From Bacteroidales bacterium (GTDB lineage: Bacteria > Bacteroidota > Bacteroidia > Bacteroidales > Muribaculaceae): DNA of 51,087 bases. The stretch spans positions 1-51,087 of the forward strand of contig JAAVFV010000070.1 in the NCBI GenBank assembly GCA_014800525.1. Reading direction: 5' to 3'. Shown here one piece after another: positions 1 through 51,087 of this stretch. Under the pieces are notes generated by a model. That model searched no databases. It saw nothing but the letters and a program-made list of their open reading frames with translations, and was not told where the DNA came from. A program made the translations under genes and the position numbers. How positions within the stretch are numbered: position 1 is the first letter of the stretch; the number at the start of each line of letters is the position of its first letter.

Positions 1-357
1 AATAGGTAATCCTTGTTTAATCAATGGTCGAAGGTTCCTCTCGAGCAATGGATGTATTTCCTCTCCAATAGTGAGATCCCGGAAGATGCCACGGCGCCCG
101 GTCTGCAGGAAGCACGCGAGCAACTGAAGGTATCGAAACTGAGTCGGGCCGAGAGAGAGGCCTATTATACACATCTCGACAATATGCGAAGTGCGCGTAA
201 CGTGGTGGAGACAGCCCGAGATGAAGGCCTTTATGAAGGAATGGAGATTGGTAGAGCGGAAGGCAGAGCGGAAGGCAGAGCGGAAGGCAGAGCGGAAGGA
301 CGACAGGAAGCCATGAAAGAGGTAGCCCGACAGTTGATTAAACAAGGATTACCTATT
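1..357. repeat. 24-base perfect inverted repeat pair (1-24 and 334-357)
   Basis: Bases 1-24 are the exact reverse complement of bases 334-357; the match stops at 25/333, and anything before base 1 is not visible. The inner copy lies in the conserved tail of the Rpn-like coding sequence (residues QLIKQG). The outer copy replaces what should be upstream coding sequence and brings an in-frame TAA at 7-9. The pattern fits a fold-back join at a contig end, or an inversion or insertion boundary; the sequence alone does not decide. Confidence 0.9.
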
Positions 358-408
358 GAAACGATTATTTCCATTACCGGTCTATCGGATAACGAAATTC
401 CTTTTTAG
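13..408 (+). CDS. Rpn-type recombination-promoting nuclease / PD-(D/E)XK transposase family, C-terminal fragment
   Basis: This is the tail of a protein resembling the Rpn (YhgA-like) family, which carries an N-terminal PD-(D/E)XK nuclease domain and a repetitive charged C-terminus. Only the C-terminal part is visible: a segment around WMYFLSN and SKLSRAEREAYY typical of the region after the nuclease core, then a Gly/Glu/Arg repeat and a final helix ending at a TAG stop. The catalytic domain is missing. The frame is closed by TAA at 7-9, and the first possible start (TTG at 13) lies inside an inverted repeat, so no convincing start exists. Real coding sequence probably begins near base 24 and continued upstream in the true genome. 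Family call is by recognition of the tail only; nuclease activity cannot be judged. Confidence 0.7.
   Translation: MFNQWSKVPLEQWMYFLSNSEIPEDATAPGLQEAREQLKVSKLSRAEREAYYTHLDNMRSARNVVETARDEGLYEGMEIGRAEGRAEGRAEGRAEGRQEAMKEVARQLIKQGLPIETIISITGLSDNEIPF
253..300 (+). repeat. 12-bp tandem repeat, four copies, coding for AEGR
   Basis: Four back-to-back copies of AGAGCGGAAGGC (last copy ends in A) encode a run of AEGR units in the tail of the Rpn-like protein. Unit length is a multiple of three, so copy-number change would lengthen or shorten the tail without a frameshift. Similar charged repeat tails are common in this family. Confidence 0.95.
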
Positions 409-453
409 ATTTCCAAATTCCATACTCATATCCTTAAGTTAAGCATTATCAGA

Positions 454-1545
454 ATGAGAATAATCCATCTTGTAAGGAGTAAGAATTGGGGAGGTGGGGA
501 ACAGTATGCCCTTGATCTGTGTCGGGCAAGTGTTAAGGATGAAAATAAGGTTACTGTTATATCCAGAGGTATCCCATTGGTGGATAATCATTTCCAGATA
601 TCCGGTATCGAAATGAAAAAGATGCCCTTAGGAGGAATCCTGGATTTCGTTTCGCCTTTTAAATTAGCCAGACTGATTAGGAGTCTGGAAGAGAAAGAAG
701 TAATAATTCATGTGCATAACTTCAAGGATGCGGAGATTGTGGCGCGTGCCAAACCACTTATAGGTAATTCTAAAATCGTGAAATTGGTAGTCACCCGCCA
801 TCTGGTGATACGCGGAAAGCGGTCAGCAAGATGGAAATCTATTTTTAATGCGATTGATAGGCTGATATTCGTATCCGAATTGGCGAAACGAGAATTCCTA
901 TCTACAAATCCTCCTATTGACGGCGGGAAGTTAGCTGTAGTTCATAATAGTATCACAATCCCCGGACAATATGAGAATGCTCAGCCATGCGGACTTCAGA
1001 CACCTGTCATACTGCTATATATCGGCCGAATCTCTCCCGAGAAAGGAATAGATGTATTGATTCAGGCGATGTCCGGATTGGCAGACCTTCCTTTGAAACT
1101 TATTATAGCCGGGGCCGGCCCAAAAGAATATACCGATCGTCTTTATCGGCTCGCAGAGGAAAACGGAGTGCGTGAGAAGATAGAATGGCGAGGGTTTGTG
1201 GAAGACAGATTCAAAATCATAAGAGAATCGGATATATGCGTTGTACCTTCCACAACGCGCGAATCATTCGGATTAACGGTAATCGAAGGTATGTCGCAGG
1301 CACGGCCGGTGATCACTACCGACAACGGAGCTCAGCCGGAGATTATCCGGGATGGCACCACAGGAATCTTAATCCGACCCGGAGAGCCGGAACTATTATC
1401 GACTGCAATCCGCAAATTAGCCACAGACCCCGACTTATGCCTGCGGATAGGGGAGGAGGCTATGAAATCCTTTAAAGAGAGATTCAGCTATCCGGTATTT
1501 TACCGTAAGATAAAAAATAATTATATATCCTTGTTACAGAGCTGA
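454..1545 (+). CDS. Glycosyltransferase family 4 (GT-B fold)
   Basis: Predicted 363-residue retaining glycosyltransferase that would move a sugar from a nucleotide donor to an envelope glycan or lipid-linked acceptor in the cytoplasm. The N-terminal half starts with a Rossmann strand and a glycine-rich acceptor-side loop (WGGGEQ, from residue 12). The C-terminal half has GRISPEKG (191-198) and the GT4 EX7E signature at E270 and E278 (ESFGLTVIEGM). Length is normal for a single-domain GT4 enzyme. It begins 45 bases after the Rpn-like fragment and converges on the recombinase gene. No other sugar genes are adjacent, so the substrate cannot be inferred; a role in polysaccharide or LPS synthesis is only a general expectation. 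Confidence 0.88.
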   Translation: MRIIHLVRSKNWGGGEQYALDLCRASVKDENKVTVISRGIPLVDNHFQISGIEMKKMPLGGILDFVSPFKLARLIRSLEEKEVIIHVHNFKDAEIVARAKPLIGNSKIVKLVVTRHLVIRGKRSARWKSIFNAIDRLIFVSELAKREFLSTNPPIDGGKLAVVHNSITIPGQYENAQPCGLQTPVILLYIGRISPEKGIDVLIQAMSGLADLPLKLIIAGAGPKEYTDRLYRLAEENGVREKIEWRGFVEDRFKIIRESDICVVPSTTRESFGLTVIEGMSQARPVITTDNGAQPEIIRDGTTGILIRPGEPELLSTAIRKLATDPDLCLRIGEEAMKSFKERFSYPVFYRKIKNNYISLLQS

Positions 1546-1564
1546 TCAGCTATTTTATGGAGCC

Positions 1565-2464
1565 TTACTTGCTTCGGGGATGGGCTGTGCGATAGGCAGC
1601 TTTCAGCTGGTCGAAAGAGAGGTGTGTGTAGATTTCTGTAGTGGAGAGGGAGGCATGACCGAGCATTTCTCTGACGGAATCCAGATTTGCTCCATGATTG
1701 AGCATTGCCGTGGCGAATGAATGACGTAGCACATGGGGACTCTTGGCTTGAGATGTGGAAGGACTCAGCATACGATGAACAATCCCATAAAGCTGACTCT
1801 TGCTCATAGGCCCGCGCCGTCCCGGGAACAGGGGTTGAGGAGAAATTCTCTCAAGCCGCGAATCTCTCAGGCGTATCCATTCTCTGATTTCCTCAAGCAG
1901 AGGAGCAGGGATGGGAATTACGCGTTGCTTATTACGTTTACCGGTCACTTTTGCTTCAGCACTTGAAAAGCTTATATCACTATCTTTGAGGCCCAGGAGT
2001 TCGGCTTGTCGGATTCCGGTGGAATATAGGATATTAATGATCAAATGATCGCGGCATTCCTCGAATGAGGGTTCGTCGGATGTATCATAATTTTCTGAGC
2101 GGGGGATTTCCAGAATCTTCTCCATATCACCTTCGCGAACGAATTCCGGGAGTCGCTTTGGCTTTTTGGCCAGCACCACATCAGAGGCCGGATTAGACTC
2201 AATCATATGGCGGCGCATCATCCAGCGGAAGAAACTCCGCAGGCTTTGGGTTTTGCGTCGTAGGGTGGTGGCACTATCCGAGGAGGCGCGGCTCGCGAGC
2301 CAGGCGCGGATATCGGAAGATGTGATCGAAGCTGGATCGAGAGGGTGGGAAGAATCCGGATTCAGCCATTCGGCAAACTGTTGCAGGTCGCGGCTGTAAG
2401 CCTCCACAGTGTTCCGGCTGCGGTTAAGCTCATAGCGGAGATATGTGAGGAATCCATCGAACAT
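1565..2464 (-). CDS. Tyrosine recombinase, XerC/XerD type
   Basis: A 299-residue site-specific recombinase with an N-terminal SAM-like DNA-binding domain (about 1-85) and a C-terminal catalytic domain. All catalytic positions are visible: R152 (STGIRQAEL), K176 (GKRNK), H244 and R247 (HVLRHSF), H270 (LGHAS) and nucleophile Y279. Size and absence of extra domains fit a Xer protein resolving chromosome dimers at dif rather than a mobile integrase. The ATG at 2464 was preferred over one at 2521 because the latter lies inside the rpsU terminator hairpin and adds 19 residues with no family match. It follows rpsU, a pairing I recall from other Bacteroidales. XerC versus XerD cannot be separated here. 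Confidence 0.88.
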   Translation of the reverse strand: MFDGFLTYLRYELNRSRNTVEAYSRDLQQFAEWLNPDSSHPLDPASITSSDIRAWLASRASSDSATTLRRKTQSLRSFFRWMMRRHMIESNPASDVVLAKKPKRLPEFVREGDMEKILEIPRSENYDTSDEPSFEECRDHLIINILYSTGIRQAELLGLKDSDISFSSAEAKVTGKRNKQRVIPIPAPLLEEIREWIRLRDSRLERISPQPLFPGRRGPMSKSQLYGIVHRMLSPSTSQAKSPHVLRHSFATAMLNHGANLDSVREMLGHASLSTTEIYTHLSFDQLKAAYRTAHPRSK

Positions 2465-2505
2465 TGATAGGGAAGTGGGGATATAAGCGAAATGATAAAT
2501 ACAAA

Positions 2506-2543
2506 GGTTCGATGCAGTCATTGAAGAATGTCTGCATCGAACC
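2506..2543 (-). terminator. Intrinsic terminator after rpsU
   Basis: A perfect 12-bp stem (2506-2517 with 2532-2543) with a 14-base loop. On the minus strand it is followed by a T-rich stretch (TTTGTATTTAT). It lies 30 bases past the rpsU stop and ahead of the recombinase start, so it probably ends the rpsU transcript or reduces readthrough. Confidence 0.8.
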
Positions 2544-2573
2544 CTGATATTGTCCGGATGAAAAGGAGGCTTC

Positions 2574-2765
2574 TTACTGCTCAGCCTGACGAAGCTGCTG
2601 AACGTAAACTGCCTTGATCATCTTCTTGCGGTTGGTCACAGAGGGCTTCTCGAAAGCCTGGCGGCTGCGGAGCTCTTTTACGATGCCGGTTCTTTCGAAT
2701 TTACGTTTGAACTTCTTCAAGGCCTTCTCAATGTTTTCGCCTTCTTTTACAGGTACGATAATCAT
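2574..2765 (-). CDS. rpsU: 30S ribosomal protein S21
   Basis: A 63-residue basic protein matching S21 over its full length: MIIVPVKEGENIEKALKKFK, then the RTGIVKELRSRQAFEKPS segment. S21 sits near the anti-Shine-Dalgarno end of 16S rRNA and helps initiation. The ATG at 2765 gives the exact family N-terminus. The gene is transcribed alone between its own promoter (2888-2919) and the terminator at 2506-2543, with a roughly 115-base folded leader. In Bacteroidetes S21 has been linked to sequestration of the anti-Shine-Dalgarno and to control of its own start; whether that happens here is inference. Confidence 0.97.
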   Translation of the reverse strand: MIIVPVKEGENIEKALKKFKRKFERTGIVKELRSRQAFEKPSVTNRKKMIKAVYVQQLRQAEQ

Positions 2766-2804
2766 GCTTTGTTTATTATTTTTGGTTTTTAATTCTAAGT
2801 CATG

Positions 2805-2886
2805 AACCGTCCGGCCGGTGATAAATTCCGACCATCTGGCACAGCTTTCAGCAGGACATAACGCCTCCTATGGCTGCTAAACGGTT
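2805..2886 (-). promoter_or_regulatory. Folded rpsU leader
   Basis: The untranslated leader can close with a 6-bp stem (2805-2810 with 2881-2886). Inside it are a self-complementary CCGGCCGG at 2811-2818 and a hairpin around AGCAGGA/TCCT...GCT at about 2850-2879. The outer pairing begins near the expected transcription start. This could be an S21 feedback site, but that is inference from position. Confidence 0.4.
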
Positions 2887-2887
2887 G

Positions 2888-2919
2888 CAAAATTACTCAA
2901 TCTTCTGATTATGACCAAA
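2888..2919 (-). promoter_or_regulatory. Bacteroidetes-type promoter for rpsU
   Basis: On the minus strand TTTG (2919-2916), a 20-base spacer and TAATTTTG (2895-2888) match the -33/-7 consensus of the Bacteroides primary sigma factor. The expected transcription start is near 2882. Confidence 0.8.
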
Positions 2920-2934
2920 TTTTTTTGAAATATT

Positions 2935-2974
2935 TTGAAGGGAACGGAGGATTTTCCGCCTCCGCTCCCTTCAA
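2935..2974 (-). terminator. Terminator after the carbonic anhydrase gene
   Basis: A 16-bp GC-rich stem with a single A/C mismatch (2935-2950 with 2959-2974) and an 8-base loop lies between the carbonic anhydrase stop (3041) and the rpsU promoter. The minus-strand tail is A/T-rich but lacks a clean T run. Confidence 0.65.
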
Positions 2975-3040
2975 GGAATGATTTTGTCGGACGAAGCTAA
3001 GACGCTTTATTTTAATCGGAGTCGCTTGGATTTAATATTT

Positions 3041-3583
3041 TTAATATTTATAGTGCTCGGCCTCCTCACCTTCGGTATACCAGCGGGAATACATCAGGTA
3101 ATTACGTGCGATCTTCTCATTCATCTCCTTTGCCTTCTCGGGCTCAACCATCTTAATGAACTTCGCCGGCGAGCCAGCCCATAGTTCATGCGCACCAATC
3201 TTTGTGCGGCTCAACACTACCGATCCGGCAGCTACCAATGCTCCTTCTCCTACCTCGGCATCATCCATCACTACGGCCCCCATACCGATGAGGGCGTAAT
3301 CACGGATATGAGCTCCATGGATCACTACATTATGACCGATCGAGACATTATCCCCGATTTCGATGGTGGATTTCTGATAGAGAGTGTGGAGCACACTGCC
3401 ATCCTGAATATTTACACAATTTCCGATACGGATGGAATTGACATCTCCGCGCAATACGGTGCCGAACCATACGCTGCAGTCGTCGCCCATCACCACATCG
3501 CCTATGATCGCTGCATTATCGGCAAGAAAACAATCTTTGCCGATTTTAGGTGTGAAACCTCTTACTGATCTAATGATAGCCAT
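3041..3583 (-). CDS. Gamma-class carbonic anhydrase family protein (hexapeptide repeat)
   Basis: A 180-residue left-handed beta-helix protein of the gamma-carbonic anhydrase/YrdA group. Hexapeptide repeats run from about residue 12 to 140, followed by a C-terminal helix. The three zinc-ligand histidines of the family are in place at H66 (SVLHT), H84 (IGHN) and H89 (VIHG), and R45/D47 of the LRGD motif are kept. Hydration of CO2 is therefore plausible, but many members of this group are inactive or have other roles. It begins 24 bases after the aminopeptidase stop on the same strand, so the two are probably cotranscribed. Confidence 0.9.
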   Translation of the reverse strand: MAIIRSVRGFTPKIGKDCFLADNAAIIGDVVMGDDCSVWFGTVLRGDVNSIRIGNCVNIQDGSVLHTLYQKSTIEIGDNVSIGHNVVIHGAHIRDYALIGMGAVVMDDAEVGEGALVAAGSVVLSRTKIGAHELWAGSPAKFIKMVEPEKAKEMNEKIARNYLMYSRWYTEGEEAEHYKY

Positions 3584-3607
3584 TACTTAACTTTATTAAA
3601 TGGAAGA

Positions 3608-5398
3608 TCAAAGGGGAAGGGTCTTTTCAGCGAGCCATTTCTGCTCCTCCGGTTCGAGGAGAGGTGAGAGAGCTGCATACACTTCCTTATGATAATTATT
3701 CACCCAATTGATTTCCTCTTCAGTCATGATATCTTTCTGGAAGAGAGTCCGATCGAAGGGGAAGAGGGTCATCGGCTGGAATTTATAGAACGCACCGAAT
3801 TCAGTGGTCATCGCCGGGACGGTAACGATAAGGTTTTCGCAACGGATGCCATAGCGTCCTTCAAGATAGAGACCGGGCTCATTGCTGGTGATCATCCCGG
3901 GTTCCAGAGGAGTGGGGTTATGGTTAAGACGGATATTCTGCGGCCCCTCATGGCAATTGATGAAGAAGCCTACGCCATGGCCAGTGCCGTGGTAATATGC
4001 CTTTCCTTCCTTCCAGAGGAACTGTCGGGCCAGCACATCAAGCTGATCACCACGTGTGCCCTGCGGGAAGATGGCATTAGAGAGAGCTATATGGCCTTTC
4101 ATCACGAGAGTGAAGTCATGAATCTGGTCGGCAGTAGGAGTTCCGAGTGCGATGGTACGCGTGATGTCAGTGGTGCCATAGACATACTGGCCACCGGAAT
4201 CCACAAGCAACAGACCGTCGCCGACAATTGCAATATCAGTTTCTTCAGTGGCCTCATAATGAACAATCGCTCCATGAGCATTCCAACCAAGAATAGGAGC
4301 AAAACTTTCATCCACACAAGCCGGATCTGCAAGTCGCAGGGCACGTAGGCGTTTGCCGAGTTCCACCTCTGTGAGCTTACCTTCCGGATATTCCTTCTCC
4401 ACCATCATGAAGAATCGTGTGAGGGCCACGCCATCTTTCTTCATTGCCGTTTCCAGATGCGATATCATAGTGGCATTTTTGATGCTCTTGAGCTTTGCAA
4501 CTCCGGCTCCTCCGAATACAGGCGTGCATCCGATATGGTCGTATAGACCACGCGCGGTCTTCATCGGGTCGATAAGTAGGCGCGTCTCTTTAGGTAGGGC
4601 AGCAGCGAAATCAAGAATGGAATCATAGGGTTGAACCTCAAAATGATATTTATCAAGATGCTTTTGAACTTCCTCCGTGATTTTCTCCTTATCGATGAAG
4701 AGTACCCGGCGATCGGCATCCAGATATAAGTAAGCCACAAAAATTGGGGAGAATGCGATATCGTTGGCTGTACGCAGATTAGTGACCCATGCGATATCAT
4801 CAAGAGAGGAGAGCATCACGGCATTTGCAAGTTCACCTTTCACCTGCTCCATCACGGCCTCGACTTTGCTATCCACTGTCTGTCCCACGATTTCTTCATC
4901 ATGGACAAACAGCTTGTTCTTGGGACGCTCCGGACGGTCGGGATAGATATAGTCAAACTGAGGGAAATTATCGACAAACTTTATTCCGTTATCGTTAAGT
5001 TCCTGTTCGAGGCGCTGGGCATAGCTGACTGAGAAGGTCATACCATCAATTGCCAGTGTCTGTCCGGCATTGAGATGTTCAGTGACCCAATCGATAAGGT
5101 CAACGGCGTCGGGGCCATCCTCCTTCATCATCTGAAAACCGGTGTCTTTCAGTTGCATTTCAGCCTGAATGAAATAGCGGGAATCGGTCCAACAATAGGC
5201 CTGATCAGCGAGCACCACAGCAGTTCCGTTAGTGCCGTTGCCGGATTCAAACCCGGTGAGCCATTCTCGACCGCGCCAATGCATGGGTGGAAGCTCACTC
5301 TGATGAGGGTCGGTGCCGGAGATAATCACAGCATCGATTCCCTTATCTTTCATCACCTTGCGTAGAGCCTCAAGGTATTCGAAATTTTTCTTTGCCAT
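3608..5398 (-). CDS. Xaa-Pro aminopeptidase (M24B, aminopeptidase P family)
   Basis: A 596-residue cytosolic metallopeptidase removing N-terminal residues that precede proline. It has the three-part layout of long aminopeptidase P enzymes: two creatinase-like N-terminal domains (about 1-310) and a pita-bread catalytic domain. Metal-ligand motifs are visible in order: two Asp in VDSGGQYVYGTTDITRT, His in GTGHGVGFF, and two Glu in TSNEPGLYLEG and RCENL. The length matches eukaryote-like APP1 forms common in Bacteroidetes. No signal peptide is seen. It is the first gene of a likely two-gene unit with the gamma-carbonic anhydrase; no functional link between the two is known to me. Confidence 0.93.
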   Translation of the reverse strand: MAKKNFEYLEALRKVMKDKGIDAVIISGTDPHQSELPPMHWRGREWLTGFESGNGTNGTAVVLADQAYCWTDSRYFIQAEMQLKDTGFQMMKEDGPDAVDLIDWVTEHLNAGQTLAIDGMTFSVSYAQRLEQELNDNGIKFVDNFPQFDYIYPDRPERPKNKLFVHDEEIVGQTVDSKVEAVMEQVKGELANAVMLSSLDDIAWVTNLRTANDIAFSPIFVAYLYLDADRRVLFIDKEKITEEVQKHLDKYHFEVQPYDSILDFAAALPKETRLLIDPMKTARGLYDHIGCTPVFGGAGVAKLKSIKNATMISHLETAMKKDGVALTRFFMMVEKEYPEGKLTEVELGKRLRALRLADPACVDESFAPILGWNAHGAIVHYEATEETDIAIVGDGLLLVDSGGQYVYGTTDITRTIALGTPTADQIHDFTLVMKGHIALSNAIFPQGTRGDQLDVLARQFLWKEGKAYYHGTGHGVGFFINCHEGPQNIRLNHNPTPLEPGMITSNEPGLYLEGRYGIRCENLIVTVPAMTTEFGAFYKFQPMTLFPFDRTLFQKDIMTEEEINWVNNYHKEVYAALSPLLEPEEQKWLAEKTLPL

Positions 5399-5484
5399 TA
5401 TCTTGTAAGATTTGTATTTCGGGATTGGTTGGTATCGATTAATATTCGTAAATAAGTTTAGACAACTTCACTACTTACCTACGA

Positions 5485-5492
5485 CAAATATA
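5485..5492 (-). promoter_or_regulatory. Probable -7 box for the aminopeptidase gene
   Basis: TATATTTG on the minus strand, about 90 bases before the ATG, matches the -7 consensus. No clear TTTG is present 19-21 bases upstream, so the -33 box is weak or absent. Confidence 0.45.
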
Positions 5493-5597
5493 GTAAAATT
5501 TGCCGGATGAGGAATCAGGAATGAGGCCCTAAATTGTGTTAATATAAAAGTTTAATTATTAAGGGATGAAAGCATGGCCGACATAAGGAATTTTTAT

Positions 5598-5605
5598 TAT
5601 ATTTG
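5598..5605 (+). promoter_or_regulatory. Probable -7 box for the esterase gene
   Basis: TATATTTG lies 69 bases before the ATG at 5674. A matching -33 box is not evident. Together with the minus-strand box at 5485 it marks the 275-base divergent intergenic region. Confidence 0.45.
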
Positions 5606-5641
5606 CCAAGATTAAGAGGTCGGATTCAGATACTTATTGAC

Positions 5642-5681
5642 GAAAAATCATAGATGAAATAGAAAAATCATAGATGAAATA
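5642..5681 (+). repeat. Perfect 20-bp tandem duplication over the esterase start codon
   Basis: The unit GAAAAATCATAGATGAAATA occurs twice without a gap (5642-5661, 5662-5681). Each copy contains an ATG. The first ATG (5654) reads only two codons to TAG, and the second (5674) opens the esterase gene. The duplication therefore creates a minimal ORF immediately before the true start. Confidence 0.95.
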
Positions 5682-6588
5682 TATGAGAGGACTTTTAATA
5701 GCAGCTCTTTTAGGAGCAGGGGCTACATGTATGGCTCAACCACCTATACAGAAGGCGGAGCGAGGGGTGGTGCAACGACTGTCAGTGGTGTCGCCCGAAC
5801 TGCAGGATACTATTCCGGTGGATGTCTGGTTGCCGCAGAATTATGATGTTACAAGGAAATATCCGGTGCTTTATATGCACGATGGCCAGAATCTCTATGA
5901 TGCCGAAACCACATGGAATCATCAATCATGGGAAATGGATCGTGCGTGTGATTCATTGGTGTCAGCAGGAGCCATGCAGCCTGTAATTGTGGTCGGCATA
6001 CATTCAGATCCGGCAAAGCGGGTGGGACAGCTGATGCCTCAGAAAGCTGTGGAGCGTGCCGACATTAACAAAATGCTTGAGGAAGTAAAAATGAAAGGCG
6101 AACCAATTAAGGGTGATGCCTATGCAGCTTTCGTGGTCAATACGCTCAAGCCGACAATCGACTCGAAATATCAGACCCTGACAGATAGAGAGCATACTGC
6201 CGTAATGGGATCCAGTATGGGTGGTCTGATGTCGCTTTATCTTATTTGTGAATATCCGGAGGTGTTCGGAGGAGCAGGATGTCTTTCCACACATTGGTAT
6301 GGGTCGCTCCCTATCGAGAATGAATTTGGTGGGGCAATGATAGAATACGTAAAAGACAAGTTACCCGACCCAACCACTCATCGTATTTACTTCGATCATG
6401 GCACATCGACGATTGATGCCTATTACGGCCCATGGGAGACTCGCGCATTGCTGGAGGCTCAGAACCGGGGCTACATATATGGAAAGAATCTTGATAGCTA
6501 TATCGACTACGGTGCGTCGCATACGGAGAGTGCATGGTCAGCACGGGTGGACCGTCCCCTGCGCTTCCTGTTCCCTCCGTTGAAGTAA
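5674..6588 (+). CDS. Secreted alpha/beta-hydrolase, esterase D/enterochelin-esterase-like
   Basis: A 304-residue exported serine hydrolase of the putative esterase family (IroE/Fes/EsterD-like). The signal peptide runs to about residue 21 (ends CMAQ). The nucleophile elbow GSSMGG places catalytic Ser at 181, and H283 in ASHTESAW matches the His-x-x-x-x-Trp ending seen in this family. An acidic partner probably lies near D241 (YFDHGT). An early HDGQNLYD block at 69-76 is a common oxyanion-region feature. Substrate cannot be told: carbohydrate esters, siderophore esters and small acyl esters are all used by relatives. It stands alone, with a tandem duplication over its start and a hairpin region downstream. 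Confidence 0.85.
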   Translation: MKYMRGLLIAALLGAGATCMAQPPIQKAERGVVQRLSVVSPELQDTIPVDVWLPQNYDVTRKYPVLYMHDGQNLYDAETTWNHQSWEMDRACDSLVSAGAMQPVIVVGIHSDPAKRVGQLMPQKAVERADINKMLEEVKMKGEPIKGDAYAAFVVNTLKPTIDSKYQTLTDREHTAVMGSSMGGLMSLYLICEYPEVFGGAGCLSTHWYGSLPIENEFGGAMIEYVKDKLPDPTTHRIYFDHGTSTIDAYYGPWETRALLEAQNRGYIYGKNLDSYIDYGASHTESAWSARVDRPLRFLFPPLK

Positions 6589-6609
6589 CTGTAATAGGAG
6601 TGTTAAAAT

Positions 6610-6641
6610 TTTGGTATATATCCGAATACTTATTAATTTTG
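6610..6641 (+). promoter_or_regulatory. Promoter for the tailed surface protein gene
   Basis: TTTG (6610-6613), a 20-base spacer and TAATTTTG (6634-6641) match both boxes of the Bacteroidetes consensus. The expected start is near 6647, about 45 bases before the ATG at 6692. Confidence 0.8.
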
Positions 6642-6646
6642 TAAAA

Positions 6647-6676
6647 GTCTGCTTCCTTTGTAGGAAGTAGGCTTTT
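6647..6676 (+). other. Hairpin plus T run at the expected transcript start
   Basis: A 10-bp stem with two G-U pairs (6647-6656 with 6663-6672) is followed by TTTT. For the esterase it reads as an intrinsic terminator. For the next gene it would sit at the extreme 5' end of the mRNA, where such hairpins can protect transcripts. Both uses are possible. Confidence 0.65.
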
Positions 6677-6691
6677 CTAACCTAAAAATCA

Positions 6692-7885
6692 ATGTTTATG
6701 AAGAAACTTTTACTTTCCCTCGGGCTTCTCGCAGGCGTAATGGGCGCTAATGCAGAGGTCAAGACTGTAGTGTACGACTTTGCAAACAATACTTATGGTC
6801 TTACACGCGAATCAGACAATGCCGCAGGTTATATTGAGAACGGTACAAAACTGACAGAGAACGATGGTACCGCCGTGACACTTGTAAAGGATGCGGAGAA
6901 AAATGGCTGGCGCCTCTGGACAGATGGACTCCGCGTGTATAAGAATAGCAATGCCGGTGTGAAGATTTCCACTACCACCGGAAAAATTACCAAGGTAGCT
7001 TTCGATATGGCCAAGGATAAGGTGATTTCTGCTGTTAATGGTACAACAGTGTCGGGCAAAAGCTTTACATTTACTGCTGATGCCAAAGATCTCGATCTGA
7101 CATTTAATGTCTCCAACAATGGTGCAATCGCCTCGATGACCCTGACAATTGATACAGATGGTACCGGTGGTGGCGGTGGCGAGACCCCTGACGTGCCCGA
7201 TACACCCACTGAGGTGAAGTCGGTCAGAGAGACAATCGCTCTGACAGATGGCACAGAGTTTATTGTAGGTTATCCTCTGACAATCGCCTTTATGAACTAC
7301 AGCAATATCTTTGCAGTAGACGCTGCCGGCGATTTCATCCAGGTATATGCTAAGGGGAACACCTATAAAACCAATGACGTGATTCCGGCAGGTTGGACAG
7401 GTACATACAAACTCTATAGCGGAACCACTCCTGAGATAGAACCCGTCGGATCAATGCCTGAATCGACTGAGACTAAGGAATACACTCCGAAAGTGGTGAA
7501 GGCTGCTGATATCACAGTGGCGATGGTAAACAGCGTTATCGCAGTCAAAGATGTGGTCCTCACGGAGGCATCTCCCGCTACTAAGGATAACTTTACCGGA
7601 ACAAGTGAAGGCGTATCGCTCACATTGCGTAATAACTATGCTCTTGAGTCAGTGGCTGCCGGCACTTACAACATGACACTCCTCGTGAATGTGTACAAAG
7701 GTGACTTACAGCTTTATGTGATCAACTACGATGCAAAAATCACAGAATCCGGTGTAGCTGCAATCGAAGCTGAGAATGGAGAGGCAGAATTCTTCAATCT
7801 TCAGGGTATGAAGGTGGCTAAGCCGGAGAATGGCCTCTATATCAAGGTTCAGAACGGTAAGGCTTCTAAAGTACTGGTGAAGTAA
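6692..7885 (+). CDS. Exported beta-rich surface protein with type IX-like C-terminal tail
   Basis: I do not recognise a named family for the 397-residue body. It has a signal peptide (about 1-21, cleaved after NAEV/NA), an N-terminal beta-rich domain, a Gly/Pro/Asp/Thr linker around residues 155-172 (GTGGGGGETPDVPDTPTE), and a second beta domain. The last 30 residues, EFFNLQGMKVAKPENGLYIK then a short Lys-rich strand, resemble the C-terminal sorting tails of Bacteroidales type IX cargo. Export and surface anchoring are therefore likely; function is unknown. ATG 6692 and ATG 6698 are both possible starts. The gene is monocistronic, between its own promoter and a strong terminator. Confidence 0.8.
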   Translation: MFMKKLLLSLGLLAGVMGANAEVKTVVYDFANNTYGLTRESDNAAGYIENGTKLTENDGTAVTLVKDAEKNGWRLWTDGLRVYKNSNAGVKISTTTGKITKVAFDMAKDKVISAVNGTTVSGKSFTFTADAKDLDLTFNVSNNGAIASMTLTIDTDGTGGGGGETPDVPDTPTEVKSVRETIALTDGTEFIVGYPLTIAFMNYSNIFAVDAAGDFIQVYAKGNTYKTNDVIPAGWTGTYKLYSGTTPEIEPVGSMPESTETKEYTPKVVKAADITVAMVNSVIAVKDVVLTEASPATKDNFTGTSEGVSLTLRNNYALESVAAGTYNMTLLVNVYKGDLQLYVINYDAKITESGVAAIEAENGEAEFFNLQGMKVAKPENGLYIKVQNGKASKVLVK

Positions 7886-7918
7886 GTTAACTTATGTAGC
7901 AGTATCATCTCCTATATT

Positions 7919-7956
7919 AGCTCCGGGAAGGCTGTTCCGCCTTCCCGGAGCTTTGT
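7919..7956 (+). terminator. Strong intrinsic terminator
   Basis: A perfect 14-bp GC-rich stem (7919-7932 with 7939-7952) with loop TGTTCC, followed by TTGTATTATTT. It lies 33 bases past the stop of the surface protein gene. Confidence 0.9.
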
Positions 7957-7978
7957 ATTATTTGGTAAAATCTGAATG

Positions 7979-8025
7979 TAGAATCATTAAATTCAGAGAA
8001 ATATAGAATCATTAAATTCAGAGAA
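7979..8025 (+). repeat. 22-bp direct repeat, two copies, period 25
   Basis: The copies at 7979-8000 and 8004-8025 are identical and start TAGAATCATTAAATTCAG. They lie in non-coding sequence between a terminator and the RNA candidate. Two copies only, with no spacer diversity, so this is not CRISPR. It could be a slippage duplication or a paired operator. Confidence 0.9.
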
Positions 8026-8029
8026 TGGA

Positions 8030-8083
8030 GGATGCAAATAGGGCTAAGACTATAAAAATAGGGTGCATCCAACTGATTTTTTT
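8030..8083 (+). terminator. Hairpin with T run, possible second terminator
   Basis: A 7-bp stem GGATGCA/TGCATCC (8030-8036 with 8064-8070) encloses a 27-base loop with two ATAGGG copies. It is followed within a few bases by a run of T residues near 8076-8083. It may insulate the downstream promoter at 8116. The long loop makes it a weaker terminator than the one at 7919. Confidence 0.45.
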
Positions 8084-8115
8084 GAATTTTCACGAATAAA
8101 AATGAAAATATCGTA

Positions 8116-8145
8116 TTGCAGAATCATTTATTTTAACTAATTTTG
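8116..8145 (+). promoter_or_regulatory. Promoter for the structured RNA candidate
   Basis: TTG (8116-8118), a 19-base spacer and TAATTTTG (8138-8145) form a full Bacteroidetes promoter. The expected start near 8150 coincides with the first base of the first long-range stem at 8151. Confidence 0.8.
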
Positions 8146-8150
8146 CAGTG

Positions 8151-8468
8151 TCATAACTGCAGTATAGCCGGACCCATAAAATTGAATATGAGAATTTTCA
8201 GATTCAATGGTCTGGAAAGAATCGAAAGAAGTATACCCGGTTATGATCAAACTGTGAGGCGTTGCCTAAGAACGACTCACATGATTAACACAAAAACTAA
8301 AGTGTTAGTATTATAGAGATGGCAAGTCAAATAATCTTTAAGAAGTAATAGTGATATAAAATTTGTAAGTTAGTGGTTTAGTAGGATTATGGCCGACTTG
8401 TGAAAGCCGACGGAATCTAAAAAATCACAAGGCGGCACGTGATTGTGAAATCATGTGCCGTCATGTTT
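8151..8468 (+). ncRNA. Candidate structured RNA or switch-type leader, about 310 nt
   Basis: I do not recognise this as tmRNA, RNase P RNA, 6S or SRP RNA. Its folds are visible by eye. P1 is a long irregular hairpin of four nested stems (8151-8157/8240-8246, 8162-8166/8232-8236, 8171-8174/8209-8212, 8181-8187/8202-8208). P2 is 8253-8258/8276-8281. P3 is 8286-8291/8302-8307. P4 has two nested stems (8323-8328/8395-8400, 8331-8336/8385-8390). A terminator hairpin ends it. Near the 3' end TCACAA (8425-8430) can pair with either of two TTGTGA copies (8398-8403 or 8443-8448), the second inside the terminator. A promoter ends 5 bases before P1. It may be a free small RNA or an attenuating leader for the gene at 8562. 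A 42-codon ORF (8188-8316) overlaps P1-P3 but looks incidental. Confidence 0.55.
8433..8468 (+). terminator. Intrinsic terminator of the RNA candidate
   Basis: A 12-bp stem with one G-U pair (8433-8444 with 8449-8460) and loop GTGA, followed by TCATGTTTTTCT. It lies 93 bases before the next start codon, so it could also act as an attenuator for that gene. Confidence 0.85.
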
Positions 8469-8504
8469 TTCTCTCCAATTTCACACTCTCTCCTATAAAT
8501 TGAG

Positions 8505-8512
8505 TAAATTTG
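8505..8512 (+). promoter_or_regulatory. Possible -7 box for the small exported protein gene
   Basis: TAAATTTG is a fair -7 match 49 bases before the ATG at 8562, but the upstream box is poorly placed (TTTC about 22 bases away). If it works, the downstream pair does not depend on readthrough of the 8433 terminator. Confidence 0.4.
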
Positions 8513-8561
8513 CATTATTAAAATGGGCCTTGATTATACAGATACAGACGATTGACCTAAT

Positions 8562-9131
8562 ATGAACGAAAAGATAACCACATATTCAAATAATTCAATA
8601 TCGTCTCTCAGAGTAATATATCCTATATCGGACGTACTTAAAAGGATTATCTTGCGGGTATGGCTTATGGTGTTTATCGCTCTGTGTGCCGGTATGAGCC
8701 TGAACGCTCAGGAAAGAGAGTCCGATAAAGCCCTTGTCTTAGAGTTTTCCGACAATACGTCTGAGTATATTCTCCTTTCATCCACCAATCATATAGGATA
8801 TGATGGACAGCAGCTGACTATTACCACAGCATATGCCACATACTCTTTTATTCCTGACGAAATAATAGGATTTAAATTCGATACCGTCTGGCCCACATCA
8901 TTGAATGACGCAAAGGGAATGGAGCCATTGATTAGAATTTTAGATAATGGAGTGGAGATTATACCCGTAGACGGGGAAAAAGAACTCGTCACCATATATG
9001 ATCTTCAGGGGGATAAGATATGGGAAAGTTTGGTAACGGTGCCTATGATACTGTCAGGAGAGATTATAGGCTCCGGATTGCGTATTCTGACCATAAACGG
9101 AAGGTCGGTAATAAAAATGGAAATAAAATGA
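8562..9131 (+). CDS. Small exported protein of unknown function, coupled to CotH gene
   Basis: A 189-residue protein with a long basic N-region and a hydrophobic segment (VWLMVFIALCAG) ending in SLNAQ near residue 50, which reads as a signal peptide with an extended N-terminus. The mature part starts ERESDKALVLEF and is beta-rich. Its C-terminus (IYDLQGDKIWE ... INGRSVIKMEIK) resembles a degenerate type IX sorting tail or the LQG motif of Bacteroidales surface proteins. No enzyme motif is visible. Its TGA overlaps the ATG of the CotH gene (ATGA at 9128), implying translational coupling and a joint role at the envelope. It lies directly downstream of the structured RNA candidate. Confidence 0.7.
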   Translation: MNEKITTYSNNSISSLRVIYPISDVLKRIILRVWLMVFIALCAGMSLNAQERESDKALVLEFSDNTSEYILLSSTNHIGYDGQQLTITTAYATYSFIPDEIIGFKFDTVWPTSLNDAKGMEPLIRILDNGVEIIPVDGEKELVTIYDLQGDKIWESLVTVPMILSGEIIGSGLRILTINGRSVIKMEIK

Positions 9132-10579
9132 AACCAATGATGCTACGCTTTATTATCAGGATAGCGGTCGTAGTAATAGGAATCACCATTTCATCTTGTT
9201 TTCATTATGTGCATGCTGAATCCGTAGAACCCCTATTCCTAAATGTATACAGGGCCACAGAAAGCGGGCGCGTAGAAATGTTGCAGAGCCGAATCGAAAG
9301 AGATTCGGCCATAGCTATCTCAAAGCGTGATAATCGGATGATGTTGGAGTTATATGACTGGACATCCGGCGAACACTCCATTCCTGTGGATTCCGTTCTC
9401 TATTGCGCACATCGCACTCTCTCCTTACCGGCTGTGAAGGTATGGCTTGACGATTATCCGGAAGCCACCACACTATGGGAAAAGGACCTTTATCTGAATG
9501 CACGGATTTGTATTGAGGGAAACGGCATGGTGGAATCGTTGGATACAATGGCCCTTAGTGTGAAAGGGAGGGGAAATTCCACATGGCAGATGCCAAAGAA
9601 GCCGATGCGACTCAAATTTGCCAAGAAGACTTCCATCGCCGGAATGAAGAAAGCAAAGAATTTTGTGCTTCTCAATAATTATGTGGATCCGACGCTGATG
9701 AAGAATGTGACGGCAATGTGGTTGGCCGAACGTCTGGGAGTCCCTTATGCCAATAAGATGGTGGCTTGCCATCTCTTCCTTAATGACCATTACCTCGGAG
9801 CCTATACTCTGACACATAAAGTAGGCCTTAATTCCGGGAGTGTCAGTGAGATTGATGAAAGCAAAGGAGTGCTTCTGGAACTCAGTACGGAATTTGATGA
9901 GAAATATAAATTCCGGTCCATGTATACTGATCAGCCCGTAATGATAAAGGATCCGGACCTTGACGAGATAGCTGCTGAATCCCCTGATAGTATCACGCCC
10001 GATCAACTCCTCGATATATGGCGCCATGACTTCAACCGCGCCGAACAACTCGCAATGCAAAATCGCGGAGAGGAGGCCTTTGATGTGGAAAGTGTGGTGA
10101 GTTACATCATGCTTTTCGATATTTGTGGAAATGAAGAGATCGGATACCCTAAAAGTCTGTATCTTCATAAAGAGGCTCCGGGAGATTCCGTGAAATATTA
10201 TCTCGGTCCGGCGTGGGATTTTGATGTGGCCTTCTCATGCCCCCAACGGCCTCTATGGCTCACACCATGGTTGTCGCGACTAAGAGATACACCAGGTATT
10301 CATGCAAGATATGTGGAACGTTTAAAAGAGTTTGTCAATGATACCTATCCCGAACTTCTTCGCTTCATCAACCAATATTCGGAAATGATCACCACAGCAT
10401 CCGAACTTAATGCTAACCGTTGGCCCGAAGAGTATAAATTCGGGGGCTGGGCCGATGTAAGCCCATCGTATCCCTCCGATGGTCATGTATCACGCCTGAA
10501 GGAATGGATTAACCGGCGGGTAGAGTTTCTGAGCTGGTATTATGGAATAACCCCACCTCCAGGCCCGGACCGCGATTAA
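9128..10579 (+). CDS. CotH-family protein (CotH kinase-like), exported
   Basis: A 483-residue CotH protein. Blocks typical of the family are present: KGRGNSTWQMPKKPMRLKF, a conserved NYVDPTLMKN segment, MLFDICGNEE, and GPAWDFDVAFS, whose Asp residues correspond to the metal-binding and catalytic part of the kinase-like fold. CotH proteins phosphorylate spore-coat proteins in Bacillus; the role of bacteroidal exported members is not settled. The N-terminus has a hydrophobic stretch ending ISSC, consistent with a lipoprotein or signal peptide. The ATG at 9128 was chosen over an in-frame ATG at 9020, because 9020 lies inside the preceding gene and puts a charged stretch before the signal segment. 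Confidence 0.85.
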   Translation: MKPMMLRFIIRIAVVVIGITISSCFHYVHAESVEPLFLNVYRATESGRVEMLQSRIERDSAIAISKRDNRMMLELYDWTSGEHSIPVDSVLYCAHRTLSLPAVKVWLDDYPEATTLWEKDLYLNARICIEGNGMVESLDTMALSVKGRGNSTWQMPKKPMRLKFAKKTSIAGMKKAKNFVLLNNYVDPTLMKNVTAMWLAERLGVPYANKMVACHLFLNDHYLGAYTLTHKVGLNSGSVSEIDESKGVLLELSTEFDEKYKFRSMYTDQPVMIKDPDLDEIAAESPDSITPDQLLDIWRHDFNRAEQLAMQNRGEEAFDVESVVSYIMLFDICGNEEIGYPKSLYLHKEAPGDSVKYYLGPAWDFDVAFSCPQRPLWLTPWLSRLRDTPGIHARYVERLKEFVNDTYPELLRFINQYSEMITTASELNANRWPEEYKFGGWADVSPSYPSDGHVSRLKEWINRRVEFLSWYYGITPPPGPDRD

Positions 10580-10624
10580 AGGCGCGCATTAAGAGTCAGG
10601 ATTGATTTAAATGAATCATTTCAC

Positions 10625-10655
10625 TTGCATATGAATGCATAAATAATTATTTTTG
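10625..10655 (+). promoter_or_regulatory. Promoter and leader for the GlmU-like gene
   Basis: TTG (10625-10627), a 20-base spacer and TATTTTTG (10648-10655) match the consensus. The leader of about 115 bases contains a 7-bp hairpin ATTCCGG/CCGGAAT (10739-10745 with 10752-10758) about 20 bases before the ATG. Confidence 0.75.
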
Positions 10656-10777
10656 CACAAAATCCCCAATAGTGAGCGTTTCGGTGCGGAGAAAAGCTTG
10701 CTCCTAAATAAAATCATTCCCCGGCGCAACGGCTTCAGATTCCGGTAGCCGCCGGAATTCGAAATCGTAACCACATC

Positions 10778-12013
10778 ATGAATATACTTCGTGACATTGT
10801 CTTATTCGATACAGAGGATACCTACGAGAATCTCCTTCCCCTGAGCTATACACGCCCGATAGCTGATTTCCGGATAGGAATTGACACTATCCGCCAGAAA
10901 TGGGAAGCATTCCTTCCGGGAAATTACCAGTATCTTCCGGTAGCATATCTGCGCGAAAAATTCGGAACGGAGACCTGTAATGACCGACATGTACTTCATA
11001 TAGCCGGAAACATTGTTCCTAACCGAGAGATTGTAGAGACCGTCAGTGCTCTTAAAGTGGGAGAATCAGTTCGTGATGAGAATGGTCTTGTAGCCGCCTA
11101 CTGCCGATTATCCGAACTCCCGGAGTTTATATCCGAGGCCAAAACCGGTAATAGGGGAGGGGAGATTGAGACTACAGGCCGCAGACTCAATTACGTCTTT
11201 GATATCTTCCTCCTGAACGGTACGGTAATCAAGGAAGACTTTGCCAGAATCACGGCCGGACGCAAATCTGCACCGTTATCCCAAACTGTCACCATTATCG
11301 GAAACGCCGAAGACGCCGAAGGAACACCGATGGTATTCATTGAGGAGGGAGCATCAGTAGAAGGAGCTATCCTGAATGTAAAGAACGGCCCGATCTATAT
11401 CGGTCGGGAAGCTGAAGTATGGGAAGGGAGTTGTCTGCGTGGCCCGCTTGCCTTATGCGGAAACGCAAAAATAAGAATGGGAGCGAAGATTTACGGATCG
11501 ACCACGATCGGCCCCTATTGTAAGGTTGGCGGAGAGATGGATAATGTGGTATTGTTCGGCTATAGCAACAAAGCACACGACGGTTATCTTGGGAATGCCG
11601 TAATAGGAGAATGGTGTAATCTCGGAGCGGGCACAAATGCCTCGAATCTCAAGAACGACTATGCCAAGATACGTATCTGGAATTATGCGACACGTCGGTT
11701 TATGCGCACCGATCTTCAATTCTGCGGCCTCATCATGGGCGATCATTCCAAAGCCGGGGTTAATGTAATGTTCAATACGGCCACGGTAGTGGGAGTGGGA
11801 GTAAATATCCATGGAGCAGGATTTCCGCGGGTATTTGTACCGAGTTTCAGTGAAGGATCATCCGAAGCCGGATTTACCAACGTCTCGATTGATAAATTCA
11901 TGACCACGGCGAGCCGTGTCATGAGCAGGCGTGGCCTTGAGCTCACTGACCTCGACCGACGCATATGCGAATATATCTATGAATCGGCTCAGCGGTTCAA
12001 AGGAAGCAGATAG
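10778..12013 (+). CDS. GlmU-like putative sugar nucleotidyltransferase
   Basis: A 411-residue protein of the alternative bacteroidal GlmU-type family: a short N-terminal nucleotidyltransferase-like domain (about 1-190, opening MNILRDIVLFDTEDTYENLL) and a left-handed beta-helix of hexapeptide repeats (about 195-380). The segment NAVIGEWCNLGAGTNASNLK matches the acetyltransferase core of GlmU-like enzymes. The likely job is making UDP-GlcNAc or a related sugar nucleotide for the cell wall and LPS, but the N-terminal domain lacks a clean GXGTRMXXXXPK loop, so uridyltransferase activity is uncertain. It is monocistronic, ending about 100 bases before the str operon promoter. Confidence 0.82.
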   Translation: MNILRDIVLFDTEDTYENLLPLSYTRPIADFRIGIDTIRQKWEAFLPGNYQYLPVAYLREKFGTETCNDRHVLHIAGNIVPNREIVETVSALKVGESVRDENGLVAAYCRLSELPEFISEAKTGNRGGEIETTGRRLNYVFDIFLLNGTVIKEDFARITAGRKSAPLSQTVTIIGNAEDAEGTPMVFIEEGASVEGAILNVKNGPIYIGREAEVWEGSCLRGPLALCGNAKIRMGAKIYGSTTIGPYCKVGGEMDNVVLFGYSNKAHDGYLGNAVIGEWCNLGAGTNASNLKNDYAKIRIWNYATRRFMRTDLQFCGLIMGDHSKAGVNVMFNTATVVGVGVNIHGAGFPRVFVPSFSEGSSEAGFTNVSIDKFMTTASRVMSRRGLELTDLDRRICEYIYESAQRFKGSR

Positions 12014-12088
12014 AAGCTTACCTGCCATAAAGGGATTGTATCAGAAAAAGTCAACAACCGAAAACAAGCATAAAAAATACTTAAAAGG

Positions 12089-12119
12089 TTGTGTAAATCC
12101 CTCATTTTTAGTATCTTTG
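12089..12119 (+). promoter_or_regulatory. Main promoter of the rpsL ribosomal array
   Basis: TTG (12089-12091), a 20-base spacer and TATCTTTG (12112-12119) form a full promoter. The predicted start near 12125 leaves a leader of about 130 bases before rpsL. Confidence 0.82.
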
Positions 12120-12147
12120 CATAAAATTTAGACGCAATAATAAGCTG

Positions 12148-12189
12148 ATGGCTGCCTAAGTGATTGATACTTAATTGCTTAGTAGCCAT
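12148..12189 (+). promoter_or_regulatory. Long leader hairpin upstream of rpsL
   Basis: A two-part stem: ATGGCT/AGCCAT (12148-12153 with 12184-12189) stacked over a 10-bp stem with two G-U pairs (12156-12165 with 12173-12182), loop 12166-12172, and small bulges between. No T run follows, so it is not a terminator. Its position in the str leader suggests ribosomal-protein feedback or mRNA protection. Confidence 0.6.
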
Positions 12190-12253
12190 TGGAGTGTGTA
12201 GCGCCGAAATAAACAAAGCGCGAAATAACTATCAAATAAATTAAAGAGAAAGA

Positions 12254-12637
12254 ATGCCTACTATTCAGCAATTAGTAAGAAAGGGCCGCTCGGTTCTCAA
12301 AGACAAGAGCAAGTCGCCTGCTCTGGATTCATGTCCTCAGCGTCGTGGCGTTTGCGTTCGTGTCTACACCACAACGCCTAAGAAGCCTAACTCGGCAATG
12401 CGTAAGGTAGCACGTGTACGTCTGACCAACGGTAAGGAAGTGAACAGCTACATTCCGGGAGAAGGACACAACCTCCAGGAGCACTCGATCGTGATGGTAC
12501 GTGGTGGTCGTGTGAAAGACCTTCCCGGTGTACGTTATCACATCGTACGTGGTACACTCGATACCGCCGGTGTGCAGGGCCGTACTCAGCGTCGTTCCAA
12601 ATACGGAGCAAAGCGTCCTAAGGCAGCCAAGAAATAA
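12254..12637 (+). CDS. rpsL: 30S ribosomal protein S12
   Basis: A 127-residue decoding-centre protein, first gene of the array. The conserved [20 protein letters not shown] stretch and [10 protein letters not shown] are intact. The lysines where streptomycin-resistance mutations usually arise (the KPNS lysine and the [10 protein letters not shown] lysine) are wild-type. It begins [12 protein letters not shown] like other S12 proteins, so the start is secure. A 138-base gap separates it from rpsG, larger than most spacers downstream. Confidence 0.98.
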
Positions 12638-12775
12638 TTGACAGCCTCTTACAAACAATTAAATCCAAACATTCGTTTTTGATTTATTGGATGGCTATGG
12701 TTGAGTAAACTCCGCAAGAGAGCAGAGTTGAAGATTGCAAAAGCAGCCAAAAACAAAAACATTAAACATCTTACA

Positions 12776-13252
12776 ATGAGAAAGCAGAAACCTAAGAAAC
12801 GGGTTGTACTTCCGGACCCTGTTTTTCATGACGTCAGAGTAACAAAATTCGTTAATCATCTGATGTATGACGGCAAGAAGAACACGGCCTTCACTATTTT
12901 CTACACTGCACTTGAGACTGTGAAGTCAAAGATGCCTAACGAAGAGAAAAGTGCCCTGGAGATCTGGAAGAAAGCGCTTGAGAATGTAACTCCCCAGGTT
13001 GAGGTTAAGTCACGCCGTGTAGGCGGTGCAACCTTCCAGGTGCCGACTGAGATCCGTGCCGACCGCAAGGAGTCAATATCAATGAAGAACCTGATCATCT
13101 TTGCCCGTAAACGTGGCGGTAAGACAATGGCCGACAAACTCGCAGCCGAAATCGTCGATGCATTTAATGATCAGGGTGGTGCTTACAAGAGAAAAGAAGA
13201 TATGCACCGTATGGCAGAGGCCAACCGCGCTTTCGCACACTTCAGATTTTAA
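12776..13252 (+). CDS. rpsG: 30S ribosomal protein S7
   Basis: A 158-residue S7 protein that organises the 3' major domain of 16S rRNA near the E site. The [14 protein letters not shown] and [13 protein letters not shown] blocks are present. ATG 12776 gives the family N-terminus ([17 protein letters not shown]); an upstream TTG at 12701 in the same frame would add 25 unmatched residues. The rpsL-rpsG gap contains a small hairpin (12708-12712 with 12725-12729). In E. coli S7 represses its operon by binding the rpsL-rpsG intergenic mRNA, so this spacer is the analogous place; that parallel is inference. Confidence 0.97.
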
Positions 13253-13265
13253 TATTGCATAAACA

Positions 13266-15386
<2,121 letters not shown>

Positions 15387-15405
15387 ATTCAAGTCAGAAC
15401 AACAT

Positions 15406-15711
15406 ATGAGCCAGAAAATCAGAATCAAACTCAAATCTTACGATCACAACCTCGTTGACAAGTCGGCAGAGAAGATCGTCAAGACTGTGAAGGCAACAGG
15501 CGCAGTAGTAAGCGGTCCGATTCCCCTTCCTACCCACAAGCGTATCTTCACAGTAAACCGCTCGACCTTCGTCAACAAGAAGAGCCGTGAGCAGTTCGAA
15601 CTTTCGAGCTATCAGCGTCTGATCGACATCTACAGCAGCACAAGCAAGACTGTGGACGCGCTGATGAAACTCGAGCTTCCCAGCGGTGTAGACGTATCCA
15701 TCAAGGTTTAA
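15406..15711 (+). CDS. rpsJ: 30S ribosomal protein S10
   Basis: A 101-residue S10 protein with the loop containing [26 protein letters not shown] that reaches the 30S head. S10 also works as NusE in antitermination. It starts 19 bases after fusA and is separated from rplC by 93 bases holding a GC-rich hairpin, so rpsJ may behave as the end of the str part of the operon. Confidence 0.98.
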
Positions 15712-15748
15712 TCGTACGGATCTGAAAAGATAAAGCAAACATACAAAA

Positions 15749-15774
15749 TGCGGCCGGCCCGCGTGTCGGCCGCA
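15749..15774 (+). promoter_or_regulatory. GC-rich hairpin between rpsJ and rplC
   Basis: An 8-bp perfect stem TGCGGCCG/CGGCCGCA (15749-15756 with 15767-15774), extendable by G-U and C-G pairs. It is followed by CTCCCATACAAT rather than a T run. A similar hairpin and flank precede rpmC at 20131. It could be a processing or repression site. Confidence 0.6.
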
Positions 15775-15804
15775 CTCCCATACAATCCACAAAAGTAAAA
15801 AGAA

Positions 15805-16422
15805 ATGCCAGGATTATTAGGAAAGAAAATCGGAATGACATCCGTTTTCAGTGCCGACGGAAAAAATGTTCCGTGCACTGTTATCGAAGTAGGTCCTTGT
15901 GTTGTTACTCAGGTAAAGACAGTTGAGACCGATGGCTACGAGGCAGTTCAGGTGGGCTTCCAGGAGAAGAGCGAAAAGCACCTCAACAAGCCTATGGCAG
16001 GTCACTTCAAGAAAGCCGGGGTAGCACCTCAGAGACACTTGGCCGAGTTCAAATCGTTTGCAACGCTTCCTGCGTTGGGCGACACGCTGACTGTGGACCT
16101 TTTCCAGGAGGGTGGTTTTGTCGATGTAGTCGGCACCAGCAAGGGTAAAGGCTTCCAGGGTGTAGTAAAGCGTCACGGTTTCGGTGGCGTCGGTCAGAAG
16201 ACACACGGTCAGCATAACCGTCTTCGTGCACCGGGTTCAATCGGCGCATGTTCATATCCCGCGAAGGTATTCAAGGGTCTGCGCATGGCCGGCCAGATGG
16301 GCAACGAGCGCGTAACGGTTCAAAACCTTCAGGTGATCAAGATTATCCCTGAGCACAATTTGTTAATGATCAAGGGTTCTGTTCCTGGTCACAAAGGTTC
16401 AATTGTTTTAGTTGAGAAATAA
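15805..16422 (+). CDS. rplC: 50S ribosomal protein L3
   Basis: A 205-residue L3 protein, an early 50S assembly factor reaching the peptidyl transferase centre. It opens [20 protein letters not shown] and has the conserved GHGFGG-like loop ([20 protein letters not shown]) including the Gln methylated in some species. It ends two bases before rplD, so translation is probably coupled. Confidence 0.98.
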
Positions 16423-16424
16423 GA

Positions 16425-17060
16425 ATGGAAGTAGCAGTATACAACATCAAAGGTGAAGACACCGGACGCAAGATCACTCTCAACGACGAGGTGTTCGCAC
16501 GCGATTTGAATGAAGGCAATGCTGAGCATACTCTGTATCTCGACATCAAACAGTATCTTGGCAACCAGCGTCAGGGCACACACAAGAGCAAGGAGCGTAG
16601 CGAGGTTTCGGGTTCGACCCGCAAGCTTGGTCGTCAGAAGGGTGGCGGCGGCGCACGTCGTGGTGATATCAATTCTCCGCTTCTGCGTGGTGGTGGCACA
16701 GTATTTGGTCCCCGTCCCCGTGACTATCGTTCCAAACTCAATAAGAAAGTAAAGGCACTTGCACGCAAGATCGCACTTACTTCCAAGGCTCAGGAGAAAC
16801 AGATCATCGTAGTCGAGAATTTCACTTTCGACGCTCCGAAGACCAAGGATTACATGAATCTTGCCAAAGGCTTCAAGCTCGAGGACAAGAAGGTGCTTCT
16901 GGTTTTCGCAGGAGTTGATGAGAATGTACTTCTTTCAGTACGCAACGTGCCTAATGCAATGATGGCACAGGCCACTGACCTTAACGCATTCTCCGTGCTC
17001 AACAACGACGCCATGATCCTTACCGAGGACAGCGTGGCCATAATCAATGATTTTAAATAA
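16425..17060 (+). CDS. rplD: 50S ribosomal protein L4
   Basis: A 211-residue L4 protein. The extended loop that lines the exit tunnel is recognisable ([20 protein letters not shown] ... [13 protein letters not shown]). In E. coli L4 represses the S10 operon; no classical S10 leader is seen here because rpsJ follows fusA, and the hairpin before rplC is the only comparable structure nearby. Confidence 0.97.
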
Positions 17061-17074
17061 AGGAGACATAAGAT

Positions 17075-17365
17075 ATGGATATCCAGATCAAACCGTTAGT
17101 AACAGAGAAGGCCACCGCCTATAGCGAGAAGCAGAACTGCTACACATTCGCAGTGTCTCCCGAGGCCAATAAGTTTCAGATTAAGGATATAATCGAGAAG
17201 CTTTACAATGTGCGCGTTGAGAAAGTGAACACAGCTAACTACGCAGGCAAGCGCAAACAGCGCTACACTAAGGGCGGCCTGATCAAAGGTCAGCGTCCTG
17301 CCTTCAAGAAAGCCTATGTAACAGTAGCTGAAGGACAGACAATCGACTACTATAGCAATATTTAA
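17075..17365 (+). CDS. rplW: 50S ribosomal protein L23
   Basis: A 96-residue L23 protein at the tunnel exit, docking site for trigger factor and [21 protein letters not shown] and the [15 protein letters not shown] strand are present. It has an unusually good Shine-Dalgarno-like AGGAGA at 17061-17066, nine bases before the ATG; most genes in this array have only A-rich upstream sequence. Confidence 0.97.
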
Positions 17366-17370
17366 AAATA

Positions 17371-18198
17371 ATGGCAGTAAGAAAATTCAAGCCCACAACG
17401 CCTGGGCAAAGACACAAGGTTATTGGTGTGTTCAAAGACACAATCACTGCTACCACACCAGAAAAGTCTCTTACAGTCGGCAAGCGTTCGACAGGCGGTC
17501 GTAACTCATCGGGTCATCTTTCGACTCGTTATCGTGGCGGCGGTCATAAGAGAAAATTGCGTCTCATCGACTTCAAGAGAACAAACGACGGGGTTCCCGC
17601 AACAGTGAAGAGCATCGAGTATGATCCTAACCGTTCGGCACGCATCGCCCTGTTGTACTATAAAGACGGATCAAAGTCCTACATCATCGCCCCCAATGGT
17701 CTTGAGGTAGGTATGGAGCTTCTCAGCGGACCCGATGCAGCCCCCGAGGTCGGCAACACACTTCCGCTTGCGAATATCCCCGTCGGTACATTGATCCATT
17801 GTATCGAACTTCGTCCGGGTCAGGGTGCGAGCATGGCTCGTTCCGCCGGCACGTTCGCTCAGCTTACATCGCGTGAGGGAGATTACGCGATTATCAAATT
17901 ACCTTCAGGTGAAACCCGTAAGGTGCTTCTTTCTTGCCGTGCGACTGTAGGTGTGGTTGGCAACTCCGACCATGCACTTGAATCAAGCGGTAAGGCAGGC
18001 CGCAGCCGCTGGCTGGGTCGTCGCCCCCACAACCGTGGTGTGGTAATGAACCCTGTCGATCACCCGATGGGTGGTGGTGAAGGCCGTCAGTCAGGTGGTC
18101 ATCCCCGTAGCCGTACAGGTCTTTATGCTAAGGGCTTGAAGACTCGTTCGCCGAAGAAGCATTCTTCGAAGTACATCATTGAAAGAAGAAAGAAGTAA
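17371..18198 (+). CDS. rplB: 50S ribosomal protein L2
   Basis: A 275-residue L2 protein required for subunit joining and peptidyl transferase activity. The [20 protein letters not shown] block and the C-terminal [19 protein letters not shown] motif, containing the functionally essential His, are intact. It begins five bases after rplW. Confidence 0.98.
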
Positions 18199-18218
18199 TT
18201 TGATAAAATAAGACAAGT

Positions 18219-18488
18219 ATGAGTCGTTCGCTTAAAAAAGGACCATTTATCAGCGTAAAGCTTGAGAAGAAAGTGGCTGCGATGGAGGAGAGCGGTAAGA
18301 AGAACGTCATCAAGACGTGGAGCCGCGCCTCAATGATCTCTCCCGACTTCGTGGGACATACTTTCGCCGTACACAACGGCAATAAGTTTATCCCCGTATA
18401 TGTTACGGAGAACATGGTAGGTCACAAGCTCGGCGAGTTTGCTCCGACACGCACATTCCGCGGTCATGGCGGCAACAAGAAGAAATAA
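18219..18488 (+). CDS. rpsS: 30S ribosomal protein S19
   Basis: An 89-residue S19 protein of the 30S head, opening [11 protein letters not shown] and ending with a [16 protein letters not shown] block. Spacing of 20 bases from rplB keeps it in the operon. Confidence 0.98.
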
Positions 18489-18531
18489 TGGCCCGAAAGG
18501 TTAATCAAAGAAAAAAATAAGCAAACATACA

Positions 18532-18936
18532 ATGGGTTTAAGAAAAAGACAATATGCCGACGGGCTTAAGGCGGAGAAGAAGACCGAATACTTCGCAAAG
18601 CTCCGCAATGTGCCTTCGTCTCCCCGCAAGATGCGTCTCGTTGTGGACATGATCCGCGGTCAGGAGGTGTTCAAAGCGCTCGGTATCCTGAAGTTCTCCA
18701 ACAAGGAGGCTTCTAATAAGGTTGACAAGCTGCTCCGTTCTGCAATTGCAAACTATGAGCAGAAGACCGGCCGTAAGGCTGAGGCTAATGAGCTTTATGT
18801 AAAGACAGTTTTCGTGGACTGCGCTCCTATGCTTAAGCGTCTTCGTCCCGCCCCGCAGGGTCGTGGCTATCGCATCCGCAAGCGTTCTAACCATGTGACT
18901 ATCTATGTCGATACAATCAATAAAGAAAACGCATAA
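18532..18936 (+). CDS. rplV: 50S ribosomal protein L22
   Basis: A 134-residue L22 protein whose beta-hairpin reaches into the exit tunnel; the [20 protein letters not shown] loop, where macrolide-resistance changes occur in other species, is the ordinary form. It starts 43 bases after rpsS and ends nine bases before rpsC. Confidence 0.97.
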
Positions 18937-18945
18937 TTTGTAAAG

Positions 18946-19674
18946 ATGGGACAGAAAGTAAATCCAATCAGTAACCGTCTTGGAGTGATCCGTGGTTGGG
19001 ACTCCAATTGGTACGGCGGGAAGAAATACGGTGAGACCCTCCTTGAGGATTCCAAGATCCGTAAGTATCTCCGCACTCGTCTTGCAAAGGCAAGCGTTTC
19101 GAGAATCATCATCGAGCGTACGCTCAAGATGGCAACCGTGACAATCTGCACCTCACGCCCCGGTATGATTATCGGTAAAGGCGGTAAGGATGTGGATGCC
19201 TTGAAGGAAGAGCTCAAGAAGCTCACCGACAAGGAGGTACAGATCAACATTCATGAGATCAAACGTCCGGAGCTCGATGCTGAGATTGTAGCAACAAACA
19301 TCGCTCGTCAGATTGAGAACAAGGTAGCTTACCGTCGTGCCGTAAAGATGGCAATCGCATCCACAATGCGTATGGGCGCCGAGGGTATCAAGGTTCAGGT
19401 AAGCGGCCGTCTGAATGGTGCTGAAATGGCTCGTTCAGAGATGTTCAAGGAAGGTCGTACTCCGCTCCACACACTCCGTGCTGATATCGATTATGCATTG
19501 GTAGAGGCTCTCACCAAGGTTGGTATCATCGGTATCAAGGTATGGATCTGCCGTGGAGAGATCTATGGCAAGAAGGAGCTCACTCCCTCTTACGCAATCG
19601 GTCAGAAGGAGACAGGTCGTCCCCAGGGCGGTCGTAAGGGCGGCTTCCGCAATAAGAAAAACAACAACCGCTAA
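18946..19674 (+). CDS. rpsC: 30S ribosomal protein S3
   Basis: A 242-residue S3 protein with a KH domain ([14 protein letters not shown]) and a C-terminal S3 domain ([14 protein letters not shown]). It lines the mRNA entry site and contributes to helicase activity. The C-terminus ends in a basic tail ([16 protein letters not shown]). Confidence 0.98.
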
Positions 19675-19689
19675 ACACCAGCTTAGAAC

Positions 19690-20121
19690 ATGTTACAGCC
19701 AAAGAAAACAAGATATCGCCGTTCGCAGAAGGGCCGCATGAAAGGTGAGGCTCAGCGCGGCAATCAGCTTGCCTTCGGATCATTCGGCATCAAGACTCTG
19801 GATTCGAAATGGATCACCGGCCGTCAGATCGAGGCTGCCCGTATCGCCGTGACTCGCTACATGCAGCGTCAGGGTCAGATCTGGATCCGCATTTTCCCGG
19901 ATAAGCCGATCACCAAGAAGCCTGCTGAGGTGCGAATGGGTAAAGGTAAAGGTAATCCCGAAGGATTCGTGGCGCCTGTCACTCCGGGCCGCATCCTTAT
20001 CGAGGTAGAAGGTGTTCCTTACGATGTAGCCAAAGAGGCACTTCGTCTGGCCGCCCAGAAACTTCCGGTGATCACAAAGTTTGTGGTTCGCCGCGATTAC
20101 GATCCCACACAGAACGTATAA
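19690..20121 (+). CDS. rplP: 50S ribosomal protein L16
   Basis: A 143-residue L16 protein near the A-site tRNA. The basic N-terminus ([14 protein letters not shown]) and the [19 protein letters not shown] loop are typical. A 59-base spacer with a strong hairpin follows before rpmC. Confidence 0.97.
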
Positions 20122-20130
20122 AATCGAGAT

Positions 20131-20159
20131 AGCCGCCGCGCCGTTGCGGTGTGGCGGCT
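20131..20159 (+). promoter_or_regulatory. GC-rich hairpin between rplP and rpmC
   Basis: A 12-bp stem with two G-U pairs (20131-20142 with 20148-20159) closes on a five-base loop GTTGC. The following sequence CCTCCCATCCATACAAT resembles the flank of the hairpin before rplC. There is no T run, so termination is unlikely. Confidence 0.65.
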
Positions 20160-20180
20160 GCCTCCCATCCATACAATAGA

Positions 20181-20387
20181 ATGAAAAAGGAAGAAATCAA
20201 GGAATTAAGCATTCAGGAATTGACAGCACGCATAGAGGCTGCAGAGAAGGCTTATCGTGAATTGAAAGTAGCGCACGCGATATCTCCCGTCAGCAATCCC
20301 GCTCAGATCACAAAGGATCGTCGCGAGATCGCGCGTCTGAAGACAGTGTTGCGCCAGAAGGAGATAGCTGAAGCTGCCTCCAAGTAA
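20181..20387 (+). CDS. rpmC: 50S ribosomal protein L29
   Basis: A 68-residue helical-hairpin protein near the tunnel exit. MKKEEIKELSIQELTARIE and the NPAQITKDRREIARLKT motif are typical. ATG 20181 was chosen because the open frame upstream (from 20151) crosses the hairpin and adds ten unrelated residues. Confidence 0.96.
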   Translation: MKKEEIKELSIQELTARIEAAEKAYRELKVAHAISPVSNPAQITKDRREIARLKTVLRQKEIAEAASK

Positions 20388-20412
20388 GTAATCCCCAAAC
20401 AGTTTTTTAGAA

Positions 20413-20670
20413 ATGGAAAAAAGACATTTGAGAAAAGAGAGAATCGGGGTAGTTTCCAGCAACAAGTGCGACAAGACGATCACAGTAGAGATCAAGTGGA
20501 AGGAGAAGCACCCTATTTATGGAAAATTTGTCAACAAGACAAAGAAGTACCATGCTCACGATGAGAACAATGAGTGTTCAGTAGGCGATACAGTCCGCCT
20601 GATGGAGACTCGTCCTCTGAGCAAGACCAAGAGATGGAGACTGGTAGAAATCATCGAAAAAGTTAAGTAA
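20413..20670 (+). CDS. rpsQ: 30S ribosomal protein S17
   Basis: An 85-residue OB-fold protein, an early 16S binder. [20 protein letters not shown] and the [19 protein letters not shown] stretch match the family. It ends two bases before rplN. Confidence 0.97.
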
Positions 20671-20672
20671 TC

Positions 20673-21038
20673 ATGATCCAGACAGAATCACGTTTGACAG
20701 TAGCGGACAACAGTGGTGCTAAGGAAGCACTCTGTATCCATGTGCTTGGCGGCACAGGCCGTCGTTATGCAAGTGTAGGCGACATCATCGTAGTGTCTGT
20801 GAAGAGCACTATCCCTTCTTCGGATGTAAAGAAAGGTACAGTATCAAAGGCTGTAGTAGTCCGCACAAAGAAGGAGATCCGTCGTCCCGACGGTAGCTAT
20901 ATCCGTTTCGATGATAATGCTTGCGTTCTTCTCAATAATGCAGGAGAGCTTCGCGGCACTCGTATCTTCGGGCCGGTTGCGCGTGAATTGCGTAACACTA
21001 ACATGAAGATTGTGTCTCTTGCTCCTGAAGTACTTTAA
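20673..21038 (+). CDS. rplN: 50S ribosomal protein L14
   Basis: A 121-residue L14 protein, opening [19 protein letters not shown] and ending in an [17 protein letters not shown] helix. It lies on the 50S interface and is the docking site of the silencing factor RsfS in other bacteria. Confidence 0.98.
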
Positions 21039-21056
21039 TCGTCAAAACAAACAAAG

Positions 21057-21377
21057 ATGGCAAAATTTCATATAAAGAAAGGTGACATGGTCTATGTCAA
21101 CGCCGGCGATGACAAAGGTAAGACAGGCCGTGTGCTGGAGGTGCAGGTGAAGAAAAGCCGTGCACTGGTGGAAGGCATCAATATGGTGTCTAAGAGCACC
21201 AAGCCGACAGCCAAGTATCCGCAGGGTGGCATCATCAAGATGGAGGCTCCCGTGCATATTTCAAATCTGAATGTGGTAGATCCCAAAACCGGCAAAGGCA
21301 CTCGTATCGGTCGCCGTAAGGATGAGGCCGGCAAGACGGTTCGCTATTCTAAAAAATCAGGAGAGGAGATCAAATAA
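21057..21377 (+). CDS. rplX: 50S ribosomal protein L24
   Basis: A 106-residue KOW-domain protein that starts 50S assembly. The KOW motif is near the N-terminus ([20 protein letters not shown]). The last base of its TAA is the first base of the rplE ATG, so the two are translationally coupled. Confidence 0.97.
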
Positions 21378-21922
21378 TGGAGACTACACTTAGCAAACAG
21401 TATAAGGAAAAGATCATGCCTGAACTAAAGGAAGAGTTCAAGTATGACACCGTTATGGAGGTTCCCCGCCTGGAGAAGATTGTGATCAACCAGGGTCTTG
21501 GTGGTGCCACACAGGATAAGAAACTTATCGAGACAGCAATCAACGAGCTGACAGCAATCACAGGTCAGAAGGCTGTTCCGACACTTTCAAAGAAGGATAT
21601 CGCAGCCTTCAAGCTTCGTAAGAAGATGCCGATTGGTGCGATGGTAACCCTTCGCAGAGAGAAGATGTATGAGTTTCTGGAGCGTCTGGTGAAGGTGGCT
21701 CTTCCCCGTATCCGTGACTTCAAGGGTATCAACAGCAAGCTTGATGGACGTGGAAACTACACACTTGGTATCACCGAGCAGATCATCTTCCCTGAGATCA
21801 ATATCGATAACGTACCGAAGCTTCAGGGTATGAATATTACATTCGTAACCTCTGCCAAGAGCGACGAGGAAGGTTTCGCCCTCCTTAAGAAATTCGGTCT
21901 TCCCTTCAAAAACGAAAAATAA
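21377..21922 (+). CDS. rplE: 50S ribosomal protein L5
   Basis: A 181-residue L5 protein, the 5S rRNA binder of the central protuberance. [20 protein letters not shown] and the [18 protein letters not shown] loop are conserved. It overlaps rplX by one base and precedes rpsN by five. Confidence 0.98.
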
Positions 21923-21927
21923 ACACC

Positions 21928-22230
21928 ATGGCAAAAGAATCAATGAAAGCCCGCGAGGCTAAGCGTCAGCGCATGGTGGCCAAGTATGCTGCGAAGAAGG
22001 CAGCGTTGAAGAAGGCCGCGCTTGCGGATGCCGATGGCAACATCGACTATGAGGCACTCACCAAGCTTCAGAAGCTTCCGAAGAATGCTTCTAAGGTGCG
22101 TCTTCACAACCGTTGTGAGATCACAGGCCGTCCGAAAGGTTATATGCGCCAGTTCGGTATCAGCCGTATTCAGTTCCGTGAGATGGCCTCTGCAGGTCTT
22201 ATTCCGGGCGTAAAGAAGGCAAGCTGGTAA
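21928..22230 (+). CDS. rpsN: 30S ribosomal protein S14, long zinc-free form
   Basis: A 100-residue S14 protein of the long type. It has a single Cys ([13 protein letters not shown]) instead of the two CXXC pairs of the short zinc-binding type, so it needs no zinc. The C-terminus [20 protein letters not shown] is standard. A strong terminator follows immediately, so rpsN closes the first transcription unit. Confidence 0.97.
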
Positions 22231-22257
22231 AAAATCAGCATCCGAACCAATAAAAAA

Positions 22258-22306
22258 GGGTATCAGAAGGGGGTAAGACCCACTTTTGATGCCCTTTCTA
22301 AAATTT
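22258..22306 (+). terminator. Strong terminator after rpsN, inside the ribosomal array
   Basis: A long hairpin: a 12-bp stem with two G-U pairs (22258-22269 with 22283-22294) continues after one G/A mismatch into GGGT/ACCC (22271-22274 with 22278-22281), loop AAG. It is followed by TTTCTAAAATTTTTT. It lies 28 bases after the rpsN stop. Confidence 0.88.
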
Positions 22307-22344
22307 TTTAAGGTTATTTCACCCCATTTTTCAAAAATAAGTGC

Positions 22345-22352
22345 TAACTTTG
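22345..22352 (+). promoter_or_regulatory. Promoter -7 box and folded leader for the rpsH unit
   Basis: TAACTTTG is a full -7 match; the -33 box is not clear at the standard distance. The leader of about 110 bases holds a small hairpin ATCAC-GGG-GTGAT (22377-22389) that can be closed by TGGCT/AGCCA (22363-22367 with 22406-22410). This is a candidate site for S8 or other feedback control, by analogy with the spc operon of E. coli. Confidence 0.65.
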
Positions 22353-22465
22353 CAAAAGGTTATGGCTTATTGCGAAATCACGGGGTGATATTGCTTTATG
22401 GCCAGAGCCAAAAGAGAGTATTAAATATTGTTCGGTATTACTGAATCAATTTAACAAACAATCAA

Positions 22466-22864
22466 ATGACTGATCCAATAGCAGACTATTTGACCAGACT
22501 GAGAAACGCCATCCATGCGGGACACCGTGTGGTTGAGGTTCCGTCTTCAAGAATGAAAAGGGAAATCACAAAGATCCTTTTCGACCAGGGCTACATTCTG
22601 AACTACAAATTTGAGGAAGGCCCCACCCCTCAGGGAACAATCAAGATTGCCCTTAAGTATGATCCGATCGACAAGGTGAACGCGATCAAGAATCTTCACC
22701 GTGTATCCCGACCGGGTCTTCGTCAGTATACAGGCTATAAAGATATGCCTCGTGTACTCAACGGTCTTGGCATTGCCATTCTGTCCACTTCACAGGGCGT
22801 GATGACCAACAAGGAAGCCAAAGAGCGCAAGATCGGCGGCGAAGTATTGTGTTACGTTTATTAA
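22466..22864 (+). CDS. rpsH: 30S ribosomal protein S8
   Basis: A 132-residue S8 protein binding helix 21 of 16S rRNA. MTDPIADYLTRLRNA and the C-terminal ILSTSQGVMTNKEAKERKIG motif are present. It is the first gene of the second transcription unit; in E. coli S8 is the spc-operon repressor, which fits its leading place here. Confidence 0.98.
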   Translation: MTDPIADYLTRLRNAIHAGHRVVEVPSSRMKREITKILFDQGYILNYKFEEGPTPQGTIKIALKYDPIDKVNAIKNLHRVSRPGLRQYTGYKDMPRVLNGLGIAILSTSQGVMTNKEAKERKIGGEVLCYVY

Positions 22865-22880
22865 TTGAAGGAGAGAATTT

Positions 22881-23435
22881 ATGTCAAGAATAGGTAAAGC
22901 ACCGATCGCCCTTCCTGCGGGCGTAACCGTAACGGTAAAAGACAATGTTGTGACAGTAAAGGGTCCCAAGGGAGAGCTGTCACAGGCAATCAATCCTGAT
23001 TTGAATGTAGCGGTAGAGGATGGCCACGTTGTAGTGACCCGTCCGACAGACGACCGCGAGCACCGCGCACAGCACGGTCTCTATCGTGCGCTTATCCACA
23101 ATATGGTGGTAGGTGTATCTGAGGGTTACAAGAAGGAGATGGAACTTGTAGGTGTAGGTTATCGTGCCACATCGACAGGTCAGGTTCTCGAGCTGGCACT
23201 TGGTTTTTCACATGCCATCTATATCAAACTTCCTAAAGAGATCAAGGTAGAGGCTAAGACAGAGCGTAACAAGAATCCGCTCATCATCCTGGAATCATAC
23301 GACAAGCAGCTTCTCGGACAGGTATGCGCAAAGATCCGTAGCCTCCGTAAGCCTGAGCCTTACAAGGGTAAGGGTATCAAGTTTGTGGGCGAGATTATCC
23401 GTCGCAAATCAGGAAAGTCGGCTAATGCCAAATAA
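22881..23435 (+). CDS. rplF: 50S ribosomal protein L6
   Basis: A 184-residue L6 protein near the GTPase-associated centre, opening MSRIGKAPIALPAGV and ending with an EPYKGKGIKFVGEIIRRK motif. An AAGGAG-like sequence lies eight bases before the ATG, one of the few Shine-Dalgarno-like sites in the array. Confidence 0.98.
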   Translation: MSRIGKAPIALPAGVTVTVKDNVVTVKGPKGELSQAINPDLNVAVEDGHVVVTRPTDDREHRAQHGLYRALIHNMVVGVSEGYKKEMELVGVGYRATSTGQVLELALGFSHAIYIKLPKEIKVEAKTERNKNPLIILESYDKQLLGQVCAKIRSLRKPEPYKGKGIKFVGEIIRRKSGKSANAK

Positions 23436-23450
23436 TTAAATTAGGAAATT

Positions 23451-23792
23451 ATGGTATCCAAGATAGCAAGAAGAAATAAGATAAAGACCCGCATCCGCGG
23501 GAAGATTTCCGGCACTGCTGCACGTCCCCGCATGAGCGTATTCCGCAGCAACAAGGGAATTTACGTACAGTTGATCGACGACCTGTCTGGTAAGACATTG
23601 GCGGCAGCATCGTCGAAAGGCCTCGAGGGCGGCACCAAATCAGAGGTAGCCGCTAAGGTAGGCGAAGTGATTGCAAAGAAGGCCCAGGAGGCAGGTATCG
23701 TAGAGGTTGTATTCGACCGTAACGGTTATCTCTTCCATGGCAGGGTTAAATCTCTGGCAGATGCAGCGCGTCAGGCCGGTCTTAAATTTTAA
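23451..23792 (+). CDS. rplR: 50S ribosomal protein L18
   Basis: A 113-residue 5S rRNA-binding protein. [20 protein letters not shown] and the C-terminal [20 protein letters not shown] block are conserved. It starts 15 bases after rplF. Confidence 0.98.
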
Positions 23793-23798
23793 GTTATT

Positions 23799-24320
23799 AT
23801 GGCAAAGAGAAATAACAGAGTTAAATCTACCAATGATTTGGAATTGAAAGACCGTCTGGTAGCAATCAACCGTGTAACAAAGGTTACAAAAGGTGGACGT
23901 GCTTTCAGCTTTGCAGCCATTGTAGTGGTTGGTAACGAAGATGGTGTAATCGGCTGGGGTCTTGGAAAGGCCAACGAGGTTCAGGCAGCAATCGCCAAGG
24001 GCGTTGAGACTGCAAAGAAGAATCTTATCAAGATTCCCGTACACAAGGGAACAATTCCCCACGAGGTTGAGGCTAAGTTCGGCGGTTCACGCATCTTCCT
24101 TAAGCCTGCCAGCGAGGGTACGGGAGTTAAGGCCGGTGGTGCGATGCGTGCCGTACTCGAGAGCGTAGGTATCACCGACGTACTTGCTAAGTCGAAAGGC
24201 TCCTCCAACCCCCACAACCTTGTAAAGGCAACAATTGCGGCTCTTGACGAGCTCCGCAGCCCGGCACAGGTGGCACAGAACCGCGGTGTGTCGGTAGAAA
24301 AAGTATTCACCGGAAAATAA
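23799..24320 (+). CDS. rpsE: 30S ribosomal protein S5
   Basis: A 173-residue S5 protein with dsRBD-like and S5 C-terminal domains. The loop [17 protein letters not shown], where spectinomycin-resistance changes arise, is ordinary, and [20 protein letters not shown] is intact. It affects decoding accuracy and mRNA unwinding at the entry site. Confidence 0.98.
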
Positions 24321-24326
24321 TCAGCG

Positions 24327-24506
24327 ATGGCACAGATAAAGATCACTCAGACAAAGAGCCGTATCAACTGTCCGAAGGTACAGAAGCTCACACTTGATGC
24401 GCTCGGTCTTCATAAGATGAACCATTCCGTAATCAAGGAGGACACTCCCTCGGTGATGGGTATGGTGAAGAAAGTACATCATTTGGTAGAAGTGACAAAA
24501 CTCTAA
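24327..24506 (+). CDS. rpmD: 50S ribosomal protein L30
   Basis: A 59-residue L30 protein, begins six bases after rpsE. Translation from ATG 24327 gives MAQIKITQTKSRINCPKVQK followed by LTLDALGLHKMNHSV, matching the bacterial short form, and it ends VEVTKL. Its place between rpsE and rplO is the universal one. Confidence 0.95.
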   Translation: MAQIKITQTKSRINCPKVQKLTLDALGLHKMNHSVIKEDTPSVMGMVKKVHHLVEVTKL

Positions 24507-24521
24507 AGCGCACAGACAGAA

Positions 24522-24968
24522 ATGGAATTACATAATTTGAAGCCGGCTCCCGGCAGCAATAAGAGCAATAAACGAGTAGGCCGCGGTACAGGATCGGGCT
24601 ACGGCGGCACTTCAACCCGCGGTCACAAGGGTGCGAAGTCCCGTTCTGGCTATAGCCACAAGGTAGGTTTCGAAGGCGGTCAGATGCCTCTGCAGCGTCG
24701 AGTTCCGAAATTTGGCTTCCAGAATATCAATCGCGTAGAATATAAGGCGATCAACCTGGAGGCACTCGAGGCTCTTGCAGCAGCCAAGAATCTTACCAAG
24801 ATTACAGTTGCGGATCTTCGCGATGCAGGTCTTGTATCGAAGAAGGCACTTGTAAAGGTCCTTGGTAATGGCGCCGTAACTCGTGCACTTGAAGTAGAGG
24901 CCAATGCCTTCTCCAAGAAAGCAGAGGAAGCCATCAAGGCAGCAGGTGGATCCGTAACTACAAAATAA
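24522..24968 (+). CDS. rplO: 50S ribosomal protein L15
   Basis: A 148-residue L15 protein with the Gly-rich, basic N-terminal extension (GRGTGSGYGGTSTRGHKGAK) that threads into 23S rRNA and a globular C-terminal part. It starts 15 bases after rpmD and ends nine before secY. Confidence 0.98.
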   Translation: MELHNLKPAPGSNKSNKRVGRGTGSGYGGTSTRGHKGAKSRSGYSHKVGFEGGQMPLQRRVPKFGFQNINRVEYKAINLEALEALAAAKNLTKITVADLRDAGLVSKKALVKVLGNGAVTRALEVEANAFSKKAEEAIKAAGGSVTTK

Positions 24969-24977
24969 AACTGACAA

Positions 24978-26315
24978 ATGGGATTTACAAAAACGATAAA
25001 GAATATCTGGAGCGTTGAAGACCTCCGCAAGCGCATCGGCATAACGTTGCTGCTTGTGGTGATCTATCGCTTCGGGTGCTATGTGGTTCTTCCGGGAATT
25101 AATCCGGATGATCTTCTGGCGCTCAAGAACTTTACATCAGATGGTCTGATGCAGTTGCTCGACATGTTCTCGGGTGGTGCATTCTCCCAGGCCTCTATCT
25201 TTGCATTGGGTATTATGCCCTATATCACAGCATCGATTGTGATTCAGTTGTTGGGTATGGTGCTTCCTTCGTTCCAGAAGATGCAGAGAGAAGGGGAGAG
25301 CGGGCGTATGAAACTCAATCAGTATACCCGTTATCTGACAGTAGCGATTCTTGTGTTCCAGGGACCGGCCTATCTGATGAATCTACAGTATCAGGTAAGA
25401 GCTGCGGGAGGCCATGTAGAGATGGGTTTCTGGACTATAGCCTTTATGACTGTGGTTCTGGCAGCGGGCTCCATGTTCATCATGTGGCTCGGTGAACGTA
25501 TCGATCAGAAGGGTGTGGGCAATGGTATTTCGTTCATCATCCTCATTGGTATCATCGCCCGTCTTCCCGAGGCCTTCATCCAGGAATTCACCGGACGTCT
25601 GATGAACTCGGCTGGTGGTGGTCTGGTGCTCTTCCTCGTGGAGATCATCATCCTGCTTGCTGTGATAGCCGGAGCCGTGCTGCTCGTGCAGGGTACCCGC
25701 AAGGTTCCTGTGCAGTACGCTAAAAAGGTTGTTGGAAACAAACAGTACGGCGGTGCTCGTCAGTATATACCTCTGAAGGTAAACGCTGCCGGCGTAATGC
25801 CCATCATCTTCGCCCAGGCTATCATGTTTATCCCTGTCACATTGGTAGGATTCAGCACTGATAAGACCGGATTCTTCGGAGCGATGACCGATATGTATGG
25901 TTTCTGGTACAACTTCGTATACTTCATCATGATTGTTGCCTTCACATATTTCTATACAGCAATCACAGTGCGTCCCGCACAGATGGCTGAGGACATGAAG
26001 CGTAACAACGGCTTTATTCCCGGAGTCAAGCCCGGTAAGCCGACTGTGGAGTATCTGGATTCCATCATGTCGCGTATCACTCTTCCCGGTTCTATCTTCC
26101 TTGGCATCGTAGCTATCCTTCCCGCAATCGCACACATCTGCGGATTGAACAGAAACTTTGCATCCTTCTTCGGGGGAACATCGCTTCTGATTCTTGTGGG
26201 TGTGGTATTGGATACACTCCGTATTATTGAGGGACATCTTCTGATGCGTCATTACGACGGATTGATGAAGGATGGCCGTATCAAGGGCCGCACCACCGGT
26301 AGCGGTGCCTTCTAA
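24978..26315 (+). CDS. secY: Preprotein translocase subunit SecY
   Basis: A 445-residue membrane channel of the Sec translocon with about ten hydrophobic segments. The plug/TM2 region (FSGGAFSQASIFALGIMPYI) and the cytoplasmic loop before the C-terminal helices, NNGFIPGVKPGKPT, identify it. It passes exported proteins, including the many signal-peptide proteins in this window. Its place after rplO is standard for the spc operon. Confidence 0.98.
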   Translation: MGFTKTIKNIWSVEDLRKRIGITLLLVVIYRFGCYVVLPGINPDDLLALKNFTSDGLMQLLDMFSGGAFSQASIFALGIMPYITASIVIQLLGMVLPSFQKMQREGESGRMKLNQYTRYLTVAILVFQGPAYLMNLQYQVRAAGGHVEMGFWTIAFMTVVLAAGSMFIMWLGERIDQKGVGNGISFIILIGIIARLPEAFIQEFTGRLMNSAGGGLVLFLVEIIILLAVIAGAVLLVQGTRKVPVQYAKKVVGNKQYGGARQYIPLKVNAAGVMPIIFAQAIMFIPVTLVGFSTDKTGFFGAMTDMYGFWYNFVYFIMIVAFTYFYTAITVRPAQMAEDMKRNNGFIPGVKPGKPTVEYLDSIMSRITLPGSIFLGIVAILPAIAHICGLNRNFASFFGGTSLLILVGVVLDTLRIIEGHLLMRHYDGLMKDGRIKGRTTGSGAF

Positions 26316-26335
26316 GAATTGACAGCGAACATATA

Positions 26336-27124
26336 ATGATAAGTATCAAGACAGCTGAAGAAATCGAAAAAATGCGCGCGGCATGCGATCTCGTGAGCCG
26401 CACGCTTGGTGAAGTGGCACGAAATATTGAGCCCGGCATCACCACGATGAAACTCGACACCATTGCAAGAGAGTTTATCCTCGACAACGGGGGTAAGCCC
26501 TCATGCTTAGGATATCATGGCTTCCCGGGTACGCTTTGTATAGAGGTAAACGAGACTGTGGTTCATGGATTTCCTTCCGATTATGTGTTGAAGGAAGGAG
26601 ATATAATCGGGACTGATTGTGTGGTGGAACTTGACGGGTACAATGGAGATTCGTGTTATACTTTTCAGGTAGGCGACTGCGATGAGAAAGTGCGCCAGCT
26701 TCTGAAGGTCACCAAAGAGTCGTTGTATAAAGGAATCGAGGCAGCAAAAGAGGGACGCCGCATCGGCGATATCTCAAATGCCGTTCAGACTTATTGCGAA
26801 AGACATGGATATAGTGTTGTGCGCGAGATGTGCGGACACGGTATCGGAAAGTCGATGCATGAGGATCCGGAGGTTCCGAATTATGGCAGACGTGGTATAG
26901 GGCCGGTTCTTAAGAACGGAATGTGTATCGCCATAGAGCCGATGATCAATATGGGCAGTAAGAACATAAAGATCAAACAGGATGGTTGGCAGTGTGTGAC
27001 ACGCGACGGACGTCCATCGGCACATTTCGAGCATACTATTCTGATCAATGGAGAGAACCCCGAGATCCTGACAACGTTTGATTATATAGAAGCGGCTCTT
27101 CGAGAGCGTGAAGCTGTGAAATAA
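26336..27124 (+). CDS. map: Methionine aminopeptidase, type I
   Basis: A 262-residue M24A metallopeptidase that removes the initiator Met from new proteins. All metal ligands can be placed: Asp residues in VVELDGYNGDSCYTF, His in CGHGIGKSMHEDP, Glu in AIEPMI and Glu in HFEHTIL. No N-terminal zinc finger or SH3 extension is present, as in other bacterial type I enzymes. It starts 20 bases after secY, as usual for Bacteroidetes and Firmicutes. Confidence 0.97.
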   Translation: MISIKTAEEIEKMRAACDLVSRTLGEVARNIEPGITTMKLDTIAREFILDNGGKPSCLGYHGFPGTLCIEVNETVVHGFPSDYVLKEGDIIGTDCVVELDGYNGDSCYTFQVGDCDEKVRQLLKVTKESLYKGIEAAKEGRRIGDISNAVQTYCERHGYSVVREMCGHGIGKSMHEDPEVPNYGRRGIGPVLKNGMCIAIEPMINMGSKNIKIKQDGWQCVTRDGRPSAHFEHTILINGENPEILTTFDYIEAALREREAVK

Positions 27125-27139
27125 AAGATACTGAACAAT

Positions 27140-27358
27140 ATGGCAAAGCAAGCTGCAATAGAAATAGATGGCGTGATCCTTGAGGCATTATCGAATGCGA
27201 TGTTCAAGGTAGAGCTCGAGAACGGACATGAGATCACCGCTCATATCTCGGGCAAGATGCGTATGCATTACATCAAGATTCTTCCCGGCGACAAGGTGAA
27301 AGTAGAGATGTCGCCCTATGATTTGAGCAAGGGAAGGATATCATTCCGATATAAATAA
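27140..27358 (+). CDS. infA: Translation initiation factor IF-1
   Basis: A 72-residue OB-fold factor that occupies the A site during initiation. It opens [20 protein letters not shown] and contains [20 protein letters not shown]. The length is exact for the family. Confidence 0.98.
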
Positions 27359-27369
27359 GAACACAAGAT

Positions 27370-27486
27370 ATGAAAGTACGAGCATCTGTAAAGAAACGCA
27401 CTCCCGATAGCAAGATCGTGCGCCGCAAAGGGAGACTGTATGTGATCAATAAGAAAAATCCAAAATTCAAACAGCGTCAAGGCTAA
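27370..27486 (+). CDS. rpmJ: 50S ribosomal protein L36, zinc-free form
   Basis: A 38-residue protein. Translation from ATG 27370 gives [20 protein letters not shown], then [18 protein letters not shown]. The zinc-binding C-C-C-H set of the usual L36 is replaced by non-ligand residues, so this is the C-minus form. Position between infA and rpsM is universal. Confidence 0.95.
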
Positions 27487-27524
27487 TTAATAACCTTAGC
27501 GATAAATTGTAAAGATACAATACT

Positions 27525-27905
27525 ATGGCAGTAAGAATTGTCGGCGTAGATTTGCCGCAGAACAAGAGAGGAGAGATTGCCTTGACCTATATTTTCGGTA
27601 TCGGCCGAAGCGCAGCGAACACCATCCTCAGCAAGGCTGGAGTGGATCGTGATATCAAGGTAAAAGACTGGACAGACGATCAGGCAGCAGCGGTTCGTGA
27701 AGTGATCCAGAGCGAATATAAGGTAGAGGGTGACCTCCGTTCGGAGATTCAGCTTAACATTAAGCGACTCATGGATATCGGTTGTTATCGTGGTATCCGT
27801 CATCGTCTTGGCCTTCCCCTTCGCGGACAGAGCACAAAGAACAACGCACGTACACGCAAGGGCCGTAAGAAAACAGTCGCCAACAAGAAGAAAGCTACAA
27901 AATAA
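27525..27905 (+). CDS. rpsM: 30S ribosomal protein S13
   Basis: A 126-residue S13 protein bridging the 30S head to 50S L5. [20 protein letters not shown] and the C-terminal [20 protein letters not shown] tail, which contacts P-site tRNA, are present. It begins 38 bases after rpmJ. Confidence 0.98.
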
Positions 27906-27917
27906 GATAATTAAAGT

Positions 27918-28307
27918 ATGGCAAAAAAGACAGTCGCAGCTAAGAAGAGGAATGTCAAGGTTGACGGAACAGGTCAGCTTCATGTGCATAGCTCTTTTAA
28001 CAACATCATTGTGTGTCTGGCCAACAGCGAGGGTCAGGTAATTTCCTGGTCAAGCGCAGGCAAGATGGGGTTCAGAGGCTCCAAGAAGAACACTCCTTAT
28101 GCAGCTCAGATGGCAGCACAGGATTGTGCAAAGGTGGCCTATGACCTTGGTCTGAGAAAAGTAAAGGCCTATGTAAAGGGTCCGGGCAATGGACGTGAGT
28201 CTGCAATCCGTACCGTACATGGCGCAGGAATCGAGGTAACAGAGATCGTAGATGTTACTCCGCTTCCGCACAATGGATGTCGTCCTCCGAAGAGAAGAAG
28301 AGTCTAA
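27918..28307 (+). CDS. rpsK: 30S ribosomal protein S11
   Basis: A 129-residue platform protein. [20 protein letters not shown] and the C-terminal [18 protein letters not shown] are highly conserved. A 201-base spacer follows, far longer than any other in this part of the array. Confidence 0.98.
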
Positions 28308-28508
28308 TCTTAAAAGAGCGACAATCCCTCAAAAGTAGAATTAAAAAGCCTGTGCTCACCCCTGTATAGCCAGGGGGATGCTCAGGAAAGATTCGAGGTC
28401 CGCTAAACCCGGCTCCTGAATGCGAATAGACCGTCCATACGCACTTTCTCTCGACGGTCGCGGCTGCGCTAAGGGAGGGGTTCATGGGCCGCAAAAATAG
28501 AAAAGACA
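28308..28508 (+). promoter_or_regulatory. Folded spacer upstream of rpsD
   Basis: The spacer can form a hairpin CCCCTG/CAGGGG (around 28350-28374) inside an outer CCTG/CAGG. A second 7-bp stem is GACCGTC/GACGGTC (28429-28435 with 28453-28459), enclosed by AACCC/GGGTT (28406-28410 with 28478-28482). There is no T run and no promoter box. Position suggests a site where S4 could control its own synthesis, as it does with different structures in E. coli and Bacillus; that is inference. Confidence 0.5.
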
Positions 28509-29114
28509 ATGGCAAGATACACTGGACCAAAAACCAAAATTTCGCGTAAATTCGGTGAGCCGATTTATGGCGACGACAAAGTTCTGGCAAAGAAGAATTA
28601 TCCGCCGGGACAGCATGGCGCAAACCGCAGGAGAAAGACATCAGAGTATGGCCTGCAGTTGCGTGAGAAGCAGAAAGCAAAATATACATACGGCGTACTG
28701 GAACGTCAGTTCCGTAATCTATTCGAGAAGGCAGCTCGTACCAAGGGCATTACCGGTGAGGTATTGCTCCAGCTTCTCGAAAGCCGTCTTGACAATGTGG
28801 TTTACCGTCTTGGTCTCGCACCTACACGTCCGGCAGCCCGTCAGATTGTGCTCCACAAGCACATCACTGTAAATGGTGCTGTAGTGAACATTCCTTCATA
28901 TCGTGTTCAGCCCGGGGATGTAGTTGCAGTAAGAGAAAAATCCAAATCGCTCGAGGTTATCGCTGACTGTCTGTCAGGGTTTAACCACAGCAAATATCCC
29001 TGGATTGAATGGGATGAGAGCGTAAAGGGAGGAAAGTTCCTTCATGTTCCGCAGCGTGAGGACATTCCTGAGACAATCAAGGAGCAGCTGATCGTCGAGT
29101 TGTATTCTAAATAA
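28509..29114 (+). CDS. rpsD: 30S ribosomal protein S4, zinc-free form
   Basis: A 201-residue S4 protein, initiator of 30S assembly. The S4 RNA-binding domain is at about 92-155 ([20 protein letters not shown]). The N-terminal segment has no Cys cluster, so this is the zinc-free type. [20 protein letters not shown] is conserved. It is preceded by a long structured spacer and followed 17 bases later by rpoA. Confidence 0.98.
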
Positions 29115-29131
29115 TAAAAACTGATACCCAT

Positions 29132-30130
29132 ATGCCAATATTAGCATTTCAAAAGCCTGACAAGGTCATCATGCTTGAATCAACCAACAGATTCGGCAAG
29201 TTTGAGTTCAGACCTCTGGAGCCGGGCTATGGCCAGACCATCGGCAATGCGCTTCGTCGCATCCTGCTGTCGTCGCTCGGTGGCTTCGCCATCTGCTCGA
29301 TACGCATCGACGGAGTGGCTCATGAGCTGGACACTATCCCCGGAGTAAAGGAGGATGTGACAAACATCATTCTGAATCTCAAGCAGGTGCGCTTCAAGCA
29401 ACTGACCGACGATCATGAGACCGAGCGTGGTGTCGTGACCGTGTCGGGAAAGGATGTCTTTACCGCCGGCGACTTGGGTAAGGTGCTTACAGGATTCGAG
29501 GTCTTGAATCCCGAACTCGTGATCTGCAATCTTGATGAGTCTGCAGACTTCACCATGGAATTCAACATTAATAAGGGCCGTGGATGGGTTCCTGCCGATG
29601 AGAATCGTGAATTGCTTGATGGTAAGCAACTCAATGAGATCGCAATCGACTCGATCTATACCCCGATCAAGAATGTGAAATATCAGGTGGAGAATTATCG
29701 TGTGGAGCAGAAGACCGACTATGAGAAGCTTGTGATGGAAATCACTACCGATGGTTCGATCACACCGAAGGATGCACTCAAGGAGGCAAGCAAGATTCTG
29801 ATCCAGCATTTCATGATGTTCAGCGATGAGAAGATTTCGCTCGAAACTCCTCAGGAAGATACTCCCGAGGAATTCGATGAGGAAATCCTGCATATGCGCC
29901 AGCTTCTGAAGAGCAAGCTCACAGATATGGATCTCTCTGTACGCGCGCTTAACTGTCTTAAGAGCGCAGAGGTGGAGACTCTTGGCGAACTTGTGGTATT
30001 CAACAAAAATGATCTGTTGAAGTTCCGTAACTTCGGTAAGAAGTCGCTCAGTGAGCTCGACGAACTTCTCGAGAGGCTCAACCTTTCCTTTGGAATGGAT
30101 ATTTCGAAATACAAATTAGATAAAGACTAA
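29132..30130 (+). CDS. rpoA: RNA polymerase subunit alpha
   Basis: A 332-residue subunit. The N-terminal dimerisation domain (about 1-235) contains [20 protein letters not shown]; the C-terminal domain (about 260-320) has [24 protein letters not shown] sequence, which contacts DNA and regulators. An acidic linker around residue 240 joins the two. Its place in the alpha operon between rpsD and rplQ is standard. Confidence 0.98.
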
Positions 30131-30138
30131 ATCACATA

Positions 30139-30636
30139 ATGAGACATAATAAGAAATTCAACCACCTCAGCCGCAAGAAAGGGCACCGCGAAGCGCTGCT
30201 CAAGAACCTTGCCATCGCGTTGATTATGCACAAGCGCATTTTCACGACTCTGGCTAAGGCTAAAGCCCTGAGGGTATATGCAGAGCCGCTGGTTACCCGT
30301 TCGAAGAAGGATGATATGGCTAACCGTCGTCTGGTGTTCAGCTATCTCCAGAACAAGGATGCCGTTAAGGAACTCTTCGGTGTAATCGCCGATAAGGTGG
30401 CTGACCGTCCCGGCGGCTATCTCCGTATCCTGAAGACCGGCAATCGTCTTGGTGATAATGCCGAGGTAGCAATGATCGAGTTCGTCGATTTCAACGAGAA
30501 TATGCTCGGTGATACTACCAAGAAGGTGAAGAAGACTCGTCGTTCTCGCGGTAAGAAGGCGTCTGCTGAGACTGCTGCTCCTGCAGCTGAGGCTACAGCA
30601 GCTGCAGAAACCACTGAAGCTCCCGCAGCTGAGTAA
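30139..30636 (+). CDS. rplQ: 50S ribosomal protein L17 with Ala-rich tail
   Basis: A 165-residue protein whose first 116 residues are ordinary L17 ([20 protein letters not shown] ... [17 protein letters not shown]). A roughly 45-residue tail follows: a basic patch ([14 protein letters not shown]), then Ala/Glu/Thr-rich low-complexity sequence ending EAPAAE. Similar tails occur in other Bacteroidetes L17 proteins. It is the last gene of the array and is followed by a strong terminator. Confidence 0.97.
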
Positions 30637-30656
30637 TATCTCAAACAAATATCTCT

Positions 30657-30702
30657 ACATATCCGTTGTCGCTCTCCGGAGAGGCAACGGATATGTTGTT
30701 TA
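30657..30702 (+). terminator. Terminator at the end of the ribosomal array
   Basis: A perfect 12-bp stem (30657-30668 with 30685-30696) with an inner CTCTCC/GGAGAG hairpin and a T-rich tail (TGTTTAT). It lies 20 bases after the rplQ stop. Confidence 0.88.
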
Positions 30703-30719
30703 TAGAAATCCAATACTTG

Positions 30720-30750
30720 TTTGATAAATCGAAAAATTTAATTAACTTTG
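30720..30750 (+). promoter_or_regulatory. Promoter for tRNA-Arg
   Basis: TTTG (30720-30723), a 19-base spacer and TAACTTTG (30743-30750) give a full consensus. The predicted start is about 40 bases before the mature tRNA. Confidence 0.82.
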
Positions 30751-30797
30751 TATTAGAGAATGCGATAGGGTATAACGTCTCTGAGAATTCTCAAAGA

Positions 30798-30869
30798 GTC
30801 TCCATAGTTCAATGGATAGAATATCGGATTCCGGTTCCGACGATTAGGGTTCGACTCCCTATGGAGATA
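30798..30869 (+). tRNA. tRNA-Arg, anticodon CCG
   Basis: A cloverleaf folds by eye. The acceptor stem is 30798-30804 with 30862-30868 (first pair G-U), discriminator A30869. The D arm is GTTC/GAAT (30807-30822). The anticodon stem TCGGA/TCCGA encloses loop TTCCGGT with anticodon CCG at 30831-30833. A four-base variable loop follows, then T arm TAGGG/CCCTA with loop TTCGACT. The 3' CCA is not encoded. It reads CGG codons. Confidence 0.93.
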
Positions 30870-30875
30870 CTGCGA

Positions 30876-30914
30876 CGTGATCGGGTTTATCGCCTGGTCA
30901 CGTTTTTGTTTTTT
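30876..30914 (+). terminator. Terminator after tRNA-Arg
   Basis: A 10-bp stem with two G-U pairs (30876-30885 with 30893-30902), loop TTTATCG, then TTTTTGTTTTTT. It ends 12 bases before the ung ATG, so ung must rely on readthrough or an unseen promoter. Confidence 0.9.
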
Positions 30915-30926
30915 AATGCCAACAGT

Positions 30927-31595
30927 ATGGATGTCAGAATTGAAGAGGGTTGGAAAAAGGCTCTAGCTGAGGAATTCAATAAGGATTATTTTAAGAAGCT
31001 TACTGATATAGTACGCGCAGAATATCAGCGGGGTGACGTAAGGATATTCCCACCTGCTTCCCAGATTTTTTCAGCTTTCAATGAATGTCCGTATGATAAA
31101 GTGAAAGTAGTGATTATCGGACAGGATCCATATCATGGCCTCGGGCAGGCTCACGGACTTTGTTTTTCGGTGAATCCGGGTGTAGCCGTTCCTCCTTCTT
31201 TAAGAAATATTTTCAAGGAGATTCATGCAGATATCGGAGCGGAGATTCCTGCTGACGGAAATCTTACACGTTGGGCCAATCAGGGTGTATTACTTCTTAA
31301 CTCCGCTCTGACCGTGAGAGAACATCAGCCGAAATCACATTCCGGAATCGGATGGGAGGCATTCACACAAAGCGTGGTTGAGAAACTTAATCGGGATAGA
31401 GAGGGGCTGGTATTTATCCTATGGGGGAGTGATGCAATAGCAAAGGGAAGGAGTATCGACCGGACTAAACATCTTGTACTCGAATCGGTGCATCCATCTC
31501 CTTTGTCGGCATCAAGAGGTTTTTTCGGAAATCATCATTTCTCCCGAACTAATGAGTATCTGATAAGTCAAGGGAAAGAACCGATAAAATGGTGA
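30927..31595 (+). CDS. ung: Uracil-DNA glycosylase, family 1
   Basis: A 222-residue base-excision repair enzyme removing uracil from DNA. The water-activating Asp lies in GQDPYHG, the uracil-binding part in LLLNSALTVR, and the DNA-intercalation loop in HPSPLSASRGFFG, all intact. ATG 30927 gives the normal family length; the open frame continues upstream through the tRNA gene and cannot be coding there. It overlaps the next gene by seven bases. The start lies right behind a tRNA terminator, an unusual arrangement for expression. Confidence 0.96.
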   Translation: MDVRIEEGWKKALAEEFNKDYFKKLTDIVRAEYQRGDVRIFPPASQIFSAFNECPYDKVKVVIIGQDPYHGLGQAHGLCFSVNPGVAVPPSLRNIFKEIHADIGAEIPADGNLTRWANQGVLLLNSALTVREHQPKSHSGIGWEAFTQSVVEKLNRDREGLVFILWGSDAIAKGRSIDRTKHLVLESVHPSPLSASRGFFGNHHFSRTNEYLISQGKEPIKW

Positions 31596-32818
31596 GACTT
31601 CTATTCATATTGACGATGGTGGTATCAGCTCTCTATTCGGGAGCCGAACTTAATGATACGCGCATATTTGATTATCGGTTCCGAACACTTAAGACCTCTG
31701 CGGCGGGGAATTTTATGCAACCGGCAGTGATCCGTCTCGGTGTTCCGGACGATCGGATAATTATTTCCTTTGATGAGCTTGGAGAGGATTATAGTGAGCT
31801 TCGCTACCGCCTGATCCATTGCAACGCTGATTGGGAGAGGAGCCAGCTTGTGGAAAATGAGTACATCAAAGGCTTCAATGAAGGAGAGATTGATGATTAT
31901 GCATGGTCGTCAAATACGTTTGTTCATTACGTGAATTATAGAATAGAGATTCCTAATGACCAGATGCAGCCATTGACCTCCGGAAATTATCTTCTGCAAG
32001 TGTATGATCAGTCCCGACCGGACGATATTCTTCTTCAGACCCGTTTTCGTGTGGTGGAACCGGTGTTGACCACTCATATAGATATCTCCACCCGTACTGA
32101 CCGCGGAGTTAATGATCGTTATCAGCAGCTGGAGGTAGCGGTGGAAGGTGATAATGCCGATATTGGGAATCCGTTTCAGGATCTGACAGTGGTAGTGATT
32201 CAAAATCAACGGGAGTCGGAATCTCATATACTTAAGGCACCCTTACGCTTTGATGGGCATAGAGCGATATATGCACATTCACCTGAGCTACTGTTCGATG
32301 CCGGTAATGAGTTTCACCGTTTTGAATCGGTGAGTAATCAGTTTGCCGGAATGAATGTTGATTCTGTAAGATGGGTGGAGAATTGTTACCATGTCTGGTT
32401 GAGACCTGATGAGCCACGCGCGGATAGAAATTATGAGTATGACCGCACCCAACATGGACGGTTTCTTGTGAAGGAATACAATGCCACAGATTCTTCGATA
32501 GGCGCAGACTATATAATGGTTCATTTTTCTCTGGAGAATATAGGATTGGCACATGGTCAGATATATCTCTCGGGAGAGCTCACCCGTTATCTGCCGGAAG
32601 GAAAGGCAAAAATGGATTATAATCCTGAAAATGGAGGATGGAAATTAGTTCTTCCGCTGAAGCAGGGTGCCTATAACTATGAATATACATCCGCTGATGG
32701 GCGCTCGGCTATAGATGGAAATAAATATGAAACTGAGAATGAATATACCGTATATGTCTATCAGAGAAAACCCGGCGATCGGGCCGATCGTCTGATAGGT
32801 TATTCCAATGCTTGGTGA
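31589..32818 (+). CDS. Type IX secretion system plug protein (DUF5103 family)
   Basis: A 409-residue exported protein matching the DUF5103 family. A member, described as the plug of the SprA translocon of the type IX system, closes the outer-membrane channel when no cargo passes. The signal peptide covers about residues 1-18. Features include RLIHCNADWERSQLVENEYI near residues 73-92, beta-sandwich repeats, and a final segment YNYEYTSADG with the YVYQRKPGDRADRLIGY ending typical of the family. It overlaps ung by seven bases, suggesting coexpression without a functional link. Together with the sorting-like tail on the 6.7 kb gene, it points to a working type IX-like pathway. Confidence 0.87.
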   Translation: MVRLLFILTMVVSALYSGAELNDTRIFDYRFRTLKTSAAGNFMQPAVIRLGVPDDRIIISFDELGEDYSELRYRLIHCNADWERSQLVENEYIKGFNEGEIDDYAWSSNTFVHYVNYRIEIPNDQMQPLTSGNYLLQVYDQSRPDDILLQTRFRVVEPVLTTHIDISTRTDRGVNDRYQQLEVAVEGDNADIGNPFQDLTVVVIQNQRESESHILKAPLRFDGHRAIYAHSPELLFDAGNEFHRFESVSNQFAGMNVDSVRWVENCYHVWLRPDEPRADRNYEYDRTQHGRFLVKEYNATDSSIGADYIMVHFSLENIGLAHGQIYLSGELTRYLPEGKAKMDYNPENGGWKLVLPLKQGAYNYEYTSADGRSAIDGNKYETENEYTVYVYQRKPGDRADRLIGYSNAW

Positions 32819-32889
32819 TGGATTAATGAAATCCCTCCCTTATCCGGTGTATTTATCACTTGTTTATCCATTCTCTTAATAAGTATGAT

Positions 32890-33480
32890 ATGTTACAGAT
32901 ACAGGATACATTAGTGACTCTTGATTTAATCGAGGATTTTTTTGTATGCGACCTTGATACCTGCCTTGGAGCCTGTTGTATCGAGGGAGATGCAGGAGCG
33001 CCGCTTACCGAAGAGGAATATGAGCATCTGTGTGAAATCCTTCCTGAGATTTATCCTATGCTCACACCGGCTGCCCAGAAGGTGGTGGAGGAACAGGGGG
33101 TAGGATATTATGATGAGGAAGGGGATCTGGTGACATCTATCGTAAATGGTCGCGATTGTGTGTTCACCACTTATGCTCCCGGAGGGAAATGCCTGTGTGT
33201 ACTGGAAAAGGCATGGCGGGAAGGGAAGATAAAGAATTTCAAACCAGAATCCTGCTATCTCTATCCGGTACGTCTCAAGGAATACGCCGGTTTCACGGCT
33301 GTGAATCTTCATCATTGGAAGATTTGTAAGTGTGCGCGTGTGTTAGGTAAGAAGAAAGGAATCCGAGCCTATGAATTCCTCAAGGAGCCACTTATCAGAA
33401 AATTTGGAGAGGAATGGTATAAAGAACTTGATACCACTGCCAAGGAATATCTTCGCCAGAAAGAAGCCGGCGAACTATAG
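32890..33480 (+). CDS. DUF3109 family protein, cysteine-rich
   Basis: A 196-residue protein of the DUF3109 family. Conserved cysteines form clusters near the start (CDLDTCLGACC), in the middle (RDCVF and GGKCLCVLEKA) and later (ESCYLYP, KICKCARVLGKK). This suggests a metal or iron-sulfur site related to YkgJ-type CxxxCC proteins; function is not established. ATG 32890 gives the family start (MLQIQDTLVTLDLIEDFFVC); a TTG at 32860 would add ten residues. The stop region carries a short 11-base direct repeat (33468-33478, 33480-33490). Confidence 0.88.
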   Translation: MLQIQDTLVTLDLIEDFFVCDLDTCLGACCIEGDAGAPLTEEEYEHLCEILPEIYPMLTPAAQKVVEEQGVGYYDEEGDLVTSIVNGRDCVFTTYAPGGKCLCVLEKAWREGKIKNFKPESCYLYPVRLKEYAGFTAVNLHHWKICKCARVLGKKKGIRAYEFLKEPLIRKFGEEWYKELDTTAKEYLRQKEAGEL

Positions 33481-33536
33481 GCGAACTATAAAGGAACCGA
33501 ATCCTACTTACTATAAACCTAATCTCTTTCCTATCT

Positions 33537-34994
33537 ATGACTGATCATCTTTGTGCGTTGACGTGGTCCACACTGCCGGCATGGGTATCCCTGGTGCTGA
33601 TTGCTGTTTATGGGGTGATGGTGATTACAGCCATTGTTGTGGTGCTGTCAGAAAACCGTAATCCGATCCGATCTCTTTCATGGGTGATAGCGTTGCTGTT
33701 TCTTCCCGGAGTAGGGCTGATTTTCTATCTCTTCTTCGGACGCAGCCTTAAAGGACAGCATATGATCTCGCGTCATAACAAGCGAAAGATGCTCAATACA
33801 TTCAGGCCAAAGCAAGTGGACCTCGATGAGCAACCTCTTTCAGGAGAAGAGAAAGCATTGGTGAAGTTGGCCCGTAATCTCTGTTCGTCGTTCTATAGCG
33901 TGAATAATGAGATAGAGGTATTCATCACCGGGAATGAGAAGTTTGAGGCTCTCAAGCACGATCTTCTCGCTGCCAGGGAATTCATATATCTTCAGTATTA
34001 TATTTTTTCTGATGATCAATTAGGCCATGAGATTGCTGATATCCTTATGAAGAAAGCCCGGGAAGGGGTGGAAGTCAAGGTGATATATGATCATGTGGGG
34101 AGTTTCTCGGCTCGTAATCGGTTCTTTAAGATGATGGATGCTGCCGGAGTGGAGACTCATCCATTCTTTAAGGTCACATTCCCGCAGTTGGCTAACCGAA
34201 TCAACTGGCGTAATCACAGGAAGATTGTGGTGATCGATCATCGGATAGCATATATCGGAGGAATGAATATAGCCGACCGATATTATTCCGGAGGTGTGGA
34301 CGGTAGCCCGTGGCGAGATACCCATTTCCGATTGCGTGGGGACATTGTGGATTCCCTCTTATATTCATTCCTGATCGATTGGAATTTTAAGAATCCGAGT
34401 AAAAAGATATCCCTACCGCAGGCTCCCGCCCATTCATTAAGGAATCATCTCGGTATGCAGCTTATCGGGTCGGGGCCGATGAGTCGGTATAATAACATAG
34501 CGTTGTGTTTTCTTAAGGCTATCAGTGTTGCTACAAGATCGATATACATTCAGACGCCCTATTTTTTGCCAACTGATACACTTCTCCATGCATTAGAGGC
34601 GGCGGCTCTGGCAAATATAGATGTGCGGATAATGATACCCCGGCATACGGATTCCACTATGTTGCGTTATGCATCGTTCTCATATGTCACTCAATGTCTG
34701 TTGGCCGGAATGAAGGTCTATCTCTACGAACCGGGTATGCTTCATGCCAAGGCAATGATTATAGATGATAACTTTGTGACTGCCGGCTCCACAAACTTCG
34801 ACTTCAGGAGTTTCGAGAATAATTTTGAGGCGAATCTGATGGTCTATGACCGTGACTTCAATCGTAAGATGCGGAATATATTTTTTGAAGACCTGAAGCA
34901 CTGCACAAAATTAAAGGTAGCCGATTGGCATAAGCGTCCTGGTCTTCAGCGCACCTTGGAATCCATTGTCCGCCTTGTGGCCCCAATCCTCTGA
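33537..34994 (+). CDS. cls: Cardiolipin synthase
   Basis: A 485-residue membrane enzyme that condenses phosphatidylglycerol molecules to cardiolipin. Two N-terminal transmembrane segments (about 16-40 and 48-68, PLDc_N type) precede two phospholipase D domains. Both HKD motifs are complete: NHRKIVVIDHRIAYIGGMN and HAKAMIIDDNFVTAGSTNFD. Length is normal for ClsA-type enzymes. It follows the DUF3109 gene by 56 bases and ends at a terminator between convergent genes. Confidence 0.95.
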   Translation: MTDHLCALTWSTLPAWVSLVLIAVYGVMVITAIVVVLSENRNPIRSLSWVIALLFLPGVGLIFYLFFGRSLKGQHMISRHNKRKMLNTFRPKQVDLDEQPLSGEEKALVKLARNLCSSFYSVNNEIEVFITGNEKFEALKHDLLAAREFIYLQYYIFSDDQLGHEIADILMKKAREGVEVKVIYDHVGSFSARNRFFKMMDAAGVETHPFFKVTFPQLANRINWRNHRKIVVIDHRIAYIGGMNIADRYYSGGVDGSPWRDTHFRLRGDIVDSLLYSFLIDWNFKNPSKKISLPQAPAHSLRNHLGMQLIGSGPMSRYNNIALCFLKAISVATRSIYIQTPYFLPTDTLLHALEAAALANIDVRIMIPRHTDSTMLRYASFSYVTQCLLAGMKVYLYEPGMLHAKAMIIDDNFVTAGSTNFDFRSFENNFEANLMVYDRDFNRKMRNIFFEDLKHCTKLKVADWHKRPGLQRTLESIVRLVAPIL

Positions 34995-35043
34995 AATATA
35001 GAAGACTTAGAAGTTTAGACAACTTCTTATTTTCTGAAATAAG

Positions 35044-35077
35044 AATGGTCGGCTCCCCACGGAACCGACCATTTTTC
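35044..35077. terminator. Terminator between cls and pullulanase genes
   Basis: A 9-bp stem AATGGTCGG/CCGACCATT (35044-35052 with 35065-35073) followed by TTTCTTAT on the plus strand. The minus strand also has a T-rich continuation (ATTCTTATTT), so it can serve both convergent genes. Confidence 0.85.
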
Positions 35078-35094
35078 TTATAAATGGAATGAGA

Positions 35095-37125
35095 TTATTT
35101 TTCGAGGGCGAGGATGAGAGCGGAATAGGGAGCCACGGTGAGCTTACCGCCCTTGGTGGAGCCGAGATTGCCTTCCGGCGATATCTTTCCGTCGGAAGCC
35201 ACTATTTTCCAGTCACCTTTCTTGACATCCACAGTCTTAGCGGTGGAGTTTCCGTTGAGAATCACCTTAATCTCCTTCCACTCATCGCCGTTGGCATGAT
35301 TCTTCAAAGAATAGGAGATAAGGTTGGGTTCCTTCTTCGAATCAATCTTGTCAAACACCAGATTGCGGGCGATGTCCTGCGCTGAAGTCATGCGGAAAGC
35401 GGGATGAGCCTTGCGCAGAGCTGTCAGCCCCTTATAATAGTTGAAGAGATCAGCATACTTGGCCTTGTTCGACCAATCAATAGCATTGATAGAATCCGGA
35501 CTCTTATAAGAGTTATGGACACCCTTCTTATCGCGGAATACCTCTTCACCGGCAAACATGAAAGGAGTGCCCTGAGAAGTGAATACGATTGTCTGAGCCA
35601 GTTTTGCAGCTGCGAGCATATTCTCTTCGGGTTCGCCCTCCATCGACTTGCGAAGCTTATCAGTAAGGGTAAGGTCATCGTGGCAGGAAACATAATTGAC
35701 AATCATCTCCGGACTGGCAGCATAAGGGAACTTAGAATTATTACCCTTCTTATAATCTACCTGCGGGTGGGGAGTGGCGGCAACGATACCGATTTTAACG
35801 GTTTCCTCATTTCCTGGTTTTCCGGTGGCGAAACCACGGTCGCGGGCATCCGTGTAATGGCCTTTCACAGCATCGCGGAGATCATCAGAGAATACAGCGA
35901 TATCTTTCATCTTGCTGACATTCTCCTTAAGCGCTCTGCGCTCTACGGCCAGAGGGGAATCACCTGCTGTCCAGCCTTCGCCATAAACGAAGATTGAGGG
36001 ATTGATCTTCTTGAGTTCGGAAGCCACGTCGTTCATTGTCTCCGTATCGTGGATTGCCATGAGGTCGAAACGGAAACCATCGATATGATACTCGTCGGCC
36101 CAGTATTTTACGGAATTTACGATATAATCATGCATCTGCTTACGGTCGGAGGCAGTTTCATTACCACACCCTGAAGCGTCAGACCAAGACCCATCGTTGC
36201 GGTGGCGATGGAAATATCCGGGAGCAGTGAGCTCGAAATTAGACCCCTCATTTTCAGCGGTATGATTATAGACCACATCCATAATCACACCGATTCCGGC
36301 ATCATGCAGGGCTTTTACCATTTCCTTCATCTCACGCACACGCGCCTTCGGATCGGAAGGATTGGTGGAATATGAACCCTCGGGCGCATTATAGTTCTGC
36401 GGATCATACCCCCAATTGTATGTATTCATCTGGAGATTAGCCTCATCCACTGAATTATAATCATAGGAAGGGAGAATGTGGACATGAGTCACACCAAGCT
36501 CCTTAAGATGGTCGATACCGGTGGAAAGACCTTCGGGAGAGAGGGTTCCGGCTTCAGTGAGCGCAAGGAATTTTCCCTTATTGGCAATTCCGGAAGAAGG
36601 ATGCATCGACATATCGCGATGATGCATCTCGTAGACAATCACATCGGAGAAATTCTTCACTTCGGGCCCCTTATCAGCATCCCAACCCTCGGGATTTGTA
36701 GAGGCGAAATCAATGATTGCGGCACGCTTACCATTCACGCCAACACTTTTAGCCCAGATACCCGGGGTCTCATCGCGCCATTTCCCATCCTGAAAGATTC
36801 GGAAAGTATAGAATTTCCCATACAGCTGCCCGGGGACGGAAGCCGACCATGTGCCGTTGGCTGCGTCAAACTTCATATCGATAGTCTGATAAGGCTTACC
36901 TGTGTGGCCGTTATCGTAGAGATTCACCACTGCCTTATCTGCTTTGGGACTCCAAAGGCGGAAATCAGTGGAGGAAGGGTTTACGGAAAGCTCAAGGTCG
37001 GTGCCTGAATATGTAGGGTATGAGAGGAATTTAGCATCATAATCACTTTGTGCAGACGCCGGAATTACGGCTGTCAACGCATAAATAGGAAGCGTCAAAG
37101 CCATGAATCTTGCAAGATTTATCAT
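35095..37125 (-). CDS. pulA: Exported type I pullulanase (GH13)
   Basis: A 676-residue glycoside hydrolase that splits alpha-1,6 branches of pullulan, starch or glycogen. The signal peptide covers about 1-25 (ends ASAQ). A CBM48-like beta domain (about 45-140) precedes the barrel. The pullulanase motif YNWGYDP is at 236-242. GH13 regions are in order: DVVYNH (283-288), FRFDLM with nucleophile D354, GEGW with acid/base E383, and CHDD with the transition-state Asp at 483. A short all-beta domain ends the protein. It likely works in the periplasm or envelope on dietary or host glycans. It has its own promoter divergent from the sensor-like gene. Confidence 0.93.
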   Translation of the reverse strand: MINLARFMALTLPIYALTAVIPASAQSDYDAKFLSYPTYSGTDLELSVNPSSTDFRLWSPKADKAVVNLYDNGHTGKPYQTIDMKFDAANGTWSASVPGQLYGKFYTFRIFQDGKWRDETPGIWAKSVGVNGKRAAIIDFASTNPEGWDADKGPEVKNFSDVIVYEMHHRDMSMHPSSGIANKGKFLALTEAGTLSPEGLSTGIDHLKELGVTHVHILPSYDYNSVDEANLQMNTYNWGYDPQNYNAPEGSYSTNPSDPKARVREMKEMVKALHDAGIGVIMDVVYNHTAENEGSNFELTAPGYFHRHRNDGSWSDASGCGNETASDRKQMHDYIVNSVKYWADEYHIDGFRFDLMAIHDTETMNDVASELKKINPSIFVYGEGWTAGDSPLAVERRALKENVSKMKDIAVFSDDLRDAVKGHYTDARDRGFATGKPGNEETVKIGIVAATPHPQVDYKKGNNSKFPYAASPEMIVNYVSCHDDLTLTDKLRKSMEGEPEENMLAAAKLAQTIVFTSQGTPFMFAGEEVFRDKKGVHNSYKSPDSINAIDWSNKAKYADLFNYYKGLTALRKAHPAFRMTSAQDIARNLVFDKIDSKKEPNLISYSLKNHANGDEWKEIKVILNGNSTAKTVDVKKGDWKIVASDGKISPEGNLGSTKGGKLTVAPYSALILALEK

Positions 37126-37192
37126 TATTATGGATTGGGTTATGTTTAGACTTCTAGAGGTTAATGATAGAGTTTTCAGGTCTCAGATAATG

Positions 37193-37223
37193 CAAAAATA
37201 ATAAAAAGAAGAGATACCTCAAA
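37193..37223 (-). promoter_or_regulatory. Promoter for the pullulanase gene
   Basis: On the minus strand TTTG (37223-37220), a 19-base spacer and TATTTTTG (37200-37193) match both consensus boxes, about 70 bases before the ATG. Confidence 0.82.
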
Positions 37224-37259
37224 GTCTGTAAAAGGGAAGAAAGGATTTTTACTTATTAT

Positions 37260-37291
37260 TTTGTAAAATTGGGTTAAAAGCATTAATTTTG
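37260..37291 (+). promoter_or_regulatory. Promoter for the sensor-like gene
   Basis: TTTG (37260-37263), a 20-base spacer and TAATTTTG (37284-37291) form a full match, about 90 bases before the ATG at 37381. It lies back to back with the pullulanase promoter. Confidence 0.82.
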
Positions 37292-37380
37292 TGGGATATA
37301 GGGTATGTTGTACACCGTTGTATGATGACCCGTAAAGGAGCCTCTGCAATCGAAGTGATAGCGGGGGTGGTTCATAAACA

Positions 37381-39384
37381 ATGACAATGATCAGACACTA
37401 TCTTCTCATTTTGACCGGATTGCTTTTGTCGGCACTACCGGGTTATAGCTTTGACCGTGACAAGGAGACCAAGATGCTCTACGAGAAATTAGCCAAGTCG
37501 AACTCGTCACAGGATTCTATCCAGATACTATACGACCTGATGGATCTTGAGCCCCGCGCAAAAGATTTCCAATTAGGCAAGATGCTCTATGGAGCTGCCA
37601 AAAGAGTGAAAGACTACGAGACACAGCTCGATATCCTCCGCACATTTGGTAACCGCACGGGAATGTACTCCAATCCTGATTCGGCGCTTAATGTAATGAT
37701 AAAGGAGGCCGGGACAATTCCCGACAGTGAAGTGCAGCGGGAAACGGTGCTTTTCCTCCAGATGTGTAAAGTATCCTCTCAGGCTAAGCGTGCCACAGAA
37801 AAAGAGACACAGGAAAAAATGGCTGACCTGATCGCTCTGGAGCCCAATGCCAATAAGCTGGTCGAGAATGAACGCCTGCTGCGTCTATTCACTATTGTGG
37901 AATATCTCAGCAATGGTGTCAGAGGTAAGGTGCTGGAGGAATATATGGGCACTCTCACCGACAGAGTGAATAAAGCAAACTTTAAGCTATTCGCTATCCG
38001 GAATCTTCTATTGACCGAGACTGCCAATATCAATTCAGCAGCCGACAATGAGGAAGCGGCAGTGAAGGCAGATAAGGAACTCCTCAATGTGATTCAAGGC
38101 CTTGAGAAATTTTATCGTAATAAAGGGCGTAAATATCGCTCGTATGATCCGTCCCGTTATGTGATCTATCGCCGTATGCTCCAGAACTTTGAGGCACTGA
38201 CACCTCAGGAGATCGAGCATTATTACTCGGAGATTCAGCGACTGATGCAGGTGGATTATGATGTGAAGATTTCGGAGGAGACCACCCGTCGTGCCGAGAT
38301 GTATTATGCGATGGCCACTAAGCAATATGCCCGTGCAATCCCGATTCTACAGGATTGGATACAGAAAACCAATAGTCTTACCCGTCGACGCATTCTTCTC
38401 ACATGGCTTGTTGAGGCAGCTGAGGGTGCGGGAAATAAGGATTTGGAAATATCCGCTATTAAAGACCTGAATAAGACTCTCGAAGCCCGGGCGGAAGCAA
38501 AGGACGCCGAACGCTATCGCGAGTTGGCAATTATCGCCAAGGTCGGAGATCTTCAGGCTGAGAAGGAATTTCTGAAATACCAGAACAAGCAGGAGGAGGC
38601 ACATAATCTCCGTCGTGTGATGTCGTTCGTTATGGGGGGCTGGGTGTTGTTCGGTCTTCTTATCGTCGGATTCATCTATCTATGGGCGCGTGAACGCCGT
38701 ACTGTATCCCGTATCCATCGCTTTGTGAATCAACTCGAGCAGGAACGCGATTATCTCAAACGCGGTGTCTATTCGGATTATATTTCTGAGAATAAAGATG
38801 AGGAATCGGCAGGCCTTCGTATCGATGGAAAGCGCATCCGCAAGAAGAATGTGGTCGGGATGATGATATATATCCTCAATGATATGCTCTATATCTCATC
38901 CATCGGTAAGTGGACACGGAAGAAATTCGAACGTATCTGCGATGCCACAACCATAATCGAGGATGTGATCACCGAGGTGAAAACCTATTCCACATCTCAG
39001 TTGGAATTGAAATTCAATCGCCCGGCTGAGTCGACGGAAGTTAAGATTGACAAGGAATGTCTGGAATATCTGTTACGCCATTTCATTAAGGATGCCGAAA
39101 GAGTATCCGATCAAGGTACGCTTATCATAGATATGCATACTGAGAGGAATGGTAAATATCTGGAATTTTGCTTCACTCATACGGGAGTGGTGGTAGCCAA
39201 TGGGTCGGAGGAGATAATATTCGATAATTTCATCAGTTATGATTCTCTTACTGATCGAAAGGATGCGGGTCTGTTCATCTCTCGTCTCAATGATCTTCTC
39301 CTCCATAGCTCGATTCGTCTTGATCGGGAATGTAAGACAGGCACCCGTTATATTCTGACTATCAATACGAATATGCATCATTGA
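37381..39384 (+). CDS. Membrane sensor-like protein with degenerate histidine-kinase ATPase domain (DUF5112/DUF5113-like)
   Basis: A 667-residue protein built like a hybrid sensor. It has a signal peptide (about 1-24), a periplasmic all-helical region of about 390 residues resembling tetratricopeptide repeats, one transmembrane helix (about 418-437, GWVLFGLLIVGFIYLWA), a coiled coil (VNQLEQERDYLK), and a cytoplasmic C-terminal domain of about 200 residues. The latter resembles a GHKL ATPase fold (ECLEYLLRHFIKDAERVSDQ, KDAGLFISRLND), but a clear phospho-acceptor His box and the usual glycine boxes are missing. It may be an inactive sensor or scaffold. No response regulator is adjacent. The DUF names are recalled from similar bacteroidal proteins and less certain than the layout. 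Confidence 0.7.
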   Translation: MTMIRHYLLILTGLLLSALPGYSFDRDKETKMLYEKLAKSNSSQDSIQILYDLMDLEPRAKDFQLGKMLYGAAKRVKDYETQLDILRTFGNRTGMYSNPDSALNVMIKEAGTIPDSEVQRETVLFLQMCKVSSQAKRATEKETQEKMADLIALEPNANKLVENERLLRLFTIVEYLSNGVRGKVLEEYMGTLTDRVNKANFKLFAIRNLLLTETANINSAADNEEAAVKADKELLNVIQGLEKFYRNKGRKYRSYDPSRYVIYRRMLQNFEALTPQEIEHYYSEIQRLMQVDYDVKISEETTRRAEMYYAMATKQYARAIPILQDWIQKTNSLTRRRILLTWLVEAAEGAGNKDLEISAIKDLNKTLEARAEAKDAERYRELAIIAKVGDLQAEKEFLKYQNKQEEAHNLRRVMSFVMGGWVLFGLLIVGFIYLWARERRTVSRIHRFVNQLEQERDYLKRGVYSDYISENKDEESAGLRIDGKRIRKKNVVGMMIYILNDMLYISSIGKWTRKKFERICDATTIIEDVITEVKTYSTSQLELKFNRPAESTEVKIDKECLEYLLRHFIKDAERVSDQGTLIIDMHTERNGKYLEFCFTHTGVVVANGSEEIIFDNFISYDSLTDRKDAGLFISRLNDLLLHSSIRLDRECKTGTRYILTINTNMHH

Positions 39385-39390
39385 GGCTAA

Positions 39391-39423
39391 AGACTCCATT
39401 AACATTTTTATTGGATGGAGTCT
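39391..39423 (+). other. Hairpin between sensor-like gene and CLC gene
   Basis: AGACTCCA/TGGAGTCT (39391-39398 with 39416-39423), 17-base loop. No T run follows on the plus strand, so it is at best a weak terminator and may instead be a processing or leader structure of the CLC gene. Confidence 0.5.
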
Positions 39424-39451
39424 AATCAAAGGCAAGCAAGAATTGTATAAT

Positions 39452-40822
39452 ATGTCGGTCAATACTAAAGAAACTGCAAATGCTCCACAGGCTAATGCGG
39501 AAAATATAAAGACTGTTCAGGATGGAGGCGCAACTAGTGCGCCTCTTTCCTTAAATATGCGTAGTAAACTATTACTTACCATTACGGCTGCAGGAATACT
39601 CACCGGCCTGGCCACCTACCTCATGAAGGAGGGTATAAAATGGGTCGGAATCCTGATATATCATGATATGCATATCAATCGTGGAAACTGGCTCTTTCTC
39701 GTTATGCCTATATTAGGTCTAATGATCGCCATGATTCTGCAGAAATATATTCTCAAGGAAGATCTTTCGCACGGAACCTCCATGATAAAGCGGGATCTCA
39801 GGAACGGTAAATATGAATTAGCGCCTAATCTGATGTATACGTCGCTTGTCGGCTCGTCGTTCACATTGGGCTTCGGAGGATCGGCCGGAGCGGAGGGACC
39901 GAGTGCATATACCGGTGCGGCTATTGCCAGCAATATCGGAAGATGGTTCAAACTTCCTCAAAACTGGATGAGGATTGCAGTTGCAGTGGGTGCGGGAGCC
40001 GGTATAGCCGGTATCTTCAAATCACCGATCGGAGGAGCTTTATTCACCCTTGAAGTGATTGGGATAGAACTGACCACATTCCCTGTGATTCTACTCATCA
40101 TAGGATGTCTGATTTCGGGGTGCACGGCCTTGGCTTTAGGAGGGTTTAATGTCGACCTCAATTTTGTCCCTGAACTCCCATTCAATCCGGGAAATATCAT
40201 GTGGATGGTATTGTTAGGCTTTTTCTGCGGAGTCTACAGCATCTATTACAACACCACCAAGACAGGCTTCGGAAATCTGATTCTGAAAATCAGTAATCCC
40301 TGGATAAAGGCACTTATAGCCGGCGCGACTCTTTCTATTGCCATTTATCTCTTTCCTGCCTTATTCGGCGAAGGATATGGAATCGTGGGGGAAATAATTA
40401 ATGGACATAGTTCTGAATTGCTCAGATACAGTCCGTTCTATCAGCCCGATTCGACGATAGAACTCATTCTTATGGGAACATTCATGGTATTGCTCCTGAA
40501 GGGAATGATGGTATCAGCCACAATACAGGGAGGAGGAGTGGCCGGAGATTTTGCGCCGACATTATTTGCGGGATGTCTGGCAGGCTATCTGTTTGGATTG
40601 GCAGCCAACAATTGGTTTGGTGCAGAACTCTCAGCAGCAAATTTTGCTCTTCTTGGTATGGCAGCTGTAATGGCCGGCACAATTAAGGCCCCGCTTATGG
40701 CTATATTTATCACATCGGAGATGAGCAACAGTTATGAGTTTATTTTCGGCTTTCTGATTGTGGCTGTTGTGTCTTATGGGGTGATGTTCGCATATGAGAA
40801 TATGATCCGCCCTAAGGGCTGA
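39452..40822 (+). CDS. CLC-family chloride channel/transporter
   Basis: A 456-residue CLC protein with about ten or more hydrophobic helices after a 40-residue polar N-terminus. Anion-pathway motifs are visible: GSAGAEGPSAY, whose Glu corresponds to the gating glutamate, and GGVAGDFAPTLFAG for the second selectivity helix. No C-terminal CBS domains are present, as in ClcA-type transporters. Chloride/proton exchange or fluoride export are possible; the ordinary Glu favours a transporter. ATG 39452 is preferred to the TTG at 39443. Ends at a shared bidirectional terminator. Confidence 0.9.
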   Translation: MSVNTKETANAPQANAENIKTVQDGGATSAPLSLNMRSKLLLTITAAGILTGLATYLMKEGIKWVGILIYHDMHINRGNWLFLVMPILGLMIAMILQKYILKEDLSHGTSMIKRDLRNGKYELAPNLMYTSLVGSSFTLGFGGSAGAEGPSAYTGAAIASNIGRWFKLPQNWMRIAVAVGAGAGIAGIFKSPIGGALFTLEVIGIELTTFPVILLIIGCLISGCTALALGGFNVDLNFVPELPFNPGNIMWMVLLGFFCGVYSIYYNTTKTGFGNLILKISNPWIKALIAGATLSIAIYLFPALFGEGYGIVGEIINGHSSELLRYSPFYQPDSTIELILMGTFMVLLLKGMMVSATIQGGGVAGDFAPTLFAGCLAGYLFGLAANNWFGAELSAANFALLGMAAVMAGTIKAPLMAIFITSEMSNSYEFIFGFLIVAVVSYGVMFAYENMIRPKG

Positions 40823-40864
40823 CCTTCTAAGGAATAGAGGTGAGATCTTGTAACAGGTATCGAG

Positions 40865-40896
40865 ATAAGAAGTTGTGGACATAAGAAGTTGTGGAC
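40865..40896 (+). repeat. 16-bp tandem duplication
   Basis: ATAAGAAGTTGTGGAC occurs twice back to back (40865-40880, 40881-40896), directly before the terminator hairpin, whose left arm starts in the last bases of the second copy. Confidence 0.95.
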
Positions 40897-40943
40897 ATAA
40901 AAGAAGCAGTTGCGCTTTTCATCAGCAACTGCTTCTTTTATGT
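40895..40943. terminator. Bidirectional terminator between CLC and outer-membrane receptor genes
   Basis: A perfect 19-bp stem (40895-40913 with 40925-40943) with an 11-base loop. The A/T base of the stem supplies T runs on both strands (CTTCTTTTATG on each). It serves two convergent genes. Confidence 0.93.
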
Positions 40944-40959
40944 GTATAGGTCGGTTTAG

Positions 40960-43236
40960 TTACAGGCCGATACCGCTACCGCCACCTTGATTTCCGGAAG
41001 CTTTCTGGTCGTCGTTGGTGATTGATCCGGCTGTTTTCTTCACCTGATCATTGAGATGGCCGAAAGTCCATCCGATAGTTATCCCGACATTCCAGTTTGC
41101 CGAGCGATTGCGGAAAGAGGTGTAGTGACCCGGTGTAGCGACTTCACCATGGAAATGAGTGTATTTGCTAAGGAAATTATTAGCATTAAGGGTAAGAGTG
41201 AGGGCATCATTCTTCAGGAAACTCCGGCTGATTCCAAGACCATAATAATACCAGCCGTACCAACGTCCCTGCAGAGAGATTTCACCCGTGGACTGACCTC
41301 CGTAACCGGAAAATTTCAAATGCCACGGTCCCACATAATTGAAATTAGCACCATAGCTGCCGTTCCAACCATGATTGGTTATCTCATCACCGGGAGATGC
41401 TATACGAGTGTAATGAAGGCTTCCGTTAAAGCCGACGGAAAATTGATTTGTGAGGTTCCAATTCATGAATCCGGAAAGCTCCATACGCTGTTTATGTCCT
41501 AAATTGGCATAAGTCTGATAACGCACATTCTGCTCATAGTAAGTCACTTCCTCAATTGTATTATTAGACTGAGAACCTTCCAGAGAAATACTCCAGCCGA
41601 TCTTGCGCCCATAATTAGAATAAGCAAGAGACAGCTTATTATGACGTTCGCTCTCCAAATCAGGATTACCCATTCTGACATCGGTCTCAATGATGCGCAT
41701 CTCATAGGGATTCATCTGAGAGATTGAAGGACGTTGAATTCTCATCTGATAAGCAAGACGTAGATTAGTGGCAGGTCCGAACATCCATGTCAAAGCAGCG
41801 TTCGGGACCACATCATTCAGATTGCGCCTGTAATTCTCCATTTCTCCAGTCAGGAAATCCATTCCCATATAGGTATGCTCATAGCGCAGACCGGCTTTTA
41901 CAGCTAACTTACCGAATGTGGAGGAATAGGAAGCGTATGCAGCATAGACATCCTGGATCTGGCGGGTATCGGTATTTGAGATTCCATCAGCAAATAATTC
42001 TGAGGGCGACATTCCATAACGGTCTCCGGCAATCGCGGAATTACGGCGGAATATACCCTTGACACCCGCTTCCAAAATATGTTTACCTCCTCCGAATGGA
42101 TTGGTATAGTCGATAGCAGCCGTATGTTCGCGGGTGTAATTTGCATTTTCAGATTTACGGAATGGAGGGAGAAAATCGGCATTCAGCTCCGGAACGGTGA
42201 AATAATTGAAGTCTAAGAATTGCTTACCGTAATTAAAAGCATATCCTAACATTAGATTATGGCCGTTAGATCCGAAAGAACGTGTATAGCCGATATTGCC
42301 TGAAGCGCCGAGATGGCTCATATCTCCATGGAGATTCTGAGTATAGGCCTGTGTGAGGGAACCACCCCGCGAAAAGGTCTGGCTCGAGATGTTGATATCC
42401 TTAAGGTTGGCATCCATGGCATAGATATTCCCCGTGGCAGTGAATAGATCAGTTGCAGAAGGTTCCCAACTGAGATTGATCCCACCGCCATAATAATGAT
42501 AATTGAATTTCTGAGCCACGTGTGTGGAATTCAGATATTGGGAATCGGAAGTATAATCATAATTATCATTGGATGTAAACTGGCGTCGGCTCATCCAGAC
42601 ATTATCATTATAATTGAAGTTGGCATCAGCGGTGACCTTATTGTATTTCATACGGCCATAAGCAGAAACACCCTCATTCTGGGCACCCAGATTGGCGGAA
42701 ACAGAGGCTGTATATCCATCATTACGCTGGGTTCTTTCCGTGATAAGATTGATTATACCGCCGGTACCTTCGGCATCATACTTAGCTCCGGGCTCTGTGA
42801 TCACCTCAATCTTTGATACAGCCTCTGCGGGCATCGCCTTCAGAATTTTATCGGCATTAGCGGTAAGCATCGGCTCCTCCTTGCCATTAACGTAAATCTT
42901 GAAGGCAGTGCTTCCCTTTACGCGAATCTGGTCGGATCCGTCAACAGATACCATCGGGATTTTCTTCAGGGCCTCCAGCACGTTCTGTCCCTTAGAGGAG
43001 GCGTCCTCATCAAGATCGTAAGTGAGTTTCGCACCATCACTTTTCATTACCTTCTTTTGGGTCACCACCACGAGATCATCAAGTTCGGTGAAGGCAGCAT
43101 CAATAGAGTCAGTTAAGGCCTGAGCGGGCTCCCCGGGTGTCTGGGGTTTGGACGGCTCCTCGGCATACGCTCCCCCTGAGGAGACTACTCCGGCTAATAG
43201 AAGCGTGATAATGGAAGGTTTATTATGGAAATTCAT
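40960..43236 (-). CDS. TonB-dependent receptor-like outer-membrane beta-barrel protein
   Basis: A 758-residue outer-membrane protein. The signal peptide covers about 1-25 (ends AYAE). A plug domain follows (about 55-170: VLEALKKIPMVSVDG, KIYVNGKEEPML, IEVITEPGAKYDAEGTGGIIN), then a long beta-barrel of the type found in outer-membrane beta-barrel family proteins. There is no N-terminal carboxypeptidase-regulatory-like domain, and no SusD gene is adjacent, so this is not a polysaccharide-utilisation SusC/D pair. The ligand is unknown; relatives take up metals, peptides or small molecules. It has its own promoter and ends with a Gly-rich tail (NQGGGSGIGL) instead of the usual terminal aromatic. 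Confidence 0.86.
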   Translation of the reverse strand: MNFHNKPSIITLLLAGVVSSGGAYAEEPSKPQTPGEPAQALTDSIDAAFTELDDLVVVTQKKVMKSDGAKLTYDLDEDASSKGQNVLEALKKIPMVSVDGSDQIRVKGSTAFKIYVNGKEEPMLTANADKILKAMPAEAVSKIEVITEPGAKYDAEGTGGIINLITERTQRNDGYTASVSANLGAQNEGVSAYGRMKYNKVTADANFNYNDNVWMSRRQFTSNDNYDYTSDSQYLNSTHVAQKFNYHYYGGGINLSWEPSATDLFTATGNIYAMDANLKDINISSQTFSRGGSLTQAYTQNLHGDMSHLGASGNIGYTRSFGSNGHNLMLGYAFNYGKQFLDFNYFTVPELNADFLPPFRKSENANYTREHTAAIDYTNPFGGGKHILEAGVKGIFRRNSAIAGDRYGMSPSELFADGISNTDTRQIQDVYAAYASYSSTFGKLAVKAGLRYEHTYMGMDFLTGEMENYRRNLNDVVPNAALTWMFGPATNLRLAYQMRIQRPSISQMNPYEMRIIETDVRMGNPDLESERHNKLSLAYSNYGRKIGWSISLEGSQSNNTIEEVTYYEQNVRYQTYANLGHKQRMELSGFMNWNLTNQFSVGFNGSLHYTRIASPGDEITNHGWNGSYGANFNYVGPWHLKFSGYGGQSTGEISLQGRWYGWYYYGLGISRSFLKNDALTLTLNANNFLSKYTHFHGEVATPGHYTSFRNRSANWNVGITIGWTFGHLNDQVKKTAGSITNDDQKASGNQGGGSGIGL

Positions 43237-43333
43237 ACCAATATAGTTTATTTCTCTTTGAGATACGAGAGTATCTATGCTCTTGGAATATTAAATTATT
43301 ACGTGTATAGTGTATTAGTATTCTAATACACTG

Positions 43334-43364
43334 CAAAGGTAAATAAATAAATTGGAATCTCCAA
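43334..43364 (-). promoter_or_regulatory. Promoter for the receptor-like gene
   Basis: On the minus strand TTG (43364-43362), a 20-base spacer and TACCTTTG (43341-43334) match the consensus. It lies just downstream of the stop of the 43383-43982 gene. Confidence 0.8.
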
Positions 43365-43382
43365 CTCTTAATCAAAAAAATA

Positions 43383-43982
43383 TCAGTAGTATCTGGGATG
43401 ACGTGATGAGGTATTCTTGGGATGAGGATAAATACGAATCAGTCCGACAGGGAGTCTATCCTTAGGATTATCTAAAGAAATACCGAAAAGCTTCCAGAAT
43501 GAGGGTAGGAGACGAATAGTGCGTATGGATAATTTAATACCGCGCGGGCTGATTCTCAGGGTGCCTTCATCGGTGTTCAACTCTGCGGCACATGATCTCA
43601 TGTCGGTAAGGATTCCTTTCCGGCGATCGCAGAAAAGAGAGAGCTGATACTTATCGGGATCTACAGTCTCCTCTATCCTACCGATTATTTCGCCCGGAAG
43701 GAGCCGACAATCAGGGGAGGATAGAAGAATTATATCATATGTCCGGGAGATATCTGTACGAGTCCGGATCATCACCTTTGTGGCATCATCCGGAAACTCC
43801 CAGATTCCCTCCGGGCGTAATAATCCTCTGGAATCGCAATATAACCGAGCTGACGGTATGTCGAATATATCGGTGGAAGGAGGTTCCTCAGCCGATATGG
43901 GAATAAGGCTGACAACTAACAGCAAAATTACTGCAATATGCCGGCCGATGGAGCAGATATTCTTGTATGGAGCCTTAGGCAT
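43383..43982 (-). CDS. Exported protein of unknown function
   Basis: A 199-residue protein I do not recognise. The signal peptide covers about residues 1-31 (HIAVILLLVVSLIPISAEE). The mature part has two Cys pairs' worth of residues (LYCDSRG, SSPDCRLL, LFCDRRKG, RSCAAEL), which could form disulfides after export. The C-terminus is basic and proline-rich (IYPHPKNTSSRHPRYY). The start codon lies at the base of a 9-bp hairpin (43982-43990 with 44013-44021). It follows the DUF3078 gene by 70 bases on the same strand. Confidence 0.65.
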   Translation of the reverse strand: MPKAPYKNICSIGRHIAVILLLVVSLIPISAEEPPSTDIFDIPSARLYCDSRGLLRPEGIWEFPDDATKVMIRTRTDISRTYDIILLSSPDCRLLPGEIIGRIEETVDPDKYQLSLFCDRRKGILTDMRSCAAELNTDEGTLRISPRGIKLSIRTIRLLPSFWKLFGISLDNPKDRLPVGLIRIYPHPKNTSSRHPRYY

Positions 43983-44021
43983 AAGTAAGTATAGTATAAA
44001 TTAATTTTGAACACTTACTTA
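43982..44021 (-). promoter_or_regulatory. Hairpin abutting the start codon of the unknown exported gene
   Basis: TAAGTAAGT (43982-43990) pairs with ACTTACTTA (44013-44021) over a 22-base loop. On the mRNA the 3' arm runs into the ATG, which could mask the start. It may also be a weak terminator of the upstream DUF3078 gene. Confidence 0.5.
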
Positions 44022-44052
44022 AGAATTCATGTGAATCTAACAGGGGCGAGCC

Positions 44053-45585
44053 TTAATTCTTCGTAGAGAATGTATATGACAGACCCACGGAAAGGATTTC
44101 CTTCAACATCCATCGTTTCCATCCCGGAGCGAGAGCAATATCCGCAGTAGAGTCATAACGGAGATTGAAGTAAAGCTGAGTGGAGAAAAAACGATTGAAC
44201 TGAAATTCAAAAGTATTCTGCCAGTCGGCGTTTGACTCCTTATAGTCGGTGAATAGGAAGAGGCGTGTTTTGTAGGTCACCATATCAGCCATCTTCCAAT
44301 TAAAGGTCAGTTCTCCCGTGCTACCGAATTCGATATTTGTCCGGGCATCCTGGGGAATGCCGAATTGAGTATGATCAACCCACCGATCTATCGCTGTCTT
44401 CAGATTCATTGAGAGAGGAGAAAGCGACGCATTGAACTGGATGGTTTTCGCCTTATTCTGCTTGGTATATGTCATACCGAGACCAAGAGTAAGGTTGCTT
44501 GGTGTGAGGAAAGAGGCTATACGGGTATCGGAATCAGTGGCATAATTACGCAGAAACTGAGTCTTAAACTGAGTGGTGAAAGAATAATACCAATGATGAG
44601 CCGCCTTATAACCAAACTTCATGTTATATTGGAACAGGTCTTCGGAAATCGAATACTTGTGATAGGGATTATCTTCGGTAGCATTCAGACCCAGTTTATA
44701 ACTTACAGTGCTTTCAAACATCATCTTCGGATGATACACCTCATTCAAGAGCACATCCCAATAGAAATTACCCAGCAGAGCAAGATAATTATTACCGCCC
44801 TGATACCAGTTTTTCGAAAGATAGGCCTGGGAGAACTGTAATCCTGTGTTGAGCGTATGTATCCAATGCTTTTTCTGAATATCATTCTCCACCGGCAGAT
44901 CAATCTTAGTATTGACAAAGAGAGTCTTCCGGCCCATCACCCCAAGGAACGGATCCTCAGGGGGCATCTCGGGAGGAACCGGGAGATTCCAGTAAGCATA
45001 ATCAATATGCTTCGGATTTGTGACCATATCCAGATATACATAGTCGAGTTTCGACTGCAGCTGCAATTTCTCCTCCACAATCCAATCTATATAAGGGAAT
45101 AGGCAGTCTTTGATATCCTGCTTCCTTTCAAGCTCTATTGAACTTAAGGAATCCTGAGCATCAGAATCGGGGAGATCCACTGCCATCGACTCTGCGAGAT
45201 TGGCCAGAGAATCAAGCAAAGCATCAGCTTGGAGAGCATCCTGTCGTGTCTCACCGATATATTTACAGATCTGCGCAGTAGACATAGGCATAACCTGACG
45301 CGAGAACACCGGATCGGGAAGGACATTTCTATATCCTGAGAACACCCGAGGCACACCGACAACTCCTACGATGGGAAATCTGCCCGGTACAAGAGGGGCG
45401 TCCGTGAGATGATCGAGGATAGAATCCGTATTTATTCTGGGCGCGGGCACTTCCTCGATTTCCTCGAGAGCTTGAATCTGAGGAGATTGCACCGGATTCG
45501 GAACATGACGGAATTTTGGAGACTGTGCGGAGACTCCACAAATTACTAAGGAGGCCAGAATAGCGGCTGAAATAGGGCGGATCAT
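44053..45585 (-). CDS. Outer-membrane beta-barrel protein, DUF3078 family
   Basis: A 510-residue exported protein. The signal peptide covers about 1-20 (ends VSAQ). A proline/acid-rich N-terminal part and a helical segment (about 110-185, with QDALQADALLDSLANLAESM) come before a barrel domain from about 230. The WYQGGNNYLALLGNFYWD block and alternating strands to a terminal VGLSYTFSTKN are characteristic of the DUF3078 group. Function of the family is unknown. It is the last gene of the parE-coaD-protease series, after a hairpin that could reduce its transcription. Confidence 0.82.
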   Translation of the reverse strand: MIRPISAAILASLVICGVSAQSPKFRHVPNPVQSPQIQALEEIEEVPAPRINTDSILDHLTDAPLVPGRFPIVGVVGVPRVFSGYRNVLPDPVFSRQVMPMSTAQICKYIGETRQDALQADALLDSLANLAESMAVDLPDSDAQDSLSSIELERKQDIKDCLFPYIDWIVEEKLQLQSKLDYVYLDMVTNPKHIDYAYWNLPVPPEMPPEDPFLGVMGRKTLFVNTKIDLPVENDIQKKHWIHTLNTGLQFSQAYLSKNWYQGGNNYLALLGNFYWDVLLNEVYHPKMMFESTVSYKLGLNATEDNPYHKYSISEDLFQYNMKFGYKAAHHWYYSFTTQFKTQFLRNYATDSDTRIASFLTPSNLTLGLGMTYTKQNKAKTIQFNASLSPLSMNLKTAIDRWVDHTQFGIPQDARTNIEFGSTGELTFNWKMADMVTYKTRLFLFTDYKESNADWQNTFEFQFNRFFSTQLYFNLRYDSTADIALAPGWKRWMLKEILSVGLSYTFSTKN

Positions 45586-45603
45586 GAATTGTATTATGGA
45601 AAA

Positions 45604-45639
45604 ATCCCTGAACAGCGGTTTTCAGAAACCACTGCTCAG
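45604..45639 (-). terminator. Terminator-like hairpin between S41 protease and DUF3078 genes
   Basis: An interrupted stem CTGA-CAG-GGTTT pairs with AAACC-CTG-TCAG (45608-45621 with 45626-45639) on a TCAG loop. On the minus strand it is followed by GGATTTTTCC. It may attenuate transcription into the DUF3078 gene. Confidence 0.6.
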
Positions 45640-45659
45640 AGGTTTGGTATTCAGGAAAA

Positions 45660-47294
45660 TCACTTTGCCGGATATGAGTTACCCGGAGTGAGAGCCTTAT
45701 CATAGTCGGCTGAGCGTATCACTCTCAATGCCTCCCGGAAGATGGGGTCATATTCATTATAGATTTTGAAATATGTGGCATTCTCATAAATATCCCGACC
45801 GATCAAAGCCTTGATAATCATCTTGAAGAGAGGTTCGCTGCGCTTGGCTTCCTCTTCATTGAATACCACTCCTTCCTTTGCGGCCATATCATAGACCTGC
45901 TGCAACATTTGGGGAGTGATATCGAAATGGCGAACAAACTCACTATCTGATTTATACTCACTTTTAATAGCCTTCCGGTGAGCATCGACATAGGCTATCA
46001 CATACTGATTGAGAGTGCCTTTAGCCTGGACATCACGGTAGAACTTTGTGAAATGAGTGGTGTCGAGAGGCACAAAGAAATCAGGAGTGATTCCTCCACC
46101 TCCATAAATGGGACGTTGGAGACGCAAGGTTTCCACTTTCAATGAATCCACATAATGAATCGAATCACTGCTCATCAATTCCCCGCTGTTATATCGGTCG
46201 AGAATATCCCGGTGATACTCCTTTTGATTTCCATTGGTATATGGTTTTTGGATATCACGCCCCGTAGGAGTATAATAATGGGCCACGGTAAGTCGAATCA
46301 TCGATCCGTCGGGAAATGGAATCGGACGCTGCACGAGACCTTTACCGAATGTACGTCGGCCGACGATTACACCACGGTCCCAATCCTGGACTGCACCCGA
46401 TGTGATCTCGGAAGCCGACGCGCTGAACTGATTCACCATCACCACCAGGCGCCCCTTATTGAACAGGGGCTTCGGCATATGGGGATAGGCTTCAAAATTA
46501 AAGCGGGGAGAATTCAGTCCTTCGGTATAGACAGTGAGACTTCCCGGATCAAGCATCTCTCCCAGGATATCAACAGCCGCCTGTAGATAACCTCCGCCAT
46601 TGTCGGTGAGGTCAAGGATAAGATTCTGCATGCCCTGCTTTTTCAGATCATTCAGGGCATTTTCCACTTCCTTCCGAGTCTCGGCCGCGAATTTATTGAT
46701 ACGGATATAACCCACAGTCGGTTCTACCATATAGGCAGCGTCAACGGAATAGATAGGAATATCGGCACGAGTGATGCGGAAGTCTATGGTATCTGGAATC
46801 TGGCTCGCTCCATTGCGTCTCAACACCGTCACATCCACCACCGAACCCTTCGGGCCGCGTAGTTTTTTCATAATAGCAGAATTCTTCAACTTCTGGCCCG
46901 CAATAGAAGAATCGTTCACTGCGATAATGCGGTCGCCGGCAAGGAGGCCGACCCTTTCGGAAGGCCCTCCGGAGACGGTCTGAATCACATAGAGTGTGTC
47001 GCGATTCATATTGAATGAAATCCCGATTCCGGAGAAGTTCCCTGCAAGAGGCTCATTCAATTCGCGGGTTTCCTCCGCGTTTGAATAAGCTGAATGAGGG
47101 TCGAGACTCTCCACCATCGCCTTGATGGCGGCCTCGACCAACTGACCTTCATTGACAGTATCCACATACATCTGGCTGATGGCCTGTTCGGCCATACGCA
47201 GTTTATGGGCAGCCGGGAATTCATTTCTGGCCTTGATTCCTGCAAAGAGCACCCCAAGCAGGAACAAAAAGAGTGTATATCTAAGAAATTTCAT
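45660..47294 (-). CDS. S41 family carboxy-terminal processing protease
   Basis: A 544-residue CtpA-like serine protease of the cell envelope. An N-terminal membrane anchor or signal (4-20) is followed by a PDZ domain (about 85-165; VSGGPSERVGLLAGDRIIAV) and the S41 catalytic core. The Ser/Lys dyad can be placed at S293 (FSASASEI) and K318 (FGKGL). A C-terminal domain of about 150 residues has repeated helices, as in other bacteroidal S41 enzymes. Likely roles are processing or quality control of exported proteins. It lies 61 bases after coaD on the same strand. Confidence 0.92.
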   Translation of the reverse strand: MKFLRYTLFLFLLGVLFAGIKARNEFPAAHKLRMAEQAISQMYVDTVNEGQLVEAAIKAMVESLDPHSAYSNAEETRELNEPLAGNFSGIGISFNMNRDTLYVIQTVSGGPSERVGLLAGDRIIAVNDSSIAGQKLKNSAIMKKLRGPKGSVVDVTVLRRNGASQIPDTIDFRITRADIPIYSVDAAYMVEPTVGYIRINKFAAETRKEVENALNDLKKQGMQNLILDLTDNGGGYLQAAVDILGEMLDPGSLTVYTEGLNSPRFNFEAYPHMPKPLFNKGRLVVMVNQFSASASEITSGAVQDWDRGVIVGRRTFGKGLVQRPIPFPDGSMIRLTVAHYYTPTGRDIQKPYTNGNQKEYHRDILDRYNSGELMSSDSIHYVDSLKVETLRLQRPIYGGGGITPDFFVPLDTTHFTKFYRDVQAKGTLNQYVIAYVDAHRKAIKSEYKSDSEFVRHFDITPQMLQQVYDMAAKEGVVFNEEEAKRSEPLFKMIIKALIGRDIYENATYFKIYNEYDPIFREALRVIRSADYDKALTPGNSYPAK

Positions 47295-47355
47295 ATAAAT
47301 TCATAAATGTAGTGAGAATGAATCTTGAGAATAGAACCGGTGAAATTCGGAGATC

Positions 47356-47826
47356 TTATGGAAGAAGACCGCTGACATCATGACCATGGGAGGCCAATTC
47401 TCTAATCACCGAACTGGAGATATAACTATATTCCGGCTCTGCGCATAGAATCACTGTATCCATTCCAAGTACTTTCAGATTAACATCGGCAAGATTACGT
47501 TCGAACTCAAAATCCTGAACACCGCGAACTCCCCGCAGAAGAGCAGATACGCCTAACGAACGGGCAAACTCTGCCGTGAGGCCGGTATAGGTCACAACTT
47601 CAACCCGCTCTCTCAATTCAGCCGGGAGTTTTGATAAAGCCTTGCAAATCTCATCCACCCTTTCCCGGGCTGAAGGATTTCCGGGCTTATCGGGATTATG
47701 GCCTACACCCACAATCACAGCCGCCGCAATGGCAAGAGCACGCTCCACAATCCGGAGATGACCGCGGGTGAAGGGATTGAAACTTCCCGCATAGAGCAAT
47801 ACGGTCTCATCAAATCTGGGAGTCAT
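47356..47826 (-). CDS. coaD: Phosphopantetheine adenylyltransferase
   Basis: A 156-residue enzyme of coenzyme A synthesis that joins 4'-phosphopantetheine and ATP to give dephospho-CoA. The nucleotidyltransferase motif [10 protein letters not shown] is at the N-terminus, and the [13 protein letters not shown] motif is near the end. ATG 47826 is preferred; an in-frame TTG six bases upstream would add two residues. It overlaps the 3' end of parE by 17 bases, so translation is probably coupled. Confidence 0.96.
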
Positions 47827-49888
47827 CTTCAATCACAAGGTTATCGATGATAAAATTCTGGCGGTCCATCGTATTCTTACCCATATAGAACTCCAGCAGA
47901 GAATCTACGGCATCCTCCTTCTTGAGTTTTACAGGATCGAGGCGCATCTCCGGACCGATAAACTCGGCAAACTCCTCATCATTGATCTCACCAAGACCTT
48001 TGAATCGGGTGATTTCCGCATTATTGCCGAAGCGTGCGATAGCTGCCTCGCGCTCGGCGTCGGTATAGCAATAGACCGTGTCCCGCTCCTCGACCGGCAC
48101 CACATCCTTATTCTTTCCTTTACCGCCCTTTGCGGCCTTACCCTTCTTGGAGCGACGGGTGGAATTCTTATCGCGTACACGGAATAGGGGAGTCTGGAGA
48201 ATATAGACATGGCCTTTTTTCACAAGATCAGGAAAGAACATCAGGAAGAAGGTAATGATCAGCAGACGAATATGCATTCCGTCGACATCAGCATCCGTGG
48301 CGATAATCACTTTATTATAGCGTAGTCCATCGATACCATCCTCAATATTGAGGGCTGCCTGCAGAAGATTGAACTCATCATTCTTATAGATCACTTCCTG
48401 AGTGGTTCCATAAGTATTGAGAGGCTTACCGCGGAGTGAGAACACGGCCTGAGTCACGGCATTGCGCACTTTGGTGATTGTTCCGGAAGCCGACAGACCC
48501 TCGGTGATGAAGATCGACGATTCGTCGCGGAGGTCATCATCCTTGGCATTAGCGCGGCGTGTGTCGTTATAATGGACCTGACAGTCACGGAGATTCTTAT
48601 TGTGTAGGCTCACCTTCTTCGCTTTCTCACGGGCGAGTTTGGCGACTCCCGACATAGCTTTCCGCTGCTTTTCATTTTCGGCTATTTTCTTAAGCATCGC
48701 CTCAGCTACATCGGGATACTTATGGAGATAATCATCAAGTTCCTTCTTGATGAAATCGCCGACAAACTTATTTACGGTCAGTGTACTTCCCGGAGCCACT
48801 TCCTTGGAGCCTAATTTGGTCTTGGTCTGACTCTCGAACATCGGCTCCTGGATACGTACAGCGACGGCTGCTACCATTCCATTACGTATATCCGAGAATT
48901 CATAACCCTTACCGGAGAATTCCTTAATTGTGCGGCTCACATGCTCCCGGAAGGCAGTGAGATGCGTACCGCCTTGAGTGGTGTGCTGACCATTGACAAA
49001 AGAATAGTATTCCTCACCATACTGAGCTGTATGAGTCAGAACCACCTCGATATCCTCTCCCTTCAGATGAATCATGGGATAGAGGGGTTCGGAGGTGAGA
49101 TTATCCTTCAGAAGGTCGAGCAGACCATTGCGGGAGAGGTATTTCTTACCATTAAAGATCAATTGAAGGCCAACGTTGAGATAAGAATAGTTCTTCACCA
49201 TATTCTCAACGAATTCCTGATTGAACTCATAGTTGGTGAATAGTTCCGGATCGGGAACGAATCTCACCATTGTGCCATTCAGTTCATCGGTATCTGTCGG
49301 CTCCGACTGCCTGAGGAGGTCGCCTTTATCAAACTCCACGGTCACTTTCTTGCCATCCCGCACGGAAGCCACCGTACACGAAGCAGAGAGCGCATTGACA
49401 GCTTTCAGACCGACACCATTCAGACCGACAGATTTCTGGAAACTCTTGGAATCGAACTTACCGCCGGTATTGATGTTGGAGGCCACCTCCTTTACCTTAC
49501 CCAGAGGAATTCCGCGGCCGTAATCTCTCACGGTGACCTCTCCCTCTTCCGAGAGAGTGATTTCGATTTTCTTACCGGCCTTCATGTTGAACTCATCGAT
49601 GGAGTTGTCCACCACTTCCTTCATAAGCACATAAATGCCATCCTCGGCATGGGATCCATCACCGAGTTTACCGATGTACATACCCGGACGTTTACGGATA
49701 TGTTCATTCCATTTCAGAGTCTGGATGGAGGATTCATCATAAGAACCCGGATCAGAGGAAGTGGTATCATTTGCTGTATCTGAGGAAGCGTCAGATGTAA
49801 CGCTATGGCCTGAAGAGATAGAGTCTTGGGAGTTATCAGGTGTGGTGGAATCAGACAAAGCATCAGTATTGAAGAGGGCGTCAGTCAT
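47810..49888 (-). CDS. parE: DNA topoisomerase IV subunit B (type IIA topoisomerase, ATPase subunit)
   Basis: A 692-residue ATPase subunit that decatenates daughter chromosomes with ParC. The GHKL ATPase motifs are in place ([37 protein letters not shown]), as are a transducer domain and TOPRIM motifs ([12 protein letters not shown] and [11 protein letters not shown]). The EGLSAS form, rather than EGDSAGG of GyrB, and the lack of a GyrB insert favour ParE. The first 49 residues are an unusual Ser/Asp/Thr-rich extension. A basic insert ([18 protein letters not shown]) lies in the TOPRIM region. Its partner parC is not in the window. Confidence 0.92.
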
Positions 49889-50048
49889 ATTAATCTGAGT
49901 AGATTCTAAAGGAAGAATAGATTAGTCTTAGCGAGTGTTTCCCATTCAACTTATCATCGAAGTTGTCCAAACTTCATCCGGAAATGAGGGATAGGCCCCC
50001 CAATACCATCGGCCGTTTGCTAATAAGTCTAAGGAAATTCATTAACTG

Positions 50049-50056
50049 CAAATTTA
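50049..50056 (-). promoter_or_regulatory. -7 box for parE
   Basis: TAAATTTG on the minus strand about 160 bases before the parE ATG; the -33 box is unclear. Confidence 0.5.
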
Positions 50057-50237
50057 CAAAAAAATCTGTAGAATGCCTAACCCGAGAATAAGACCCCAAT
50101 CCACAAAAAATGTTAATGCCAGGGCGGTATATTTTCGAGGGAATTTTGTCTATCTCGGAGAGAGCAGTGCGAGCATTGTAACCGAGGAGATGAGCAAAAT
50201 TCACCCGAAAGATGCCGGACAAAAGTAATTACCTCCT

Positions 50238-50393
50238 TCACGCAGCTGTACCCCATCGTCTGCTCAAGGTGTTGGAACGCGGAACGAATTGAACCCTCGG
50301 AACTAAGGGAATAAATTTATTCGTGGTATCAACTCTTTCGAGAAGTTTATAATATAACGACTCGGCAACTTCACCCCGGTCGCTGCGAATCAT
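50238..50393 (-). CDS. Possible small protein, 51 residues
   Basis: An unbroken minus-strand frame starting MIRSDRGEVAESLYYKLLER and ending RRWGTAA. The frame stays open about 45 bases further upstream (…KLRDRADYFRVLV), where GTG at 50396 is the only close alternative start. Composition looks protein-like (amphipathic first half, proline-containing second half), and a TAATTTTG box lies about 70 bases upstream on the same strand. No family is recognised, and a chance frame or a part of a non-coding RNA is possible. Confidence 0.35.
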   Translation of the reverse strand: MIRSDRGEVAESLYYKLLERVDTTNKFIPLVPRVQFVPRSNTLSRRWGTAA

Positions 50394-50461
50394 CACAAGG
50401 ACTCGGAAATAATCTGCGCGGTCTCTCAGCTTTTCATTTTTTCCACCCTGTTTTCATACTG

Positions 50462-50469
50462 CAAAATTA
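50462..50469 (-). promoter_or_regulatory. -7-like box upstream of the possible small gene
   Basis: TAATTTTG on the minus strand. The nearest TTG is only 16 bases upstream, shorter than the usual 19-21, so activity is uncertain. Confidence 0.4.
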
Positions 50470-50651
50470 GCTCAATCGCACTTATCAACCACGCTGTTTT
50501 ATGGTTTTCAACACAAATAAACTCTAAATATACCATGGTCTACAAGGCTTAAACAGTGATAGACTACTGTAGTCGGTCTATTAAAAATCTATTTCTTTCT
50601 ACAATCGCCCTCTATGTTATACACCCTATTCCCGAGGATTCGATTTATATA

Positions 50652-50659
50652 TAACTTTG
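50652..50659 (+). promoter_or_regulatory. -7 box and long leader of the last gene
   Basis: TAACTTTG lies about 155 bases before the ATG at 50811; the -33 box is weak. The leader can pair GGTTTC with GAAACC (about 50714 with 50771) around an inner CTCCC/GGGAG, forming a large hairpin shortly before the start. Confidence 0.5.
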
Positions 50660-50810
50660 CCCCTGTCAAATTCAAAATTATTACATGTTTCGATAAGCTT
50701 TCTGGACAAAGCGAAGGTTTCTCCACTCCCCCGGAACGGACTCACGACATGGAGGGAGATCCATCGAAACCCTAATGATATTTTCTAATTATAACTAAAA
50801 TATAATTTGA

Positions 50811-51087
50811 ATGAACAGAACTACCATCATCATGGCAAAATGGCTTGCGGGCGGAGCTTTGCTCTTCTCGTCGGTTAATGCCTTTGCCGACTACAAGAAA
50901 GGGGATATCGTCGATCTGACTCCAACCCTGCAGGGTACGGTGCTAAAAGACCAGCAGGAGAACACCTCCTCCGTTTCTGTGGAAATCAGACAGAATCCTG
51001 ACAACAATCCTTCGGGTGCCGTAGAGATAAAATATCTTTACACTGTCAATTCTCAGACTTTCGCCGTTGAGTCTATGGCTAATAGTG
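50811..51087 (+). CDS. Exported protein, N-terminal part only (cut by window end)
   Basis: The frame from ATG 50811 stays open to the window end (92 codons). It starts MNRTTIIMAKWLAGGALLFS and continues SVNAFADYKKGDIVDL, a clear signal peptide with cleavage expected after NAFA. The visible mature part is hydrophilic and beta-prone. No domain is recognised; the family cannot be told from this part. Confidence 0.75.
   Translation, partial: MNRTTIIMAKWLAGGALLFSSVNAFADYKKGDIVDLTPTLQGTVLKDQQENTSSVSVEIRQNPDNNPSGAVEIKYLYTVNSQTFAVESMANS

Follow-up and report, generated by a model that had tools for sequence, protein, structure and literature searches.

The window, by which is meant the whole 51,087-nt stretch of Muribaculaceae DNA analysed here, contains a gene for a structured RNA whose best-conserved element, a 36-nt seed, is complementary to mRNA start regions of phage-type capsid and packaging genes to a degree well above controls. 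The gene most probably (at a probability of about 0.68) encodes a chromosomal, trans-acting antisense small RNA (sRNA) of a single Muribaculaceae genus, the seed of which would pair with, and repress, the starts of these genes. If this is true, the RNA might represent a fixed, single-seed guard, or else a lysogeny brake exploited by the elements concerned, acting on virion production, and a seed that fits capsid, packaging and lysis starts would tie the RNA network of the host to the way in which gut bacteria control their resident phage-type elements. As predictions go, it is a direct one, consisting of named start sites and a defined seed.

A structured RNA gene with a conserved 3' half

The gene-like unit occupies positions 8138 to 8466 and, as judged by sequence, is equipped with a Bacteroidetes-type promoter and an intrinsic terminator (Table 1). 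The published consensus for promoters of the phylum is TAnnTTTG, with TTTG near -33 (PMC7366714); the TAATTTTG box and the ATTG element that precede the RNA fit this consensus, and the promoter lies just before the first stem, where the original prediction had placed it. Of 57 homologous cores, 53 have a -7 box in the 200 nt that precede them, and two of the other four are cut by a contig end; the same motif occurred in 437 of 4000 random windows. Scanning for sigma-70-type promoters revealed no excess (2 found against 3.3 expected), as is to be expected for the Bacteroidetes phylum. The strong terminator that had been described after the hairpins was also evident, comprising a 14-pair stem (8431-8462) followed by T-rich sequence, with two-sided changes in homologues. 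Three terminator-like sites were detected in the scanned interval 7880-8600, as opposed to 0.2 expected, the other two representing the end of the upstream gene. Predicted transcripts of homologous RNAs are mostly shorter than that of the window, with a median of 204 nt and a range of 167-324 nt (n = 48).

Table 1. Positions in the window of the RNA gene, its parts and its neighbours.
Feature	Position	Strand	Basis
Promoter: ATTG at 8115-8118, -7 box TAATTTTG at 8138-8145	8115..8145	+	Sequence; homologous position in relatives
Predicted trans-acting small RNA transcript, ~315 nt	8152..8466	+	Promoter to terminator; fold z -4.95 for the whole predicted RNA
5' domain: nested P1 (about 8152-8245) and two hairpins	8152..8310	+	z -5.03; own genome only, among 61
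Conserved core, covariance model R1	8308..8474	+	DNA search, alignment, R1 search
Small hairpin AGAU/AUCU with conserved GGCAAGUC loop (by eye)	8317..8337	+	Alignments; outside the counted structure
Seed, C-free, complementary to capsid/packaging gene starts	8343..8378	+	96% mean majority identity
Helix H1: GUGGUU (8373-8378) with AAUCAC (8423-8428)	8373..8428	+	97.9% of cells paired; 3/6 pairs with two-sided changes
CUU-GUGA-AAG hairpin, GNRA tetraloop	8397..8406	+	Alignments, covariation
Intrinsic terminator, loop UU-GUGA-AA	8431..8470	+	Terminator scan; 13/13 stem pairs with two-sided changes
Separate -7 box of the next gene, TAAATTTG	8505..8512	+	Read in the sequence
pepP (M24 aminopeptidase), divergent from the RNA at most loci	3608..5398	-	Locus layouts
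Sugar nucleotidyltransferase, frequent downstream neighbour before rpsL-rpsG-fusA	10778..12013	+	Locus layouts

Conservation is restricted to the 3' half of the RNA. A DNA search of 61 genomes returned matches in 19, the own genome counted; a few of these extend over just 26-72 bases, and one (in G014) is a target site as opposed to an RNA. Those in other genomes all start at query base 162 or beyond. When the 5' domain is folded to minimum energy, the nested P1 of 96 bases appears together with two further hairpins; however, P1 is not the conserved part, and the 5' domain that contains it has no relative among the 61 genomes by DNA search, so that support from covariation is confined to the 3' half. 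The 3' part (8311-8466) has a folding z of -3.58, and its consensus structure differs from the single-sequence fold of the same interval except at the terminator.

A covariance model (R1) built from an alignment of 16 cores detected matches at E <= 0.01 in 59 of 397 Muribaculaceae genomes, 56 of them belonging to the genus and three to other genera. The latter three (E 0.003-0.01) are at chance level for 397 genomes and were rejected; three of the in-genus matches are weak, and at least some of these weak matches represent a second RNA type. Taking R1 and seed-profile searches together, the RNA is present in 68 of the 111 genomes of the genus, usually in one copy, these counts being drawn from incomplete genomes in which absence is no proof. 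Ten genomes were first seen by the seed profile alone and then confirmed with R1, and an eleventh R1-confirmed genome (G434) carries a condensed form. In four genomes the RNA has shrunk to the seed and the terminator hairpin (L165, L166, L179, L459). An exact core pattern was matched by 42 sequences labelled Muribaculaceae, Muribaculum, Bacteroidales, Bacteroides or Porphyromonadaceae, and had no exact match in viral contigs.

Alignment of the homologues revealed compensatory changes, with 24 of 29 pairs showing two-sided changes among 57 distinct sequences. Paired cells amounted to 94.9%, compared with 76.0% in shuffled controls, and the covariation score was 0.552, compared with 0.193 when shuffled and at most 0.118 when slid, figures to be read in the light of the alignment being fitted to R1, which favours the R1 structure, and of related sequences inflating shuffle tests. 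The terminator accounts for the largest share of the covariation, and H1 and both middle helices also have two-sided changes. Variants of the tetraloop in homologues stay within GNRA (GUGA, GAGA, GCGA or GGGA). Together with a recurrent chromosomal position and the conserved promoter and terminator, this covariation supports the proposal of a free-standing structured RNA, and the presence of a gene-like unit as first noted is confirmed.

The RNA could at first not be assigned to tmRNA, RNase P, 6S or SRP RNA, and the 4227 Rfam families searched, which include all four, produced at gathering score a single match in the window, a tRNA at 30798; over the RNA region, all matches at E up to 10 were far under the respective cut-offs. 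Bacteroidales-1 (RF01693) is likewise a structured RNA of Bacteroidales, and its sole match in the own genome (G000) lies at a different locus (C46:40195-40380), with none at the RNA locus. 6S-Flavo (RF01685) had no match in 5 genomes, and likewise none in 14 control genomes, so that its absence carries no weight.

Chromosomal setting

The pepP cluster comprises 49 proteins over 59 locus layouts, some of which represent the same contig twice. A sugar nucleotidyltransferase gene with rpsL-rpsG-fusA is frequent downstream of the RNA, and another clade has different downstream genes, located on the opposite strand. In the window four genes, including the CotH pair, are inserted around the RNA; the setting upstream of CotH is a local insertion. 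A set of 30 pepP loci (13 from in-genus genomes without an R1 match and 17 from other genera) contained no convincing R1 match, the best having an E of 0.0035 over 134 kb; three of the 17 other-genus loci are those with the weak R1 matches. Twenty of the 30 upstream stretches were read, and at the pepP locus of G007 (L120/L167) the position is taken by an RNA-like unit of another kind, which has a -7 box and carries a UUGUGAAA terminator but lacks the seed.

The exported-protein and CotH genes lie directly downstream of the RNA and on the same strand, and a leader of this pair had been considered as an alternative to a free-standing RNA. That the RNA acts in cis as a leader or attenuator of these genes is nevertheless highly improbable, given that it ends in a terminator, that the next gene has a -7 box of its own, and that the downstream gene varies between loci, being on the opposite strand at some of them, with no downstream gene conserved. 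Even less credible is that the RNA is a tiny mRNA encoding the peptide MASQKxFK. The ATGGCAAGTC motif and a short frame are found in 24 of the 57 sequences, but the start is absent from 33 (two of which are cut by contig ends), and changes in the length of the A/T run shift the frame and alter the end of the peptide.

Complementarity of the seed to phage-type gene starts

Majority identity reaches 0.96 in the seed and 0.95 in H1, compared with 0.66-0.68 in the middle and terminator hairpins. The seed, which lacks C in the window copy and whose last six bases double as the 5' side of H1, is predicted to be largely unpaired, being less paired than the remainder of the RNA in 46 of 48 predicted ensembles (mean unpaired fraction 0.53 versus 0.37).

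In the own genome, scores were obtained for 148 ORF starts, representing ORFs of at least 90 aa, chance ORFs included, from the window, contig C10 and part of contig C57. The three highest belong to phrog_27246 (24.5), an SU10-type capsid (19.5) and an amidase (17.5), with the next at 11.5, and all three genes are members of one terminase/capsid/amidase cluster on C10. The reversed motif scored at most 14 on own-genome ORF starts. Both the seed and the leaders are low-complexity sequence; shuffled leaders scored as high in 0, 4 and 1 cases per 20000 for phrog_27246, capsid and amidase, respectively, and the corresponding predicted duplex energies are -33.0, -25.2 and -21.9 kcal/mol.

The cluster (L344 5168-15429, G000:C10) sits between the genes for 3-dehydroquinate synthase and PEP carboxykinase and encodes a terminase large subunit (phrog_2), phrog_27246, a phrog_22323 protein, the SU10-type capsid, two small genes and the amidase, with capsid and packaging roles assigned by fold or family resemblance. 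The SU10-type capsid gene occurs in 74 of the 111 genus genomes, and in 34 of the 46 good ones, and phrog_27246 in equally many, on which basis the cluster seems to be resident, perhaps as a capsid-forming satellite or a domesticated prophage. Elsewhere in the same genome, near 34217 of C57 (L374/L193), TATCACTATTACTT, which is complementary to the 5' part of the seed, is repeated several times in tandem in the leader of a short frame.

Across the genus, a 23-mer search permitting up to 3 mismatches returned few sites outside the RNA gene, about equal in number to the reversed control, and a profile search was therefore used instead. The sequence-only profile of the seed complement identified 39 sites outside RNA genes in the 111 genomes. 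Thirteen are located at the start codon of a matching-strand ORF of 90 aa or longer, at distances ranging from 14 nt upstream of the ATG to 2 nt within, and 26 are not at such start codons; the reversed profile gave 16 sites, none of them at a matching-strand start codon (Fisher p 0.011). The 13 sites precede or overlap the starts of four capsids of an HK97-fold family, one SU10-type capsid (PF17236, above cut-off), two phrog_27246 proteins, one phrog_22323 protein, a phrog_5824 protein and, by eye, a homologue of it, an amidase (PF01510, phrog_822), a 94-aa protein on the capsid contig of G355, and a 196-aa protein.

The HK97-fold assignment is a probable one, made for a family of 352-353 aa from the model of one member. 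The seed complement was found at the start codons of this family in G355 and G014, and the site is likewise present in the homologues of G015 (323 aa) and G409 (321 aa). Among 17 members of the family, four have scores of 22.5-29, a fifth scores 16, and the other twelve do not exceed 14; the maximum over 720 control starts was 16, except for two of at least 17 that are antisense to the RNA gene itself.

Homologues of the two best own-genome candidates were picked regardless of the site, as the best-matching 30 of each, with the truncated capsid loci L409 and L426 dropped. Scores of at least 17 were obtained for 5 of 28 SU10-type capsid starts and 5 of 30 phrog_27246 starts, and scores below 16 for 22 and 25, respectively, the highest value over several possible start codons and seeds being used in each case, in an interval slightly different from that of the 720 controls; one capsid start, from a genome without a detected RNA, scored 16. 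Most homologous capsid genes are without the site. Within this best-matching set, all ten scores of at least 17 come from RNA-carrying genomes (10 of 39 starts versus 0 of 19, Fisher p 0.022), and a rank test of scores in RNA-carrying versus RNA-lacking genomes was not significant (p 0.051). In genomes at least 90% complete, the RNA and the SU10-type capsid occur together in 28, the RNA only in 3, the capsid only in 8 and neither in 9 (p 0.0017); over all 111 genomes, G434 included, the numbers are 51, 17, 23 and 20. Kinship is ignored in both the co-occurrence and the score contrasts.

The correspondence between seed and site within individual genomes is looser. Often the site of a genome is fitted better by other seed variants than by the genome's own, which ranks 8 of 27 in G001 and 11 of 27 in G419, and in G409 the site tracks the unusual seed of that genome in two features but not at the centre, so that co-change is partial only. 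The RNA of G015 (L020/L036) is without most of the seed, yet the genome carries the best-scoring capsid leader site. Capsids of IMG/VR phages showed no excess, with at most 16 over 76 starts against controls of up to 17.5, and among 50 exact matches of the seed complement in viral contigs one lies 11 nt upstream of the start codon of an ORF of 90 aa or longer, with none nearer, as can be ascribed to chance.

That the shared motif is instead a DNA or mRNA leader element of phage-type genes, such as a protein site or a translation enhancer, with no pairing in the cell, is considered unlikely. The RNA would then hold the complement for another reason, for example because it arose from a leader copied in antisense. 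The occurrence of tandem sites in some leaders (G005, G265, L433, L450), as seen with protein sites, and the absence of the site from most capsid genes would both be in keeping with this. However, within this covarying RNA the complement is the part conserved most strongly, with less pairing than in the remainder, and the sites at start codons are mostly in the orientation needed for pairing, with 13 so placed as opposed to 3 of the 39 similarly placed on the opposite strand.

Predicted mode of action and relation to known sRNAs

Since the seed is complementary to the starts of capsid and packaging genes, the RNA probably controls these genes, and most likely silences them. The seed would pair with the start regions of phage-type capsid, packaging-related and amidase mRNAs, covering the ribosome-binding region, and translation initiation would be blocked in a manner analogous to that of the Bacteroides sRNA GibS, perhaps with RNase cleavage in addition; we infer the pairing from complementarity and assume repression by analogy. 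The clearest predicted targets are the terminase/capsid/amidase cluster carried by most genomes of the genus and the putative HK97-fold capsids of some other prophage-like loci. A more tentative reading, for which the odds appear somewhat under even, is that a single seed with hardly any variation acts through a shared leader on several phage-type elements that are unrelated to one another, silencing their capsid and packaging genes.

Pairing over a start codon usually represses. This is also the outcome reported for pairing over the start region in the case of GibS (PMC7366714), and it speaks against the RNA pairing with the leaders so as to activate or stabilise them, or against the phage-type mRNAs acting as sponges that titrate the RNA from host mRNAs. 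In either event the elements would keep the site because it benefits them, and in some genomes two capsid families without detectable similarity do retain complementarity over about 20-33 nt, which would be hard to explain were repression purely harmful to the elements. Activation or titration nevertheless seems improbable, and rather more so than the leader element without pairing. With silencing as the preferred reading, the retention of long sites by the elements suggests either that they gain from being controlled, for instance because no capsid would be made during dormancy, or that some further role constrains the leader and is taken advantage of by the RNA.

To our knowledge, few sRNA targets are known in Bacteroidetes. 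No description of the present RNA was found in the open-access literature searched, judged by titles and the starts of abstracts. GibS (PMC7366714) is likewise an intergenic, trans-acting sRNA with a terminator, from the same phylum, and its conserved single-stranded seed pairs with translation initiation regions, in parallel with the seed considered here. GibS is located between a para-aminobenzoate cluster and the glycogen operon, whereas the present RNA lies beside pepP, and GibS is described as having a non-canonical promoter and as repressing metabolic mRNAs (PMC7366714). The promoter of the present RNA contains a -7 box, its seed is internal, and it combines GNRA hairpins with predicted targets of phage type. 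A single close precedent for a host sRNA acting on phage structural mRNAs was found in the open-access literature searched, namely CisR of Vibrio cholerae, which pairs with the cep mRNA of the phage CTXphi (PMC13250501). CisR is described as 3'UTR-derived and Hfq-assisted, with a filamentous phage target (PMC13250501), whereas the present RNA is free-standing, belongs to another phylum and has tailed-phage-type capsid and packaging genes as its predicted targets.

A second RNA-like motif, consisting of GUUUCAUGAUGUUAGGUUAGU and then GUAUUAUGGAAA with a terminator that has a UUGUGAAA-type loop, was observed at loci L168, L169, L170, L171, L173, L174, L175 and L176, mostly near 1500-1800. The motif is multi-copy in some genomes (G299, G036), the TAnnTTTG box is absent from the stretch checked, and in L170 it follows, by eye, the end of an apparent sigma-factor gene. 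The intergenic DNA of several genomes (e.g. at L017, L019, L184) contains tandem repeats of a degenerate kind, TTAGGCTTTAGG and CTCCTATCTCCTAT being examples.
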